DNA of 64,000 bases from Planctomycetota bacterium. Its GTDB lineage: Bacteria > Planctomycetota > B15-G4. Under the pieces are notes generated by a model. It was not told the origin of the DNA and did no database searches. It saw only the letters and a program-made list of their open reading frames with translations. The translations under genes were made by a program, and so were the position numbers. Shown one piece after another: positions 1-64,000 of this stretch; the stretch's first letter is position 1, and the number at the start of each line of letters is the position of its first letter. The stretch covers positions 1 to 64,000 of the forward strand of contig BQJR01000005.1 of NCBI GenBank assembly GCA_021604805.1, given 5' to 3'.

Positions 1-54
1 GCCAAGCAGTCGGCACAGCCCCCCCACGCTTCACCCAACCCGTCGCGCCAGCGG

Positions 55-73
55 GCTCGCCGAATAGGCGAGC
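55..73. other. short perfect hairpin
   Basis: A 7-bp perfect stem (GCTCGCC, 55-61, with GGCGAGC, 67-73) closes a 5-base loop and is followed by an A/T-rich stretch. It lies just before the stronger hairpin at 81-119. It may belong to the 3' end of a gene outside the window or form a tandem terminator. No function can be assigned from sequence alone. Confidence 0.35.
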
Positions 74-80
74 AATTAGA

Positions 81-119
81 AGAGGCGCCCCGATCTCTCT
101 CCCAGATCGGGACGCCTCT
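81..119. terminator. strong intrinsic terminator, probably bidirectional
   Basis: A 16-bp stem with one mismatch (81-96 with 104-119) surrounds a 7-base loop. On the plus strand it runs into TGTGTTTG, and on the minus strand into TCTAATT. It lies about 100 bases beyond the stop of the minus-strand gene at 219-1064, so it most likely ends that transcript and possibly one entering from the left. The structure is read directly; the termination function is inferred. Confidence 0.7.
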
Positions 120-218
120 GTGTTTGCGCGAGATGCCGGCACTCTCCCGGGGCCGACACCCCTTTGTCGCGTCTCTTCTCTCAGTCTCAGGGTCTCATGA
201 CGAGGCACCTGTGAACTG

Positions 219-1064
219 TTAGGAGACCGACAAGCGCACGGTAACACGAAGCTCTTGAAGTGCCAGACGAAGGCGCTCCACAGCGGCGCCCTCCCCCTCG
301 AGATGGGGACTCAGCGCCTGTTGCAGCCTTTCCACCAGGGCTTGGGCTTCCGGCTCCTGACCCGCTTCCACGAGCACCGCTCCCAATCGATCGACACCCT
401 GCACCGATTCGAGCGGATCGTCGTCGAGGTGCTTCACCAACTCGCCTCCGAGCGAGACGGCCGCATCGAGCTGCTCCTGCTCCAGCAACATGCGCAACTG
501 CCAGCCCCGTGCCTGCGCCGCCCGCCGACTCACCTCTGCGAAGCGTGCCGAGACTTCGGCATAGCCCGCAGCAGCTTCCGCGAACCTCTTTCCGCGACGC
601 TGCACGTGGGCCTGCTCGAGCAGCGCGCGCGCCGCGAACTCACGCAGCTTCGGTTGCTCCTCTACATGCGCGGCCTCACCCAGGCGCACGCAACGTGCGA
701 AGCGCTCCACCGCGAGTTCCGTGGAACCGTGAGTGCGCAGCAACTCACCCGCGCGGTAGGCGGCCTCCACACGCGCGGCGAGCTCGAAGCGCTCGTTCTG
801 ACTCACGCGACTGTAGGCCTCGGCGGCGGCGAGCAGCGCCGCGGAACGCGCCTCCCCCGCCTCGAGTTCATAGGCGGCCTGCTTGACGGCGCGCGCCTCG
901 TTCAGCGCGGCCTCACCGGTCGCGCCTTCCTCCTCGCCTTCGCCAGCAACAACGACGTGACCACTCGGCCACACGACCACATGCGCACGCAAGCTCGGCG
1001 CCGCAGTCAGCAAGGAACACAACGACGCCAACACCAGCGCGCCAAAACGGGTGGAGATGCTCAT
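219..1064 (-). CDS. secreted alpha-helical, TPR-like protein of unknown function
   Basis: This is a 281-residue protein. A signal peptide (hydrophobic core about residues 7-22, then LRAHV) is followed by an entirely helical, Ala/Glu/Arg-rich chain. The spacing of small and large residues resembles tetratricopeptide-like repeats (for example the segments around residues 70-110 and 150-180). No catalytic motif is visible. It is divergent from the HtrA-type protease at 1203, with 138 bases between the two starts, so the two may share a control region. It probably serves as a periplasmic scaffold or adaptor. I do not recognise the family, so function is unknown. A strong hairpin at 81-119 terminates it. 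Confidence 0.65.
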   Translation of the reverse strand: MSISTRFGALVLASLCSLLTAAPSLRAHVVVWPSGHVVVAGEGEEEGATGEAALNEARAVKQAAYELEAGEARSAALLAAAEAYSRVSQNERFELAARVEAAYRAGELLRTHGSTELAVERFARCVRLGEAAHVEEQPKLREFAARALLEQAHVQRRGKRFAEAAAGYAEVSARFAEVSRRAAQARGWQLRMLLEQEQLDAAVSLGGELVKHLDDDPLESVQGVDRLGAVLVEAGQEPEAQALVERLQQALSPHLEGEGAAVERLRLALQELRVTVRLSVS

Positions 1065-1202
1065 CAGGAAACTCCCTCGGGAACGGTGGCCGGCCCTCTC
1101 ACCGGCAAACTCTCCCCTCAGGTCGTGGGTGTGGCGCGCGCGTTACCCCGTGTTCGCCTGTGATAGTTTGACCGTCGCCCACGCCGCCGATGTCAGGAAG
1201 CC

Positions 1203-2414
1203 ATGAGCCCCTACGCCGAAGACGCCCGCCCGCCGCGCGCCCCCGGAGGGCGCGGCAACCTGCTCTCGCTGCTCGCGCTGCTCACCGCCGTGAGCCTGCT
1301 CGGCTACGTGCTCTGGGTACGCGGCGACCTGCCCTTCGGCATCGCCGACCCCACGCCGCGCCCGGTGCAACCGCGCGGCGACCTGAGCGCCCACGAAGAG
1401 ACGATCATCGAGATCTTCGAGCGCGCGAGCCCCTCGGTGGTGTTCGTGAGCACGCGCTCGGCCGACCGTCGCAACCTGCGTGGCGACACGCGCCAAGGCG
1501 ACGTCACGGGCTCGGGCACCGGCTTCCTGTGGGACGCGCAAGGCCACATCGTCACCAACTTCCACGTGATCGAACCGGCGCTGTCCGCGGGCACGCCGCC
1601 GCTCGTCACGCTCTCGGATCAGCAGACCTATGAGGCCGAAGTCGTGGGTTACGCGCCCACGAAAGACCTCGCCCTGCTCCGCATCGACGCCCCCACGCGG
1701 CGCTTCACGCCGATCCTGTTGGGCACCTCGAACGACCTGCGCGTGGGCCAGACGGTGCTCGCCATCGGCAACCCCTTCGGCCTCGACCAAACGCTCACCG
1801 TGGGCATCGTGTCGGCGCTCGACCGCTCGATGCGCTCGCCGTCCGAGCACCTCATCGAAGGCGTGATCCAAACCGACGCCGCGATCAACCCGGGCAACTC
1901 CGGCGGGCCGCTGCTCGACTCCGCCGGTCGACTGATCGGTGTGAACACGATGATCTACTCGAAGAGCGGCAGCTCGGCGGGCATCGGCTTCGCGGTCCCG
2001 GTCGACGAAGTCGCCGCCGCGGTGCCCGACCTGATCCGCTTCGGTCACGTGAGCCGCCCGGGCTTGGGCGTGCGCCTGTCGATGCCGCGCAGCTTCTACG
2101 TCGGGCGCCAACCGGTGAGTGTGCAGGGCGTGGAGATCTACTCGGCCGACCCCGACTCCGCCGCCGGGCAAGCCGGGTTGCGCGGCTACGTCGGGTTGGT
2201 GACCGACCCGCGCGACCCGCGTCAGATGATCCCCCAGGCGATCCGCAAGGTGGGCGATTTCATCCAGGCGATCGACGGCGTGCCCGTGAGTCAGCGCCTC
2301 GACCTGCTCGACGTGCTCGGCCGCTACGAGATCGGCGACGAAGTCACGCTCACGGTCTGGCGCGAAGGCACCACGCTCGAGATCCCGGTCACGCTGCAAG
2401 CCGTCGACGGCTGA
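1203..2414 (+). CDS. membrane-anchored HtrA/DegS-type serine protease with one PDZ domain
   Basis: Trypsin-like endopeptidase of the HtrA family (S1C), 403 residues. Residues 19-38 form a single N-terminal membrane anchor, so the protease faces the periplasm as in DegS. The catalytic triad is visible: His121 (TNFHVIE), Asp155 (TKDLALL) and Ser233 (NPGNSGGP). The protease domain spans about 65-265. It is followed by one PDZ domain (about 275-395) that contains an inserted loop (residues around 325-345). The ATG at 1203 has AGGAAG upstream. Known roles of the family are quality control of envelope proteins and cleavage of anti-sigma factors; the target here cannot be told. Which DegP/DegQ/DegS subtype it belongs to is inference from length and anchor. 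Confidence 0.93.
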   Translation: MSPYAEDARPPRAPGGRGNLLSLLALLTAVSLLGYVLWVRGDLPFGIADPTPRPVQPRGDLSAHEETIIEIFERASPSVVFVSTRSADRRNLRGDTRQGDVTGSGTGFLWDAQGHIVTNFHVIEPALSAGTPPLVTLSDQQTYEAEVVGYAPTKDLALLRIDAPTRRFTPILLGTSNDLRVGQTVLAIGNPFGLDQTLTVGIVSALDRSMRSPSEHLIEGVIQTDAAINPGNSGGPLLDSAGRLIGVNTMIYSKSGSSAGIGFAVPVDEVAAAVPDLIRFGHVSRPGLGVRLSMPRSFYVGRQPVSVQGVEIYSADPDSAAGQAGLRGYVGLVTDPRDPRQMIPQAIRKVGDFIQAIDGVPVSQRLDLLDVLGRYEIGDEVTLTVWREGTTLEIPVTLQAVDG

Positions 2415-2514
2415 GCGGGGGCGGGCGCAGCGCGGGCGTCCACCCGGAGCAGCTGGGTCGACTGCCCCACCCGGCGCCTGGCCGGCAACCCGCTCGGCGC
2501 GCGCGCAGGCCAGT

Positions 2515-2539
2515 GACACAGACGCGCGCACCCTGTGTC
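2515..2539. other. inverted repeat in the spacer after the HtrA gene
   Basis: Perfect 7-bp arms (GACACAG 2515-2521, CTGTGTC 2533-2539) are separated by 11 bases, about 75 bases before the start of the next gene. The repeat could be an operator for the gene at 2613 or a weak terminator for the protease gene. There is no T-run, so an operator is slightly more likely. The rest of the 2415-2612 spacer shows nothing else I can name. Confidence 0.35.
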
Positions 2540-2612
2540 GCGTCGGTGAACGCCTTGCGATACGCAGCGAGCACGGCAACATCTGTGCAGGCCGAATCCC
2601 CCGAGACCTCCG

Positions 2613-4547
2613 ATGCGCCACTCCACCGCTTCGCTGCTGCTGACCCTCACGCTTCTCCCGAGCCTGCACGCCTACGTGGTGCCGCAGGATCTGGTTGACC
2701 TCGTTCCGAGCGACGCCCACCTCGTGGTCCACGCGGTGAGCGACCCCGAGCTGCAGTTCCTCGAGGACTACAGCTGGGAGGTCTACGACGCCGTGCGCGA
2801 CGCTCGCTTCGACGAGCTCCTGCTCGACGTGATGGCCGACGCCGGCGCGCCCGAGCACGAGATCGAAGGCGTGCGCCAGGCGCGCGACATGATCGTCACG
2901 CTGCTGGGCTCGGTCGACTGGTGGGAGATGGTCAAGAACGAGATCGTGTACGCGCAGGAGGTGCGCCCCGTGGTGCCGGGCACGCTCATGCCGAGCATGC
3001 TGTTCGTGTGCCGCCCCGACGCCGCGAAGGTCGACGGACTCGAGCATTCCCTGGCGACACTGCTCGCAACCATGTCGAGCCTGTCCGAGGACAACCTGCG
3101 CTTCGTGCGCACCGTGTCGACCGAGGAAGCCAACGCACCGCACATCTACCAGCTGTGCGTGGAGCCGCTCGGTGGCATGCCGCTGCTTCAGATGGCGGTC
3201 TTCGGCGACAAGCTGCTGCTCGGCGTCGGCCAGCACTTCTTCGATCGCTCGGTGGCGCTCATGGACGGCAGCAGCTCCGCGGCGCTCACCTCGTCGGAGC
3301 GCTTCACCAACGCCATGGGCGATCTGCCGAAGGGCTGCTCGCAAGTCACGTTCGTCGACATGCAGGGAATGATGGGCGGCTACCGCGACGGCCTGATCGA
3401 GCTCCTGGGCAACATCGGCGTGAGCGACACGGGCCTCAGCGTCGTCGATGACCTGCACGGCCTGATCGACTGCATCGACACGGTGGCCGAAGCCGTGCAC
3501 GCCGAGGGCAGCACCGTCATCAAGGAAAGCTGGGTGCGCTACAACACCGGCGAACGCGCGGCGAAGAACCCCGTGCTCGCGGGCATGCACCACGACTCCG
3601 CGAGCGATCAACTGCTGGGCTTCGTGCCCGCCGAAGCCACGGCCTTCAGGATGCACAGCGGCTTCGACCCGCGCCCGGTCTACGACTGGGCGCTCGACCG
3701 CTACAACGCCTACGTGCCGGATGCCGACAAGCACATGATCGTGTGGAACGGCATCCAGGCCGCCTTCGACATGAGCGTGCGCGACGACCTGCTCTCGTGG
3801 CTCGGCAGCCCGTCGGTGATGGTGTCGCTGCCCGGCAGCTCAGCCATCGCTGGCGACGAGTGGGTCAGCATCTCGCTGCTCGACGACCACAAGGCCGCCA
3901 AGAAGGTGATGATGCGCTTCGAGGCCGTGTTCGAGGCGATCGTGCCGCCGCTGCTGTCGCAGTTGCGCGCCGAGGCCGGCGACGCCGCAGGCATGTTGCC
4001 GACGATCCGCATTGAGAATGCCGGCGCGTCGAGCGGGATGCGCAAGGTGGTGATCACCGCGCCCTTCATGCCGGTCCCGCCGGTCTACTACGGCGTCACC
4101 GGTCGCTTGCTCGTGGCTTCGAGTTCCGAGGACGGCTTCGAGCACGTGATGTCGGTGGCCGCCGGGGAGGCCGATGGCATCGACGCGCACCCGCTGCTCA
4201 CCGGCAGCACCGCGCTGCCCGGTGAAGAGCTCGTCGCGGCCTCGCTCACGCCCTGGGGTCGTCATCTCGATCAGCTGCGCGCAGGGATCCAGTTCGCGTC
4301 CGGCATGCTGCCCGGGATGGTCGCGGGGATGTCGGGCGGCGGCGGGAACTCCAACCCGGAAGTCGAAGCCATGATGAAGCTCGGCTCGGGTGTGCTCACG
4401 CGCGTGAACACGATCCTCAGTCACGTGGACTTCCTGAAGCACGGCGTGACCTACACGGTGGCGCGCGAAGAGGGTCGCGTGCATTACTCGCGCAAGGCCA
4501 CGGCGATGCTCTCGCCCGAGGAGCGCGCGCAACGCCGCGGTCGCTGA
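2613..4547 (+). CDS. large secreted protein of unknown function (DUF3352-like?)
   Basis: This is a 644-residue protein with a short signal peptide (residues 1-20, cleavage near LHAYV). The mature part begins with a segment of the kind 'dLvPsDahlvvha', and recurring phrases such as MAVFGDKLLLGVG, GVTGRLLVASSSEDG and PGEELVAASLT suggest two or more structural repeats. This layout resembles DUF3352-type exported proteins, but that match is only an impression. A Gly-rich stretch lies near residues 572-582. No enzyme motif is visible. It is monocistronic: 198 bases separate it from the upstream protease gene and a perfect terminator hairpin (4571-4614) follows. Function is unknown. Confidence 0.75.
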   Translation: MRHSTASLLLTLTLLPSLHAYVVPQDLVDLVPSDAHLVVHAVSDPELQFLEDYSWEVYDAVRDARFDELLLDVMADAGAPEHEIEGVRQARDMIVTLLGSVDWWEMVKNEIVYAQEVRPVVPGTLMPSMLFVCRPDAAKVDGLEHSLATLLATMSSLSEDNLRFVRTVSTEEANAPHIYQLCVEPLGGMPLLQMAVFGDKLLLGVGQHFFDRSVALMDGSSSAALTSSERFTNAMGDLPKGCSQVTFVDMQGMMGGYRDGLIELLGNIGVSDTGLSVVDDLHGLIDCIDTVAEAVHAEGSTVIKESWVRYNTGERAAKNPVLAGMHHDSASDQLLGFVPAEATAFRMHSGFDPRPVYDWALDRYNAYVPDADKHMIVWNGIQAAFDMSVRDDLLSWLGSPSVMVSLPGSSAIAGDEWVSISLLDDHKAAKKVMMRFEAVFEAIVPPLLSQLRAEAGDAAGMLPTIRIENAGASSGMRKVVITAPFMPVPPVYYGVTGRLLVASSSEDGFEHVMSVAAGEADGIDAHPLLTGSTALPGEELVAASLTPWGRHLDQLRAGIQFASGMLPGMVAGMSGGGGNSNPEVEAMMKLGSGVLTRVNTILSHVDFLKHGVTYTVAREEGRVHYSRKATAMLSPEERAQRRGR

Positions 4548-4570
4548 GCCCCACTCTCTTCCGGGCACGC

Positions 4571-4614
4571 AAACGCCCCCTCGCCGCGCCAGCACGCGCA
4601 GCGAGGGGGCGTTT
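4571..4614. terminator. perfect bidirectional intrinsic terminator
   Basis: A 14-bp perfect stem (AAACGCCCCCTCGC, 4571-4584, with its complement 4601-4614) encloses a 16-base loop. The stem ends in TTT on both strands and lies 24 bases after the stop of the 644-residue gene. This is the clearest terminator in the window. It isolates the preceding gene from the histidine kinase that starts at 4670. Confidence 0.85.
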
Positions 4615-4669
4615 CTCGCTTCAGGAATGACGTTAAGCGAGCCACGTCGATCTGTCGATTTAGTTCGAC

Positions 4670-7600
4670 ATGGCCGTGCCCCAGAACCAGCCCGAATCGC
4701 CTTCGCACACACTGACGGGCCTGCCCCGACCGCTCGTGTGGCTCGTGCTGGCGGTGTGCGTGGCGCCCAGCCTGGGAGCTTGGTTGGGGCTCGATCTCGG
4801 CCTGGCCGCGCCGAGCGCTTCGGAGCTGGCCTCGGAGGGACTGCGCTCGCTCGGACCGCTGCGTCTGCGCGCCAGCGTGTTCCACCTGCTGCTCGAGTGG
4901 ACCGGCGTGTGCGCGGCGGCCTTCACGCTGTTCCTGGCCTGGGCGCACCTCGCCACGCGCCGCGACGTCGTCACGCCGATCGTGTGCGTGGCGCTCTTCT
5001 GGGCCGGCACGATGGACGCCGTGGGCGTGCTCTTCGGCGACCGGCTCGTGGAATCGGGCTCCTCGCGCGCGGAACTGCTGCCGCTCATCTGGACCGTCTG
5101 CCGCACCTTCAATGCCTTGATCCTGGCGACGGGCGCGTGGATCGCGCTGCGCCGCCAAGCCGGGCTCGGCGAACACGCGCGCAAGCTCGTGGCGCTCGTG
5201 AGCTTGGGCTTCGGACTGTGCGCGCTGATCACGATCAACATGGTCGCGAGCGCCGACGTGCTGCCCTCGCTGCTCGCTCCCGGCGCGCTGCTCAAGCGCC
5301 CCTGGGACCTGCTCGCGCTCATGGTCTACGCCTTCACCGCGCTGGCGCTCATGCCGCGTCTCGTGCGCCGCGACCCTGGGCCCTTCACGCAGTCGTTGAT
5401 GCTCGCCATGTTGCCCGCCATCGGCGCGCAGCTGCACATGGCCTTCGGCTCCACGCTGCTCTACGACCACCACTTCCACGCCGCCACGCTGCTCAAGATC
5501 GTGGCCTACGTGGTGCCGTTCCTGGGCCTCTGCCTGGCCTACGTGGCGCACTACCGCGCCACCGTTCGCGAGACGCAGAGCCTCACGCGCGAGGTCGCCC
5601 AGAGCCGTCACGATCAGTCGCACATGATGCGGCAGACGAACCAGGCCGAGCTGCTCAAGGAAGTCACCGATGTCGTGATGGAAGCGCCCGACATGCTCGA
5701 CGCGCTGCACGCCGTGGTCGCGCAAGTCGCGTCGCGCACCGGCTGGCCCACCGGACACGCTTACATGGCCGACGGCATGTTGCTGCGCCCCGAAGCCTCG
5801 TGGTTCGTGGCGGAAGGCGTGGCGCTGGCCTTCGACCAGAAACCGTCCTCACCGTTCGGCCCGGGCGAAGGCCTGCCCGGACGCGTGTTCCAGAGCGGCG
5901 AACCCACGCTCGTGAAACAGGTCCCGCGGGATCACCTGCGCCGACTCGGCGTCCGCGGCCAAGCCGAGCTGCGCTCCGCACTCGCCTTCCCGGTGAAGGA
6001 CGGCTGGCGCACCGTGGCCGTGCTCGAGTTCTTCAGCGACCGACGCGAAAGCCACGAAGGCGAGCTGCTCGACTTCCTGCAACGTCTCGGCGACCAGGTG
6101 GGCCGCGCGCTCGAGCGCAAACGCGCCATGTCGGACCTCGCCGAAGCGCGCGACAGTGCCGAGGCCGCCACCGAGGCCAAGAGCGAGTTCCTCGCCAACA
6201 TGAGTCACGAGATCCGCACGCCGCTCAACGGCGTGATCGGCATGACGGGCCTGCTGCTCGACACCACCCTCGACACGCAACAACTCGAGTACGCCACCAC
6301 CGTGCGCAACTGCGCGCGCTCCCTGCTCGGCGTGATCAACGACATCCTCGACTTCAGCAAGATCGAAGCCGACAAGCTCGAACTCGAAGCCACGCACTTC
6401 GAGCTGCGCGACATGCTCGAAGAGACGATGGACATGCTCTCCTTCGGCGCACACTCGAAGGGTTTGGAGCTGGTGCTCGACATCGACCCGAACCTGCCCG
6501 AGCACGTGCGCGGCGACCCCGGACGTCTGCGTCAGATCGTGATCAACCTCGCGAACAACGCGATCAAGTTCACGCAGGCCGGGCACGTGCTGGTGCGCGT
6601 GTCGCCGGGTGAATCCGTCGACGGGCACGTGGGCCTGCGCTTCGCCGTGCAGGACACAGGCATCGGCATCCCGAAGGACCGTCTCGGTCGCCTGTTCAAG
6701 TCATTCAGCCAGGTCGACGCGTCGACCACTCGGGTGTACGGCGGCACGGGTTTGGGCCTCGCCATCGTGAAGCGTCTCGCCGCGATGATGCACGGCGAGG
6801 TCGGCGTGGAGAGCACCGAGGGCCAGGGCTCCACCTTCTGGTTCACGGTGCAGCTCGACCTGAGCGAAGGTCACCTGAACGCGAGCGCGCTGCCCGACCT
6901 GGGCGCCGTGCACCTGCTGTTGATCGACGACGACCCCGTGGCTCGCTCCGTGGCTTGCAGCGAACTGCGCTCGGCCGGTGCGCGCGTCGACACGGTGCAG
7001 AGCGCGGCCGAAGGGCTCGCGGTGCTGCACGCCGCCGCCGAGGAAGGCGCCACGCACGACGCGATCCTGGTCGACATGGAGATGCCCGAGCGCGACGGCG
7101 CGTCCTTCGGGGTGGAAGTGCGCACCGACCCGCGCTTCCGTCACATCCCGCTCGTGCTCATGTTGCAGCGCCAAGGCCAAGACCAGGACCCGCGCCTCGA
7201 ACAAGTGGGCTTCGACGCGATCCTGTCCAAACCGATGCGCCGCCGACGCATGCTCGAAGCCGTGGCCGAACCCGTGGGACGACTGCCCGAAGAGCGCGTC
7301 GCTGCGCGGAACCAACAAGCGCAGGCCACGCAAGCCGCCGAACAAACCGACGCCCGCGCGCACATCCTGATCGCCGAAGACAACCCGGTGAACCAGGCCG
7401 TGGCGCGTCGACTGCTCGCCAAGTTGGGGCATGATGTCGAGGTCGTGAGCAACGGGCGTCAAGCCGTGCTCGCCGCGAGCTCGACCATGTTCGACCTGAT
7501 CTTGATGGACTGCCAGATGCCCGAGCTCGACGGCTACGCGGCCACGCGCGAGATCCGCGAGCTGAGCGGCAAGGCCGCGCACACGCCCGTGATCGCGATG

Positions 7601-7753
7601 ACGGCGAACGCGCTCAAAGGCGACCGCGAGCGCTGCATCGACGCCGGCATGGACGACTACCTCACGAAACCCATCGACGCCGCGCTGCTTCAGGAGAAGC
7701 TCGAGCGCTGGCTCTCGGCCGACTCGATCGCGCGCAGCAAGGTGGCGCCGTAG
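4670..7753 (+). CDS. membrane hybrid sensor histidine kinase (8 TM, GAF, HisKA, HATPase, two receivers)
   Basis: This is a 1027-residue hybrid kinase. About seven or eight hydrophobic segments fill residues 20-295 and form an unclassified membrane input domain. A short coiled coil follows, then a GAF domain (about 330-482). The dimerisation/phosphoacceptor helix has His513 ([14 protein letters not shown]). The ATPase domain has an N box (Asn629-Asn630), a DTGIGIP box at 662-668 and a GTGLGLAI box at 692-699. The first receiver (about 747-865) has acceptor Asp802 and Lys854. The second (about 898-1015) has Asp947 and Lys1000. There is no Hpt domain, so phosphate probably passes to a separate protein. 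No response-regulator gene adjoins it, so it is an orphan. Its last 64 bases overlap the convergent peptidase gene. Confidence 0.95.
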
Positions 7754-8583
7754 CGTTCCCACAGCACGTCGGGTGACAAGCGTTGCGCGCCGCCGGGCAG
7801 CTCGAGCGTGATCACGGGCACGCCGTTGTCCACGCCGAGGAAGCTGCCGAGCGAACCCGGGCGCGAACCGATGCGCTGGGCGGGCAAGCCGCTCGCTTCC
7901 GACATGATGCGCGCGATCTCGTCGGCGGGGCCATCCCAATCGACCACGGCCACAGGCTGATGGATCGAGATCACGAGGTCGGCGCGCGAGGTGAGCAACC
8001 AGCCGTGCAGCGCGCGACTCTCGGGCTCGCTGAGCGGCGTGCCGCCCACGCTCTCCTGCGCGTTGCGCGACGGGAAGTTGCGATTGAGGTCCACGCCGCG
8101 CGCGTTCTCGCGGCGGCGCGCTTGCAGGCCGTCGGGATTCACCACGGGCAGCACGCTCACCCGTCGCCCGCGCGCGAGCTCGCGGTGCGCGCGCAGTTCG
8201 GCCACGAGTCGCTCGAGCAAGGGCGTGCCGGCGAACTCGTCGCCATGGATCGTTGCGAGCAACACCACGTGCGGACCGGCGCCGGGGAACTCGTGCAGGA
8301 GCAGCGGCTTGCCGTGCACCGAGCGCCCGATGGCGGCGAGAGTGACGGGCTCGTTGCTGCCGCGCGCCTGCAGCTCTCGCGCAAGGTGGTCGACGCGCCG
8401 TTCCGAGTCGACGAGTTCGCTCGGCGCTGCCGTCGGCGGCGCGCCCGACGGCGCGTGGCAGGCGACCACGTTCAGCGCCACGACGAGCGTTGCGCCGAGC
8501 GAGGCCACGCGTCGCATGCCGCCTGCGCGCTGGCGCGGGAAACGACGTGGGCTCTCACACACGATCGGTAGCGGTCGCGTCAT
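7690..8583 (-). CDS. M14-family zinc carboxypeptidase lipoprotein, MpaA-like
   Basis: This 297-residue peptidase resembles MpaA, which removes diaminopimelate from murein tripeptide. Zinc ligands are visible as His113 and Glu116 (HGDE) and His208 (SIHQP). The catalytic Glu is Glu261 (ITLELPGG). The NPDG and VDLNRNF signatures of the subfamily are present. A lipobox (VVAC, Cys42) marks it as a lipoprotein. The first ATG (8583) overlaps the symporter stop as TGATG, which supports coupled translation. Met23 (8517) would give a more ordinary signal peptide. The C terminus overlaps the kinase gene by 64 bases on the opposite strand. Role in peptidoglycan peptide turnover is inferred; substrate specificity is unproven. 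Confidence 0.85.
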
Positions 8584-10160
8584 CACGTCTCTCCACGCAG
8601 CGCTTTGAACTGCGCTTCGGTTTCGGCCGGCGCGCGCGTGAACAGGCTCACGATCAGCGTGGCGAGCAAGCCGGCGGCGAAGCCCGGGATCAACTCGTAG
8701 AGCGGCTCGTCCATGCCGGGCTTCACGACGTAGCGCCACCAGCAGGCGACACCGCCGCCGAGCGCGATGCCTGCCGCGACGCCCGCGCCCGTGCAGCGTT
8801 TCCAGTAGAGCGCGAGGATCGTGGTGGGGCCGAGCGCGGCGCCGAGACCGGCCCAGGCGAACAACACCCAGTCGAGGATCAGCTCGTTGTTCGAGAGGCC
8901 GAGCGGCACGGCCACGAGCACCAACGCCACCACCACGAGACGCGACATGCGCACCATCGCGCGTTCGTCGCCACCGCGGCCGAGGAGTTTCTGCACCACG
9001 TCGCGGCACACGGCGGAGGCGGCCACGAGCAGCTGGCTGTCGGCCGTCGACATGATCGCGGCGAAGATCGAGGCGATCACCAAGCCGTAGACGACGGGCG
9101 CGAGGTGCAGGCTGGCGATCACCGGGTAGGCCTGTTCGGGATCGCCGCCCGTGGCGAGCAGGAACTGCGTGGGGAAGGCCACGCGCGCCGCGAGTCCGAT
9201 GAGCAGCGCGCCGGCTGCCATGAGCGTGTTCCACACGGTGCCCACGAGCGCGGCGGCGCGCAGCTGCGAGGGATCGTCGATCGACATGTAGCGCACGAGG
9301 ATGTGCGGGTTGCCCGGGCTGCCGAGGCCGATGGCGAGCCCGCCGGCGAGCGCCACCGCGCTGATCGCGAAGGGGTCGAGCAGGCTCGGGTCGAGTGCGC
9401 TGAGACCTTCGGCGAGCGCGTCGAAACCACCCATGCTGATCACGGCGGCGAGCGGCAACACGACCAGGGCCACGAGCATGAACACGGCCTGCAACATGTC
9501 GGTGAGCGACACGGCCAGGAAGCCCCCGGTGACGGTGTAGCCGAGCACGATGGCGGCGGTGATCCACAAGCCGCTGCTCGCCGACATGCCGAAGGCCGCC
9601 TCGAAAGCCTTGCCGCCGGCACTGAACTGCGCGCCGACATAGGTGGGGATGAACACGAGCAGCAAGCCGACCACGAGCAGGCGCAACAGGCGCGCGTTGC
9701 CCGGAAAGCGCGAGGCCAGGAAGTCGGGCAACGTGAGGTCGTCGTGGATCTCGGCGAAGCGACGCAGCCGTCGCGCGTAGTCCCAGAACAACAGGAACTC
9801 GACCACGATGTAGCCGACGCAGAACCACAGCGCGGACACGCCGCGCGCGTAGGCCGCGCCGCTCACGCCGAGCAGCAACCACGAGCTGCGTCCAGACACG
9901 ACGGCCGAGAGCGCCACGACCCATTTGTTGAGGCTGCGTCCGGCGAGGAAGAAGGCGCCCATGCCGCCGGAGCTGCGTCGCGCGGCCCAGAGACCGATGG
10001 CCACCACGAGCGCGAAGTAGGCCACGAAGGCGATCAGGGCCGACCCGGCCACGGGTTCGGCCTCCGCGTCGGTGGCGAGTGGGGGCGCGACGACGGCGCG
10101 CGCGAACAGGGGCGCGGCCGCGATGATTCCAGACGCGGTGTCGGCGAGGGCGAGCAGCAT
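8583..10160 (-). CDS. sodium/solute symporter (SSS family)
   Basis: Sodium-coupled transporter of the PutP/SglT superfamily, about 525 residues, with some 13-14 hydrophobic segments. The family hallmark region is present: the N-terminal FFLAGRSLNKWVVALSAV segment, then IPTYVGAQF, GYTVTGGFLAVSLTDMLQA and AAIMSTADSQLL, which in this family contribute to the sodium site. An ATG at 10160 is chosen because a hydrophobic N terminus starts there; upstream ATGs would add a basic non-hydrophobic leader. The stop overlaps the ATG of the peptidase lipoprotein, so both are one operon. Cargo might be amino acids or murein peptides released by the partner, but nothing in the sequence fixes it. Confidence 0.88.
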   Translation of the reverse strand: MLLALADTASGIIAAAPLFARAVVAPPLATDAEAEPVAGSALIAFVAYFALVVAIGLWAARRSSGGMGAFFLAGRSLNKWVVALSAVVSGRSSWLLLGVSGAAYARGVSALWFCVGYIVVEFLLFWDYARRLRRFAEIHDDLTLPDFLASRFPGNARLLRLLVVGLLLVFIPTYVGAQFSAGGKAFEAAFGMSASSGLWITAAIVLGYTVTGGFLAVSLTDMLQAVFMLVALVVLPLAAVISMGGFDALAEGLSALDPSLLDPFAISAVALAGGLAIGLGSPGNPHILVRYMSIDDPSQLRAAALVGTVWNTLMAAGALLIGLAARVAFPTQFLLATGGDPEQAYPVIASLHLAPVVYGLVIASIFAAIMSTADSQLLVAASAVCRDVVQKLLGRGGDERAMVRMSRLVVVALVLVAVPLGLSNNELILDWVLFAWAGLGAALGPTTILALYWKRCTGAGVAAGIALGGGVACWWRYVVKPGMDEPLYELIPGFAAGLLATLIVSLFTRAPAETEAQFKALRGET

Positions 10161-10282
10161 CGCGGCATCGTAGGTCACGCGGGAGGCGGGCCGAAGCGCG
10201 CTGACGTATGCTCTGGGGCCACGCGTCGCAGCCACGAGCAGTCGTCGCCCACCCCGCCTTCCCCACCTCTGTCCGCGCACCC

Positions 10283-10834
10283 ATGAGCAAGCTCGGCCAC
10301 AGCTTCCTGCGTGAGTCCGCCAAGTACCTGGGCGAGGTCTACCTGCCGCGCATCGAACGCGCGCTCGCGATCCTGCCCGAGAAGGATCTCTGGCGACGCC
10401 CGCACCGCGACGTGATCAGCGTGGGCATGATCCTGCAGCACCTCGACGGCAACGTGCGCCAGTGGATCCTGTCGGGTCTCGGCGGCGAGTCGGATGCGCG
10501 TGCGCGCGCCACCGAGTTCGAGAAGCACGAGCGCGCCACGGCCGCCGAGTTGCTCGCCAACTTGCGCAGCACAGTGGAACAGTCGGCCGCGCTGATCGCC
10601 GGCTTGAGCAAGCACGAACTCAAGCGCAGCCATCGCATCCAAGACTTCGAAGTCACCGGGCTCGACGCGATCTACCACGTGGTCGAGCACTTCTCGTGGC
10701 ACACGGGACAGCTCGTGTGGCTCGCCAAGGCTTGCGCCGGACGCGATCACGGCTTGAGCTTCTACGACACGGCCGCGATCAACGCCGCGCACAATGCTCC
10801 CGACACGCCCGACGACTCGGCGAGCAAGAGCTGA
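10283..10834 (+). CDS. DinB-like protein (DUF1572 type)
   Basis: This is a 183-residue four-helix protein of the DinB/YfiT fold. The conserved phrase SVGMILQHLDGNVRQWI and the closing HVVEHFSWHTGQL provide the His residues that usually bind one divalent metal. Family members are often thiol-dependent S-transferases, but most DUF1572 proteins have no known activity. The ATG at 10283 is preferred to the one at 10208 because the family starts near this point and the earlier codons encode a non-conserved leader. It is divergent from the symporter, and the ABC-F ATPase starts 3 bases after its stop, so the two are probably cotranscribed. Confidence 0.82.
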   Translation: MSKLGHSFLRESAKYLGEVYLPRIERALAILPEKDLWRRPHRDVISVGMILQHLDGNVRQWILSGLGGESDARARATEFEKHERATAAELLANLRSTVEQSAALIAGLSKHELKRSHRIQDFEVTGLDAIYHVVEHFSWHTGQLVWLAKACAGRDHGLSFYDTAAINAAHNAPDTPDDSASKS

Positions 10835-10837
10835 GCG

Positions 10838-12868
<2,031 letters not shown>

Positions 12869-13091
12869 GCCGGGCGAGCGCAAGCCGTTCATCTCGCGCC
12901 AAGCTCTGCGATGTCAGCGAGGGCAAGCGCTCGGACGGCGAGCGCGTCGTCACTCAGCACGACACGATCCGCGCGACGCGCCGTCAGCTCCTCAACCGGG
13001 GAGCGCTCGCCGTCGCGGGTCGTGTTCTTCGAGCGATCCCACGCAAGGGGCCCGTATGAACCGGTTGAGGCAGCTCGTAAGCCAAGCTCCT

Positions 13092-13122
13092 GGATGTCCG
13101 ATATGGACTAAAATGGACATCC
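13092..13122 (+). promoter_or_regulatory. inverted-repeat operator/promoter of the toxin-antitoxin pair
   Basis: GGATGTCC (13092-13099) and GGACATCC (13115-13122) form perfect 8-bp arms 15 bases apart. Additional half-sites (ATGGAC) fall between them. A -10-like TAAAAT lies at 13109-13114 inside the palindrome. If used, transcription would start near 13121 and the antitoxin start would be the ATG at 13140. Antitoxin/toxin complexes of the ParD family bind such palindromes to repress their own operon. The palindrome is seen; the regulatory role is inferred. The rest of the 12869-13139 spacer holds nothing I can identify. Confidence 0.65.
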
Positions 13123-13139
13123 GAGGTGGCGTGGCCAGC

Positions 13140-13400
13140 ATGAACGTTTCACTGACTCCCGAGCTCGAAGCGCTGATCCAGAACAAGCTGGCGAGCGGGC
13201 TGTACAAGAACGCGGCCGAGGTGGTGCGCGAGGGACTGCGCCTTCTGGCCGAGCAGGATGAGTGGAAAGCCGAGGCGCGCCGCAAGATCGCGGAGGGCGT
13301 CGCGCAGGCTCAGGCCGGCAAGCTCATCAAGAGCGATGAGGCGTTCGAACGGATCTCGAAGCGCATCGACGGCAGGCGAAAGAAACCCAAGAATCGGTGA
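13140..13400 (+). CDS. parD: ParD-type antitoxin
   Basis: Antitoxin of about 86 residues. The N-terminal ribbon-helix-helix (MNVSLTPELEALIQ, then KLASGLYKNAAEVVREGLRLL) is the standard ParD DNA-binding and dimerisation unit. The C-terminal tail, rich in Lys and Glu, should wrap the toxin. An in-frame ATG at 13113 also exists, but it lies inside the operator palindrome, so 13140 with GAGG upstream is preferred. The stop overlaps the toxin start by 4 bases (GTGA), the usual antitoxin-first arrangement that keeps antitoxin in excess. Autoregulation is likely through the inverted repeat upstream. Confidence 0.92.
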   Translation: MNVSLTPELEALIQNKLASGLYKNAAEVVREGLRLLAEQDEWKAEARRKIAEGVAQAQAGKLIKSDEAFERISKRIDGRRKKPKNR

Positions 13401-13708
13401 GCTTCCGGCTCACGCCAGCGGCCGAGCAGGACCTCGGCGAGATCCTGGGCTACGTCGCGGAACACGCCAGCCCGAACCGAGCCGATCAGGTGCTGACCGA
13501 GGTGTTCCGTGCGGCCGAGTTGCTAGGCGAGTCAGCGCGCATCGGACATCGCCGCGACGACCTGACCGACGAGGCCGTGCTGTTCTGGCCCGTGATCGGC
13601 CTGCTGCTCGTGGACCTCCCCGAGGATCGCCCGATCACGATCGTGCGTGTGATGCATGGGTCGCGCGCCTCGACCGTGATGCGGGAGCTCTTGCGCGGCG
13701 ACTCCTGA
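13397..13708 (+). CDS. parE: ParE/RelE-superfamily toxin
   Basis: This 103-residue toxin starts at a GTG inside the antitoxin stop. The sequence has the family plan: N-terminal strand (FRLTPAAEQDLGEI), two helices (YVAEHASPNRADQVLTEVF), the ARIGHRRDDL turn, then strands ending in ITIVRVMHGSR. The last motif matches ParE proteins, which poison DNA gyrase, better than RelE mRNA endonucleases, which carry different catalytic residues. The full-length frame suggests an active toxin. No plasmid or phage genes surround it, so its chromosomal role is unclear. Confidence 0.9.
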   Translation: MSFRLTPAAEQDLGEILGYVAEHASPNRADQVLTEVFRAAELLGESARIGHRRDDLTDEAVLFWPVIGLLLVDLPEDRPITIVRVMHGSRASTVMRELLRGDS

Positions 13709-13757
13709 GAGTCGCAGCCCACCCGCTACCATGCGCGCACCCCGTCGGAGCTGCCGC

Positions 13758-14669
13758 ATGTCGTCGACTTCACCCACGCCTTCGTCTTCGCTCGCGCCGG
13801 GCTTGTTGCGTGACCAGCACATCCTCGTCACTGGCGGTGGCACCGGCCTCGGCGCCGGCATGGCGCATCACTTCGCGCAACTCGGAGCGGCGATCACCGT
13901 GTGCGGACGACGTCGTGCGCCGCTCGAGGAACGCGCGGCGGAGTTGCGCGCACTCGGCGTGGCCGCGGAAGGCATTGCCTGCGACTTGCGCAAGGCCGAC
14001 AAGGTCGACGCGATGGTCGCGGAAGCCGAGCAGCGCAGCGGCCCGCTCACCGGCCTGGTGAACAATGCCGCCGGGAACTTCCTCGCCTTCAGTGAGACGA
14101 TCTCGTCGCGGGGCTTCGACGCGATCGTCGACACGAACTTGAAGGGCGGCTTCCACGCGACGCAAGCCGTCGGCAAGCGCTGGATCGAACGCGAGCAAGC
14201 CGGCGCCGTCGTGTCGATCGTGACGACCTACGCCGAGCACGGCGGCGCTTACGTGTTGCCGTCGGCGATGTCGAAGGCCGGCATGTCGGCGCTCACGCGC
14301 GCGCTGGCCGTGGAGTGGGGTCCGCTCGGCATCCGGCTCAACGCCATCGCGCCCGGGCCGATCCCGACCAAGGGCGCCTGGGACCGCTTGATGCCCGACG
14401 CGAACTTCGAGGAGCAGATGCGCGCCGGCGTGCCGCTGCGTCGCTTCGCCAGCAAGACCGAACTCGCCGACCTTGCGGCCTTCCTGTTGAGCCCGAACTC
14501 GCTCACGCTCACCGGTCAGATCATCGAGCTCGACGGCGGCGCGCGCGTGGCCGGCGGCGCCAGCTTCAACGAACTCACACGCCTGCCGCGCGAACAACTC
14601 GGCAAGCTCTTCTCGGCGCTGCGCCCGCGGCCGGCCGGCGGCGAACGCGGTGAATCCAACGGAGGCTGA
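13758..14669 (+). CDS. SDR-family 2,4-dienoyl-CoA reductase (DECR-like)
   Basis: This 303-residue short-chain dehydrogenase has a TGGGTGLG nucleotide-binding loop and NNAAGNF. The closest family I recognise is the mitochondrial DECR1 type. The VTTYAEHGGAY and PGPIPTKGAWDRL segments are diagnostic, and the catalytic residues keep DECR spacing: Tyr158, Ser169, Lys173. The enzyme reduces 2,4-dienoyl-CoA with NADPH during beta-oxidation of unsaturated fatty acids. The ATG at 13758 has GGAG upstream; the one at 13731 is less likely. It is unrelated to the flavin/FeS-containing FadH of E. coli. No other beta-oxidation gene lies nearby. Confidence 0.88.
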   Translation: MSSTSPTPSSSLAPGLLRDQHILVTGGGTGLGAGMAHHFAQLGAAITVCGRRRAPLEERAAELRALGVAAEGIACDLRKADKVDAMVAEAEQRSGPLTGLVNNAAGNFLAFSETISSRGFDAIVDTNLKGGFHATQAVGKRWIEREQAGAVVSIVTTYAEHGGAYVLPSAMSKAGMSALTRALAVEWGPLGIRLNAIAPGPIPTKGAWDRLMPDANFEEQMRAGVPLRRFASKTELADLAAFLLSPNSLTLTGQIIELDGGARVAGGASFNELTRLPREQLGKLFSALRPRPAGGERGESNGG

Positions 14670-14867
14670 GCCGCGAATCCACTCGCAGCGGGAGGTCCCG
14701 CGGCTCGGATCCTGGTAGGACGGCCGCGAGCCCGATCCGTGTGCGGCCGCGGGACAGCACTGCGCGCTGCCCCCACGTCACGCCGTCTCCGTTTGTGCCC
14801 AGTGAGCGCGCGCGATAGAACCGCAGCTCGTTTCCTTTGTCCTGAACCTCTCACTCGGAGTCGCGCC

Positions 14868-15509
14868 ATGCGCTCGCCCATCCGCCCGCTGATCACCAGC
14901 GCCCTTGTTGCTGCCTGTGCGCTCAGCGCCTGCGGGACGCCGAGTCCCGAGAGCGACGCGGCGCCCAGCTCCGATCAAGCTCCCACCGCAGACAGCGTGG
15001 CAGGCGCCGCGACCGAAACCGAGGAAGCCATGACCGAACCGAGCCTCTACACACTCAGCACCACCACGCTCGACGGCGAAGCCGTGGACCTCGCGGAGTA
15101 CGCGGGCCGTGTCTCGCTCGTGGTGAACGTGGCGAGCAAGTGCGGCTACACGCCGCAGTACACCGGTCTGCAAGAGTTGCACGACGAGCTGTCGCCGCTG
15201 GGCGTGAGCGTGCTGGGTTTCCCGAGCAACGACTTCGGCGCACAAGAACCTGGCAGCGCCGATCAGATCCGCGAGTTCTGCGAGAGCACCTACGGCGTGA
15301 AGTTCCCGATGTTCTCCAAGGTGCAGACGAAGCCGGGCGCGGAGCAGTCGCCGATCTATGCCTACCTCGGCGAGCAGACCGGCGAGCTGCCGGGCTGGAA
15401 CTTCTGCAAGTACCTGGTCGGCAAGGACGGCAAGCCGATCGCCTTCTTCAAGAGCAACGTGGAACCCACGTCCGCCGAGCTGCGCACCGCGATCATGGAC
15501 GCGCTCTGA
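14868..15509 (+). CDS. glutathione peroxidase-family lipoprotein
   Basis: This is a 213-residue protein. A signal peptide ends in the lipobox LSAC (Cys22), then a Ser/Ala/Glu-rich linker reaches about residue 55. The thioredoxin-fold peroxidase domain follows (58-213). The catalytic tetrad is seen: Cys92 (ASKCGYT), Gln126, Trp177 and Asn178 (GWNFCKYL). Cys138 sits where thioredoxin-dependent members keep the resolving cysteine, so this enzyme probably uses thioredoxin rather than glutathione. The lipobox would place peroxide defence on the envelope. ATG 14868 is chosen because the signal peptide starts there. Confidence 0.9.
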   Translation: MRSPIRPLITSALVAACALSACGTPSPESDAAPSSDQAPTADSVAGAATETEEAMTEPSLYTLSTTTLDGEAVDLAEYAGRVSLVVNVASKCGYTPQYTGLQELHDELSPLGVSVLGFPSNDFGAQEPGSADQIREFCESTYGVKFPMFSKVQTKPGAEQSPIYAYLGEQTGELPGWNFCKYLVGKDGKPIAFFKSNVEPTSAELRTAIMDAL

Positions 15510-15591
15510 ATGCGCCGCGCGGTGTCGCGCCGCGCGGTGCTCGCATGCTGCTGCCATCCCGCGCTTTGCGATCCGTGAGAGGTCCTCTCCG

Positions 15592-16473
15592 ATGAGTTTC
15601 GTGGATCATGTGCGGCGCTTGCAGGGTCACGATCCGGGGCGCTTCTTGCCTTGGCACGCGGACGGCTGGCAGGCCGGTCACGTGGAGCTGCCCTTCGCCC
15701 AGTTGCTGAGCGACTTCCCCGAAGTCTTCGACGTGCGCGACACGGAGTTGCGTCTGCACGCGTCGCTCGAAAGTTGCGAGGCGCGCAGCGAAGCCGTGAG
15801 CGACGTCGTGCGCGCGCTGCACGACGGAGGCGCAGTGCGTCTCATCGGCAACGAGCTCTACCCGATCGCCCCGCGCTTCGGCGCCGAACCGTGGTTGCTG
15901 CTCGAACGCTCGATGCTGCCGCACTTCGGCGCGCGCGCACACGGCGTGCACATGAACGGATTGGTGCGCAGAGACGACGGCCTGCACATCTGGATCGCGC
16001 GCCGCGCCGACGACCGCACCAGCTACCCCGGCCAGCTCGACAACGTGGTCGGCGGCGGCCAACCCCACGGCCTCGGCGTGCGCGAGAACCTCGTAAAGGA
16101 GTCCGCCGAAGAAGCCGGCTTCCCCGCAGACCTCGTGTCGACGGCGCGCCCCGTCGGCACCGTGTCCTACCGCATGGACCTCGAACGCGGCCTGCGCGAC
16201 GACGTGCTCTTCCTCTTCGACCTCGAACTCCCCGAGTCCGTGGTCCCCCACAACACCGACGGCGAAGTCGCCGCCTTCGAACTCTGGCCCGCCACCCAAG
16301 TCATGGCCGAAGTCGACGCCACCTCCCGCTTCAAGTTCAACTGCAACCTCGTCCTCCTCGACCTCTTCCTCCGAGAAGGCCTCCTCACCCCCGACCACCC
16401 CGACTACATCGAAATCAGCACCAGCCTGCGCCGCCCCACCCCCCTCCCCACAGTCACAAATCACAGCCCCTGA
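15592..16473 (+). CDS. Nudix hydrolase with DUF4743 N-terminal domain
   Basis: This is a 293-residue protein. The N-terminal half (about 1-120) matches the DUF4743 domain found in front of Nudix domains in plant NUDT20/24 and in thiamin pyrophosphokinase-related proteins. The Nudix fold follows, and its box reads GGQPHGLGVRENLVKES with AEEAGF. It differs from the consensus by Lys instead of Arg in the R-E pair. Members of this group hydrolyse oxidised thiamin diphosphate or similar nucleotides; substrate here is not proven. The ATG at 15592 has AGAGG upstream. The gene's end runs into the repeat-rich spacer starting at 16474. Confidence 0.87.
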   Translation: MSFVDHVRRLQGHDPGRFLPWHADGWQAGHVELPFAQLLSDFPEVFDVRDTELRLHASLESCEARSEAVSDVVRALHDGGAVRLIGNELYPIAPRFGAEPWLLLERSMLPHFGARAHGVHMNGLVRRDDGLHIWIARRADDRTSYPGQLDNVVGGGQPHGLGVRENLVKESAEEAGFPADLVSTARPVGTVSYRMDLERGLRDDVLFLFDLELPESVVPHNTDGEVAAFELWPATQVMAEVDATSRFKFNCNLVLLDLFLREGLLTPDHPDYIEISTSLRRPTPLPTVTNHSP

Positions 16474-16488
16474 TCGCAGGCACCGCTC

Positions 16489-16618
16489 GCAGTCGCCGTT
16501 CGCAGTCGCAGGTCGCAGTCGTAGTCGCAGTACAGCCGCCAGTTGCAGTCGCAGTCGGCGCTGGCAGTTGCCGTCGCAGTTGCCGTTGCCCGTGCAGTCT
16601 GTCCCCGCCGTTCGCAGT
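16489..16618. repeat. degenerate GCAGT-motif cluster
   Basis: Ten copies of GCAGT, most as GCAGTCGC, GCAGTCG or GCAGTTGCCGT, occur within 130 bases, and two more lie at 16755-16765. Spacing varies from 6 to about 20 bases, so it is neither a clean tandem array nor CRISPR. A short phrase CGCCGTTCGCAGTC occurs twice (near 16496 and 16606). There is no open frame with protein-like composition across it. It may be a decayed microsatellite, a protein-binding array or part of a small dispersed element. Confidence 0.7.
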
Positions 16619-16654
16619 CTGCCCGACGGCGTCATCGCCGTTGATACGGTGCGC

Positions 16655-16722
16655 GCCGGGAAGCGCTGCGAAGGAATGTTCGAGCCGAAGGCGAGCCATT
16701 CCTCTCGCAGCGCTTCCCAGGC
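16655..16722. repeat. long imperfect hairpin, REP/BIME-like
   Basis: The left arm 16658-16678 and right arm 16697-16718 pair over about 21 bases with one bulged base (GGGAAGCGCTGCGA against TCGCAGCGCTTCCC, then GGAATG against CATTCC). Three more pairs (16655-16657 with 16720-16722) lie beyond a bulge. The loop is 18 bases. It sits between two convergent genes, 48 bases from the end of the CDF gene. A terminator is possible but there is no T-run, so it looks more like a repetitive extragenic palindrome. Confidence 0.7.
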
Positions 16723-16769
16723 AGCACCGGCCGAAGCCCGTCACGCGGCGTCAGGCAGTTGCAGTTAGG

Positions 16770-17678
16770 TCACCCGCATCCAGCCTGCAACTCACAAAGA
16801 TCCCCAGCCGCCCCCACCTCGAGCTGAACCGTCGTGTGCCCGATGTGAAACTTGTGCTTCAAGCGCTGACTCAGGTCCACGAGAAAGGTGTCGTCGTCAG
16901 GCGTCTCGTGCATGACCACGTGCGCCGTCAACACGGTGTCCGTCGTGCTGATGCCCCAGATGTGCAGGTCGTGCACTTCGCGCACGCCGGGCAGCGCTTC
17001 GAGGAACTCGCGCACCTCGGCCGGGTCCACGCTCTCGGGCACGGCGTCGACAGCGAGGTCGAGCGACTCGCGCAACAAGCCCCAGGTGCTGCTCAAAATC
17101 ACGACCGCGATCACCAGGCTGATCGCCGGGTCGAGCCACATCCAACCACTCACGAGCACGCCCACGCCGACCAGGACCACGCCGAGTGACACGGCGGCGT
17201 CGGCAGCCATGTGCAGGTAGGCGCCGCGGATGTTGAGGTCGCTCTCGCCGCCCTTGTGGAAGAACATCGCGGTGACGGTGTTGATCACGACGCCCACGCT
17301 GGCGACCACGATCATGGTCGTGCCGCCGAGCGGGACCGGCGCGCCGATGCGCGCGATGGCTTCCCAGGCGATGGCGCCCACCGCTCCCAACAGCAACAAG
17401 CCGCTGGTGAGCGAGGCCAGGATCGTGGCGCGCGAGTAGCCGTAGGTGCGCCGCGGCGTGGGCGACTTGCGCGCGAGGAGAGTGGCGCCCCACGCGAGCA
17501 GCAAGCCGATCACGTCGCCGAGGTTGTGACCTGCGTCGGCGAGCAGCGCGAGGGAGTCCGTCCACAAACCGGCGAACACTTCCACGACCACGAAGAGCAC
17601 GTTGAGCCCCACGCCCCAGCGGAAGGCGCGGTCCCAAGTCTTGGGCGGATGGTGGTGTTCGTGGTGGGCATGGACCAT
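16770..17678 (-). CDS. cation diffusion facilitator, ZitB/CzcD-type Zn2+ exporter
   Basis: This 302-residue CDF transporter has six membrane segments. Metal-site motifs are His51/Asp55 (HNLGD) in TM2 and His156/Asp160 (HMAAD) in TM5, the HxxxD pair typical of zinc-transporting members. The N terminus is His-rich (residues 3-10), as in ZitB. The C-terminal cytoplasmic domain (about 205-290) has HDLHIWGIS. It exports Zn2+ or a similar divalent metal in exchange for protons. It stands alone, convergent with the Nudix gene across the repeat-rich spacer, and no metal-responsive regulator adjoins it. Confidence 0.93.
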   Translation of the reverse strand: MVHAHHEHHHPPKTWDRAFRWGVGLNVLFVVVEVFAGLWTDSLALLADAGHNLGDVIGLLLAWGATLLARKSPTPRRTYGYSRATILASLTSGLLLLGAVGAIAWEAIARIGAPVPLGGTTMIVVASVGVVINTVTAMFFHKGGESDLNIRGAYLHMAADAAVSLGVVLVGVGVLVSGWMWLDPAISLVIAVVILSSTWGLLRESLDLAVDAVPESVDPAEVREFLEALPGVREVHDLHIWGISTTDTVLTAHVVMHETPDDDTFLVDLSQRLKHKFHIGHTTVQLEVGAAGDLCELQAGCG

Positions 17679-17806
17679 GGCGTGACCTGCATCATAGATC
17701 GACCACAGCGCGGCCGAACCGTTGAGTCATCCGGTCTTCAGTGCCGACCTCGCATCCATGCGCCGTGACAGGCTCGGCCGCGATGCGTGCAGCGGCCGCA
17801 GCGCAC

Positions 17807-18619
17807 TCAGGCGTCGAAGCCGGGGTGTCCCTGGCGCAGACAGGTCATCAGCACCGCGCCGGCCACCGACACGTTGAGCGACGCGATCTCGCCGAGCGCG
17901 GGCAGCCGGCAGATCTCGTCGCAACCTTCCTTGCTCAGGCGACGCAGACCTTTCTCTTCGTTGCCGAGCATCAGCAGCCAGGGGCGTTCGCGGTCCACTT
18001 GATCCACGCGCACCTTGGCTTCGGAGTCGGAGCCGAGGATCCACACGCCGGCGTCGCGCACGGCCTGCAACTCGCGCGAGAGATTCGTGACGTAGGCGAA
18101 GGGCACGTGCTCCACGCCGCCCGAAGCGGTGTCGTAGGCGACGGCCGAGAGCGGCGCCGTGCGGTTGCTCGTGAGCAGCACGCCTTGCACGCCGAAGAAG
18201 GCGGCCGAGCGGAACAGCGCGCCGAGGTTGTGCGGGTCTTGCACCTGGTCGATGGCGAGCCACAGGCCGCGACCGTGATCACGCGAGGCGGCGTCGGCGA
18301 AGAGTTCGTCGGGATACAGACCTTCGCGCGGGAGGACGTCGGCCTCGGCGCCGCCTTCGCGACCGCTCTTGCGATCGGGCTTACCGCGCTTGCCGCCGCG
18401 GGCGGAGTCGGTGCCACTGTGTCCGCCGCCGCCCCAACCTGCGCCGGCCGCGCGATGCACGGGCACGCCGCAGGCCGCCGCGAGCGTGGCCACTTCGGCC
18501 CACGCAGCGTTGGCGCCTTGAGCGGGCAGGCGCACCGAGACCAAGTCGGCGGGCCGCGTGGCGATCACGGCTAGCACGGCGTGAGGGTTGCGCAGGGCGA
18601 GCGTTTCAGGTGCGTCCAC
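17807..18619 (-). CDS. TrmH/SpoU-family RNA 2'-O-methyltransferase, RlmB-like
   Basis: This is a 270-residue protein. The N-terminal part (1-65) resembles the small substrate-binding domain of RlmB. It is joined by an unusual Gly/Lys/Arg-rich linker (about 60-90) to a SPOUT methyltransferase domain. The three SpoU motifs are seen: DPHNLGALFRSA (motif 1), LLMLGNEEKGL (motif 2) and IASLNVSVAGAVLM (motif 3). These form the trefoil knot that binds S-adenosylmethionine. Likely product is 2'-O-methylguanosine in 23S rRNA or tRNA; the exact site cannot be assigned. The TLC-like gene lies upstream on the same strand, with 168 bases and a hairpin between. Confidence 0.9.
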   Translation of the reverse strand: MDAPETLALRNPHAVLAVIATRPADLVSVRLPAQGANAAWAEVATLAAACGVPVHRAAGAGWGGGGHSGTDSARGGKRGKPDRKSGREGGAEADVLPREGLYPDELFADAASRDHGRGLWLAIDQVQDPHNLGALFRSAAFFGVQGVLLTSNRTAPLSAVAYDTASGGVEHVPFAYVTNLSRELQAVRDAGVWILGSDSEAKVRVDQVDRERPWLLMLGNEEKGLRRLSKEGCDEICRLPALGEIASLNVSVAGAVLMTCLRQGHPGFDA

Positions 18620-18666
18620 AGGTTCTCCGGTGCTTGGGGGACGACATGGTCCGGGTTCCTACGCCA

Positions 18667-18691
18667 GCCGTCGAGGGGCGACCTCGACGGC
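18667..18691. other. perfect stem-loop between TLC-like and TrmH genes
   Basis: GCCGTCGAGG (18667-18676) and CCTCGACGGC (18682-18691) form a perfect 10-bp stem with a 5-base loop. It lies downstream of the TLC-like gene and just upstream of the TrmH gene, both on the minus strand. There is no T-run on either side, so it could be a leader structure of the methyltransferase mRNA or an RNA-processing site rather than an intrinsic terminator. Confidence 0.45.
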
Positions 18692-18787
18692 GCGCTCCCC
18701 GAGGCTCTCGTGAACGTCGACGTCGGCGTGGTAAATCTCGACGCTTCGCCTGCGCAGGCCGACCGGAAGGGCCGCGCGGCGCCGCAC

Positions 18788-19522
18788 TCAGTTCGCTGCC
18801 GCGTGCTGCGCTTCCCGCCGTCGCGCCGCGTCGACACACTTGCGCACCCAGTAGATGTCGAGCCCGATGAGCGGCACCAGGCAGGCGAGCACGAAGTAGG
18901 CGACCGAATGCAGCTCGGGCGTGAGCGTGTCGAGCCACACCGCGCGCACGAGCAGCGTGACCACCGCCACCCACAGCGGCAGTCGCCAGAAGACGAGCAC
19001 GCGCAGGCGCAACTTGGCCGCGAAGACTTCCCAGTTCGGTTTCCCGAAGTGACGACCCCAGGCTTCGAGCCCGGTGCAACAGGGCATGATCTCGCTGGCG
19101 AGTGAGATCAACACGAGCGCGTGACCGAGCCCCATGTGCAACGACACGCCGTAGGCCAGCAGGCCGAGCGCGTGGTGCGCGATGAGATCGGGCCGCTGCT
19201 TGTTGCCGAGCACGAAGCGCCCGTAACCCATCGACGCGAAGTCGGCCAGCAGGTGCCCGTAGGCGACGGCCACGCCGCGCCCCATCCAATCATCGACTTC
19301 GTGCGCGTAGAGGAAGCCCACGTCCCAGTGCGGCAGCGCGCCGATCAGGCCCGCGAAGCCGATCGAGGTGAGGATCAGCGCCGCGATGCCGCGCGCCATC
19401 TTGAAGGCGCGCTCGAAGTCGTGCTCCTGCCTGCGATAGAGCCCGACGTGCAGACTGAGGAAGAAGAACCCGGCGGCGAAAATGACGGTCAGCACGGGCG
19501 ACTCCCGGTTCCAATCGGGCAA
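18788..19522 (-). CDS. TLC-domain-like integral membrane protein
   Basis: This 244-residue protein has about six or seven hydrophobic segments. The middle part matches the pattern of TRAM-LAG1-CLN8 (TLC) proteins: YGHLLADF (residues 88-95), then a membrane-embedded double histidine (DLIAHHALGL, His116-His117) and an acidic residue in the next helix (LASEIMP, Glu144). In eukaryotic ceramide synthases the paired His are needed for N-acylation of sphingoid bases. Here the full Lag1 motif is not visible, so a TMEM56/FAM57-like lipid-handling role is the safer reading. The gene is divergent from the glycosyltransferase; the first in-frame ATG of that gene (19482) lies inside this one. Confidence 0.6.
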   Translation of the reverse strand: MPDWNRESPVLTVIFAAGFFFLSLHVGLYRRQEHDFERAFKMARGIAALILTSIGFAGLIGALPHWDVGFLYAHEVDDWMGRGVAVAYGHLLADFASMGYGRFVLGNKQRPDLIAHHALGLLAYGVSLHMGLGHALVLISLASEIMPCCTGLEAWGRHFGKPNWEVFAAKLRLRVLVFWRLPLWVAVVTLLVRAVWLDTLTPELHSVAYFVLACLVPLIGLDIYWVRKCVDAARRREAQHAAAN

Positions 19523-19805
19523 GCAGGGTAGCAGGAGACCGCGCTCCGACTATGCTGCTCGCACTGCGAGTCCGAACCGTGAATCGGAAGCGCACCCAGG
19601 AACGGGAGCAAGCACACTGCCGCGATCTCACTGGTTCACACTGGGACTGCTCTTGTGTGGCGCCCTGCTGCTCAAGCTCCAGTACCACGCGGAGTTCGTG
19701 GAGCAAGAGGTGCTCGCGCACGCGCCCTACGGTGATTCGGTGGTGTATCTCGACGAGGTCGCGCGCTTGTTCGGTGACGCCGCAGTTCGCGGGGGGGGGG
19801 GGGGG
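19482..19805 (+). CDS. N-terminal part of membrane glycosyltransferase, frame ends at the 15-G tract
   Basis: This frame encodes a first membrane helix (SHWFTLGLLLCGALLL) and then APYGDSVVYLDEVARLFG. That phrase is the start of the extracytoplasmic loop of GT-C enzymes of the PMT_2/ArnT kind, with the conserved acidic residue. At 19791-19805 it enters a run of 15 G and then drifts into a non-coding frame (stop at 19949). The rest of the protein continues in another frame from 19805. The first in-frame ATG is 19482, inside the divergent TLC-like gene. No ATG or GTG occurs closer, so the real start is unresolved and could be a rare codon. Confidence 0.6.
19791..19805 (+). repeat. 15-G homopolymer, candidate phase-variation tract
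   Basis: Fifteen consecutive G lie inside the coding part of the membrane glycosyltransferase. With 15 G the protein is split; with 13 or 16 G the two halves read as one. A ribosomal slip of -1 at the tract would also join them. Tracts of this length slip readily during replication and also during sequencing, so both phase variation and an assembly error are open. Confidence 0.95.
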
Positions 19806-19831
19806 CGTTTTACAAACCTCCGCTGTACAGC

Positions 19832-21190
19832 GTGCTGCTGCATCTCGCCGGAGCCATCGACGTCGCAGGGCAGGGGCTGGTCCGCTCCCTGCAACTCGCC
19901 ATGGGGCTCGGCATTCTTGCGAGCGTGTTTCTGCTCGCCGCTCGCTTAGCGGGCGTGATCGCGGGCGTCACCGCCTTCGTGTTGCTCGCGCTCTACGCGC
20001 CTGTGAGCTTTCAGGAGACGAAGCTGCTCGACACGACCCTGGGCCTTTTCACCTCGATGTCGGCGCTGCTGCTTCTCGAACGCAACCTGCGCACGCGGAC
20101 CGCGACCGGCGCGCACTTCGCCGGCGGTGTGTGCTTCGGCATCGCGGCGCTGGCGCGCCCCGTCAACCTGCTGATCGCACTGGCCTTCGCGCCTGTGGTG
20201 ATGCGCCAAGGCAAGGCATCCGCGTGCGTTTTCCTTGTAGGTGTCGGCGCCGCGCTCGCCCCCATTACGCTCTACAACTTCCGCGGATCGGGCGACGTCG
20301 TGCTGATCAACTACAGCGAGGGGCACTCGCTCTTGGTGGGCAACAACCCCAACGCCCACGGCATGTACAACTTGCCACCCGGTTATCCCGACGGCGTGCT
20401 CAACGAACGCGCGGTGGAGCAGCAGATCGCCGCGCAACGACTTGGTCGCCGCGCATCACCCAACGAACAGCGCGGCGTGTCGATGAGCGACGCGCTCGAA
20501 TACATGATGCAGCATCCGGGTGAGCTGCCGCGACTGCTCGGCGACAAGCTGCGCTTCGCCACCACCGCCTACGAGGTCGACGACAACTACTCGATCCACC
20601 GCGAGCGCGAGCGACTCGGCTTGCTGCGCCCGCACGTGGTGCCCTTCGCGCTGCTGCTGGCGCTCGCCCTCCCGGCCTTCCTGTTGAACACTTGGCGACG
20701 ACGCTGGCTGCCCGCACTGCCGCTGCTCACGACGCTCGCGAGCTTGCTCGTGTTCTACACCAACATACGCTACCGCCTGCCCGCCGCGCCGCTGTTGGCG
20801 GTGGCGGCCGGGGTCACACTCAGCCAGATCCGTCACGCCACGCGCGCGCGACAGCTTGCCGCGCTCGTCGTCGCCGGTGCGTGCTTCAGCGTGTCGACGT
20901 GGATGCCGCTGCCGTACCCGCGCGCCGAGCTCGAACGCTCGTCGCAACAGTTCGACGTGATCCTCGACCTGCATGCCGCGGGCACGCTGCTGCCGCGCGG
21001 CGAGTCGCGCGCCGCCGCCGGCGCCCTCAGCGACGCCTGGCGCAACGGCGAGGCGCGCGCGCTCGTGGAGGCCTGGATCGAGGCGGCGCTCGCCGATCTC
21101 AGCGCCAGCGAGCGAGCGGCTTTTCTGGCCGAGTTCCGGGATGCAGCGGAGACCGACCCGCAACTCCGAGCGGTTCTCGACGGAACCTGA
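19832..21190 (+). CDS. C-terminal part of a PMT_2/ArnT-type membrane glycosyltransferase
   Basis: This 452-residue frame is the main body of a GT-C glycosyltransferase: about nine hydrophobic segments (residues 20-390) and a C-terminal soluble stretch. Coding evidence begins before the ATG, at 19805, with AFYKPPLYSVLLHL, the conserved PPLY loop motif of the family. Hence the protein starts upstream and the frame is interrupted at the G tract. GT-C enzymes use polyprenyl-phosphate sugars to modify lipids, proteins or surface glycans outside the cytoplasmic membrane. The motif EVDDNYSIHRERERLGLL is unplaced. The acceptor is unknown. No other glycan genes adjoin it except the divergent TLC-like protein. 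Confidence 0.75.
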   Translation: MLLHLAGAIDVAGQGLVRSLQLAMGLGILASVFLLAARLAGVIAGVTAFVLLALYAPVSFQETKLLDTTLGLFTSMSALLLLERNLRTRTATGAHFAGGVCFGIAALARPVNLLIALAFAPVVMRQGKASACVFLVGVGAALAPITLYNFRGSGDVVLINYSEGHSLLVGNNPNAHGMYNLPPGYPDGVLNERAVEQQIAAQRLGRRASPNEQRGVSMSDALEYMMQHPGELPRLLGDKLRFATTAYEVDDNYSIHRERERLGLLRPHVVPFALLLALALPAFLLNTWRRRWLPALPLLTTLASLLVFYTNIRYRLPAAPLLAVAAGVTLSQIRHATRARQLAALVVAGACFSVSTWMPLPYPRAELERSSQQFDVILDLHAAGTLLPRGESRAAAGALSDAWRNGEARALVEAWIEAALADLSASERAAFLAEFRDAAETDPQLRAVLDGT

Positions 21191-21283
21191 GACCTCCGCG
21201 CCCCGATCCCGGATTGAGTTCTCAGCGAGCGCTCGCGTGCGCGGCGGTCACGTCGCGGGCGGGCGCACCTCGGAGACTCGATC

Positions 21284-23143
21284 ATGTTCGACGCCTGCTC
21301 ACGACTCGTCCGCCGGTCCGACACCGGCCTCGCGGCGCTGCGCCTCCACATCGGGCTCGCCCGCCGACACGAACCGCGGCGCTCCCGGCTCGCGCGCATG
21401 GCCGGCGTCGGCTGCACGCTGCTGCTCGCGGCCACCGCTCAACTCGCAGCCCAAGACGCCACCTACACCTGGGACGGCATCAACAACGACGACGAGCTGG
21501 GCAGCACCGTGAAGGTCATCGGCGACGTCAACGGCGACGGCGTGCGCGACGTGGCCGTGGGCAGTCCGCACGCGGGCTACAAGATCACGACCCCGTTCCC
21601 GATCGTGCTCCCCGACGTGGGCCTCGTGCGCATCTACTCGGGCGCCAACGGCACGCTGCTGCGCAACTGGTACGGCAACATCGGCGGCGGCGAGGAGTTC
21701 GGTTTCTGTGTGGCCGACGCCGGCGACAACAATGGCGATGGCTTCGACGACGTGCTCATCGGCGTGCCGAGCGCCGACTACTTCACGAGCGTCGAGAGCC
21801 CGAGCGGCGCGGTCGAGTTGCGCTCCGGCGCCGACGGAAGCCTGCTGCACGAGTGGCGCTCGATGTTCCCGAACTCGCGCTTCGGCCACGCCGTGGCTGC
21901 GGGCGACATGGATGGCGACGGCCTCTTCGACATCGCCATCGGTCAGCCCCAACGCGATCACTTCCAGGCGAACCCCTCCGATCCGGTCAATGAAGGCACC
22001 GTGATCGTGTATCGCGGCAGTGACTACGGCCTGATGATCTCGATCCCCGGCGACAACTACACGCTCGGCAGCCCGATCCGTCGCTACATCCGTGAGGAGT
22101 GGGGCAACGCGCTGGCTTTCGTGGGTGACACCGATGGCGACGGCTTCGGCGAACTCTTGGCCTCGGCACCGCGCAGCTGCTTCGAAGACATCACGCCCGG
22201 CATCTACCTCGACGACGCAGGCTTCGTGCTGCACTTCGAACCCGCGCTCGGACCGCTCGGCAATCCCTTCGGCGGCGATACAGGCGATCAACTCGGCGCC
22301 GCGCTCGACCTGCTCGGCGATGCCGATGGCGACGGCACGGTGGAGTTCCTCGTGGGCGCGCCCGGCGCTGGCTTGTGGGGTGAAGTCGTCGTCTTCGAGA
22401 ACCAGATCCCCCGGCTGAGGTTCCCCGGCACGAGCACGCGTCCGCTCGGCCGCGTCGTGGCGGGCATCGGCGACGCCAGCGGCAACGGCCGTCCCGACAT
22501 CCTGCTCGGCTCGCCGCTCGCCGATCCGGGCTCACCGTTCATGAAGATCAACGCGGGCGTGGTCGAGGTGCGGCTCGGCATCAACGGCACGCTGCTGCGC
22601 AGCTTCGAGGGCGCCAGCGGCGGCGATCAACTCGGGTGCTCCGTCGACGCTGGTGTGCTCGACACCGAGTTACGCGATCAGCTCGTGCTCGGCGCGCCCT
22701 ACGCCGACGCGGGCGGCAACAACCGCGGACGCGCGCAACTCTTCCCGAGCGGACTCTGCGACGCGCCCGCGTCGTGGGAGAACTTCGGCGCGGGTCTCGC
22801 CGGCACCCTCGGCGTCCCCGCACTGTTCTCCTTCGGCGCACCGAAGCTGGGCACCAGCTACTCACTGGCCGTGGGCAACTCGCTCGGCGCACCCACGCTG
22901 GCCTACTTGTTCCTCGGCTTCGCGCAGCAGTCGCTGCCGATCAAGGGCGGCACGCTGCTGGTGAACGCGCAACTGATCCAAGGCTTCCCGCTCCCCGCCG
23001 GCACCAAGTTCCTGAGCCTCGCGATCCCTGAAGACACGGCGCTCTGCGGCCTCGACGTGTTCGGCCAGCTGCTGCAGCTCGACCCGGGCGCACCGCTCGG
23101 TGTGTCGTTCAGCGAGGGGATGCGCATGACGCTGGGGCACTGA
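21284..23143 (+). CDS. secreted FG-GAP/integrin-alpha-repeat protein with lineage C-terminal module
   Basis: This is a 619-residue protein. A long basic N region precedes a signal peptide core (MAGVGCTLLLAATAQLAAQ, about residues 39-57). Some seven FG-GAP repeats follow, each with a DxDGDG- or DxNGDG-like calcium loop (for example DVNGDGVRD, DNNGDGFDD, DMDGDGLFD, DTDGDGFGE, DADGDGTVE), forming a beta-propeller (about 65-490). The last 120 residues are a separate beta-rich module (GAGLAGTLGVPALFSFG onwards). A similar module ends the protein at 61632-63203. Such proteins are surface or secreted; ligands are unknown. GGAG lies before the ATG at 21284; an internal ATG at 21398 is an alternative. 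Confidence 0.85.
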   Translation: MFDACSRLVRRSDTGLAALRLHIGLARRHEPRRSRLARMAGVGCTLLLAATAQLAAQDATYTWDGINNDDELGSTVKVIGDVNGDGVRDVAVGSPHAGYKITTPFPIVLPDVGLVRIYSGANGTLLRNWYGNIGGGEEFGFCVADAGDNNGDGFDDVLIGVPSADYFTSVESPSGAVELRSGADGSLLHEWRSMFPNSRFGHAVAAGDMDGDGLFDIAIGQPQRDHFQANPSDPVNEGTVIVYRGSDYGLMISIPGDNYTLGSPIRRYIREEWGNALAFVGDTDGDGFGELLASAPRSCFEDITPGIYLDDAGFVLHFEPALGPLGNPFGGDTGDQLGAALDLLGDADGDGTVEFLVGAPGAGLWGEVVVFENQIPRLRFPGTSTRPLGRVVAGIGDASGNGRPDILLGSPLADPGSPFMKINAGVVEVRLGINGTLLRSFEGASGGDQLGCSVDAGVLDTELRDQLVLGAPYADAGGNNRGRAQLFPSGLCDAPASWENFGAGLAGTLGVPALFSFGAPKLGTSYSLAVGNSLGAPTLAYLFLGFAQQSLPIKGGTLLVNAQLIQGFPLPAGTKFLSLAIPEDTALCGLDVFGQLLQLDPGAPLGVSFSEGMRMTLGH

Positions 23144-23189
23144 GCGGAGGCGGGCGGCGGATGGCGTGCTCGGGGGTGAGAGCGCGCCG

Positions 23190-24131
23190 CTAGCCGCCGC
23201 TGAACCAGATCCGCGCGAAGGCGAAGCTCGCGTAGGCGCAGATCAGCACCCAGGCTTCGGTGCGTTGGATCCCGCGCACGCGCGCGAAGAAGGCCAAGGC
23301 GAGCAGCGAGAGCAACGCGAGCACGGGCAAGTCGACCGACACGGAAACCGGTGACACCGTCAGCGGATGCAGCACAGCGCTGAGCCCCACCGGCACCAAC
23401 AAGTCGAACACGTTGCTGCCGATCACGTTGCCGATGGCCAGACTCGCGCGCCCCTTGATCACCGCGCCGAGCGACAGCGCCAGCTCCGGCAGGCTGGTGC
23501 CCGCGCCCAGCAGGAACAGCCCCAAGACCGTCTGGTCCCAGCCGCGTTCCCGCGCCAACACGAGCGCATGGTCGACGATCAACTCCGAGCAACCGAGCAC
23601 GACCGCGAGCCCCACGACCACAGCGACCAGCGGTCCCCACAGCGTGCTCCACGGCGCCACGTCGCTGCGCGCGCGGCGGCGCTCCTGAGTTCTCAAGGTC
23701 CAGACGTAGATCGCGTAGACCAACAGCAGCGCGCCACCTTCAAAGCGCGTGAGCACGCCACCGAAAGCGAGCAGCGCGAGCAACGCGATCGCGAAGATCA
23801 GCACGACCCCGTCGCGCTTCAAGGTGCGACGCGACATGTGCAGATGCCCGAAGAGTCCCGCCGCGCCGAGCACCAAGCTGCCCTGGGTGAGCGCGCTGCC
23901 GACCGCGTTCCCGAAGATCACGCCCGACGCCTGCTCCCCCCGCAACTGGTGCAGTGAGCCGGTGATGGCCACGAGCAACTCGGGCAGGTCGGTGCCGATG
24001 GCCAGCACCGTCACGCCCAGGAAGCCCTGCGAGATCTGGCGCCGCTCGGCGATCTTGAGCGTGCCGCGCAGCGCGTACTCCGAGCCCGCCCACAAGCCGA
24101 TCAAGCCGATCAGGATCCAGAACAAGCTCAT
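23190..24131 (-). CDS. Ca2+/Na+ antiporter (CaCA family, YrbG-like)
   Basis: This 313-residue membrane protein has about ten helices in two inverted halves. Each half carries the alpha repeat of CaCA exchangers: GTDLPELLVAITGS with FGNAVGSALTQG, and GAGTSLPELALSLGA with IGNVIGSNVFDLL. The acidic residues in both PEL motifs bind the cation. The ATG at 24131 overlaps the stop of the upstream Ca2+-ATPase (ATGA), so both are translated together. It exports Ca2+ (or swaps it for Na+/K+/H+) across the cytoplasmic membrane. Upstream in-frame ATGs lie inside the ATPase gene and are rejected. Confidence 0.92.
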   Translation of the reverse strand: MSLFWILIGLIGLWAGSEYALRGTLKIAERRQISQGFLGVTVLAIGTDLPELLVAITGSLHQLRGEQASGVIFGNAVGSALTQGSLVLGAAGLFGHLHMSRRTLKRDGVVLIFAIALLALLAFGGVLTRFEGGALLLVYAIYVWTLRTQERRRARSDVAPWSTLWGPLVAVVVGLAVVLGCSELIVDHALVLARERGWDQTVLGLFLLGAGTSLPELALSLGAVIKGRASLAIGNVIGSNVFDLLVPVGLSAVLHPLTVSPVSVSVDLPVLALLSLLALAFFARVRGIQRTEAWVLICAYASFAFARIWFSGG

Positions 24132-26770
24132 GCGCGCGCCCTCCCGCGCTGCCACGACTTCTGGAGTTCCACCGCGAGGAACACCAACGAGGCCACCCCG
24201 AAGCACACCAGCAGCTCGAGGCCGGAGAGCGCTTGGGTGTGGAACAGGTCTTGCAGCGCCGGCACGTAGACCACGCCGAGCTGCAGCACCACGCTCAACA
24301 ACACTGCAGCGAGCAACGGCGGGTTGGTGAACACGCCGCGCTGCCAGCACGACTCACGCTCGGAACGGATGGCGAGAACGTGCGCGAGCTGGCACAGCGT
24401 GAGCACCGTGAAGGCCATGGTCTGCCAGGCCGCGGAGCCCGCATGCCACGCCCAAGCCTGCACGCCGATGGAGAAGCAGCCGATCAACACACCGCACCAG
24501 ATCACGTGCAGGCCGAGGCCGTTCGCGAAGAGGCTCTCGTCGGGTCGACGCGGAGGACGCTGCATCACACCGCGCTCCTCGGGTTCGGCACCGAGCGCCA
24601 AGCCCGGCAAGCCGTCGGTGACGATGTTGATCCACAAGATCTGGATCGGGAGCAAGGGCAGCGGGAGTCCGAGGAAGGGCGCGATCAGCAACGTCCAGAT
24701 CTCACCCGTGTTGCCGGTCATCGCGTACTTGATGAACTTGCGCACGTTGTCGAACGCGCGACGGCCTTCGCGGACGGCCTCCATGATCGTGCCGAAGTCG
24801 TCGTCGAGCAGCACCATGTCGGCGGCCTCGCGGGCCACGTCCGTGCCGCCGCGTCCCATGGCCACGCCGATCTCGGCGCTCTTCAACGCGGGGGCGTCGT
24901 TCACGCCGTCGCCGGTCATGGCCACGAACTCACCGCGCGCCTGGAGCGCGCGCACGATGCGGATCTTCTGTTCGGGCGAGGCGCGCGCGAACACCCGGAT
25001 GCGTTCGATGCGCGCTTCGAGTTGCGTGTCGTTGAGCGTTTCCAACTCGCCACCGGTCACGACCTCGTCGCCCGCTTGGAACAGGCCGATCCGTTGCGCG
25101 ATGGCGCGCGCCGTGGCCGGGTGATCGCCGGTGATCATCACGGGAGTGATCCCCGCGAGACGACACTGCGCGATCGAGTCGGCCGCTCCCGCTCGCGGTG
25201 GGTCCAGGAGCGCGACGAGGCCGAGGAACTCGAGCTTCTGTTCCAGGGACTGTTCGCTGAGCTGCGCGGGCAGGCTGTCGAGCTCACGGCGCGCGATGGC
25301 GAGCACGCGCAGCCCCTGGCCGGCGAGCGCATCGGCCTGTTGCGAGATCTCCGCGGCGTCGCAGTTCACACACAGCGGCAAGACGGCTTCGGGAGCGCCC
25401 TTCACGAGCACGACGTGGCGCGGTCCGTCGTGAGGAGCGTCGTGCGCCGCGGTGCGATGCACCGTGCTCATGCGACGACGGCGCGCGTCGAAGGGCACGT
25501 CGCCCACGCGCGGGAAGTCGCGCTCCAACTCAGCGCGCTCGTAGCCCGCGTCACGTGAAGCCTCGAAGAGCGCCAGCTCGGTGGGGTCGCCGGTGAGGTT
25601 GCTCGCGTCGACGTCATTCACCAAGGCCATGGCCATGCCGAGCCAGCGCAGCGTCTCGCGCTCGGGTTCACGGGCGGGCTCGGCGCTCCACGGAGGTAAG
25701 GCCACGAGCGAGCCGGCGTCGAGCTGCACGCCTTCCACACGCATGCGGCCCTCGGTGAGCGTGCCGGTCTTGTCGGCGCAGGCGTAGGTCACGGAGCCGA
25801 GCGCCTCCACCGCGGGCAAGCGTCGCACCAGCGTGCGTCGGCGGATCATGCGTCGCGCACCGAGCGCCAGTGCCACGCTCGCGACCGCCGGCAGGGCTTC
25901 GGGGATCGCCGCCACCCCCAGACTCACTGCGGTGAGCAGCATCAGGCTCGCCGATTCACCGCGCAGCACGCCGGCCACGAAAACCAGAGCGCAGACGGCG
26001 AGCACGGCCCACGCCACCTGCCGCCCGAAGGTACCCAGCCTGCGCTGCAGCGGCGTGCGCGCGCGTGTCTGCCTGCCCAGCAGCTCCGCGACCCGGCCCA
26101 GTTCGGTGGACGAGCCGGTGGCCACGACCAAGCCTTCGCCGTGACCGCGCACCACGAGTGTGCCGCGGTGCGCGAGATTGCTGCGGTCCCCCACGGCGAG
26201 TGCCGCGTCGTGCAGCACCTCAGGGCTCTTCGACACCGGCTCCGACTCACCGGTGAGTGCGGCTTCGTCCACCGCCAGTTCGACGGTTCGTAGCAAGCGC
26301 GTGTCGGCGGTGACGACGTCGCCGGCTTCCACGCGCAAGCGATCCCCCACGACGACTTCGCTCGCGGGCAGCACGCGCCACGTCCCGTCGCGCCGCACCC
26401 GCGCGTGCGGCGTGGCGAGTTCGCGCAAGGCCTGCACCGCGCGTTCGGCGCGCCACTCCTGGAAGGCACCGATGAGCGCGTTGAGCCCGACGATCATCAG
26501 GATCACCGCGGCGTCTTGCGCTTCGCCCACCACGGCGCTCACGAGTGCCGCGCCGAGCAAGACCATGATCATCAGGTCGCGGAACTGCGCGACCAGCAAG
26601 CGGAGCGGGCCGCCGCTCGACTCCGCGGGCAGCTCGTTCGGTCCGTCGTGCTCGAGTCGCTGGCGGGCCTGTTCTTCGGAGAGGCCCTGCGGCGAACACT
26701 CGAGCGCCGAGGAGAGTTCGTCACCCTCCAGCAGGAACCAGGGTCGCGCGGAACCGGAAGCGTTCATCAC
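24128..26770 (-). CDS. P-type Ca2+-transporting ATPase (P2A/P2B-like)
   Basis: This is an 880-residue P-type ATPase. An N-terminal cation-ATPase domain (about 14-60) comes first. The actuator loop has TGES (173-176), M4 has PEALP (290-294, the calcium-pump variant of PEGLP), and the phosphorylated residue is Asp333 (DKTGT). The nucleotide domain has KGAPEAVL, and the hinge has TGDGVNDAPAL. M6 has WINIVTDGLPGLALG, as in SERCA/PMCA-type pumps. It should expel Ca2+ from the cytoplasm using ATP. It sits between an RCK regulator (40 bases upstream) and the Ca2+ exchanger (4-base overlap), which strongly suggests a Ca2+/ion homeostasis operon. Two consecutive ATGs leave the start uncertain by one codon. 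Confidence 0.94.
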   Translation of the reverse strand: MMNASGSARPWFLLEGDELSSALECSPQGLSEEQARQRLEHDGPNELPAESSGGPLRLLVAQFRDLMIMVLLGAALVSAVVGEAQDAAVILMIVGLNALIGAFQEWRAERAVQALRELATPHARVRRDGTWRVLPASEVVVGDRLRVEAGDVVTADTRLLRTVELAVDEAALTGESEPVSKSPEVLHDAALAVGDRSNLAHRGTLVVRGHGEGLVVATGSSTELGRVAELLGRQTRARTPLQRRLGTFGRQVAWAVLAVCALVFVAGVLRGESASLMLLTAVSLGVAAIPEALPAVASVALALGARRMIRRRTLVRRLPAVEALGSVTYACADKTGTLTEGRMRVEGVQLDAGSLVALPPWSAEPAREPERETLRWLGMAMALVNDVDASNLTGDPTELALFEASRDAGYERAELERDFPRVGDVPFDARRRRMSTVHRTAAHDAPHDGPRHVVLVKGAPEAVLPLCVNCDAAEISQQADALAGQGLRVLAIARRELDSLPAQLSEQSLEQKLEFLGLVALLDPPRAGAADSIAQCRLAGITPVMITGDHPATARAIAQRIGLFQAGDEVVTGGELETLNDTQLEARIERIRVFARASPEQKIRIVRALQARGEFVAMTGDGVNDAPALKSAEIGVAMGRGGTDVAREAADMVLLDDDFGTIMEAVREGRRAFDNVRKFIKYAMTGNTGEIWTLLIAPFLGLPLPLLPIQILWINIVTDGLPGLALGAEPEERGVMQRPPRRPDESLFANGLGLHVIWCGVLIGCFSIGVQAWAWHAGSAAWQTMAFTVLTLCQLAHVLAIRSERESCWQRGVFTNPPLLAAVLLSVVLQLGVVYVPALQDLFHTQALSGLELLVCFGVASLVFLAVELQKSWQRGRARA

Positions 26771-26810
26771 AGCCTGCGGAGGGGTCGCCCGGGGGCGCGT
26801 GGGCGCGACG

Positions 26811-27527
26811 TCAGCTCACCACACCGCGCCCCATGTCGTGCAGGTTGCGCAGCTTGGGGAGCTTGCCCATGCACACGAGCACGTCGCCGGCGGCGAAGGC
26901 GCGTTCGGGATCGGGGTTCAGGCGCGTGGAGTCGCCGGCTTGGCGCATGGCGATCACGATGATGTCGAGCTTGGCGCGGATGTCGGCGGAGATGAGCGAC
27001 TTGCCGACCAACTCGCTGCCTGCTTCGATCGTGATCTCGCGCACGCGCACTTCATCTTCGGTGTCGGGCTCTTCGGTGAAGATGCGCATCAGGTCCACGA
27101 CCGCCGGACGCAGGAACTCGTTGCCGATCATGCGGCCGGTTTCCTGGAACGGGTTCACGGCGCGGTCGGCGCCGGCGCGCAGGAACTTCTCGTGCGCGTG
27201 CGTGCTCGTGTGGCGCGCGATAATGAACACGTCGGGGGCGAGGTCGCGCGCCGTCATCACGCCGAAGAGGTTGTCGCTCTCCGAAGGCAGCACGAGGATG
27301 ATGCCGCGCGCGCGTTCGAGGCCGGCTTCCTTGAGCACTTCGGGTTCGAGCACGTCGCCGAGCAGGGCTTGATGCCCATCCTGTTCGGCTTGGCTCACGC
27401 GCTCGGTGGCACGGTCGACGACGACCACCGCGAGCCCTTCGGCCGCGAGGTCACGAGCCACGAACTGCCCGGTGCTGCCGTAGCCGCAAACGATGACATG
27501 GTCGTGGGTGCTGAAGAGATCAGGCAT
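26811..27527 (-). CDS. TrkA/RCK-domain potassium channel regulator-like protein
   Basis: This is a 238-residue soluble protein. A Rossmann RCK-N domain (about 8-130) with GYGSTG for NAD(H) binding and a conserved Asp at the end of strand 2 (VVVVD) is followed by an RCK-C (TrkA-C) domain (about 150-232). Family members gate K+ channels or Trk/Ktr transporters or regulate cation/H+ exchangers. No channel gene adjoins; instead Ca2+ transport genes follow on the same strand. It may therefore regulate those, or a distant K+ channel. The ATG at 27527 begins directly before the Rossmann fold; upstream in-frame ATGs give an unrelated leader. Confidence 0.9.
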   Translation of the reverse strand: MPDLFSTHDHVIVCGYGSTGQFVARDLAAEGLAVVVVDRATERVSQAEQDGHQALLGDVLEPEVLKEAGLERARGIILVLPSESDNLFGVMTARDLAPDVFIIARHTSTHAHEKFLRAGADRAVNPFQETGRMIGNEFLRPAVVDLMRIFTEEPDTEDEVRVREITIEAGSELVGKSLISADIRAKLDIIVIAMRQAGDSTRLNPDPERAFAAGDVLVCMGKLPKLRNLHDMGRGVVS

Positions 27528-27591
27528 GACGACGCGCTGCACGAGGCAGGCCTCTGAGGGCGGAGAAGAGCTGCCGAACGCCCGACGACGC

Positions 27592-30165
27592 TCAGCGGTT
27601 GCCCCCGGCCAGCAAGCGCAGCTCGCCGAAACGGGAGACACCCCGCGAGGCGAGCAGACCGACGTCGCCGCGCAAGGCTGCACGAGGATACTCGATGCCG
27701 GGCACGTACTTCCCACCCACCACCGGCTTCACGGGCTCGCCGTCGATGGTCACGGAGACGCGCCGGTCGCGGACCTCGATGTGGAGCTTCACGCCGTCCT
27801 CCGAGGTCGGGTCGTAGGTGGCTTTGAAGGAGCCGTCGCCGCGGAAGCTCCAGGTGCCGTCGAAGGAGCCGAAGTCCACGTTGTGCTGCTTCGGGCCGGT
27901 GCGACGCAGCACGATGGCTTCGAAGTCGTCGGAGGCCTTGGCGCCGAAGCACAGGCCGATGATCTCCCAGTCGTCGTCGGCGCGCAGCGTGGCTTCCAGG
28001 GTCCAGTCGCCGCGCACGTTGCGGTCGAGGAAGAGCGTGGAGTAGAGCGAGATGTCGGCCGCCTCGCCGCCGCTGTCGCCCTTCTCGATCACGCGCGTGT
28101 AGTCGGAGAACAGCTCGCCGTCGTCGGCGAAGAAGGGGTTGGGTTTGTCGGCGGTGTACCAGCCGTCCAGGTCGAAGCCGTTGAAGAGGCGACGCCAGGA
28201 GATCACGGACTTGCCGGTCTCGCGCTCCAGGCGTTCGACGAGTGAGCGCGCCGACGCATCGAAGGCATCCACGGCGAGGGCCTCGCGGGCGGTGGCCATG
28301 GCGAGCAGCGGGTTGCCGTCGCGGTCGTAGTTGATCGCGAGGCCGGCCATGCCGCCCACGAAGTCCACGCGCGCTTTGCGGCGTCGCTCGAACAGCGGGT
28401 CGATCTCGCGCAGGTTGGCCAGCGCGGTCTGGGCCTCGGGTTCCTCTTCGTCGATCAGCGAGATCAGACGGTGCGCGAGGAACACGGCGCGGTCGGTGTC
28501 TTCCAGCTCGACGGCCGCCACGCCGGCGCCCGCGATGGCGCGCGGCTCGCTCGCGTCGATGTCGAGCGCGCGTTCGTAGAGCCGCAACGCCGACTCGTGA
28601 TTCTTCTTGAGACCTTCGAGGCGCGCGTCCTTGAGGTACTGCTCCAGGCGCTTGTCGCCGTTCTTGGCCTCGTCGTCGAGCGCCAGGATCCACTCGCGCC
28701 AGGCGGCTTCGAAGTCGTCGAAGTCTTCGAAACCCATGGCCTCGAACTCGTCTTCGAAGAACTCTTGCAGGTGACCGGTGGTGTCGCCGATGGCGCCGCG
28801 CTTGAACTCGGCGAGGTAGTCGGCGAAGCGCGGGCGGAACACGTACTCGCCGCTCTGATCGGTGGCCATGCGCAAGTAGTACACGTAGCCCCAGCGCGGC
28901 GCGTAGAACTTGGGTTCGTTGGTGTCGGCGTTGGCGCCAGCCATCACGTCGCGCAGACTGGGTGCCGAGCCGTCGCGCAAACCGTTGGCCAGCGGAGTGA
29001 GACGTCCGGGCACCGGCAAGTCACGGCGGATCGAACCGTTGGGCAAGATCTCGATACCCTCGAAGAGCGAGGCCACGCCCTCGTTGATGAAGCTCGGCGC
29101 GTTGCCCACCGCCACCGACATGAACTGGTGACTGGCTTCGTGGAACAGCGTGCCGAGCGTGGCGCGCCAGCTCCCGCCACCGCCCTGGCCGTGGTTGTAG
29201 GTCGCGACCTCGGAGCCCTTGAACACACCACCGCTCCACTCGGGCGCGCCCGAGCGCTTGATGTACTCGCTGTGGTCGCCGTAGATGTTGATGTCGATGG
29301 TCGGCACCGTGACTTTGCGCAAACCCTCGGGGGCGCCGCCCGGCGGCAAGGGGTCGGGGACGATGCCCCAGATCTCGCGGTAGAAAGCGTGCACCTGCTC
29401 AAGGGTCTGCGCCGCAGCCTGCCCCAGACGCCAACCGCCGTTGGTCTTGATGCGGTAGTGCGGCGTCTCCCACTTGGTGCCCTTGCTCCATTTGGCGGTG
29501 CGCTTGTCGTGCGCCTCGATCCACTCTTCGGTGCGGTCGCCGGCGGAGAGGTCGGGCACGACACCGGAGAGGCCCAACCAGTCGGGGCCGTTGGCGAGGC
29601 AGCGTTCGGCCAGCGCGCGGGTGGCGGCGGCCGCTTCGCTCGTGGGATCCACGATGTCCAGGTGCAGCACGGCGGCGTAGAGCGCGTTGGCGAGCAGGCC
29701 GTCTTGCTCGTAGGCGACGGCGAGCTCGGCGAGTTCGCGTGCCCAGGCGTCCTGCAAGACGGCGCCTTCTTCGTAGCGCGGGTCGATCTCTTCCAAACGC
29801 TCGGTGACGTCGGTGAGCTGCTTGAGATAGTCCCCCTCGCCCGCCGCGACGAGCTTCTCGAGCAGGTCGCGCTCCACGCGCAAGTAGAGCGCTTCGGCAT
29901 CCACGTGCTCGGCTTCGCGCGCGATCTCGATCAAGCCGTCGAGCGCATCCAGTGAGTTGGGTTCGTACTCGCGCACGCGTTCCCAGGCGGAGCGTGCGGC
30001 GTCCCAATCGCGCTTGCGCATGGCGGCTTTCGCCAGCGACGACTGTTGCTTGAGGAAGCGCGCGCGGCCGGAGTCGGCGAAGGGCGGCGCGATCCAGGAC
30101 ACGGCCACGAGGGCCACGAGAACCGCGCAGGCGAGAGCGCGGCACAGCTTCGAGGAGAGCTTCAT
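27592..30165 (-). CDS. secreted DUF1570/peptidase-MA-like metalloprotein with TPR and DUF1080-like C-terminal domain
   Basis: This is an 857-residue protein. A signal peptide or anchor (1-30) comes first. TPR-like helices (about 35-200) follow, then a gluzincin-type metallopeptidase region with HEASH (His342, Glu343, His346) and a downstream acidic residue (NEG, Glu362). A second helical repeat section lies at about 500-640. The end (about 665-857) is a concanavalin-like sheet domain of the DUF1080/3-keto-disaccharide hydrolase kind, starting RRLFNGFDLDGWY. This combination suggests an exported protease acting on, or docked to, glycans. It precedes the RCK gene by 64 bases. Catalytic activity is inferred from the HExxH alone. 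Confidence 0.78.
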   Translation of the reverse strand: MKLSSKLCRALACAVLVALVAVSWIAPPFADSGRARFLKQQSSLAKAAMRKRDWDAARSAWERVREYEPNSLDALDGLIEIAREAEHVDAEALYLRVERDLLEKLVAAGEGDYLKQLTDVTERLEEIDPRYEEGAVLQDAWARELAELAVAYEQDGLLANALYAAVLHLDIVDPTSEAAAATRALAERCLANGPDWLGLSGVVPDLSAGDRTEEWIEAHDKRTAKWSKGTKWETPHYRIKTNGGWRLGQAAAQTLEQVHAFYREIWGIVPDPLPPGGAPEGLRKVTVPTIDINIYGDHSEYIKRSGAPEWSGGVFKGSEVATYNHGQGGGGSWRATLGTLFHEASHQFMSVAVGNAPSFINEGVASLFEGIEILPNGSIRRDLPVPGRLTPLANGLRDGSAPSLRDVMAGANADTNEPKFYAPRWGYVYYLRMATDQSGEYVFRPRFADYLAEFKRGAIGDTTGHLQEFFEDEFEAMGFEDFDDFEAAWREWILALDDEAKNGDKRLEQYLKDARLEGLKKNHESALRLYERALDIDASEPRAIAGAGVAAVELEDTDRAVFLAHRLISLIDEEEPEAQTALANLREIDPLFERRRKARVDFVGGMAGLAINYDRDGNPLLAMATAREALAVDAFDASARSLVERLERETGKSVISWRRLFNGFDLDGWYTADKPNPFFADDGELFSDYTRVIEKGDSGGEAADISLYSTLFLDRNVRGDWTLEATLRADDDWEIIGLCFGAKASDDFEAIVLRRTGPKQHNVDFGSFDGTWSFRGDGSFKATYDPTSEDGVKLHIEVRDRRVSVTIDGEPVKPVVGGKYVPGIEYPRAALRGDVGLLASRGVSRFGELRLLAGGNR

Positions 30166-30333
30166 GCGCGCACTCTAGCAGCCCACGGGCGCGGGCTGGG
30201 AGGGGGCCGCTCAGGCTCGGGCTCGCACCGCGACCCGCGCGCGCCACCACCCGCGTGAGCGCCGCCGCCGCGAGCAGCGCGCGCACCGCCACCGGAATCG
30301 CCGCCGCGTCCCGCACGTGCACCCCCACCGCGG

Positions 30334-31362
30334 TTAGGCGCGCTCGAGCTCCGCGCAGAACTCCACGAGGTCCGGCGGCCAAGGCGATTCCACGCGCATC
30401 GGGCCGCGCGCCGGGTGTTCGAACTCGAGCGAGTGACTGTGCAGCGCCTGGCGCGGCAGCTCGAGCAGCGCGCGGTCGGCATCGGTGAGTTCGCGTGCGG
30501 AGTGACGCAGGAAGAGTTCGGCGTCGCGCCCGTAGATCTTGTCGCCGACCACGGGATGACCGAGGGCCTGCATGTGCACGCGGATCTGGTGGTGACGCCC
30601 GGTGTGCAGCTGGATGTGGCACAGCGTGTAGTCGGCCCAGCGATCGAGCACACGCCAACCCGTGCGCGAGGGCTGCCCCACGTCGTGCCGGATCGTGCGC
30701 GCGTTGCGCACCACGTTGTCGAGCGTGGGTCCGATGGGCAAGTCGATCAAACCCTCCTCGCCCTCGATCACGCCGTGCACGAGCACCATGTATTCCTTGC
30801 GCACGCTGCGCTTCTCGAACTGCTGCTGCACGGCCACGAGCGTTTCGTGACGCTTGGCCACGAGCAGCACGCCGCTGGTCTCGAGGTCGAGGCGGTGACA
30901 CAGCTTGGGGATCACGTCGAGCGTGGGGTCCTCGAAGTTGCGGTAGCTGCGGTGCAACTCGGTGATCACCGTGAAGTGCAGCAAGCGGCCCGACGGGTGC
31001 ACCGGGATGTTCGGCGGCTTGTCGATCGCGATCAGGTGGTCGTCTTCGAAGAGCCGCGGCAACTCGGGCGTGGGATGACTGGCCAACAGCGCTTCGTCGC
31101 GCACGGGTCGCGGCAGACGGATCTGCACGATCTCACCCAGGCGCACACGACGCGAGGCGCGCGGCGCGCGGTCCGAGATGCGCACGAGGTCTTCGTCGAG
31201 CAACTTGCGCACGCTGTTGCGCGAACGCCAACTCAGGCGCTTGGCCAGGAACTGGTCCATGCGCAGCCCGACTTCCCCATCGGCGACGCGATAGTTGTAG
31301 GTCTCGCGGCGCCCGTCGAGCAGGCGCACGTCGAAGTCGTTGCCGCGCTTGGCGGAACCCAT
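30334..31362 (-). CDS. RluA-family pseudouridine synthase
   Basis: This is a 342-residue enzyme. An N-terminal S4 RNA-binding domain (about 32-85) is joined to the RluA catalytic domain. The catalytic Asp159 lies in HRLDLETSG. The motifs VHPSGRL and LHTGRHHQIRVHM are also typical. It converts uridine to pseudouridine in 23S rRNA, 16S rRNA or tRNA (RluC/RluD-like from the S4 fusion). The gene starts 4 bases after the stop of the 614-residue secreted protein gene, so they are probably cotranscribed. The 168-base spacer at 30166-30333 shows no feature. Confidence 0.93.
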   Translation of the reverse strand: MGSAKRGNDFDVRLLDGRRETYNYRVADGEVGLRMDQFLAKRLSWRSRNSVRKLLDEDLVRISDRAPRASRRVRLGEIVQIRLPRPVRDEALLASHPTPELPRLFEDDHLIAIDKPPNIPVHPSGRLLHFTVITELHRSYRNFEDPTLDVIPKLCHRLDLETSGVLLVAKRHETLVAVQQQFEKRSVRKEYMVLVHGVIEGEEGLIDLPIGPTLDNVVRNARTIRHDVGQPSRTGWRVLDRWADYTLCHIQLHTGRHHQIRVHMQALGHPVVGDKIYGRDAELFLRHSARELTDADRALLELPRQALHSHSLEFEHPARGPMRVESPWPPDLVEFCAELERA

Positions 31363-31366
31363 GCAG

Positions 31367-33211
31367 CTAGTCGACCGCGCGTTGCGGCGTGACGTTCATG
31401 GAGAAGCGCAGACCCAGCGGCGCGAAGGGACCGTACTGCAGCACCTTGAACACGTTGTCCGTGCTCTTGACCTTCCGCACGCGGCCGCCCTCGGTGATGC
31501 CCACATCGCCGCCGACCACCGAAGGGATGAACTTGATCAGGAACTCTTCGGGCGCGCGCATCTCTTGGAAGCCGATCGTGACGCCCATGTTCTTGCGACC
31601 CGCGTAGTGCATCTGCGCCTTGGTGATGCCGAAGCGCGTGGGCATCAGGCAACCCTCGGCCGGCACGCGATGTTCCATGAGGCCGTAGTCCACGCCGGGG
31701 AACAGCGTGAGCGAACCGTTGTGGTCGTCGATCAAGCACTCGCGCGCGGCCGTCATGGCGGCGGCCGCGAAGCTCGAGCTGGGCACTTGGCCGGGCACCA
31801 TCGCGCCGTAGCCCTGCGGGGAGAGCGTGAGCATCAGGTCTTGCAGACGATCCCAGGCCTGCGCTTGTTCGCCCGCCGAGAGCGCGCGACGGTGAGCCAG
31901 GAACTTGCCCGGCAGGGAGTCGGCGTCCTCGACCTCGGCCCACTTCAACTCGGGGAAGTCGCTGGGCGCCACCACGCCGCCGTCTTGCAAGATCTCGAGC
32001 AGGTCGGAGCGCACGGCCACCGGGTCGAGCCACGGCGACACGGCCAAGGGTTCGCGCACCCACTCCACGATCAGCTTGGCGAGTTGTTCGGCTTGCGGGT
32101 GAGCTTCGCCACGCAGGCGCATGCAGCGCGCCAGGCTGTGCACGTAGGCGAGACGGCGCTCGGGCGAAAGCCCCTCGGCGCGCAGCTCGGCCTCGTTCAC
32201 CAAGAGCTCGAGGTAGTCCACGCCGAGCAGGCTCTGGCCCCACTCGAAGAGCGCGGCCAGGAGTTCGGCGGGCACGGCGGCGTCGGTGGGCTCGTGTCCG
32301 AAGGGGCGATCGGTGAGCCACTCCACCTGTTGATGCGCCACGCCTTGCGCGCGGATGAGCATCTGCCCGCCGAGCACCATCCAGCGCAACACGTTGTCGG
32401 CGGGATAGAAGGATACGGCCTCGCCGAAGTAGTTGCTCTGCCAGGAGAGTTCTTCTTCCAGCAGGCCCATGGTCTGACGCTCGACCGACTTGCGCCACGC
32501 GGCGTGGTCGGCGTCGGGATGGGTGGGCGGTCCGGCGAGGCGCACTTCGATCGAACGCACGGCGCCGGGCTCGAGCGTGACGGTCCAGAAGATGCGCGCG
32601 CCGGCTGTTTCCGGGTCGCTGACTTCCTGCACTTCGACGCTCTCCGGTTCGCCACCGACCCAGGAGAGGGCGAGCAGGCCGTCGCGCAAGATGCCGCGTC
32701 CTTCGCGCGTGAACGTGGCCTGCCCGGGGAAGTCCACGGCGCCTCGCGGCCGATCCAGGCCAGCTCCGGCGCCTGCGCTGAGCGCCACGCCCATGCGCAG
32801 CTCCACCGTTTCCGCGCTGAGGTTCTCGAGACGCAGCGCGGCGGGCATCAGCAAGCGGTCGTCGCCACCAGCGCGGTGCGCGACGGCGAGCGTGGAGAGC
32901 CCCACACCGACCTCGCCCTCGTAGGCGGCAGCGAGCGCCTTGAGCCGCGCCACGAGCACATGCGCGGAGAAGAAGTCGAGCGGGGTGCCGTCGCCACGCA
33001 GGAAGCGCGCCTGCACGAAGCCCGTGTCGATCGTGCCGTCGGCGGCGATCTTGCCCGCGAGGCGCGAATCATAGGAGCCCACGTGATAGGCCTCGGGCTG
33101 CGTCCACTCACGATCCGGGTCGCTGGAGGGGAGCTGCGCGGTGAGAGAGGCGGCCCCGAGCAGGATCACGAGGGCCGGGAAGAGCAAGGACTTCAGTCGG
33201 ATGGCGTACAT
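31367..33211 (-). CDS. secreted protein of unknown function
   Basis: This is a 614-residue protein with a clear signal peptide (MYAIRLKSLLFPALVILLGA, cleavage near LTAQ). The mature part has a beta-rich N-terminal half (about 30-240: GKIAADGTIDTGFVQ, RLENLSAETVELRMG), then a helical middle part and a C-terminal section with GYGAMVPGQVPSSSFA and DYGLMEHRVPAEGCL. I see no catalytic motif and do not recognise the family. Its ATG is chosen because the signal peptide starts there; earlier in-frame codons lie in the divergent region. RluA follows by 4 bases, so the pair likely shares a promoter near 33212-33292. Confidence 0.75.
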   Translation of the reverse strand: MYAIRLKSLLFPALVILLGAASLTAQLPSSDPDREWTQPEAYHVGSYDSRLAGKIAADGTIDTGFVQARFLRGDGTPLDFFSAHVLVARLKALAAAYEGEVGVGLSTLAVAHRAGGDDRLLMPAALRLENLSAETVELRMGVALSAGAGAGLDRPRGAVDFPGQATFTREGRGILRDGLLALSWVGGEPESVEVQEVSDPETAGARIFWTVTLEPGAVRSIEVRLAGPPTHPDADHAAWRKSVERQTMGLLEEELSWQSNYFGEAVSFYPADNVLRWMVLGGQMLIRAQGVAHQQVEWLTDRPFGHEPTDAAVPAELLAALFEWGQSLLGVDYLELLVNEAELRAEGLSPERRLAYVHSLARCMRLRGEAHPQAEQLAKLIVEWVREPLAVSPWLDPVAVRSDLLEILQDGGVVAPSDFPELKWAEVEDADSLPGKFLAHRRALSAGEQAQAWDRLQDLMLTLSPQGYGAMVPGQVPSSSFAAAAMTAARECLIDDHNGSLTLFPGVDYGLMEHRVPAEGCLMPTRFGITKAQMHYAGRKNMGVTIGFQEMRAPEEFLIKFIPSVVGGDVGITEGGRVRKVKSTDNVFKVLQYGPFAPLGLRFSMNVTPQRAVD

Positions 33212-33292
33212 GGCGGGAGTATACGCAAGGCTGCCCGCCGACTGATGGACCCACGTGGGGACGCTCGCGCGCGCTGCTAGGATGGGCGCCCC

Positions 33293-34174
33293 ATGCGCTA
33301 CGAAGGCACCGTGTACCGACCGCCCAGCGAGGGCCGCAGCCTCATCCTGCAGGCCTCGATCGGCTGCAGCTACAACCGCTGCTCGTACTGCGCGATGTAC
33401 CTCGAGAAACGCTTCCGCCCGCGCTCGCTCGACGACCTGCGCGTCGACATGGACATGGCCGCGCGAGAGCTCGGCGCGCGCAACGTCCGCAAGGTGTTCC
33501 TGGCTGATGGCGACGCGCTGATCCTGCGCACGAGCCGACTGCTCGAGATCTTGGAGGAGCTGCGCGCGCGCTTCCCGAACTTCCAGCGTGCTTCGGTGTA
33601 CGCCTCGCCGCAGAGCATGCTGGCCAAGAGCCCGGGTGAGATCGCCGAGCTCGTGAGCGCGGGACTGCCGCTGTACTACCTCGGCGCCGAAACCGGCCAT
33701 CCCGAGGTGCTCGCGAACATCACCAAGGGCGTCACGCGGGAGGAGATGCTGCGCGGCGCGAAGGTCGTCACCGACGGCGGCGGCAAGCTCTCGGTGATCC
33801 TGCTGCTCGGCATCGGCGGCGTGACGCTGAGCCACGAGCACGCGGTGCAGTCAGGCACGCTGATCACCGAGATGCAGCCGCGTTTCGTGTCCACGCTCAC
33901 GATCACGCCTGTGCCGGGCACGCCGCTGCACGCTCAAGTCGAACGCGGCGAACTCGTGCTCCCCGACGAACTGGGCATGCTCCGTGAGCAACGCACCATG
34001 CTCGCGAACATGAAGTGCAAGCGCGCCATCTATCGCGGCAATCACGTCAGCAACTCGCTGCCCGTCGGCGGGAACCTGCCCCAGGATCGCGACAAGCTGA
34101 TCGCGTTGCTCGACACGGTGCTCGCGGATCCCGCGCCACGGTTGCGCGCGCGGCCGTCGCCGCATTCGCTCTAG
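33293..34174 (+). CDS. radical SAM protein with Cx4Cx2C cluster motif
   Basis: This is a 293-residue radical S-adenosylmethionine protein. The Fe-S cysteines are Cys25, Cys30 and Cys33 (GCSYNRCSYC), a Cx4Cx2C spacing rather than the standard Cx3Cx2C. This spacing is known in a subgroup of COG1032-like proteins with a following MY..KRFR segment, seen here as MYLEKRFRPRS. The rest has GAETG and a TIM-barrel pattern (SVILLLGIGG, VSTLTITPVPGTPLH). No B12 domain is present. Substrate is unknown. It is divergent from the secreted-protein/RluA operon. Confidence 0.85.
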   Translation: MRYEGTVYRPPSEGRSLILQASIGCSYNRCSYCAMYLEKRFRPRSLDDLRVDMDMAARELGARNVRKVFLADGDALILRTSRLLEILEELRARFPNFQRASVYASPQSMLAKSPGEIAELVSAGLPLYYLGAETGHPEVLANITKGVTREEMLRGAKVVTDGGGKLSVILLLGIGGVTLSHEHAVQSGTLITEMQPRFVSTLTITPVPGTPLHAQVERGELVLPDELGMLREQRTMLANMKCKRAIYRGNHVSNSLPVGGNLPQDRDKLIALLDTVLADPAPRLRARPSPHSL

Positions 34175-34219
34175 AGACGCGCCTGCGGGGCTACGGAAAC
34201 ACGCCGACCGCCGCGTCGC

Positions 34220-34540
34220 TCAGCCCTTGGTGCGCCGGTCGTTCTGGCGTTCGAAGAAGCGACTCGCCGAGTAGCCGACGCGTTGGGCGGCGAGCGCCGC
34301 AGCGGCGAAGGGGTTGCCACGCAGCTCTTGCACCACGATCTCCCCGCGGGGCGCGAGCCGCGCGAGGACGCGGCACTCGATGTCCTCGCCACCGCGCGGA
34401 CCGTTCACATCGGTGAACTGGACCTGGACCCGTCGGACGCGGTCGCCGAAGCGACCGAGCGCGTAATGCAGGCGCGCCTCCACGTGATCACGCAGAGCCT
34501 TGCTGAGCTTCAAACCGCGCGCACGGAACTCGAACTTCAT
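34220..34540 (-). CDS. short ribosome hibernation factor (HPF/RaiA family)
   Basis: This is a 106-residue protein with the beta-alpha-beta-beta-beta-alpha plan of HPF/YfiA. MKFEFRARGLKLSKALRDHV is followed by LHYALGRFGDRVRRVQVQFTD. The C-terminal dimerisation domain of long HPF is missing, so it is the short form. The family binds the 30S subunit at the tRNA and mRNA channel and silences ribosomes in stationary phase or stress. The ATG at 34540 matches the family start; earlier ATGs add unrelated residues. It is divergent from the NhaR-like regulator, 143 bases away. Confidence 0.85.
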   Translation of the reverse strand: MKFEFRARGLKLSKALRDHVEARLHYALGRFGDRVRRVQVQFTDVNGPRGGEDIECRVLARLAPRGEIVVQELRGNPFAAAALAAQRVGYSASRFFERQNDRRTKG

Positions 34541-34652
34541 GGTGAACTCCTTCGGTGACGTGGGACCAGGATCGAGCCGCCGAACGCGGCTCTGCTGGAA
34601 CAACATCGGCAATTCGCCTGCGTTCGGTAATCTCCATACTCTCGACGCACAT

Positions 34653-34669
34653 CGTCGATTTTATCGACG
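34653..34669. promoter_or_regulatory. palindrome in the hpf/nhaR divergent promoter
   Basis: CGTCGAT and ATCGACG form perfect 7-bp arms around TTT, ending 14 bases before the NhaR-like start. LysR-type regulators usually bind imperfect palindromes in the spacer shared with a divergent gene and repress themselves there. So this is a reasonable operator for the regulator, possibly also controlling the hibernation factor. The palindrome is seen; the binding is inferred. Confidence 0.5.
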
Positions 34670-34683
34670 CACTGGAGAGCGCC

Positions 34684-35589
34684 ATGGAGTGGCTCAACTA
34701 CCACCACTTGCAGTACTTCTGGGCTGTGGTGCAGGAGGGCGGCATCGCGGCGGCGAGCCGTCGCCTCAAGGTCGGGCGCCCGTCGATCTCGATGCAGATC
34801 AAGAAGCTCGAACAAGACCTCGGTGAACCGCTCTTCGTGCGTCGCGGGCGCAAGCTCGAGCTCACGGACACGGGGCGTCTCGTCCACAGCTATGCCGAGG
34901 ACATCTTCCGCACGGGACGCGAGTTGCTCGGCGCCGTACGCGGTCGTCCCAGCGGCCGGCCGCTCAAGTTCCGCGTGGGCATCGCAGACGTCATGGCCAA
35001 GCTGCTCGCCTTCCGCCTGCTGCTGCCCGCACTCGACCCTGAGGCCGACACACCGCTGGCGCTCGACTGCCGCGAAGATCATCCCGACCGACTCTTCGCG
35101 GCGCTGGCAGCGCATGAACTCGACTTGGTGCTCTCCGACATCCCGCTCGCCCCCGGCCGCGACGTGAAGGCCTTCAACCATCGCGTGGGTGAGTCCACCC
35201 TCACGCTCTTCGCGGCACCGACACTCGCGCGACGGTTGAAACGCGGCTTCCCGCGCTCGCTCGACGGCGCCCCGTTCCTCATGCCCGCACGCAACACCGC
35301 CGGGCGCGCCGCGCTCGAACGCTGGCTCGACGCACAGGACCTGCGCCCCTTGGTGCTCGGCGAATTCCAGGACTCCGCGCTGCTCAACGTCTTCGGGCAA
35401 GCAGGACGCGGCGTGTTCCCGGCCCCCACCGTGGTGGCTCAGGAGATCCGCGAACAGTTCGGCGTGCGGCCACTCGGTGAGTTGGAGCAGGTCCGCGACC
35501 GTTACTACGCCATCTCCCCGGAAAGGCGCATCAAGCACCCTGCCGTCGTGCGGCTCGTGGAACGCGCCAAGCGAGACCTGTTCGCCTGA
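34684..35589 (+). CDS. nhaR: LysR-type regulator, NhaR-like
   Basis: This is a 301-residue protein. The N-terminal winged helix (EWLNYHHLQYFWAV, with RRLKVGRPSISMQIKKLE) is close to NhaR, the Na+-responsive activator of the Na+/H+ antiporter gene nhaA and of osmC. The C-terminal effector domain (about 92-295) has the periplasmic-binding-like fold (FRVGIADVMAKLLAFRLLLPAL). The ATG at 34684 has GAGAG upstream and matches the family start. No nhaA is in the window, so its targets are elsewhere or include the divergent hibernation factor. An inverted repeat just upstream fits autoregulation. Confidence 0.85.
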   Translation: MEWLNYHHLQYFWAVVQEGGIAAASRRLKVGRPSISMQIKKLEQDLGEPLFVRRGRKLELTDTGRLVHSYAEDIFRTGRELLGAVRGRPSGRPLKFRVGIADVMAKLLAFRLLLPALDPEADTPLALDCREDHPDRLFAALAAHELDLVLSDIPLAPGRDVKAFNHRVGESTLTLFAAPTLARRLKRGFPRSLDGAPFLMPARNTAGRAALERWLDAQDLRPLVLGEFQDSALLNVFGQAGRGVFPAPTVVAQEIREQFGVRPLGELEQVRDRYYAISPERRIKHPAVVRLVERAKRDLFA

Positions 35590-35641
35590 GCGGGACGGCG
35601 ACACTCGCTCGACGAGCGCCGCCCGGGCACAATCGGACCCC

Positions 35642-37843
35642 ATGTCCGAGATGCTGCCCTTCTCCGAAGATGAACACGCCGACGACGCGGCGCCGCAGTT
35701 GCTCGGCACGCTGCTCGGCATCACGTTCCGCAACGAGGAGAACGGCTACACGGTCGCGCGCATGGAGTCGGAGGATCATCGCCAGCCGATCTCGGTCGTG
35801 GGCGTGATGCCGGGCGTGGAAGTCGGCGACACCGTCGCACTGCGCGGGCGTTGGAACGAACACCCGCAGTACGGTCGGCAGCTCGAGGTCGACGGCTGTC
35901 AGCTGCGCTTGCCGCAAGGTCGCAAGGGGCTGATCCGTTTCCTCGGTGGCGGACGCGTGCGCGGCGTCGGGCCGAAGACCGCCGAACGCATCGTCGACAC
36001 GCTCGGCCTCGACGTGCTCGAACGCCTGGAGCGCAACCCGGAGCTGCTCGCCAGCGTGCCCGGCGTGAGCAGCACCAAAGCGATGGCGATCAACATGCAG
36101 CTGCAAGAGCAGCGCGAGGCGGCGTCGATCCTCGTGTTCCTGGCGGACCACGGCTTGGGCCCGGCGCACTCGCAGAAGGTGCTCAAGCGCTACGGCAACA
36201 CCACGATCGAGACCGTGCGCGCGAACCCTTATCAACTCGCCGAAGACGTGTTCGGCATCGGCTTCCGCATCGCCGACGGCGTGGCGCTGAGCCTGGGTCA
36301 CGATCGCGACGGCGCCTTCCGCATCGAGTCGGGCTTGCAACACTTGCTCACGCGCGCGGCGCTCGAAGGTCACGTGGGCCTGCCCGTCGAGATGCTCGTG
36401 GAGCGCAGCGCCGGCTTCCTCGAGGTCGACGAGCAACGCGTGGAGTCGGTGCTCGTCGACAGCCTGGAAGGCAACCGCCTGATCGACGACGGCCTCATCT
36501 ACCGCCCCGAGTTGCGCGACGCCGAAGCCACCGTGGCCGCGCACGTGCAGCGCTTGTTGGCCTCGCCCGGCGGCCCGACCGATGTCGCCCCCGAAGCCGC
36601 CATCGCCGACGCCGAACGCACGCAAGGCTTCGAGCTCTCGAACGACCAGCGCGACGCGTTGCGCTGCGCGCTCACGAGCAAGCTCGCCGTGATCACCGGC
36701 GGCCCCGGCGTGGGCAAGACCACACTCGTGCGCTGCTTGGTGAACGTGTTGCAGCGTCAGCACCTCAACGTGTCGCTGGCGGCGCCCACGGGCCGCGCAG
36801 CGCGCAGACTCGAACAGGCCACGGACCACACGGCGTCCACGCTGCACCGGCTGCTCGGGCTGCAACCGAGCGGCGGCGGCGGCTGGCATCGCGAGAACGC
36901 CGACCCCCTCGCCACGGATGTGTTGATCGTGGACGAGACCTCCATGGTCGACGTGACGCTCATGGCCACGGTGCTCAGCGCCTTACCCGACCGCGCAGCG
37001 CTGGTACTCGTCGGCGACGTGGACCAGTTGCCCTCGGTCGGCCCCGGCGAGGTGTTGCGCGCCTTCATCGACAGCGAGCGCGTGCCCGTGGCGCGCCTCT
37101 CCACGATCTTCCGCCAAGCGGCGCACTCAGGCATCGTACGCGTGGCTCACGAGTTGAATGCCGGACGTCGCCCCGAGTTCGACGACGGCCCCGACGGCCA
37201 AGCCTTCTTCATCGAGCGTCGCAACCCGCAAGCCACGCTCGAAGCGCTCAAGATGATGGCCGCCGAACGCATCCCCCAACGCTTCGGCCTCAACCCGCTC
37301 ACCGACGTACAAGTGCTCACGCCGATGCACCGCGGCCCGCTCGGCACGCAAGCGCTCAACGAGGCGCTGCGCGAGTTGCTCAACCCGGCGTCGCCGAACA
37401 AACCGCAAGTGGAGCGCTACGGCCGCCTGTTCCGCAAGGGCGACAAGCTCATGCAGGTGAAGAACAACTACGAGCTCGAGGTCTTCAACGGCGACATCGG
37501 CCTGTGCACCGACCTCAATGAAGACGGCGACCTGCTGCGCGTGAACTTCGAAGGCCGTCGCGTGGACTACGGCCTCGATCAACTCGACCAACTCGAGCCC
37601 GCCTTCGCGATCACCTGTCACAAGAGTCAGGGCAGCGAGTTCCCCGCCGTGCTGCTGCCGCTCACGCAGGGCCAGATGATGATGCTGCGCCGCAACCTCG
37701 TGTACACCGCGTTCACGCGCGCCAAGAAGGTGCTCGTGGCGCTGGGCGAGGGCGCCGCGCTGGATCGCGCCGTGAGCACGCACGACACGGGGCGTCGCTA
37801 CAGCCGGTTGAGCGAACGCCTCGCGGGAGACGCCGTCTCGTGA
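35642..37843 (+). CDS. recD2: RecD2-type ATP-dependent 5'-3' DNA helicase
   Basis: This is a 733-residue superfamily 1B helicase. The N-terminal region has an OB-like domain (LLGTLLGITFRNEENGYTVARM) and tandem helix-hairpin-helix motifs (about 85-150: GVGPKTAERIVDTLG, VPGVSSTKAMAI). The RecA core has Walker A GGPGVGKTT near residue 353 and Walker B IVDETSM. The C-terminal UvrD_C2-like segment reads AFAITCHKSQGSEF. This matches RecD2, the form found in bacteria without RecBCD partners, linked to recombination and mismatch repair. CutC follows with a 4-base overlap. ATG 35642 begins the conserved N terminus. Confidence 0.93.
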   Translation: MSEMLPFSEDEHADDAAPQLLGTLLGITFRNEENGYTVARMESEDHRQPISVVGVMPGVEVGDTVALRGRWNEHPQYGRQLEVDGCQLRLPQGRKGLIRFLGGGRVRGVGPKTAERIVDTLGLDVLERLERNPELLASVPGVSSTKAMAINMQLQEQREAASILVFLADHGLGPAHSQKVLKRYGNTTIETVRANPYQLAEDVFGIGFRIADGVALSLGHDRDGAFRIESGLQHLLTRAALEGHVGLPVEMLVERSAGFLEVDEQRVESVLVDSLEGNRLIDDGLIYRPELRDAEATVAAHVQRLLASPGGPTDVAPEAAIADAERTQGFELSNDQRDALRCALTSKLAVITGGPGVGKTTLVRCLVNVLQRQHLNVSLAAPTGRAARRLEQATDHTASTLHRLLGLQPSGGGGWHRENADPLATDVLIVDETSMVDVTLMATVLSALPDRAALVLVGDVDQLPSVGPGEVLRAFIDSERVPVARLSTIFRQAAHSGIVRVAHELNAGRRPEFDDGPDGQAFFIERRNPQATLEALKMMAAERIPQRFGLNPLTDVQVLTPMHRGPLGTQALNEALRELLNPASPNKPQVERYGRLFRKGDKLMQVKNNYELEVFNGDIGLCTDLNEDGDLLRVNFEGRRVDYGLDQLDQLEPAFAITCHKSQGSEFPAVLLPLTQGQMMMLRRNLVYTAFTRAKKVLVALGEGAALDRAVSTHDTGRRYSRLSERLAGDAVS

Positions 37844-38586
37844 CGCTGCTCGAAGTCTGCGTGGAGTCCGTGGCCGACGCGCGCGCCGCGATCGACGCTG
37901 GCGCGCAACGCGTGGAGTTGTGCGCGGCGCTCTCCGAAGGCGGCCTCACGCCCGGCGCGGGCGCGCTCTCCGAAGCCAGCGAGCAACTCCCGCGCGACAG
38001 CTTGGTCGCCATGATCCGCCCGCGCGGTGGCGACGCGCTCTACGACGCCAGCGAACGCGAAGTCATCCTCAGCGAGATCGACGCCTGCCGCGCCCTCGGC
38101 GCCGACGGCATCGCGCTCGGCATGCTGGATGAACACGGCCACGTGCACGCCGAGTTCTTACGCGAGTGCGTCGCGGCGGCGGGTGAGATGCAGGTGTGCT
38201 TCCACCGCGCCTTCGATCACTGCGCCGATCGCGACGCCGCGCTCGACGTGCTCATCGACTGCGGCGTCACGCGCGTGCTCACCTCCGGCGGCGCCGCGAA
38301 CGTGCCCGCTGGCCTCGACGAAATCGCGCGCCTCGTGCAGCGCGCCGGCGAGCACCTCGTGATCGTGCCCGCAGGCGGCGTGCGCGAACACAACATCGCC
38401 GAGGTCTTGGAGCGCACCGGCGCGCGCGAGATCCACGTGACGGCCGACCGCGAACGCGCGAGCAAGCAACCCTTCCCCGCGGGCGCGCCGGCACTCGGCC
38501 GCGCAGGCGCCGAGGCCGACCGTGTGCGTCGCGAACTCGACCCGCAACGCGTGGCGGCGTACCTCGCAGCGATGGGCGCGAAGTGA
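37840..38586 (+). CDS. cutC: CutC-family protein
   Basis: This is a 248-residue TIM-barrel protein of the CutC family. Typical segments are LEVCVESVADARAAIDAGAQRVELC, PRGGDALYD, GMLDEHGHVH, CFHRAFDHC and TSGGAANVPAGL. Historically tied to copper tolerance in E. coli, the family's true activity is unresolved. The start is GTG at 37840 inside the RecD2 stop (GTGA), so translation is coupled. No copper gene is adjacent. Confidence 0.9.
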   Translation: MTLLEVCVESVADARAAIDAGAQRVELCAALSEGGLTPGAGALSEASEQLPRDSLVAMIRPRGGDALYDASEREVILSEIDACRALGADGIALGMLDEHGHVHAEFLRECVAAAGEMQVCFHRAFDHCADRDAALDVLIDCGVTRVLTSGGAANVPAGLDEIARLVQRAGEHLVIVPAGGVREHNIAEVLERTGAREIHVTADRERASKQPFPAGAPALGRAGAEADRVRRELDPQRVAAYLAAMGAK

Positions 38587-38695
38587 TGGCGCCGCTGCAC
38601 GCGAGCAGCGCGGGCGATGTCGCGCGCCGCAGCGCCGGGCTCGCTCGCATCGGCGGTGAGCGCAAGACACCGGATCGCACTCCGAGCCGCCACCG

Positions 38696-39868
38696 ATGAG
38701 CTGGCTGTGGTGGTTCGCGCTCCCCGGTTGCCTGATGTGGGCGGGCATACTCACCGCCGCCGCGCTCACGGCCTTGCGCGTGCCGAAGTTGGCGCAGCTC
38801 TCGCCCACGCGCCCCAAGCGCTGGCCCACGCTCGCCGTGATCGTTCCCTGCCGCAACGAAGCCGCCAACGTGGAGGCCGCCGCGCGCAGCCTGATGGCCG
38901 TGGACTACCCGCGCCTCGAGCTCGTGCTGGTCAACGACCGCAGCACCGACGACACCGGCGCGATCATCGATCGCCTCGCCGCCGAAGACGCGCGTGTCCG
39001 CGTGGTGCACATCGACACGCTTCCCACGGGCTGGCTCGGCAAGAACCACGCACTGTCGCGCGGCGTCGCGTCCACCGAAGCGGAGTGGTTGCTCTTCACG
39101 GATGGCGACGTGCACTTCCACGCCGAAGCGTTGCGTCGCGCGATCTCGTACACGCTGCAGCACGACGCCGACCACCTCGCGCTCTTCCCCGACGTGCACA
39201 CGCACGACAGTCCCGCGCTCGACCTCACGCTCTCGGCCTTCGGTCGCTACTTCGCCGTGGGTCAGCGCGTGTGGTCGGTGTCGGACCCGAACTCGTCGGC
39301 CTCGGTGGGCGTGGGCGCGTTCAACCTCGTGCGCGCCGACGCGCTGCAAGACGCCGGCGGCCTGGAAGCCTTCCCACTCGATGTCGCCGACGACCTCGCG
39401 CTCGGCCTCGCGCTCAAGCGCAGCGGCGCGCGCTCGTTGGTGGCCGGCGGCCAAGGCCTGATCGGCCTCGAGTGGTACGCCAACTACGCCGAGATGGCGC
39501 GCGGCCTCGAGAAGAACAGCTTCGCGCCGCTCGAGTTCAGCCTGGCGCGGCTCGCGTTGCTCGTCGGCCCGCTGCTGGTGGTCGAGCTCTCACCCTTCGT
39601 GGCGCTGTGCGCGATCGGCAGCAACGCTGTCGTGTTCGGCGCCGGCCTCGCCGCCGCACTCGGCGCCTGCATCCTCGACCTCGGCATGGCCGCCTGGACG
39701 AAACGCCCACGCTGGACCGCGCTCTTCGTGCCGGTGGGTGGCGTGCTCATGGCCGCGATCTTCCTGCGTGCGGGCCTCATCGGCCACAAGCAAGGCGGCC
39801 TCGTGTGGCGCGACAGCTTCTACCCGAAGGAATCGATCATCGGCCGGCAGTTGGTGACTTGGCCGTAG
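38696..39868 (+). CDS. membrane-associated family-2 glycosyltransferase, CrtQ/HpnB-like
   Basis: This is a 390-residue protein. An N-terminal membrane helix (5-28), then a GT-A domain with IVPCRNEAANV, VLVNDRSTDDT and the metal-binding DGD (136-138, FTDGDVHF), then LDVADDLALGLALKRSG. Three or four C-terminal membrane helices follow (about 285-365). The layout matches enzymes that glycosylate carotenoid acids (CrtQ) or the hopanoid-cluster protein HpnB. A squalene/phytoene synthase at 56379 fits such a pathway but is 17 kb away. Donor and acceptor are unknown. It is the last native gene before the low-GC island. Confidence 0.82.
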   Translation: MSWLWWFALPGCLMWAGILTAAALTALRVPKLAQLSPTRPKRWPTLAVIVPCRNEAANVEAAARSLMAVDYPRLELVLVNDRSTDDTGAIIDRLAAEDARVRVVHIDTLPTGWLGKNHALSRGVASTEAEWLLFTDGDVHFHAEALRRAISYTLQHDADHLALFPDVHTHDSPALDLTLSAFGRYFAVGQRVWSVSDPNSSASVGVGAFNLVRADALQDAGGLEAFPLDVADDLALGLALKRSGARSLVAGGQGLIGLEWYANYAEMARGLEKNSFAPLEFSLARLALLVGPLLVVELSPFVALCAIGSNAVVFGAGLAAALGACILDLGMAAWTKRPRWTALFVPVGGVLMAAIFLRAGLIGHKQGGLVWRDSFYPKESIIGRQLVTWP

Positions 39869-39998
39869 CTAGGTGGTTTTTGGGCTCGCCTCGGCGGGCG
39901 ATTTGGCAGTGTGGAAGGCCAGCTCGGCGGGAACGAGCACAGGCTCAGCAGCCTGATCAAAGCTTGCGCGATGGGACGACCCCAGCATCGACTGAAGA

Positions 39999-41240
39999 AT
40001 GTCACGACCAACTGTTATTAGCCTATTCACAGGAGCGGGAGGCCTTGACCTAGGGCTGGAGGCTGCAGGGTTTCGGACGTCTGTTGCGGTTGAGTCAAAC
40101 CCCAATGCCGTGAGGACCCTTCGTGAGAATCGCCGCTGGAACGTTTTAGCCAACGATATCCACGAACTGAGCACGCAGCAGATCCTCGATGCCGCAGGGC
40201 TGAAACATGGCGATGTGGATCTCGTTGCCGGCGGCCCCCCGTGCCAGCCGTTCAGCAAGTCTGCGTACTGGGCCACGGGAGATTCAGCTCGCCTTGATGA
40301 CCCTCGTGCAGGAACAATGGGAGCGTTCATGCGCGTGGTTCGAGACGCTCAGCCTCGAACGTTCTTGATTGAGAACGTCCCCGGCCTTGCCTACCAGCGT
40401 AAGGATGACGGCTTGACGTTCATTCAGCGCAGCATCAGCGCGATTAATCGTGCAACAGGCTCGAAGTATCAGCTGAGCATTCACATGCTTAACTCAGCTG
40501 CCTACGGCGTTCCGCAAGAACGCGAGCGACTTTTTCTCATTGCGCACCGAGACGGCCTCGAGTTTTCCGCCCCGCCTCCGACTCATGGGCCACCGGGCAG
40601 ACGGGACAGCCTCACAGCAGACTCCACCGGTGGCCGCCAGCTCAGCGCATTCACGACAGCCTGGGATGCAATCGGTGATCTCGAGGACGCAGACGACCCG
40701 GACCTCAAGCTGACCGGCAAGTGGGCAGACTTGCTGCCTTCTATCCCCGAGGGAAAGAACTACCTGCACCACACCGCTCGTGGAGGCGGCAAGCCGCTAT
40801 TCGGGTGGCGACGCAGGTACTGGTCGTTTCTGCTCAAATTGGCAAAACGCCTCCCATCCTGGACGATCACTGCCAATCCTGGCTCTGCGATCGGGCCATT
40901 CCATTGGAACAACCGCCGGCTCTCGATGCGGGAGCTATGCCGCATTCAGACCATCCCGGATGACTACTACATCGTCGGATCGCGGCAGGCATATCAGAAG
41001 CAGATCGGGAATGCCGTTCCGTCGGCTCTTGCAGAAACTTTGGGCATTCACATTCGGCGTACATTGCTAAACCATCGAGTGAAGAGCCGCGGTTCAACTC
41101 TAACCCCTGAGTTCAACAGGCCTCATCCTCCAAGTTCACGCCCTGGGCGAGTTCCGAAGAAGTACTCTTCGCTCATCGGGGAGTACCCGGAGCACCCTGG
41201 CGCCGGGCTCGGCCCCGGCGCACTCAGCCGAGACACCTAG
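39999..41240 (+). CDS. C5-cytosine DNA methyltransferase (Dcm family)
   Basis: This is a 413-residue type II-like methyltransferase. Motif I is LFTGAGGLDLG (9-19). The catalytic Cys82 lies in GGPPCQPFS (motif IV). Motif VI is ENVPG (125-129), motif VIII QERERLFLIA (173-182), and motif X QIGNAVP is near residue 340. The target-recognition region (about 190-310) is unlike any I know, so the methylated site cannot be given. The final 45 residues after the catalytic domain are Pro/Gly-rich and not part of the family core. It opens the island operon and should mark host DNA so that the following genes spare it. Confidence 0.95.
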   Translation: MSRPTVISLFTGAGGLDLGLEAAGFRTSVAVESNPNAVRTLRENRRWNVLANDIHELSTQQILDAAGLKHGDVDLVAGGPPCQPFSKSAYWATGDSARLDDPRAGTMGAFMRVVRDAQPRTFLIENVPGLAYQRKDDGLTFIQRSISAINRATGSKYQLSIHMLNSAAYGVPQERERLFLIAHRDGLEFSAPPPTHGPPGRRDSLTADSTGGRQLSAFTTAWDAIGDLEDADDPDLKLTGKWADLLPSIPEGKNYLHHTARGGGKPLFGWRRRYWSFLLKLAKRLPSWTITANPGSAIGPFHWNNRRLSMRELCRIQTIPDDYYIVGSRQAYQKQIGNAVPSALAETLGIHIRRTLLNHRVKSRGSTLTPEFNRPHPPSSRPGRVPKKYSSLIGEYPEHPGAGLGPGALSRDT

Positions 41241-41256
41241 AGAGACTGAGATTCGG

Positions 41257-42819
41257 ATGGCCGAAGATACCGACGGCGCGCAAGAGTGTATCAGCATTCA
41301 ACCTGGTGTCAGCGTGCTCGCGGTGCTCAGGCACCTCAACTACAAACCATGGTTTGCACTTGCGGAATTCGTCGACAACTCGATCGAGAGCTTTGCTCGA
41401 AGCAAAGCAGAGCTCACTTCAACTGAACACACGCCATACGTCCAAGTTGCGATTGAGACTACATCTGACGATGGTGGCAAGATCAGCATCCGAGACAATG
41501 CCGCAGGTATCAGTGGCCTAGAGTTCCCGCGTGCATTTCGCCCCGCTGAGATCCCACCCGATCGAAATGGCCTGTCTGAGTTCGGCATGGGAATGAAGAG
41601 CGCAGCGTGTTGGTTTGCACCTCGATGGGACGTACGCACATCGGCGATTGGTGAGCCGGTCGAGCGCCTCGTAGAGTTCGATATCGGGAGGATCGTCCGG
41701 GATGAGCTACGCGAACTAAGAGTGAATACTACCCCTGCTCCCCCAGATGCTCACTTTACTGAACTGACCCTTCGGGGCCTCCACCGAGTGCCAGCCGGTC
41801 GAACCCTTGGCAAGATCCGAGAGCATCTTGCCGACATCTATCGAGTATTCCTCCGCAGCGGAACACTTCGACTTACGGTCAACGGCGAAGAGGTCGTGCA
41901 TGATCACCCAGAAATCTTGACAGCTCCCGCAACGTCCGCCGACGGTGAGGAGACCGGCCCACAGCTTGAGTGGCGGTCGGAGATCGATCTGAACTTTGGC
42001 GATGGCCTGAGAGTCAGCGGCTTCGCCGCGCTGCGGAAACAAGCAAGCACTACGCACGCCGGATTCTCTTTGTTCAGACGCAATCGACTGATAGTGGGGA
42101 GCGCCGACGAAAAGTACCGACCTAAACTGATCTTCGGCGCGCCAAACTCCTTCACCTACCAGCGCCTCTTCGGCGAGCTTCACCTTGAGGGGTTTGAAGT
42201 CAGTCATACGAAAGACGGCTTTCGCTGGGACGAGAATGAGGAGCCCTTCATTGAGCTGCTGAAGGAGCATCTGGACTCGCCCCCCACTCCTCTCTTGAGA
42301 CAAGCGAAGCACTACCGCACAAATAGAAACTCGAAGGAGTCAGATGACGCCGCCTATGCGGCCACCGAAGGGGCCAGTAAGGCATTGAGCAACTTCGGTG
42401 CCACGGCACTTGAGAAGGCCGCTGCAACACCGGAAGCGCACGACCCGCCACGTGAACTGCCGAGCGCTTCGAAAATCGACAAGCGGGTTGTAGATATCGA
42501 CTTCGCCGATCGAAGGTGGCGCGTAGTGCTGGAGGTCAGCCAGGATCCAGCAGTTGGAAGCTGGCTAGAAGTTAGTGAATCGGTACTCAAGGGAATCGAT
42601 GATGCGGGTAGGGAGCTACTCGGACTAAGAATGGCCTTAATGCACCCATTCATGCAACGCCATGCGGGATCTGACTTTGGAAATGTTGACGCGATGTTTA
42701 GGCTCGCTGTCGCGATAGGACTCGCCGAGAAGCTGGCGCGCGACGGCGGAGTACGCGAAGCGGGCGCAGTTCGACGGAAAATGAATCGTTTATTAAGGGA
42801 AGTTCTTTCAAGGGGTTGA
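41257..42819 (+). CDS. MORC/MutL-like GHKL ATPase
   Basis: This is a 520-residue protein with an N-terminal Bergerat-fold ATPase. The Mg-ATP motif is EFVDNS (Glu37, Asp40, Asn41), motif G1 is RDNAAGI (Asp80, Gly84) and motif G2 is FGMGMKSA (109-116). A transducer-like S5 domain follows (about 185-345, with FRRNRLIVG and EVSHTKDGFRWD containing a lysine that could reach ATP). The last 130 residues (about 390-520) are an unassigned domain, RRWRVVLEVSQD onwards. Such proteins accompany restriction-modification-type operons and are prokaryotic relatives of eukaryotic MORC. It follows the methyltransferase by 16 bases and precedes the Z1 gene by 1 base. Role: ATP-dependent clamp or loop-holding motor on DNA (inferred). 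Confidence 0.9.
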   Translation: MAEDTDGAQECISIQPGVSVLAVLRHLNYKPWFALAEFVDNSIESFARSKAELTSTEHTPYVQVAIETTSDDGGKISIRDNAAGISGLEFPRAFRPAEIPPDRNGLSEFGMGMKSAACWFAPRWDVRTSAIGEPVERLVEFDIGRIVRDELRELRVNTTPAPPDAHFTELTLRGLHRVPAGRTLGKIREHLADIYRVFLRSGTLRLTVNGEEVVHDHPEILTAPATSADGEETGPQLEWRSEIDLNFGDGLRVSGFAALRKQASTTHAGFSLFRRNRLIVGSADEKYRPKLIFGAPNSFTYQRLFGELHLEGFEVSHTKDGFRWDENEEPFIELLKEHLDSPPTPLLRQAKHYRTNRNSKESDDAAYAATEGASKALSNFGATALEKAAATPEAHDPPRELPSASKIDKRVVDIDFADRRWRVVLEVSQDPAVGSWLEVSESVLKGIDDAGRELLGLRMALMHPFMQRHAGSDFGNVDAMFRLAVAIGLAEKLARDGGVREAGAVRRKMNRLLREVLSRG

Positions 42820-42820
42820 G

Positions 42821-44977
42821 ATGAGTGCCTTATGGGAACCAGTCGTTGGGCCTGAAACCGAAGCACTTCTTGCGCGTTCTGTGCCCAGCCAAGCAAGAGA
42901 TGCGATCCTCGAATCGGCACTAGCGGTACTGGGGCAGTGCACCGCTCCTACCGCACAGCAACCGAGTCGAACGGGGCTCATCGTCGGCTATGTACAGAGC
43001 GGAAAAACGCTCTCGTTTACGACAGTAGCTGCACTCGCGAACGACAACGACTTCCGCATGGTCATCATGATCGCGGGGACGACCCGAAACCTGTCTCAGC
43101 AATCAGTAGAACGTCTCATCAACGACCTGGGAGTCAACGAGTCATCCTTCTCCAGATGGACTCACATTCACAACCCCGATGAGACATCTGCTGCACGAAT
43201 GCGCGACGTACTTGCGGAGTGGGATGACCCGAACGTAGATCCAGCAGATCGACGGGTCTTGCTTCTCACGGTACTGAAGCACCACCAACGCCTGGAATCG
43301 CTTCTTTCTTCACTCCGGCTTCTTGGCGATGGAGCCAGTAGCCCCACGCTCGTGATTGACGACGAGGCCGATCAGGCGAGCCTCAATAATCGAGTGCGAG
43401 TCGGTGAGTTAAGCACGACCTACGGCCACATCCGCGACCTTCGCGACGCACTCCCACATCACAGCTATCTTCAGTATACCGCAACGCCTCAAGCCCTACT
43501 CCTGATCAACCTAATCGACATCCTCTCTCCAGAGTTCACAACAGTCCTAGAGCCGGGAGTCGGATATGTAGGGGGTGCTCAGCTGTTTGGGGGCGACTCT
43601 CAGCATGTGCACACCATTCCAACGAACCAAATCCCCACTCCCACTTCCCCGCTGAATGAGCCTCCAGAGTCACTGAAAGAAGCACTTCGTTTATTCATCG
43701 TAGGTGTGGCCTCCGGGATCATTCGGCGTGGAAGGGAAGCCGCTAACCGATCCATGTTGATTCATCCGTCGCGCGAAACGGTCGGCCACGGGCAGTACTT
43801 TACGTGGGTACAGGCGATTCGCACTCATTGGATGGAGGTTCTCGACCTACCAATGGAAGACGAGGACCGAATCTTCCTGATTGCTGAGTTCGAACGCTCA
43901 CACCGCGACATCTCTCAAACAGAATCCGGCCTCGAACCATTCTGCGATATCGAACCTAGACTTTTACAATCGCTTAGACGCACCGATGTCCGCCTGGTTA
44001 ATTCACAGCGACAAGCTGATCGTGACATTCAGTGGCGGCAGAATTATTCATGGATACTAGTGGGTGGACAGGTGCTCGATCGTGGATTCACGGTCGAGGG
44101 GCTAACGGTTACATACATGCCACGAGGACCGGGAGTCGGCAATGCTGACACGATTCAACAACGGGCAAGATTCTTGGGTTACAAAGGGGAGTACCTCGGA
44201 TTCTGCCGCGTCTTTCTCGATGCTGCAGTAGCGCACGCCTACCGGGTGTACGTGGAGCACGAGGAGGACATTCGCGCACAACTTCAGTTGGTGGAGACGT
44301 CGGGCAAGCCTCTCACAAGTCTCCGGCGCACTTTTCTCTGCGATCGACAGCTCCGCCCCACACGAAGAACTGTTCTCGACATCGACTTCACTCGCCCCGC
44401 GCTCCCGCACGGATGGTGCATCCCCCACGCTCCGCATTGGTCACCTGATGCCATTGCGGAGAACCGCGGTGTAGTTGAAGCGTTTCTATCAAGTGCCCAC
44501 ATTGACTTTCGCGATGACGACGGGCATGGCGATCGCACCGAGTATCAGCGACACAAAGTTGTTGATGCGGTACAGTTACAGCAAGTCTACGACGACCTAC
44601 TCACGCGGCTGCGGTACCCGGATTTTGAAGATGGCCAACGGTGGGTTGGAACACTAATAGTCATCGATCGACTCTTACACGAGGACCCGCAAGCGACGTG
44701 CGCGCTTTATAAAATGCGACCTTCAGTCGCTAGCATGCGGACGTTGAACGATAAAGGGCGTATCGAGCAGCTCATGCAAGGTGCGCATCAGAGCCGCCGG
44801 GAAGTCTACCCTGGCGACCGACGGATTCACTCCGACCCAGTAACTATTCAGATTCACGAACTAGATCTTACTGAGAGTGGCAGCTCCACACCGGCCTGGG
44901 CCGGAGTGATCGTCACACCAATCTGGCTTAGCAGAAGTGCCCGGCGTGACCTCATCAGTCAACCTCAAGGAGGCTGA
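42821..44977 (+). CDS. Z1-domain superfamily 2 helicase-like protein
   Basis: This is a 718-residue protein with the Z1 domain. Walker A is GYVQSGKT (56-63). The Walker B/DEAD equivalent is DDEAD (180-184). The family motif QYTATPQALLLINLID is present, then GGQVLDRGFTVEGLTVTYMPRG and DTIQQRARFLGYKGEYLG, the arginine-finger region. No nuclease motif is visible in the N or C extensions; the last 200 residues are not conserved in any family I know. Z1 proteins occur almost only beside methyltransferases and GHKL ATPases, and are thought to be the DNA-translocating part of such systems. Here the usual partner with a PD-(D/E)XK nuclease is missing. Confidence 0.93.
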   Translation: MSALWEPVVGPETEALLARSVPSQARDAILESALAVLGQCTAPTAQQPSRTGLIVGYVQSGKTLSFTTVAALANDNDFRMVIMIAGTTRNLSQQSVERLINDLGVNESSFSRWTHIHNPDETSAARMRDVLAEWDDPNVDPADRRVLLLTVLKHHQRLESLLSSLRLLGDGASSPTLVIDDEADQASLNNRVRVGELSTTYGHIRDLRDALPHHSYLQYTATPQALLLINLIDILSPEFTTVLEPGVGYVGGAQLFGGDSQHVHTIPTNQIPTPTSPLNEPPESLKEALRLFIVGVASGIIRRGREAANRSMLIHPSRETVGHGQYFTWVQAIRTHWMEVLDLPMEDEDRIFLIAEFERSHRDISQTESGLEPFCDIEPRLLQSLRRTDVRLVNSQRQADRDIQWRQNYSWILVGGQVLDRGFTVEGLTVTYMPRGPGVGNADTIQQRARFLGYKGEYLGFCRVFLDAAVAHAYRVYVEHEEDIRAQLQLVETSGKPLTSLRRTFLCDRQLRPTRRTVLDIDFTRPALPHGWCIPHAPHWSPDAIAENRGVVEAFLSSAHIDFRDDDGHGDRTEYQRHKVVDAVQLQQVYDDLLTRLRYPDFEDGQRWVGTLIVIDRLLHEDPQATCALYKMRPSVASMRTLNDKGRIEQLMQGAHQSRREVYPGDRRIHSDPVTIQIHELDLTESGSSTPAWAGVIVTPIWLSRSARRDLISQPQGG

Positions 44978-45039
44978 GGTGACGTTGGCTCCCAGATGAA
45001 GCGACGGATCCGTCAGGCGGTTCGTGAGGAGCCGCCCCC

Positions 45040-47615
45040 TCACCCGCGCAGACTCTCCGCCGGGCGCACGCGCAACGCCTTCGCGCTCGCGGCCAAGCCC
45101 GAAAGCGCGGCGAGTGTCGCGGTCAGCAACGCCGCGACGGGCAACCACCACCACGGGATCTCGCCCGGCAGCTCGGTGACCCACTTCAAGAACGCCCACG
45201 CCAAAGTGAGCGCGCCGAGTGCACCGAGCGCGCCGGCGACCAAACCGAGCAAGCCGTACTCGATGGCGAGCAGACTCGCGACGCCCTTGCGCGTGACGCC
45301 GAGTGTCTTGAGCAACGCGGCTTCGCGGCGACGTCGCCAGGCGTGCGCCGACACGGAACCGGCGAGCACGGCGAGCCCCGTGAACACGGTGAACAGTCCC
45401 AGCGCGCGGATGCCCATGGCGAGACGGTCGAGCAACTCGGCGAGCTTGCTCAGGATGCGGCGCACGTCGAGCAGGGTCACGTTGGGGTAGGCCACGGCCA
45501 AGCGGTCTTGCACGGGCGCGGTGAGGTCGGCGCCGCTGTCGTCGTCGAGGCGCGCGGTGGCGAGGCGCGCGTGCGGCGCGTCGTCGAGCACACCGGGTTC
45601 GACCACCAGGAAGAAGTTGATGCCGAAGCTGCGCCACTCGACCTCGCGCAGGCTGGTCACCGTGAGCTCGACGGGCACGCCTTGCACGTCGAACGCGAGC
45701 ACGCTGCCGAGACCGAGGCCGTGGTCTTCGGCGAAGTCCGCTTCGAGGCTGGCTTCGTCGACACCGGGTTGCGACCACAGCTCGCCGGCCACGATCGTGT
45801 TGTCCTCGGGCAAACTCTCCATCCAGGTGAGACGACGTTCGCCGCGGAAGCCCCAGCGGCCGCGACCGCGACGCCGGCCGCCGCCCTCCTCGCGCGCCGC
45901 TTCGCGCAGGTCGTCTACTGACACGCCGTCGACCGCGCGGAAGCGGGCCATCAGGATCGGCACCGACTCCACGTTGCGCGCGCCCTCTTCCTGCAGCACG
46001 GTCTGCACGCCGCCCCACTGGTCGCGCTGGATGTCGACGAAGAACGCGCTGGGCGCCTCCTCGGGCAGCGCGCCGCGCATCTCGGAACTGATGCGCGCGC
46101 CGATGACTTCCATCGCGAGCACCACGAGCACGCCGAGGCCGAGCGCGACGAGCGCCCCGCGAGTTCCGGCCGACGGGCGACCGAGCGCGGCCACACCGTT
46201 CAGCACGTACGGCGACAGACGTTCGCGCGGCAAGCGCCCCGCGAGCCCGGTGAGCGCGCGCGCCACGCCGCTCATCAACAGCACGAGCACCACGAGCCCG
46301 CCGATGAAGGCACCCGCTTGCTCCACGCGCTCGCTCTGCCACCACGCCGCCGCGAACAAACCCACGAGCAAGGTGCCCCAGCACGCGATCGACACGAAGC
46401 GCGGCGCGGGCAAGGGTTGCGCGTCGGCACGCAGAACGAGCGCGGGACTCACGCGCCACAACGCGGCCAGCGGCGGCGCGGCGAACAAGAGCGCCACGCC
46501 CACGCCGAGCGCAACACCGCGCAACAACGCCCAAGGCTGCCACGCCACGACCAACTCACTCGGCAACAACTCCGGCAACGCCTGACTCAACAACCAGGGC
46601 AAACTCATCCCGAGCGCGGCGCCGAGCAGCGAACCGATCAGCGCCAAGCCCGCCACGTGACCGAGCGCCATCAAGAGCAACTCACGCGGACGCAAGCCGA
46701 GGCAACGCAGCGTGGCGAAGGCGCGCAGTCGCGCCGCGATCCAAGCGCGCACGATCTGCGCGACGCCCGTCCCGCCGAGCAAGAGCGACAACAAGGCCAC
46801 GAGCCCGAGCGTGTTCTCGAGCCGACCGACCGAACGCTGCAACCCAGGTTGCGCCCGCTCGTGACTATCGACGTCCACGAGTTCGTGTTCGGCGAGACGC
46901 TCTTCGAGGATGTCCTTCAGCGCTTCGGCGGCGGGCGCGCCCGGCGGCAACAGGAACAGCGCGCGGTGCCGCACGCGACTGCCGAAGCCGAGCAGTTGCG
47001 TGCGATCGAGGCCGGCTTTCGAGAGGAACACGCGCGGACCGAGCGTGAGTGAGAAGTCGAGGCGGTCGGGTTCGTCGAGCACGGCGGCGCGCACGACGAA
47101 GCGTTCGCCGCCCACGAGCAGCTCGTCGCCGATGTCGAGGTCGAGCACGCGCAGCAGTTCGGGGTCGGCGGCCACGCCGTCGTTGCCGAGGAGCTCGTCG
47201 AGCGCGGCTTGCGGTTCGAGCACCAGCTCGCCGTGCAGCGGGAAGCGGCCGCGCACGACTTTGAGGTTGGCGAGTTGGCTGCGGCCGGGCGGCGCGCCTT
47301 CGGGCACGGCGGCCGCGACCATCGAGGCCATCTCGTAGGTGTCGGTGCGCTCGTGGCCGGGCGCGAGTTCGACCATGTGGTCGTCGAGTTCGGCGGGCAC
47401 GCGCGACTCGGTGCCGAACATGCGCGCGTCGACGGCGAGGTCGGCGCCGAGCAAGTTGCGCGATTGCGACGCGAGGCCTTCGCGCAGAGCACCCGACAAG
47501 GCCGACACGCCCACGACAGCAGTGACGCCGAGCGCGAGACAGGCCGTGAGGAACACGAGCCGCGAGCGCGACCCGCGCGATTCACGTCGCAGCGCGGCGA
47601 ACAACACGCCGAGCT

Positions 47616-47619
<4 letters not shown>
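45040..47619 (-). CDS. ybbP: FtsX-like ABC transporter permease, YbbP type
   Basis: This is an 859-residue membrane protein with ten predicted helices: one near the N terminus (about 22-42), groups at about 265-430 and 460-515, and three at the C terminus (about 735-850). Two large extracytoplasmic domains lie between. FtsX-like domains occur twice, at about 265-390 and 730-850. This long form is typical of E. coli YbbP. A Gly/Arg-rich loop (GGGRRRGRGRWGFRG, about 573-587) is unusual. The ATG overlaps the ATPase stop by 4 bases, so the two form one transporter. Function of YbbAP is not established; release of hydrophobic compounds or lipoproteins has been suggested for relatives. Confidence 0.87.
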
Positions 47620-48404
<785 letters not shown>

Positions 48405-48573
48405 GGTGTCGGTGCGCGAGGAGTGGGAGAGCGACGTGCGGTGCTAGCATGGCACGATGCCGCGTTCGACCGCATCCCTTGCCTCCGCCCAGCGCGTGAC
48501 TCGTGCGCCACGCCAGTGCGCGCCGCAACACGATCGCGCGCTCGCGGCCCACAGCGCCGCACTCCTCGACCGA

Positions 48574-49323
48574 ATGCGCGCGGCGCTCTCGCTCTCGCTC
48601 TGCGCGCTGATCCTCGCGCTGACTGCCTGCGGCGACGCGTCCGGCGACGAACTGTCCAGACCTGACGAGCGCGCCGGCACGAGCGATGTCCTCGCGCGCG
48701 GCGAAGCAACGGCGGCCGAACAGACTGCCGCCGCGCGCGCCGCCGTGGAGGCGCATCCGGTCGCCACCGTGGTCGTGCTCGGCGACTCGATCTCCGCCGG
48801 TCTGCACCTCGACGAAGACGAAGCCTTCCCGGCGCTCGTGGCCGCGCGTCTCGCCGCTGACGGCCTGCCGGTGCGCATGATCAACGCCGGCGTGAGTGGC
48901 GACACCAGCGCCGGCGGCTTGCGGCGCGTCGACTGGTTGCTCAAGCAGCGGCCGCACGTGTTGGTCGTCGAGCTCGGCGGCAACGACGGCCTGCGCGGGC
49001 AGCCCGTCACCGAGATCTCCGCGAACCTCAGCGGCATCGTGGAGCGCGCGCGCGCCGCCGGGGCCACGCCGCTGCTGCTCGGCATGGCGCTGCCCGCGAG
49101 CATGGGGCCCGACTACGTGGCCGAGTTCCGCGACGCCTACGCATCGCTCGCGGAACGCTTCGAACTGGCCTTCGTGCCCGGCTTCATGGACGACGTGGGC
49201 GGCCGCCCGGCGCTCAACCTCGCCGACGGCTTGCACCCCAACGCCGCTGGCCACGCGCTGCTCGCCGACAAGCTGTACCCCGAGTTGCGTCGCGTGGTCG
49301 CCGAGGTCAGCGGGCTCGACTGA
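48574..49323 (+). CDS. tesA: SGNH/GDSL esterase lipoprotein, TesA-like
   Basis: This is a 249-residue SGNH hydrolase. The lipobox LTAC gives Cys19. Block I is GDSISAG with nucleophile Ser72, block III GGNDGL with Asn137, and block V is DGLHPN with Asp218 and His221. The block II Gly lies in GVSGDTSAGG. This matches TesA (multifunctional thioesterase/lysophospholipase/arylesterase), though here it appears to be lipid-anchored instead of free in the periplasm. It is divergent from ybbA with 169 bases between. The first ATG in this frame (48457) would put a long polar leader before the signal peptide, so 48574 is chosen. Confidence 0.9.
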   Translation: MRAALSLSLCALILALTACGDASGDELSRPDERAGTSDVLARGEATAAEQTAAARAAVEAHPVATVVVLGDSISAGLHLDEDEAFPALVAARLAADGLPVRMINAGVSGDTSAGGLRRVDWLLKQRPHVLVVELGGNDGLRGQPVTEISANLSGIVERARAAGATPLLLGMALPASMGPDYVAEFRDAYASLAERFELAFVPGFMDDVGGRPALNLADGLHPNAAGHALLADKLYPELRRVVAEVSGLD

Positions 49324-49374
49324 AGCAGCGACGTCGGCGCGGACCAACCGTTCGCCGCGCCTGTTCGGTGCGCC

Positions 49375-50367
49375 TCACTCGCCGCGCACCGCGAGCAGGC
49401 GCTCCCGCGTGTCGAAGCTGAGCGCGTAGCGACGCAACAACTGGCCACCGAGGTACGGCGCGCGTCGCGACTCGATGAAGTAGACCTCGGGGGCGTCCAC
49501 GCGGTGACCGGCGAACTCCAGCGTGCCGGCCAGTGTGGCGCCCCACACTTTGTGACCGCGCGCGCCGTTGGGACCGCGCGCCTCGCCGACCACGCGCGCC
49601 TCGCCAGCGAGCTCGAGCACGCCGCGCAAGCTGTCGGGGAAACTCGCCGTGCCACTGAAGCCGGTGTCGACCACGCCGCGCCAACTGCGTTCGCCGACGC
49701 GCATGCTGATCTCGGGGATGCCACCCGGCGTGGTGTAGCGCACGGTGTGTTCGCCGAGCTCGAGCGCGGCGTCGGGCCAGCGCAACTCTTCGCGGGGCGC
49801 GTCGAGCGTGACGACGCCACCGTCGAAGAGCGGCAGTCCGAGGATGCCCATCACGCGATCGGCGCCGCTGCCCGACACGAAGCGGTAGTCGGCCACGAGC
49901 GCTTGTTGCGCGCCGAAGTCGTGGCCGCCGAGCACGAAGTGGTCGATGCCGACGAGCGCGCGCGGCACGACCGTGCCCGAGCCGTCCGAGTTCAGCACTT
50001 CGCCGACGGTGGGCAAGCCGAGCGTCTCGGCCAACTCGGCGTCGAGGCACACGCTCATGCCGGAGCCGCTGTCGAGCGTGAACAGGTACGGGCCCGCGCC
50101 GTTCACCAACACCTGCACGCTGAGTTGCCCGCCGGTGGTGCGCAGCGGCGTGACGATCGTGGGCGCGGCCTCGGCGGACGACGCGCTCGCGGACGCGCGG
50201 TGCACGCTCGGCCCTGCGGGTGCCTCGGGCTGCGCGGGCTCCACCGGCGCGGGCGGCTCCTGCGTCGCGAGCGGGCCCGCCAGCCCGCCGACGAACAGCC
50301 CGGCTGCGAGGACGAGGACTCGCCACGAAGAACCATTGCCCGCCGAAATCAGCACGAAAACTGCCAT
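49375..50367 (-). CDS. exported retropepsin-like aspartyl protease
   Basis: This is a 330-residue protein. A signal peptide or membrane anchor (about 14-32) precedes a Pro/Ala/Ser-rich linker (35-70). Two lobes follow, each with an aspartic protease motif: LDSGSG (Asp99) and VDTGFSG (Asp235). The two-lobe single-chain layout is pepsin-like in plan, but each half is the size of a retropepsin unit. Both catalytic Asp are present, so it may be active. Bacterial relatives include PerP and other 'aspartyl protease family' proteins with few known targets. It is divergent from the HTH regulator at 50454, with 86 bases between. Confidence 0.83.
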   Translation of the reverse strand: MAVFVLISAGNGSSWRVLVLAAGLFVGGLAGPLATQEPPAPVEPAQPEAPAGPSVHRASASASSAEAAPTIVTPLRTTGGQLSVQVLVNGAGPYLFTLDSGSGMSVCLDAELAETLGLPTVGEVLNSDGSGTVVPRALVGIDHFVLGGHDFGAQQALVADYRFVSGSGADRVMGILGLPLFDGGVVTLDAPREELRWPDAALELGEHTVRYTTPGGIPEISMRVGERSWRGVVDTGFSGTASFPDSLRGVLELAGEARVVGEARGPNGARGHKVWGATLAGTLEFAGHRVDAPEVYFIESRRAPYLGGQLLRRYALSFDTRERLLAVRGE

Positions 50368-50438
50368 TTGAAGGTCTCCACCGAGGGGCCGACACGGCGC
50401 GCGTCGACTCGGAGCCTACGCCGACAATCTGCACGTTG

Positions 50439-50455
50439 ATAGATTTGCAAACTAT
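50439..50455 (+). promoter_or_regulatory. palindromic operator overlapping the HTH regulator start
   Basis: TTTGCAAA (50444-50451) is a perfect 8-bp palindrome, flanked by ATAG (50439-50442) and CTAT (50452-50455), which pair if one base is bulged. The ATG of the regulator begins at 50454, within the outer arm, and no ribosome binding site precedes it. The message may be leaderless, or the palindrome may be an autoregulatory site. The site is A/T-rich and stands out in this GC-rich genome. Confidence 0.5.
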
Positions 50456-51047
50456 GGCCACCCCGCTGAGCGACCTCCAACCCGCCCCGATCCGCGACCC
50501 CGCCCAGCTCGAGGCCCTCGCCGAACCCACGCGCTTCGCCATCTTCGAAACGCTGCAGCTCGGCCCCGCGAGCATCCGCGAGATCGCCGAACACCTCGAC
50601 CGACCGGCCGGCTCGCTCTACCGCCACATCGCGCTGCTCGAGGCGCTCGGACTCGTGAAGCGCGTGGAACAAGTGCCCACGGAGCGACGCGCGGCTTGGG
50701 TCTACGCGAGCTTCGAGCCCCTGCCGGCACTGACCTATCAGCGGGGTGACGACGACAGCAACCGGGCGCTCGGCAAAGTGATCGACGCGCTCACGCAACG
50801 CGCCGCGCGCGAGTTCACCGAAGCGCTGCTGCGCGGCGACGTGCGCACGCGCGGCCCGCAGCGCAACGCCTTCGCGAGTCAGTTCCAAGGTTGGCTCAAC
50901 GCCGACGAACTCGCGCAGGTCAACGACCTCCTCGATCAACTCGTCGAACTGCTTCGCGCAGGCACTCGCCGCGCCGACACGCAGCTCGTCTCGCTCGCCA
51001 CCGTGCTGCGCCCGCCGCGCACGGGGTCTTCCGGAGACTCACCTTGA
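50454..51047 (+). CDS. ArsR-like winged-helix transcriptional regulator
   Basis: This is a 197-residue protein. A winged helix-turn-helix (about 15-90) reads LAEPTRFAIFETLQLGPASIREIAEHL and SLYRHIALLEALGLVKRVEQV. This is the ArsR/HTH_20 fold, lacking the metal-binding Cys of ArsR proper. The C-terminal 100 residues are helical and may sense a ligand or dimerise. Translation of the following hydrolase starts inside this gene's stop (TTGA), so the regulator likely controls its own operon and perhaps the divergent protease. The signal is unknown. Confidence 0.83.
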   Translation: MATPLSDLQPAPIRDPAQLEALAEPTRFAIFETLQLGPASIREIAEHLDRPAGSLYRHIALLEALGLVKRVEQVPTERRAAWVYASFEPLPALTYQRGDDDSNRALGKVIDALTQRAAREFTEALLRGDVRTRGPQRNAFASQFQGWLNADELAQVNDLLDQLVELLRAGTRRADTQLVSLATVLRPPRTGSSGDSP

Positions 51048-52537
51048 TTGCGTCGTTCCTTCTCAGCAGCGCGCTGCTCGCACACCTCACCGCCATGACG
51101 TCCGCGGCTCTGCCAACGCTCGCGCCGACCCTCGGGACTGCGCCCGTCGCGCCCGTCGCGCCCGTCGCGCCCGTCGCGCCCGCTGAGCCCGCTGAGCCCG
51201 CTGAGCCCGTCGCGCCCGCTGATGGCTCCGCGCTTGCGCTCAACCCGGCGTTCCCCGAGAGCGTGTTGCTCGACGGCCTGCCGCGTCGCGCCGTGCTCGG
51301 CGCCAGTTTCACACCCGCCTCCGAAGACTTGCTCGCGGGCGCTGCCGACGGCGGTCTCGTCGTCTCGCAGATCTCGGGCCGAGGCAGCTTCCGCAGCGAG
51401 GTCTGGCGCGACGGCGACGTGCTGCTCGGCCTCGGTGAACACGCGATCACCGACATGCCCACGCTCGGCCGCGCGCTCGCGGAACACCGCGCGGGCGAAG
51501 TCGTCAGCGTGCAACGTTGGCGCAACGGCGTCGTGCAAACGCTCGACGTCGAGCTGCGCCCGCACCCGCTCACCGGATTCGAGGGCCTGCGCGTGGAGTA
51601 CGGCTCGGTGCTCGCCGAGGGCGCGCCGCGGCGCACGCTGCTCACGCTGCCCGAAGGCGACGGCCCGCACCCCGCCGTGCTGCTGATCCACGGCGTGGGC
51701 TGCTTCAGTCTCGAGAGCGGGCTCGGCCTCGCGGTGTACGGCGGCTTCGCCGAAGACCTCGCGCGTCGCGGCTACGCCAGCCTGCGCGTGGAGAAGTCGA
51801 GCATGGGCGACAGCCTCGGTGAACCGTGCATGCAGATCGGCTTCGACACGGAGGTCAGCGGTTACCGCGCCGGACTCGCCGCGCTCAAAGCCGACCCGCG
51901 CATCGACACCGAGCGCGTGTTCCTCTTCGGTCACAGCATGGGCGGCATCATCACGGCGCTGCTCGCCAAGGACGAACCGGTGGCCGGTTACGCCGTCTTC
52001 GGCACAGGCATCAGCCACTGGATCGCCTACGAGATCAACAACCTCGTGGACCAGAGCTTGATGCTCAACACGCCGCCGGAGCTGCTCGACGACTACACGC
52101 AGATGCGCCTGCGCGCCAGCTACCAACTCATGGAACTCAAGCGCACGCCCGAGGAGATCATCGCGGAGGAACCGCAACTCGAAGGCTTCTTGCAGAGTTA
52201 CCCGATGAGCCTGCGCTACTTCCAAGAGGTGTACGACATCCCCAAGTTCGCCACGTGGAAAGCCGCCGACGCGCCGGCGCTCGTGATGTGGGGCACGAGT
52301 GATTTCGTGGCCAAGCAACGCGACCACGCGATCCTCGCGCAGGTGCTCGAGACCTGGCGGCCCGGCAGCGTCACGCACCTCGAGTTGGAAGGCGTCGACC
52401 ATCATGCCGCCGCCGCGCCCGACATGCTCAGCGCGATGCGACTCATGCAGCAACCGGGCGGACGTCCACCCGCGCCCGCGATCCTGGATGCCCTGGGATC
52501 CTGGCTCGACGAGCTCAGCGCCCGCGACGACGGCTGA
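51044..52537 (+). CDS. exported PDZ-alpha/beta hydrolase
   Basis: The start is TTG at 51044, overlapping the regulator stop. A signal peptide reads (L)IASFLLSSALLAHLTAM. A Pro/Val/Ala/Glu repeat linker (about 33-59) comes next, then a PDZ-like domain (about 70-190, DGDVLLGLGEHAI). The alpha/beta hydrolase domain (about 190-490) has the oxyanion region LLIHGVGCFS and nucleophile Ser298 (FGHSMGG). The acid is probably the Asp in WGTSDFV and the base the His in GVDHHAAA. It is most like S9/acyl-esterase 'dienelactone' type hydrolases. The PDZ fusion suggests recognition of protein C termini. Substrate unknown. Confidence 0.82.
   Translation: MIASFLLSSALLAHLTAMTSAALPTLAPTLGTAPVAPVAPVAPVAPAEPAEPAEPVAPADGSALALNPAFPESVLLDGLPRRAVLGASFTPASEDLLAGAADGGLVVSQISGRGSFRSEVWRDGDVLLGLGEHAITDMPTLGRALAEHRAGEVVSVQRWRNGVVQTLDVELRPHPLTGFEGLRVEYGSVLAEGAPRRTLLTLPEGDGPHPAVLLIHGVGCFSLESGLGLAVYGGFAEDLARRGYASLRVEKSSMGDSLGEPCMQIGFDTEVSGYRAGLAALKADPRIDTERVFLFGHSMGGIITALLAKDEPVAGYAVFGTGISHWIAYEINNLVDQSLMLNTPPELLDDYTQMRLRASYQLMELKRTPEEIIAEEPQLEGFLQSYPMSLRYFQEVYDIPKFATWKAADAPALVMWGTSDFVAKQRDHAILAQVLETWRPGSVTHLELEGVDHHAAAAPDMLSAMRLMQQPGGRPPAPAILDALGSWLDELSARDDG
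51140..51220 (+). repeat. nine 9-bp in-frame repeats in the hydrolase linker
   Basis: Nine consecutive 9-base units (GCGCCCGTC, or GAGCCCGCT variants) encode Ala-Pro-Val or Glu-Pro-Ala triplets between signal peptide and PDZ domain. Unit number can change without breaking the frame. This is a coding minisatellite that tunes linker length. Confidence 0.9.
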
Positions 52538-52560
52538 GCGCAGCGCGCAGAGAATCCGCA

Positions 52561-52601
52561 GTCGCGCGACGCCTCGGCCTGACACCGACGCGTCGCGCGG
52601 C
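52561..52601. terminator. stem-loop after the hydrolase gene
   Basis: GTCGCGCGACGC (52561-52572) pairs with GCGTCGCGCGGC (52590-52601) over 12 bases with one wobble, around a 17-base loop. It lies 23 bases after the hydrolase stop and is followed by CTTCTC rather than a full T-run. It is probably a weak terminator. The rest of the 52538-52731 spacer shows no other feature. Confidence 0.5.
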
Positions 52602-52731
52602 GCTTCTCGCGCCGAACGGCCGCACAGCCTTCGCGCGCCAGCCTCGCCCGACGGCCTCGCGCCTCAGCATCGCGCGCCGCCTTCTCGCGCCGGCCGCTTG
52701 CACCGCGCGCGCGCGCGGCGACGATGGGGCC

Positions 52732-55700
52732 ATGCTCTGCTCCACACTTCGTCGTGCCCTGTGCCTCGCGCTCTTCGCCGTCTGGCTGCTCGCTGCTTGC
52801 GGCGACACGCCCCCCTCCACGCTGAGCGAGGCCGAGCGCGACCTCGCGCGCTGGCGCGTGGCCGGCGAGTACGCCGAAGAGAACTTCAGCGTGGCGCTGG
52901 AGCACATGGAGCCGCTGCTCGCCGAGAACCCGAGCGCCGAAGATCTGCTCTGGGGCGCCATCGTCATCGAGCGACTGAGCATCCAGGACACCACGCTCGA
53001 CTTGCTCGCCGCGCAGACACGCGCGCTGGAGTTGGCGCAACGCGCCTACGACCTCGCACCACAAGACGCGCGCATGGCGTTCGTGCTCGGCAACTTGCGG
53101 CTCTTGTTCCGCGAGTTGGAGACGGCCGAACCGTTGTTCCGCCAAGTGGTGGCGGCGCAACCCGACGACGCCGCCGCGTGGTTGCAACTCGCGCTCGTGC
53201 TCGATGAGTTCGATCAGGTCGACGAGGCCGAAGCGATCTACCGGCGCATCCGCGAGCTCGGGCTGTCGCACGACTCGCCGCTGCTCTACACCGCGAATCA
53301 CAAGCTCTCGCGCCTGCTCGTGTTCAGTGATCGGCTCGAGGAGTCGGAGCGACTCGCCGCGGAGAACGACGCGAACAAGGAGCGCGTCGCGCTGGAGACG
53401 GGCAAGAACTCGCTCACGGGCGCGCACGTCGTCGACATCGACTTCGGGCCGCTCACGGCGCTCGTGCCGCCGCCGCCGCCGGGCTTGCTCGCGCAGGACA
53501 TCGCGGCCGTGCAGGGCGCGAGCGACGCACAGGGCGCGGGCGACGCACCGAGTGCGAGCGAAACGCAGAGCGCCAGCGGCACGGGCGCTGCTCCGAACGC
53601 GGGCGGCGCGCCGAGCGCGGGCGGCACTCCCGCCGTCACCCAACTCACGCGCATCGAGCTGCCGGCACAGGGCGCGCTGCACGTGCTCGACATGAACGAC
53701 GACGGGCGCCTCGACCTCTTCGCCGCCGACGGCGAGGGCGGCCTGCGCCTCGCGCTGCAAGGCGACGGCGAGAGCTTCGAAGTGCACGGCGTGGGCGTGT
53801 CGCTGGGCCTCGTCCCCGAAGAGCTGCGCGTGCTCGACGCCGACAACAACGGACTGCCCGAAGTGCTGCTGCGCGAAGCCACGCTCGACGGCGGTTTCGA
53901 GAGCAAGCTGCTGCGCGTGAGCGTGACCGACGGCGCGCTCGCCAACGTGGAAGAGCTGCCGCTGCCCTTGTCGCTGGCGCAGAGCGTGGTGGCAGAAGTG
54001 GATGCCGATGGCGACGTCGACCTGCTCGGCGTGGTCCACGACGACACGCTCGGCGGCACGCGTCTCGCACTGCTGAGTCACGCAGGCGCGCTGCAGTTCG
54101 TGGATCGCAGCGAGCAAGCCGGGCTCAGCGGAGTGCGCGCCGACCGCGTGTGGGCCGAGGACCTCGACGGCGACAACGACGTGGACCTGATCGTGCAACA
54201 CGCTGGCGCGCTGAGCGTGCTCGACAACCTGCGCGGTCTCGTGTTCCGCGACGCGCGCGACGACTGGAACCCGCCGCAACAAGCCCCGAGCGACGGCCAC
54301 CTCGACTTCCAAGACCTCGACGCCGACGGTCACGTGGAGATCCTGCTGCGTCGAGACGACACGCTCCTGCGCAGCGCCTGGACCGGCGAGAGCTTCACCC
54401 GACTCGTGAAGCTCGCCGCACTGCCTGCCGGCGCCACGCACTGGGAGCTGCTCGACTTCGACCTCGACGGTCACCTGGATCTGCTCGTGGATCACGACGG
54501 CGGCGTGTCCTGGCGTCGCGGCCCCTTGCTCACGAGCAACGCGGCGGCGAGCTTCGTGGCGATCGCGAACTTGTCAGCAGGTTGGCGCGCGGGCGACCTG
54601 CTCGGCGCCGCCGTCGTGCCCGACGCACAGAGCGCACGCGACCAGCTGCGCGAACGCGGCGTGCGCTCCGGCGAAGGCGACGGCCTGCGCGAGTTCGCCG
54701 TGGCCAAGGGTGGCGGCGTGCACATCGCGCGCGCGGCGACCGCCCGCGGCGTGAGCGTGGAGCTGCAAGGCGTGAGCGACAACTCGCTGGGCGTCGACAC
54801 CTTGGTGGAATGGCGCGCGGGCCTGTTCTACGGCCGGTTGCGCGGACGCGGTCAACGCATGCTGCTCGGCCTGCCCGCCGGTCAGTCGCTCGACATCCTG
54901 CGCGCCACCTGGGCCAACGGCATCGTGTCCTACGTGTTCGACCGCGCGGCCGGCGCGCACGTGCGCGTGGAGCAACCCGATCGCAGCGGCGGCTCCTGCC
55001 CCTTCCTCTACACCTTCGACGGCGAACGCTGGGTCTTCGTCACCGACGTGTTGGGCGCGACCCCGCTCGGCCTGCCCTTCGCGCCCGGCATGTACGTGCC
55101 CTTCGACCACGAGGAAGCGGTGAAGATCGAAGCGCAGCAGATGCGCGCGGTCGACGGCGTGGTGCAACTCGCGATCACCGAGGAGCTGCGCGAGGTCACG
55201 TACCTCGACCGCGCCACGCTGCGCGCGGTGGACCACCCGAGCCACGTGGAGATCCAACCCAACGACGCCTTCGTGCTGCCGCCCTTCCCGCCCGCCGAAG
55301 TGCACGCGCTCGCGGAGTTGTTGCCGCCGGCGCGCGCGCTGGCGAACCGTGCGGCGTCGCCGAGTGAGCGCTTCGCCGACTACGGCGCCGTCGATCGCGG
55401 GCCGCAAGACACGCGGCTCGGCGCGCTCGAGTTCGCGCCCGAGCAAGAGGTGAGCGCCGAGCTGCGCACACTCGACAGCCAGGTCGCGCGTCCCTTCGAA
55501 CTGCTGCCGCTGCAGTTCCAAGGCCTCACGAAACCCTGGAGTCTCGACCTCGAGTTCGGCGCCACGCCAGCCGAGCGCGAGGCGATCGCCGCCGCGCCGC
55601 GCGTGCGCCTCGTGCTCACCGGCTGGCTGCAATGGGGCGACGCGAGCGTGAACCTCGCCGCCGCCGAACACCCGCACTACAGCTACGAGATCCCGGTGTT

Positions 55701-56379
55701 GTGGCGACCGACTGCAGGCGGTTGGGAGCGTCTCCCGACGCCGATCGGTTTCCCGGCGGGCAAGACCAAGTCGCTCATCGTGGACGTCACCGACTTCATC
55801 GATCGCGAGGACCCGCGCTTGCGCCTCACGACCACGCTCGAGTTGTCCTGGGATCGCGTGGCGCTCGCGTTGGATGCGGGCGACACGCCGCTCGTGCAGA
55901 CCGAACTCCCCGCGCTCGACGCCGAGCTCACCTTCCGCGGCACGTCGGAGCTCGTGGCCACGGGCAGCGCCGACTTCCCCGAGTTGTTCGACTGGGAGCG
56001 CGTCGACCCGAACCCGCCCTGGGATCAACACCCCGGTTTCTACACGCGCTACGGCCGCGTGGATCCGCTGCTCGAAACCGTCGACGACGAGTTCGTGATC
56101 CTCGGCACCGGCGACGTGATCACGCTGCGCTTCGACGCGTCGCAACTGCCGCCGCTCCCCGACGGTTGGACACGCGACTGGCTGCTCGACCTCGACGGTT
56201 GGGCGAAGGACGGCGACTTCAACACGAGCACCGGCGATCGCGTGGGACCGCTGCCCTTCCACGGGATGACGAGCTACCCGCCCGCGCCGAGCGACGCGGC
56301 TCCCGACCGCGCCGCCTGGAACGCGGAGTGGAACACGCGCGCCGCGCGCCAGCTCAAACCGGTGCTCGCGCAGCGCTGA
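52732..56379 (+). CDS. giant TPR/FG-GAP/ASPIC-UnbV-like lipoprotein
   Basis: This is a 1215-residue protein. The lipobox LAAC gives Cys23. TPR repeats (about 50-215) contain RAYDLAPQDARMAFVLGNL and AEPLFRQVVAAQPDDAAAWLQLALVL. A Gly/Ala/Ser-rich linker (255-302) leads to FG-GAP/VCBS repeats with DMNDDGRLDL, DADGDVDL, DLDGDNDVDLIV and DLDGHLDL (about 320-600). An ASPIC/UnbV-like stretch (about 665-755, with WANGIVSYV) follows. The C-terminal 450 residues are beta-rich and include PFLYTFDGERWVFVTDVLG. Such CRTAC1-like proteins are outer-surface scaffolds. The squalene synthase start overlaps its stop (TGATG), an odd pairing for a structural lipoprotein. Confidence 0.83.
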   Translation: MLCSTLRRALCLALFAVWLLAACGDTPPSTLSEAERDLARWRVAGEYAEENFSVALEHMEPLLAENPSAEDLLWGAIVIERLSIQDTTLDLLAAQTRALELAQRAYDLAPQDARMAFVLGNLRLLFRELETAEPLFRQVVAAQPDDAAAWLQLALVLDEFDQVDEAEAIYRRIRELGLSHDSPLLYTANHKLSRLLVFSDRLEESERLAAENDANKERVALETGKNSLTGAHVVDIDFGPLTALVPPPPPGLLAQDIAAVQGASDAQGAGDAPSASETQSASGTGAAPNAGGAPSAGGTPAVTQLTRIELPAQGALHVLDMNDDGRLDLFAADGEGGLRLALQGDGESFEVHGVGVSLGLVPEELRVLDADNNGLPEVLLREATLDGGFESKLLRVSVTDGALANVEELPLPLSLAQSVVAEVDADGDVDLLGVVHDDTLGGTRLALLSHAGALQFVDRSEQAGLSGVRADRVWAEDLDGDNDVDLIVQHAGALSVLDNLRGLVFRDARDDWNPPQQAPSDGHLDFQDLDADGHVEILLRRDDTLLRSAWTGESFTRLVKLAALPAGATHWELLDFDLDGHLDLLVDHDGGVSWRRGPLLTSNAAASFVAIANLSAGWRAGDLLGAAVVPDAQSARDQLRERGVRSGEGDGLREFAVAKGGGVHIARAATARGVSVELQGVSDNSLGVDTLVEWRAGLFYGRLRGRGQRMLLGLPAGQSLDILRATWANGIVSYVFDRAAGAHVRVEQPDRSGGSCPFLYTFDGERWVFVTDVLGATPLGLPFAPGMYVPFDHEEAVKIEAQQMRAVDGVVQLAITEELREVTYLDRATLRAVDHPSHVEIQPNDAFVLPPFPPAEVHALAELLPPARALANRAASPSERFADYGAVDRGPQDTRLGALEFAPEQEVSAELRTLDSQVARPFELLPLQFQGLTKPWSLDLEFGATPAEREAIAAAPRVRLVLTGWLQWGDASVNLAAAEHPHYSYEIPVLWRPTAGGWERLPTPIGFPAGKTKSLIVDVTDFIDREDPRLRLTTTLELSWDRVALALDAGDTPLVQTELPALDAELTFRGTSELVATGSADFPELFDWERVDPNPPWDQHPGFYTRYGRVDPLLETVDDEFVILGTGDVITLRFDASQLPPLPDGWTRDWLLDLDGWAKDGDFNTSTGDRVGPLPFHGMTSYPPAPSDAAPDRAAWNAEWNTRAARQLKPVLAQR

Positions 56380-57683
56380 TGGCGTCGCTCCCGTTCACGC
56401 TCCGCCGCCCGTGGTTGCTGTTGCGCGACCTCACGCTGAACCGCGACAAGCCCGACCTCGAGGGCTTGCGGCGCATCCGTGATCCCGAGCGTTTCCTGTG
56501 GGCGATCCTGCCGCACGCCGCGCGCAGCTTCTCGATCTGCATCACCTTGTTGCCCGCCAAGTCGGCCAAGGCCGCGGCGGTCGCGTACCTGAACTGCCGC
56601 ATCCTCGACAGCTACGAAGACCTCGCGCCCGACTTGCCCGCGCAACTGGCCGCGCTCGAGCGCTACGCCGCGCGCTTCGTGGGCGACGCGCTGGTCGGCG
56701 ACGCGCCCCCGCTCCCCGACGCACAACCCACCGACGAACGCGACCGCGCGCACCTGTTGCTCGTGGAGCGCTGCGCGGCGGTGGACCGCGTGTTCCTCTC
56801 ACTGCCGTCGCAGGTGCGCGTGCTCATCGGCGACCTCGTGCGCGCCATGGCCGCCGGCATGGCGCGCGACGCGCAACTCTTCCACGCCCAAGGCGGCGTG
56901 CTGCGTGGCGACGAACAACGCGCGCGCTACGCCGCCGCCGTGCTCGGCGAGCCGATGCGCTTCGTCACGCGCCTCACGCTGTTGCAACGCGAAGGCCGCA
57001 GCGAACTCAGTCCCAGCGAACACGACACGACCATGCGCGCGGGCACCTTCTTCCAACTCGCGAACATGACCCGCGACGTGGAGAAAGACCTGGAACGAGG
57101 CATCGCCTATCACGGCGTGCTCGCAGAAGATCTCGGTGAGACCGTGCCGCGGGCCACGCGCCACGGAGTCCCGCACGTGGACGCCACTGTCGAGCAAGCG
57201 CGCATCGAACGCGTGCGCGCCGCACGTGAACACCTGTTGCGTCAGGCGCTGCACGAAGCGCCGGCCTACGGCGAGTTGCTCGCGCTGCTCGACACCGGCA
57301 AGCGGCCCGGCATGTTGCGCGCGTCGGCGATGCTGATGCTGAGCTTCACCGACCGTCATTACCGCGGCACAGCGGTGCGCTGCGCACGCGAAGCTTGGGG
57401 CCCGCGCGAGTCGGTGCCCGCGCTGGTGCGACGCGCGCTCGTGGCCGTGTTCGCGCCTGCACGCGCACGCCGCGAAGCCAGCACGCGCATCGCGCGCATG
57501 ACCGCCGCCGCGCAACAACTCACGGCCTGCGCCGAGGAGCACATCGACACCGGCACGCGCCAGCTCGCTGCGTCGCGCAACAACCCGAGCGCCGACCCGA
57601 ACGCCGGCCCGAGCGCCGGCCCGAGCGCCGACCCGAGCGCCGACCACCCCGACACTCCGAGCTCCGATGATCCCGCCAGCTGA
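56379..57683 (+). CDS. squalene/phytoene synthase-family protein
   Basis: This is a 434-residue trans-isoprenyl diphosphate synthase (head-to-head type). The first Asp-rich motif is DSYED (77-81, in NCRILDSYED). The second lies near residue 228 (NMTRDVEKDLERG). SRSFS is replaced by ARSFS at 49-53. The motif style is nearer squalene synthase than phytoene synthase. It should condense two farnesyl (or geranylgeranyl) diphosphates, feeding hopanoid/sterol or carotenoid synthesis. Residues after about 390 form a Pro/Ser/Ala repeat tail absent from the family. The ATG overlaps the lipoprotein stop by 1 base; the last 17 bases overlap the next gene. No other terpenoid gene is close. Confidence 0.88.
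   Translation: MASLPFTLRRPWLLLRDLTLNRDKPDLEGLRRIRDPERFLWAILPHAARSFSICITLLPAKSAKAAAVAYLNCRILDSYEDLAPDLPAQLAALERYAARFVGDALVGDAPPLPDAQPTDERDRAHLLLVERCAAVDRVFLSLPSQVRVLIGDLVRAMAAGMARDAQLFHAQGGVLRGDEQRARYAAAVLGEPMRFVTRLTLLQREGRSELSPSEHDTTMRAGTFFQLANMTRDVEKDLERGIAYHGVLAEDLGETVPRATRHGVPHVDATVEQARIERVRAAREHLLRQALHEAPAYGELLALLDTGKRPGMLRASAMLMLSFTDRHYRGTAVRCAREAWGPRESVPALVRRALVAVFAPARARREASTRIARMTAAAQQLTACAEEHIDTGTRQLAASRNNPSADPNAGPSAGPSADPSADHPDTPSSDDPAS
57584..57643 (+). repeat. five 12-bp in-frame repeats at the synthase C terminus
   Basis: Five units of CCCGAGCGCCGA or close variants encode Pro-Ser-Ala-Asp/Gly tetrads in the tail of the squalene/phytoene synthase gene. Unit gain or loss would keep the frame but move the overlap with the following gene. 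It resembles the linker repeats at 51140-51220 in composition only. Confidence 0.9.
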
Positions 57684-58662
57684 CGGAGCGCCGCAGCTCT
57701 TCGACGCGGCCGGTCTCGCGCTCGCCGCCGACCAGCCGTCCGACGCGCCCTTCGCGCAACTCGCGCTCGACGAGTCGCCCTACGCGATGCACCGGCGCGC
57801 GAGCTTGGAGTTCGCGTTCCGGCTCGCGGGCGCCTCGCGCGAAACGCTCGCCAAGGGTTTGCACCACGAACGCTGGGGCCAGCACGTGGGCGCCTTCGCG
57901 CAGCTGCTCGCGCTGGGCCTCTTCGCGCGCCAAGGTTTCGCCGTGCAGAGCGAGCCCGAGATCGGCGCACAAACTCCCGATCTGCAGATCGAGCGCGACG
58001 GCGACTCCGCGCTCGTGGAAGTGCGCGCCATCACCGGCTGCGGTCAGACCCCTTGGGAAGACGCGCCGCACGCGCCCGCCGAAGAACTCCCGCCGCTCCC
58101 GCGCGGACTCTCGAAGGCGGCCGCCGCGAAACAGATGCGTCAACGCGCGCGCCGCCGCGCCGCGCTGCAAGCCGAAGCCGAACGCGGCGCCGACCAAGAC
58201 CTCGACAAGACCGTGCTGCGCGTGCTCGAGAAGAAAGCCGCCGCCTACCGCGACGTCTGCGCCGAGTGGGAGCTGCCCTACATCATCGCGCTCTACGAAG
58301 ACAGCGACCGCCGGCTCTCACAGATCGTGCGCGCCTGGGCCTACGGCGACGGCGATCGCGAACTCGACCCGCACGGCACGCCGCGCTCGGTGCACGACCC
58401 GCACGACGGCGCCTTCTTCGGCGACCGCTACCACTTCAGCCACGTGTCGGCCGTGCTGATCTTCGGACGCGAAGCCGAGACCCAGAACCAACTCCTGCTG
58501 CGCGGCGACCTGCTGCTCAACCCCTTCGCCGACGAACCGCTGCCCGACGCCTGGAGCTTCCCGCAGCTGCGTCACTACCGACTGCGCAAGAACGAGACGC
58601 CGCCGCGCATGCGCTGGTCGCCCTACGAGGCGGCGCCCTTCGCGCTGGTGTCCGCGGGCTGA
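57667..58662 (+). CDS. uncharacterised protein, possible PD-(D/E)XK-fold
   Basis: This is a 331-residue soluble protein. Residues 68-125 have a helix followed by EIGAQTPDLQIERDG and ALVEVRAI. That spacing fits a PD-(D/E)XK core (Asp105, Glu118, but Arg120 in place of the usual Lys). A basic helical stretch (about 145-185: AAAAKQMRQRARRRAALQAE) could bind nucleic acid. The C-terminal half has SHVSAVLIFGRE and is not recognised. It starts inside the last 17 bases of the squalene synthase gene, so it is probably cotranscribed, but the two proteins have no evident link. A nuclease activity is only a suggestion. Confidence 0.68.
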   Translation: MIPPADGAPQLFDAAGLALAADQPSDAPFAQLALDESPYAMHRRASLEFAFRLAGASRETLAKGLHHERWGQHVGAFAQLLALGLFARQGFAVQSEPEIGAQTPDLQIERDGDSALVEVRAITGCGQTPWEDAPHAPAEELPPLPRGLSKAAAAKQMRQRARRRAALQAEAERGADQDLDKTVLRVLEKKAAAYRDVCAEWELPYIIALYEDSDRRLSQIVRAWAYGDGDRELDPHGTPRSVHDPHDGAFFGDRYHFSHVSAVLIFGREAETQNQLLLRGDLLLNPFADEPLPDAWSFPQLRHYRLRKNETPPRMRWSPYEAAPFALVSAG

Positions 58663-58672
58663 ACCTCGGCGC

Positions 58673-60016
58673 TCAGAAGGTCACCACCACCGCCGCGACA
58701 TCGTCGCGCTCGGCGGCGTCGGCCAAACGCGTGACCAAGGTGTTGAGCGCCAAGCGCGCGTGTTCGTTCGCGTCGCTCTTGGCTTCGGCGCGCAGGTCGA
58801 GGACGCCGTCGCCCAGGGCATCGGCGGCGCGCCACACGCTGGAGTCGGTGGGCACGACCCAGGCGAAGAGTTGCGCGCCGGTGAAGTCGGGGCTCAGCGA
58901 GAGGCCCAGGTGATAGCGACCGAGCGTGCGCACGCGGCCCGACTCGGGCAGCGGCAAGCGCACGAGCTCGCCGTCTTCGAGCCACAGCGCGAGCAGGCGC
59001 GCGGGCAACTGGCCGACCTCCAAGTTGAGGAAGGTCGTGGCGTTGGGCGCCGAACGCACCGGCGCCGTGTCCTGGCGGAGCAGGTCCGGACGCGCGTTCT
59101 CGCGACTCAAGCGCGCGAGTTGCTCCACGCTGTCGGCGGCCTTCGGCACGCGGCCGAGCAGCTGCTGCGCATAAGCCTGCACGCTGGAACGTTCGCGGTC
59201 GCCCTCGGGGAGTTTGCCGGCGAGCGCGCGCGCGCGGTCGAGCAAACGCTTGGCAGACAGCGGCGCGTGACGACGTTCGTGCGAGCGCGCCATACGCAAC
59301 AACACGTCCACCGGGAGTTCGGGGTCGACCTCGGCGAGCAACAGCGCGAGCTGCGACCAGTTGGGCAAGCCGGCGCTCTCCAGTTGCAGGCCTTCCTCCA
59401 CGAAGCGCACCGAGCGATCGACCATCTTCGGTTGACGCAGCAGGCGGCTCAGCGCCTCGGAGGGATACAGCGCCGACTCGTCGAGGGCCACGCGTTGCCA
59501 GGCTTGTTGGCCGCCGTGGGCGGCGTTGATCGAGTAGGCGGGCGTGTCGTCTTCGGCGGCGGCGAGCTGCGCTTCGGCTTCGGCGCGCAGCGCGTCGTCG
59601 TCGAGGCGTTCGAGCAGGGAACGCGGGGCGTCTTCGAGCACGCGGTGTGCGGCGAGCAGGGTCGCGTCGACACGGAAGGCTTGCAGGCGACGGAACTCAC
59701 GCAGCGCGTCGGCCCGCGCGGCGAGCACGGCGGCGGCGCGGTCACTGCCCGAGCCCACGCCCACGAGGAACCAACGGGCGTCGAGTCGTTGCAGCGGCGC
59801 GTCGACCCAAGTGGGCACTTCGGGCGACGGTTCGAGCGCGCGCGCGCGATCGGGATCGAGCCCGGTGTCGACCGCGGGCGCCGCGCAACTCGCGAGCCCG
59901 ACGCACAGACCGACCAGTGCGCGGAGGCTGCCTGCTGCGCGCCCCCCACGCCGCGCCTCAGGCAACGCAGGGCCGCGTTCGCGAGCCGACCTCCGCGTCG
60001 CGTCATCCGTGTTCAT
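58673..60016 (-). CDS. LPP20-like lipoprotein
   Basis: This is a 447-residue protein. A lipobox (LASC, Cys44) follows a 43-residue leader with a basic N region. Residues about 65-115 (VPTWVDAPLQRLDARWFLVGVGSG, then AAVLAARADALREF) match the LPP20 domain of Helicobacter-type outer-membrane lipoproteins. The middle is helical with repeats, and the C terminus (about 355-447) is beta-rich. Function unknown; envelope maintenance is the usual guess. The ATG overlaps the M20 peptidase stop (ATGA), so they are one operon. It ends 10 bases from the convergent gene at 58662. Confidence 0.72.
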   Translation of the reverse strand: MNTDDATRRSARERGPALPEARRGGRAAGSLRALVGLCVGLASCAAPAVDTGLDPDRARALEPSPEVPTWVDAPLQRLDARWFLVGVGSGSDRAAAVLAARADALREFRRLQAFRVDATLLAAHRVLEDAPRSLLERLDDDALRAEAEAQLAAAEDDTPAYSINAAHGGQQAWQRVALDESALYPSEALSRLLRQPKMVDRSVRFVEEGLQLESAGLPNWSQLALLLAEVDPELPVDVLLRMARSHERRHAPLSAKRLLDRARALAGKLPEGDRERSSVQAYAQQLLGRVPKAADSVEQLARLSRENARPDLLRQDTAPVRSAPNATTFLNLEVGQLPARLLALWLEDGELVRLPLPESGRVRTLGRYHLGLSLSPDFTGAQLFAWVVPTDSSVWRAADALGDGVLDLRAEAKSDANEHARLALNTLVTRLADAAERDDVAAVVVTF

Positions 60017-61566
60017 CGCGGGCCTGCCACGCCGAGCAACACGCGCGTCACGTATTCGGCACCCCAGGCGAGGCCGGCGAGTGGCACGCGTTCGTTGTCG
60101 CCGTGCATGCGCAGCTCGTCCTCGTCGCGCAGCGGGATCGGGAGCAGGCCGTAGGTCGGGATGCCGGCCTCGCGCAGCGCTGCGCCGTCGGTGGCGCCGG
60201 TGGACATGAAGGGCAACACCGCCACGCCCGGCGCCATCTCCTCGGCGGCCTGCTCCATGGCTTGGAAGAGCGCGGTGTCCACGGGCGAGGGCGGCGGCGA
60301 GGCTTGCGGCTCGCTGCTCAGGGTCACCGACACGTCGGGGCCGGCGGCGATCTGCATCGCGGCCACGAGGGCGTCGACATCAGCGCCGGGGAGGATGCGC
60401 AAGTTGAAGGTGGCGCGGCCTTCGCCGGGGATCACGTTGGCGCGGAAGCCGCCTTGCAACATGGTGAGCGCCGCGGCCGAACGCAGCACGGCGTTGTCGA
60501 GCGGGTCCTCGGCGAGCAGGTCGGCGGCTTTGTGGAAAGCGTCGGGCTGCGTGGCCGGATCCACCAGCGTGAGCATCGCGCTGCGACGTCGCTCATCGAG
60601 CTCCAGCGCTTGCTGGCGACGGTAGTACTCGCGCGTGGTGTCGTTGAGCTGCGCCGGGGCGCGCCAGTCGTGCACGCGCGCCGTGGCCCGCGCCAACTTC
60701 GCGAGCGCGTTGTCGACCTGCGGCACCGAGCCGTGACCGCTCGTGCCCTCGGCGACCAGTTGCACTTCGTAGTAGACCTTCTCGGTGGTCTGGATATTCA
60801 CCGAGCGCACGCGGCCGTCGCTCAGGCGCACGCGCCCACCTTCGTTGAGCGCGAACTCGGCGTCGTCGAAGAGCGCGGCGTGGTGCTCGAGCATCCAGGC
60901 CACGCCCACCGAGTCGCCACCCTCTTCGGCGGCCGTGGCGAGCAGGATGATGTCGCGACGCAAGCTGTCGCGGCGCGCCGCCAAGTACTCGAAGGCGGCC
61001 AGCTCCACGGCCAGCGGGCCCTTGCAGTCGATCACGCCGCGACCGTAGAGGTAGCCGTCGCGCTCGGCGGGAACGAAGGGATCACTCTCCCAACGCGCTG
61101 GGTCGGCGCCCACCACGTCCATGTGACCGAGGATCAGCACCGGGCGTTCGCTGGGTGCGTTCGCACGCAAGCGCGCGACGAAGTTGCCGCGGCCGTTGCC
61201 CACATCGAGCACGTGCGTCTCGACACCGGGCATGCCGGCGAGTTGCTGCTCGAACCAACGCGCCATGGCGAGTTCGTTGCCGTCGGGACGTTCGGGCTCG
61301 GGGCGCGGATCGGCGCCGTTCGTGGTGTTGATCGCCACCAGTGCTTCGAGACGCGCGCGCGTGCGTGCGGCCACGGCCTCGCGATCGAAACCGTCGGGAG
61401 CGTCGGCGGCCACGGCGAAGGGATCCACGGCGCGCAAGGGCGGGATCACGCTGCTGCCCGCCGCGGGCTCGTTCACGTGGGGCGTGGCACACGCGCTGCC
61501 CAACAGCAGCGTCAACACAATCGAACAGGTGCGGAACAAGACGGCGACTCCAGGATCGGGACCCAC
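60013..61566 (-). CDS. M20-family metallopeptidase lipoprotein (PM20D1-like)
   Basis: This is a 517-residue M20 peptidase. The lipobox GSAC gives Cys26. The active site is visible: His148 and Asp150 (LGHMDVVG), the bridging Asp180 (GRGVIDCKGP), catalytic Glu214/Glu215 (TAAEEGGD). The later ligands lie in NEGG and in MHGDNERV. The dimerisation domain is intact (about 265-385). Members cleave peptides or N-acyl amino acids using two zinc ions. The LPP20-like lipoprotein follows with 4-base overlap, so both probably reach the envelope together. Substrate is unknown. Confidence 0.9.
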   Translation of the reverse strand: MGPDPGVAVLFRTCSIVLTLLLGSACATPHVNEPAAGSSVIPPLRAVDPFAVAADAPDGFDREAVAARTRARLEALVAINTTNGADPRPEPERPDGNELAMARWFEQQLAGMPGVETHVLDVGNGRGNFVARLRANAPSERPVLILGHMDVVGADPARWESDPFVPAERDGYLYGRGVIDCKGPLAVELAAFEYLAARRDSLRRDIILLATAAEEGGDSVGVAWMLEHHAALFDDAEFALNEGGRVRLSDGRVRSVNIQTTEKVYYEVQLVAEGTSGHGSVPQVDNALAKLARATARVHDWRAPAQLNDTTREYYRRQQALELDERRRSAMLTLVDPATQPDAFHKAADLLAEDPLDNAVLRSAAALTMLQGGFRANVIPGEGRATFNLRILPGADVDALVAAMQIAAGPDVSVTLSSEPQASPPPSPVDTALFQAMEQAAEEMAPGVAVLPFMSTGATDGAALREAGIPTYGLLPIPLRDEDELRMHGDNERVPLAGLAWGAEYVTRVLLGVAGPR

Positions 61567-61631
61567 TCGACCCTAGCAATCCGCACGAATTGTCCGCACC
61601 CGTTTGCTTCAGCCCGCGACGCCGGCGGCGC

Positions 61632-63203
61632 TCAGGGCGTCTGCCCGAGCACCGCGTTGCTGCCCGCGAAGCCAGCCGGCGCACCCGCATCGAGGTGCCA
61701 GGCCTGCAGGAAGAAGCGCGCGCCGGAGGGCACACCCTCGGGCCAGTGCGTGACCAGGTTCAGCTCGCCCGACGCGTTGTAGCTGAACACGTTGGCGATG
61801 TCGGGCGCGGGCACGAGCACGCCTTGTTTGAACGGCGCGTCGATCGCGCTGGCGCCGGTGAAGAGCAGCACGTTCGCGCTCGGGATGCCGCCGCTGATCG
61901 AGACCGAGAGCGCCGACCCACCCGCGAGTGAACCTTCGCCCACGAGCAGAGGCGCGTCGCCTGCGCCAGCGAGTTCGAAGCCTTGGTCGAACCAGGTGGT
62001 CTGGAGCGAGAGGACCCACAGGGCGCCCTTGCGGATGATGCCGGGGAACATGCCGGGGATGAAGGCCGTGCCGTTGGCGCCCACGGCGAGCTCGTGGGTG
62101 CCGTCGCCATCGAGGTCGCCGAGCGAGCAGAGCGCGCTGCCGAAGCTGTCGGTCGCGGAGAGCGCGCCGCCGAAGCCGCCTTCGCCGGGGCCGATGCGCT
62201 CGCTGGAACGCAGCGTGCCGTCGGCGTTCATCGAGAGCAGCCAGACCGTGTTGCTGATCTGACGCGACATGGCGATGTCCGGGACGCCGTCGCCATCCAC
62301 ATCGCCGAGCGGCGCCACGTGCGAGGGGTTGATCGGTGCTTGGAGGCCGCCGGTGCCGCCTGCGATCACGGCGGTGTTGATCACCGAACCGTCGGCAGCG
62401 AGGAAGGCGATGCGGAAGTCGCCCGACACGGCGTAGGCCAGCTCGGTGACGCCGTTGTCGTCGAGGTCCCCGACAGCTCCGAGGAAGGCGCTGGTGGCGA
62501 GCGCAGGGTCGGCGGCGGCGCTGAGCGGCACCGAGTTCAACAACGAGCCGTCGGTGTCGAGCAACAGCAGGAGCGTGGCGTGCACCGCGAACCCGTTGCC
62601 CCAAGGCAGACGCAGCGCGAGGTCTTGTGTGCCGTTGCCGTCGATGTCGCCGACCGACGCGAGCGAGGGGTCGATGCCCGAGCCGGGGATCAGCGCGCTG
62701 TACGGGATCTCCACGATGTCGCCGACCGTGCCATTGCTCTCGAGCATCAGGATCCAGACCGACTCGGGGATCGCGGTCGCCATGGCGAGGTCGGGCACGC
62801 CATCACCGTTCACGTCGCCCACGCGCGCCACGCCGCCGCCGAACTCGTTGCTGCCCGAGGGCAGGTCGGTCGTGAAGCCGCCGAGGCCCTCGGCGATCTG
62901 TTGCTCGGCGAGCACGCTGCCGTCGCTGTCCATGAACAGGATCCAGAGTGTGCCGCGACGGTCGTTCTGGTTGCCGCAGCCCATGGCGAGATCGGTCACG
63001 CCGTTGCCGTCCACGTCGCCGATGTCGGCGATGTCGGAACCGAAGCCGGTGTCGCCGAGGAGCGAACCGTCGAAGCCGCCGAGCCCCTGGTCGATCTTCA
63101 GCTCACTCACGACGGCGGCGAGTGAGGATTGCGCAGTGAGCGCAGCGGGCGTGATGCAGAGTGCCAGCGCGGTGAGCGCGAGGCGGCGGCTGAAGCGGGT
63201 CAT
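61632..63203 (-). CDS. secreted FG-GAP-repeat protein with the same C-terminal module
   Basis: This is a 523-residue protein. A signal peptide (MTRFSRRLALTALALCITPA, cleavage near LTAQ) is followed by about seven FG-GAP repeats (about 30-395). Their calcium loops read DVDGNGVTD, DVNGDGVPD, DIDGNGTQD, DLDDNGVTE, DVDGDGVPD and DLDGDGTHE. The final 125 residues are a beta-rich module with GEGSLAGGSALSVSISG, VLLFTGAS and FFLQAWHLDAGAPAG, similar in plan to the end of the protein at 21284-23143. It likely forms a surface or secreted beta-propeller. The ATG at 63203 is preferred because the signal peptide starts there. Confidence 0.83.
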   Translation of the reverse strand: MTRFSRRLALTALALCITPAALTAQSSLAAVVSELKIDQGLGGFDGSLLGDTGFGSDIADIGDVDGNGVTDLAMGCGNQNDRRGTLWILFMDSDGSVLAEQQIAEGLGGFTTDLPSGSNEFGGGVARVGDVNGDGVPDLAMATAIPESVWILMLESNGTVGDIVEIPYSALIPGSGIDPSLASVGDIDGNGTQDLALRLPWGNGFAVHATLLLLLDTDGSLLNSVPLSAAADPALATSAFLGAVGDLDDNGVTELAYAVSGDFRIAFLAADGSVINTAVIAGGTGGLQAPINPSHVAPLGDVDGDGVPDIAMSRQISNTVWLLSMNADGTLRSSERIGPGEGGFGGALSATDSFGSALCSLGDLDGDGTHELAVGANGTAFIPGMFPGIIRKGALWVLSLQTTWFDQGFELAGAGDAPLLVGEGSLAGGSALSVSISGGIPSANVLLFTGASAIDAPFKQGVLVPAPDIANVFSYNASGELNLVTHWPEGVPSGARFFLQAWHLDAGAPAGFAGSNAVLGQTP

Positions 63204-63586
63204 GGAGCTTCTCCTCGGGAGACGAGCGTTGCGCGCGCGCCTCGTGTTGCTGTGTGGCTTTCGCACCCCCTGCCCCCAGCAGGCCGGACGGGTGTTCACC
63301 AGACTTGGCGACAAGCGCGCGGCGCGAACGCAGCACGAATCGGCGCGCGACGGCTGGACTCCACTGCGGAGCCCGCGCGGGCCGCGCGCTCGGATCGCAA
63401 GCCCGGACCACCTGCCGACAGCCCGATGCCAGGGCCGCCGGGTGACGCGCCCACACCCGCTGTGAGACACTCAGGCGCTAGTTTCAGCCGGAAAAAACCG
63501 AACATTCCGACGGCCACGCGCGCGCCCGACGCGCCCGCGCCGCCGCCCTTCGCGCCTTCACATCACCCAGGAACGTCCCGACCGCC
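63204..63586. other. long intergenic region between divergent genes
   Basis: This 383-base spacer separates the starts of the FG-GAP gene (minus) and serA (plus). It must carry both promoters. I find no convincing -35/-10 pair, riboswitch fold or conserved small open frame in it; an A/T-rich patch (GGAAAAAACCGAACATTCC, near 63490) stands out in composition and could be a promoter element for serA. Confidence 0.4.
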
Positions 63587-64000
63587 ATGTCCGCCACCGA
63601 GTCTTTGCCCGTGTCTGCTCACCATCCGAAGGCCGCCGCCACGCGCGTGCTCGTCGCCGACAACCTCGATCCCGCGGGCGTCGAACTGCTGCGCGAAGCT
63701 GGGCTCGATGTCGACGTGCAGATGGGCCTGTCGCCCGAAGAACTCGCGGTCGCCGCGAAGAACGCGCACGGCATCCTCGTGCGCAGCGCCGCGAAGGTCA
63801 CCGCCGACGTGATCGCCGCCGCGCCGCAACTGCGCGCCGTGGGGCGCGCGGGCATCGGCGTCGACAACATCGATCTGGATGCGGCGAGCGAGCGCGGCGT
63901 GCTCGTGATGAACACGCCACTGGCCAACGCCACGACCACGGCCGAGTTGGCCATCGCGCACTTGTTCGGCTTGGCGCGTCATCTCGCGCGCGCGAACCAG
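63587..64000 (+). CDS. serA: D-3-phosphoglycerate dehydrogenase, N-terminal part (runs off the window)
   Basis: The first 138 codons are present. After a short leader (residues 1-18) the sequence reads RVLVADNLDPAGVELL, ILVRSAAKVTADVI, AVGRAGIGVDNIDLDAASERGV and VMNTPLANATTTAEL. This is the substrate-binding domain and the entry to the NAD-binding domain of 3-phosphoglycerate dehydrogenase, the first step of serine synthesis. The GRAGIGVDN motif is typical of SerA. The nucleotide-binding domain and any C-terminal ACT/ASB domain lie beyond position 64000. AGGAAC precedes the ATG. Confidence 0.92.
   Translation, partial: MSATESLPVSAHHPKAAATRVLVADNLDPAGVELLREAGLDVDVQMGLSPEELAVAAKNAHGILVRSAAKVTADVIAAAPQLRAVGRAGIGVDNIDLDAASERGVLVMNTPLANATTTAELAIAHLFGLARHLARANQ

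Follow-up and report, generated by a model that had tools for sequence, protein, structure and literature searches.

Long homopolymer runs can serve as genetic on/off switches, and slippage at G tracts switches glycan genes in Campylobacter and Neisseria. The locus described here resembles the poly-G and poly-C glycan genes of these organisms in that a frame-setting G run of at least 8 bases lies inside a gene of the glycosyltransferase type. It differs from them in lying outside a glycan cluster, in having relatives that lack the tract, and in belonging to an environmental draft genome with mismatch repair present. Slipped-strand switching at homopolymers is described as established in other bacteria in excerpts of PMC3711429. 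In the portions consulted of the survey of 99 genomes by Orsi et al. (PMC2831843), poly(A) and poly(T) tracts were enriched, and poly(C) and poly(G) tracts were generally under-represented. The present tract is like the inactivating homopolymers of that survey in lying towards the 5′ end of its coding gene, where an indel can inactivate, and unlike the enriched poly(A) and poly(T) tracts in being poly-G. Literature searches on phase variation in Planctomycetes or combined with environmental terms returned no paper on the subject among the matches listed.

The window, i.e., the whole stretch of 64,000 nucleotides analysed, contains a run of exactly 15 G at positions 19791–19805. This is its longest homopolymer; the second-longest G run has 5 bases, and the longest C run has 7. 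The features surrounding the tract are as follows.

18788–19522, minus strand: divergent neighbour, a membrane protein with a weak TLC-domain match (Pfam E 0.0011, below the cut-off).
19617–19790, plus strand: N-terminal part of the glycosyltransferase-like gene, encoding the first membrane helix as well as the conserved Asp (frame mod 3 = 0; codon scores and alignment of 21 relatives).
19791–19805, plus strand: the 15-G tract at the junction of both frames, read from the sequence; the sole G/C run longer than 11 in the genome.
19805–21190, plus strand: remainder of the gene, from AFYKPPLY to the stop (frame mod 3 = 2; codon scores and alignment).
19806–19949, plus strand: unrelated, stop-ended tail read at the assembled length without a slip (part of ORF 19482–19949).
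21284–23143, plus strand: downstream neighbour, an FG-GAP repeat protein (Pfam E 1.1e-27).

The first-pass annotation claimed that this tract breaks the frame of the gene, and the claim was confirmed by the sequence, by codon scores, and by relatives that carry the gene in a single frame. Codon-usage scoring in 90-base windows favoured frame mod 3 = 0 from 19620 to 19769, with the preference lasting to about 19780, and then frame mod 3 = 2, starting at about 19800–19805. The upstream frame remains open through the Gs and meets a stop at 19947–19949. The downstream frame starts with GCG at 19805, encodes AFYKPPLYS... to 21187, and closes with a stop ending at 21190, in agreement with the earlier observation that the PPLY motif resumes one frame over after the tract; the 461 codons following the tract contain no stop and no further break, and show native codon usage. 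The accompanying arithmetic, by which 13 or 16 G or a −1 slip would rejoin the halves, was also correct. Because the halves lie in differing frames, synthesis of the full-length protein depends on tract length, as in phase-variable loci. The possibility of two separate working ORFs was rejected, since a product begun at the earliest GTG of the second frame, at 19832, would miss the conserved AFYKPPLY motif.

To place the tract among the runs of its genome, we counted G/C runs on its contig (C5; 214,854 bases) and in the whole draft genome (G000; 4,466,358 bases in 11 contigs, 89% complete). Contig C5 contains 172 G/C runs of at least 5 bases, 31 of at least 6, and 3 of at least 7, each added base cutting the count approximately 5- to 10-fold, and none of 8–14 bases; this steep drop indicates that the 15-mer is not a product of chance. 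The 44 runs of at least 8 bases in the genome comprise 28 of length 8, 5 of length 9, 9 of length 10, 1 of length 11, none of 12–14, and 1 of length 15, and the 11-mer, the sole other run of at least 11, lies outside predicted coding segments. A chance origin was therefore rejected, the tract being far outside the run-length tail of both contig and genome, and the gene shows one of the marks of a phase-variable locus, a long simple repeat inside or immediately ahead of a gene that far exceeds chance expectation. Moreover, GGG accounts for 558 of the 5,597 Gly codons in the coding segments of C5, and this scarcity favours slippage growth over codon choice as the source of several consecutive GGG codons.

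Several features of the draft genome emerged from the same counts. Run lengths peak again at 10, a pattern attributable either to runs growing by slippage or to homopolymer calling reaching saturation. Among the runs of at least 8 bases on contigs C1–C10, the G residues lie on the minus strand in 38 cases and on the plus strand in 6, and on contig C2 the orientation flips between about 780 kb and 1.0 Mb; our guess is a replication-strand effect. The small contig C9 (L078; 3,887 bases) is rich in microsatellites with low coding signal and looks like eukaryotic contamination.

The assembled length of the tract may itself be wrong. Were nearly all cells to carry a frame-keeping G run, the gene would be intact and the break would exist only in the consensus, a reading that we consider possible, though somewhat unlikely. 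Excerpts of two benchmark studies bear on it. According to Sereika et al. (PMC9262707), the vast majority of homopolymers are resolved in R10.4 consensus only when shorter than 11 bases, those of at least 10 bases will probably stay problematic, and complete genomes from 1,598 genera included 18 with homopolymers of more than 10 bases at a frequency above 1 per 100 kb. The Tatajuba paper (PMC8808543) states that Illumina data can create spurious homopolymer indels, which increase above all beyond 14 bases. As far as these excerpts go, homopolymers over about 10–14 bases are beyond reliable consensus (PMC9262707; PMC8808543). A Viterbi scan of C5 with a codon model trained on the contig identified the tract as the sole clear frame break within a gene; at about 77.3 kb and about 145.9 kb, junctions on the same strand showed overlaps longer than usual and may represent further breaks. 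This coincidence of the sole clear break in 215 kb with the sole run longer than 7 also favours a miscount, as does the otherwise intact state of the gene. On the other hand, so long a run is generally expected to vary between cells, and a fixed length would be surprising. Elsewhere in the genome, clearly intragenic G/C runs of 8–10 bases lay within a single unbroken coding segment in 7/7 cases (3 further runs at segment edges were excluded), suggesting that shorter runs are otherwise assembled correctly; the clean frames elsewhere in C5 are uninformative regarding the 15-mer, because the other runs on that contig are all of 7 bases or fewer. An artefact substituting G for sequence was rejected, as the loop has roughly the length usual in the family. 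If tract length proves constant, the locus serves as a warning that one long G run can make a gene look broken even where the draft genome is clean elsewhere.

Next, we compared the gene with its relatives. The downstream half matched in 22 of the 58 relatives' genomes (E ≤1e-10), in 11 of the 392 genomes drawn from the phylum (E ≤1e-25), and in 2 of the 14 genomes at class level (E ≤1e-40), each count including its own genome; the genomes searched for relatives included none of the same genus. Three more matches to the query, at 30–32% identity, were found in the draft genome itself. Searches of genome contigs with the window protein returned no relatives, and a search with a two-sequence alignment returned one, L088, apparently the same contig as that of the closest relative (G008/L008; 9,838 bases). 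Viral contigs yielded no relatives. Both halves lie in one open frame in all 21 aligned relatives, which almost without exception have the Asp ahead of the tract position and P-L-Y beyond it. These 21 differ from one another in both the length and the sequence of the loop at the tract, where the longest homopolymer is 7, in one relative; the closest relative (G008; 45% identity over nearly the whole half) reads GTSAGGPEESPG in the loop, with a longest run of 3. Comparison of tract lengths in related genomes had been proposed as a check; the tract occurred in 0/21 relatives, so that the locus lacks the retention of the repeat across related genomes that marks phase-variable loci, although the closest relative is only 45% identical, a distance at which the absence says little about the loss of a young site.

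The family assignment held in part. Pfam PMT_2 was matched by 19 of the 21 aligned members (E up to 0.01) and a single TPR model by up to 14 of them, supporting the proposed membrane glycosyltransferase as PMT_2-like, but the closest relative alone scored 19.5 bits against a Pfam cut-off of 26.1. The locus is like the PMT_2 GT-C glycosyltransferases, often accompanied by TPR repeats, in that its halves align with single-frame relatives having D before and P-L-Y after the tract, and unlike them in that the downstream half from the window, searched alone, matched neither PMT_2 nor TPR. The predicted structure model, with a mean pLDDT of 48.8, was too poor to judge a GT-C fold; comparison with solved structures gave nothing meaningful, and an NCBIfam search with three proteins gave no match. 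Judged from the alignment, the gene product resembles a PMT_2-type (GT-C) membrane glycosyltransferase with the tract in a length-variable first loop. We take this site to be the first loop outside the membrane of GT-C enzymes, which bears a catalytic acid, and a break there would cost all later helices.

The start of the N-terminal part is less clear. No comfortable ATG, GTG, or TTG was found: a start at ATG 19482 would place the gene in overlap with its divergent neighbour, and one at TTG 19653 would remove part of the first helix. On sequence grounds, a possible start codon is CTG 19617, located behind GGGAG. The problems with both the ATG and the TTG would fit a pseudogene, in which growth of the tract knocked the gene out and the remainder is now drifting, as would the out-of-frame consensus and the three further matches in the genome, which could make the gene dispensable. 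We nevertheless regard decay as quite unlikely, given the stop-free codons after the tract with their native usage and the identity retained with the closest relative over nearly the whole half. The match of both halves to single-frame relatives and the unbroken downstream frame indicate that the gene is not visibly decaying.

Recoding would also reconcile an intact downstream frame with a broken reading, the DNA being fixed out of frame and slippage of RNA polymerase or the ribosome yielding some full-length protein. Slippage by −1 within the tract is enough to connect the two frames, and homopolymers are described as slippery for both RNA polymerase and ribosomes in excerpts of PMC3711429. 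However, RNA structure downstream of the tract did not exceed that of shuffled sequences (z +1.13 for 19806–19870; 0.01 for 19810–19900), and the site was found in 0/21 relatives, whereas programmed sites tend to be conserved. The locus thus lacks the combination of slippery site, stimulatory structure, and conservation that characterizes programmed frameshifting or transcriptional slippage, and these two observations make recoding less likely; we consider it very unlikely.

Runs as long as 15 G are expected to slip at replication. The reading that we prefer, and to which we give about an even chance, is that of a single PMT_2-like (GT-C) gene with a real, slippage-grown G run in a length-tolerant loop, the exact length being beyond the assembly and the cells being a mixture of on and off states. 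The run would have grown by replication slippage inside a loop tolerating changes in length, where in-frame length variants would be viable, and tract length probably differs between cells. Frame-joining lengths would give the whole protein, and other lengths would give a product that carries only the first membrane helix with the conserved Asp and then the unrelated tail, with the corresponding effect on expression. On/off switching would then be a physical consequence of so long a run. Both MutS and MutL are present in the draft genome, with scores over the family cut-offs, so slippage should be lowered, not abolished. This explanation is weakened by the presence of mismatch repair and by the lack of a glycan cluster around the gene, and also in that the consensus length may be wrong, to judge from the excerpted benchmarks (PMC9262707; PMC8808543). 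A candidate contingency switch is a plausible lead rather than a result; should cells differ in tract length, the range of glycosyltransferases switched on and off by slippage would come to include an environmental lineage.

We also inspected the genomic context of the gene. One side encodes a cation-efflux protein, a SpoU methylase, and the weakly TLC-like membrane protein, and the other side encodes the FG-GAP protein, a Na/Ca exchanger, a P-type ATPase, and a TrkA protein. No glycan genes were found among these neighbours, and the gene stands alone. Since the neighbours are not glycan genes, the surface-glycan reading of the first-pass annotation found no support from the setting; the labels contingency locus and surface glycan are inferences.

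To learn how such runs are distributed across the phylum, we examined G/C runs of at least 12 bases, which occurred in 214 of the 392 sampled genomes. A total of 78 run loci were inspected (the window included; several overlap), 39 of which were dropped because the run lay within 300 bases of the locus end. Among the other 39, two besides the window were clearly intragenic according to codon-position G+C. In L118 (86–2573), which comes from a different genome of the phylum, the frame of a Ser/Thr protein kinase gene changes at 12 G just past the kinase domain; this may be either a further candidate like the present one or a further miscount. In L107 (867–3011; another genome of the phylum), an in-frame run of 27 C lies in an S41 peptidase gene with a PDZ domain. 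The remaining run loci shown were antisense or non-coding in appearance, as judged by eye. The accepted cases being a kinase and a peptidase, they argue against a glycan-specific pattern, and long intragenic G/C runs were rejected as a phylum-wide mark of surface genes. A broader proposal appears unlikely to us, namely that the tract is a poly-G contingency switch of a GT-C glycosyltransferase, newly arisen in the genus in an uncultured environmental lineage, and one of several reversible switches fed by the G/C runs common in the phylum (a protein kinase in another genome) among bacteria not known to be pathogens.

Additionally, runs of 9 to 17 C directly 5′ of an ATG were observed in three loci (L075:1499–1508, L051:1500–1508, and L148:1496–1512), with TTGACA just ahead of the C run in L148; these runs are possible promoter or leader tracts.

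Follow-up and report, generated by a model that had tools for sequence, protein, structure and literature searches.

A three-gene operon in a Planctomycetota genome encodes a C5 cytosine DNA methyltransferase (DCM), a MORC-family GHKL ATPase, and a DEAD-Z1 helicase-like motor; a fourth gene, encoding DUF4420, is present in nearly all relatives of this operon and is absent here. We take the operon to be, with a probability of about 0.7, a horizontally acquired MORC-type restriction-modification operon (DCM-MORC-DEAD-Z1) that has lost its fourth gene by deletion at the 3′ edge of its island. The analysis covers the first 64,000 nucleotides of contig BQJR01000005.1 (GenBank assembly GCA_021604805.1), here called the window, and the operon's relatives in other genomes.

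Operon layout and encoded proteins

The three genes lie on the plus strand at window positions 39999-44977, separated by 16 and 1 bases. The DCM gene (39999..41240; 413 aa) was identified with Pfam DNA_methylase (PF00145; E value, 2e-52) and the catalytic motifs FTGAGG, PPCQ, ENV, and QIGNAVP. It is followed on the same strand by the MORC gene (41257..42819; 520 aa), identified with PF13589, the MORC motif, and an AlphaFold model, and by the Z1 gene (42821..44977; 718 aa), identified with PF10593, the Z1 motif, and an AlphaFold model. The GC contents of the DCM, MORC, and Z1 genes are 0.593, 0.565, and 0.557 (GC3, 0.64, 0.59, and 0.57), compared with 0.70 in the flanking genes (GC3, 0.88 to 0.92), and the island as a whole has 55 to 60% GC in a chromosome of 70%. 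The gene order, the spacing, and the low-GC island of the original prediction, which had been made from the sequence of the window, are all confirmed by these coordinates and by GC and GC3.

The island is set among housekeeping-type genes, with RecD2, CutC, and glycosyltransferase 2 on the left and an FtsX permease, an ABC ATPase, and a GDSL esterase on the right. On the left, the junction and the operon's upstream region (39869..39998) come after the native glycosyltransferase gene. The right junction (44978..45039) consists of 62 bp between Z1 and the minus-strand FtsX-type gene, the stop codon of which is at 45040, in agreement with the earlier statement that the native chromosome resumes about 60 bases past Z1. 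No repeats of at least 8 bp are common to the two island ends, and the hairpin at the right junction is no stronger than those of shuffled sequences. In same-family genomes, the genes flanking the island on its two sides match separate contigs, so no empty site was recovered there.

The ATPase matches Pfam HATPase_c_3 (PF13589; E value, 8e-14), and its Bergerat residues (E37/N41, D80xxxG84, GLSEFGMGMK, and K319) are invariant or nearly so in an alignment of 45 sequences, which bears out its description as a GHKL ATPase with all Bergerat motifs. By the family-defining motif of Iyer et al., it is a true MORC: the signature GhXhhpXXRhl is present as GFSLFRRNRLI at residues 269-279 of the S5 domain, and the motif was matched in every surveyed locus. 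The GHKL and S5 domains span residues ~10-340 and are followed by a helical linker (359-390) and a C-terminal domain (404-517), modelled as a four-stranded sheet and then helices. The AlphaFold model has a pLDDT of 88, and its PDB matches are MORC3, MORC2, and Hsp90.

The motor matches Pfam Z1 (PF10593; E value, 1e-34). Little or no variation occurs among 40 aligned sequences in Walker A (GYVQSGKT), in Walker B (DDEADQ), or at the QQRAR arginines, and the predicted Z1 helicase with Walker A and B motifs is upheld. The Z1 signature DThhQXuRhFG reads DTIQQRARFLG, with L for F, as it does in loci L018, L019, and L060. Comparison of C termini with those of relatives indicates that the protein is complete through the conserved QPQGG. 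Its AlphaFold model (pLDDT, 88) comprises an SF2 helicase core and a C-terminal extension and matches SF2 helicases in the PDB.

The DCM is 24 to 37% identical to the DCMs of most relative operons and is closer to those of loci L099 (59%), L050 (56%), L107 (52%), and L115 (46%). By these identities, it belongs to another lineage than the DCM of most relatives, and the methylase seems to have been exchanged between such systems. The DCMs of L050 and L107 are convergent with DUF4420; that of L115 lies upstream, as in the window. At L099 (L099:7457-9838), the nearest match of the window DCM is followed a few bases on by a gene of the MTaX1 family (PF20296), and the C terminus of the encoded protein contains a PDF...IECK stretch, which makes it possibly the restriction nuclease of that locus.

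DUF4420 in relatives of the operon

Relatives of the MORC protein were sought in 84,980 species genomes; 304 turned up, and the best 80 of these were surveyed, with loci from plasmids, the window's phylum, Rhizobiales, and viral contigs added. The survey is weighted to the closest MORC relatives, and several of the loci are fragments of metagenome-assembled genomes. A tree was built from 85 loci, 79 of which could be judged: L030, L065, L091, and L096 are cut by contig ends, and L003 and L056, which lack DUF4420 and are visibly broken, were kept out. One of these, on a Hymenobacter plasmid (L003:5171-11782), is a decayed system in which MORC and Z1 are interrupted, DUF4420 is absent, and an annotated HNH gene stands next.

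A gene for DUF4420 (PF14390), a PD-(D/E)XK protein, follows Z1 on its 3′ side in 73 of the 79 loci that could be judged, and the two nearest relatives of the window operon are among them, in line with the earlier remark that such sets are usually accompanied by a nuclease gene. In this survey of the best 80 of 304 relatives and the added loci, the DUF4420 gene of 70 loci starts immediately after Z1 or overlaps its end; DUF4420 also occurs in L098, L107, L113, and L115 and in all eight judgeable viral-contig loci, three of which are near-duplicates. Five representatives were confirmed with Pfam, and most copies display the PD-(D/E)XK motif (D-x(n)-E-V-K).

The sister group of the window operon consists of L018 and L019 (support, 0.995). 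L019 has DUF4420. In L018, the closest relative, the contig ends inside the start of DUF4420, and that genome holds the remainder on a different contig. Since both members carry the gene, its absence from the window is derived; on this phylogeny, four genes are the norm, and that form is the ancestral one for the group to which the window belongs. The genome of L018 (G398) also holds, on contig C142 (C142:2-1039), a second, partial DUF4420 C terminus after the first, a partial tandem duplication.

Two loci from the window's own phylum, L098 and L107, carry DUF4420. L098 (L098:6921-12571) has a gene that appears HNH-like by eye directly before MORC in addition to DUF4420 after Z1, and its convergent DCM is from a different lineage. 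In L107, a 222-aa gene without a Pfam match (L107:4752-5420, minus strand) lies between Z1 and DUF4420. Locus L115 has a DCM of the window type upstream, followed by MORC, Z1, DUF4420, and Vsr.

DUF4420 is absent from six of the 79 judged loci, namely, the window, L025, L033, L037, L042, and L046. It was not found elsewhere in the genomes of the last five, and control genomes were positive. L025, L042, and L046 are clean three-gene forms, and L033 and L037 have the three genes plus Vsr, which is Pfam confirmed in L037. The three-gene form thus recurs as a minority. Three of the five other loci, all from Rhizobiales, form one clade (support, 0.999) beside the DUF4420-bearing L050: L037 (7557-13093, with Vsr in the place of DUF4420), L042 (7653-12755), and L046 (7650-12728). 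Their genes are intact and conserved, and the proteins are 68 to 77% identical in pairwise comparisons, with pN values of 0.16 to 0.24. Synonymous sites are saturated, which makes the dN/dS ratio unusable, and pN alone was used. Low pN together with saturated synonymous change argues that selection kept the three proteins, and, judging by this clade, the form without DUF4420 may be stably kept. DUF4420-less loci are clustered on the tree, with four changes compared with a mean of 5.9 after shuffling (P = 0.005). For this selection to have continued once DUF4420 was gone, there must have been a single old loss; the clustering points that way without proving it. In L046, 8 bp lie between the end of the operon and the 3′ end of a tRNA-Leu gene (L046:12728-12821), which suggests a tRNA-linked integration or deletion point.

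Probable loss of the nuclease gene and alternative readings

No Vsr, HNH, or DUF4420 gene adjoins the window operon. At the right junction, where relatives carry a gene of ~1 kb, tblastn and hmmsearch detected no trace of DUF4420. The assembled genome of the window (G000; 89% complete) likewise gave no DUF4420 match with PF14390 or with profile A7; the latter is the search trusted, as it has positive controls (DUF4420 found in G398 and G400) and the PF14390 search was without a control match. The prediction of an operon with no visible nuclease gene is thus borne out at the locus and across the assembled genome.

An AAGGAGG sequence lies within the C-terminal codons of Z1, and 5 nt on is the frame GTG ACG TTG GCT CCC AGA TGA, six codons and a stop (44979-44999), located where DUF4420 begins in relatives. 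From this position, the feature (44967..44999, plus strand), found by direct reading and suggestive only, may be the stub of the lost fourth gene; it is too short to be proof. No remnant of DUF4420 DNA is visible past it. As no more than 62 bp separate Z1 from the native gene, the missing nuclease gene would have been removed rather than have decayed in place.

Loss of the nuclease from this copy is probably a better explanation of the window operon than a nuclease-free design, because a nuclease gene follows Z1 in nearly all judged loci, both nearest relatives among them. A point against loss is that neither an empty site nor a near-relative four-gene copy displays the deletion itself. As DUF4420 is found in almost all relatives and was most probably lost in the window, the operon would be largely ordinary, a few persisting cutterless relatives aside.

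By family membership, the methylase of a complete four-gene system would mark self DNA, and the DEAD-Z1 protein, like H.CglI, would use ATP to translocate along double-strand DNA. A MORC dimer would close on DNA with ATP and couple recognition to cleavage, and DUF4420 would cut unmodified DNA, giving ATP-dependent restriction. In the window, all three components (methylase, clamp, and motor) seem intact; this copy should methylate DNA and perhaps bind and move on it. Lacking its own cutting subunit, it would be a non-cutting remnant or be in a solitary-methylase state, unless a nuclease acts in trans. The window operon most likely no longer restricts by cutting. If the three genes do not restrict, they offer a clear case of a restriction system that lost its cutter and kept its methylase and motors.

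The original prediction had put forward, as one of two options, a nuclease-free, methylation-guided defence in which invading DNA is silenced or compacted. In such a design, methylation would mark self DNA, and unmodified DNA would be trapped, compacted, or stripped, but not cut, by the MORC clamp together with the Z1 motor. Part of it stands: DUF4420-less forms recur, with just four changes on the tree for the six loci; the Rhizobiales clade retains all three proteins with conserved catalytic residues; and the C-terminal domains showed neither a nuclease fold nor a conserved catalytic triad. What runs against it is the rule among relatives, in which a nuclease gene regularly follows Z1 (73/79), the window's ancestors included, so that its absence here is better read as a loss. 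Two of the DUF4420-less loci, L037 and L033, carry a Vsr gene, and independent recent losses, with selection predating the loss, would give the same pattern in the clade. We regard this design as unlikely for the window operon, and we think it quite unlikely that DUF4420-less DCM-MORC-Z1 is a variant, repeatedly evolved and maintained by selection, that keeps out foreign DNA with no nuclease of its own. If a three-gene form did restrict DNA alone, it would be a bacterial model and counterpart of eukaryotic MORC silencing. The contrast can be tested with the 73 operons that have the nuclease gene and the six that do not, three of which form an intact clade.

Very unlikely, in our estimate, is continued restriction through a nuclease supplied in trans, either another restriction enzyme of the cell or a DUF4420 encoded in sequence missing from the assembly. 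The incompleteness of the genome (89% complete) would leave room for such a gene, and unlinked partners have been suggested for some GHKL proteins (PMC2292703). Against this, two profiles found no DUF4420 in the assembled genome, and where relatives have the gene, it adjoins Z1, with one open reading frame between them in L107.

A nuclease domain concealed in the C terminus of MORC (residues 390-520) or Z1 (residues 500-718), proposed earlier as a possible effector, is almost certainly not present and was rejected after comparing profiles, searching for motifs, and modelling structures. The two domains, neither of which has a Pfam name, are conserved and contain conserved polar residues (H463, R482, and N510 in MORC; R503, R515, N548, D666, Q677, and H679 in Z1), but the same domains are also found in DUF4420-carrying relatives. 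Alignment of the two C termini to DUF4420 with hhalign gave probabilities of at most 1%, compared with 100% for the control (DUF4420 halves). The MutL endonuclease motif was found in 0 of 45 sequences, and there is no conserved D-ExK set. For both models, the top-ranking PDB matches are ATPase or helicase folds; these searches are led by the ATPase and motor cores and so alone do not exclude an unknown C-terminal fold.

Comparison with known systems

A literature search, mostly outside subscription journals, found no experiments on any such operon and one passing mention of DUF4420 function. Among characterized systems, MZA (MzaB and MzaC) shares a GHKL ATPase beside a Z1 protein, and the window proteins have weak similarity to both. 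Membership in MZA was rejected, with scores of 25.8 bits against a cutoff of 850 for MzaB and 98.2 against 1500 for MzaC, and the remaining MZA genes are absent from the window operon.

CglI has a translocating motor of the DEAD family, and its nuclease is a separate subunit (PMC5737866, PMC4267653). The window operon shares with CglI and NgoAVII a C5 methylase, a DEAD-family motor, and one further subunit; it differs from CglI in having the MORC ATPase in place of the nuclease R subunit, and no R homologue is present in the operon. The window Z1 is 26% identical to a Z1-like reading frame of Neisseria gonorrhoeae (tblastn), and Corynebacterium glutamicum encodes a Z1 protein.

The third operon type of Iyer, Abhiman and Aravind (2008) combines a MORC protein, a helicase with the Z1 motif, and, consistently, an endonuclease of the restriction fold; cytosine methylases and Vsr are frequent in its neighbourhoods too, and MORC proteins were proposed to loop DNA between recognition and cleavage sites (PMC2292703). 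The link drawn earlier to these systems is supported by the presence of both the MORC and Z1 signatures. The window operon differs from this type in that the adjacent E-D-ExK endonuclease (NRE; here DUF4420/PF14390) is found in neither the window nor the rest of the assembled genome, and it shares the MORC-motif GHKL ATPase, the Z1-motif SF2 helicase, the cytosine methylase, and the compact operon on a mobile island.
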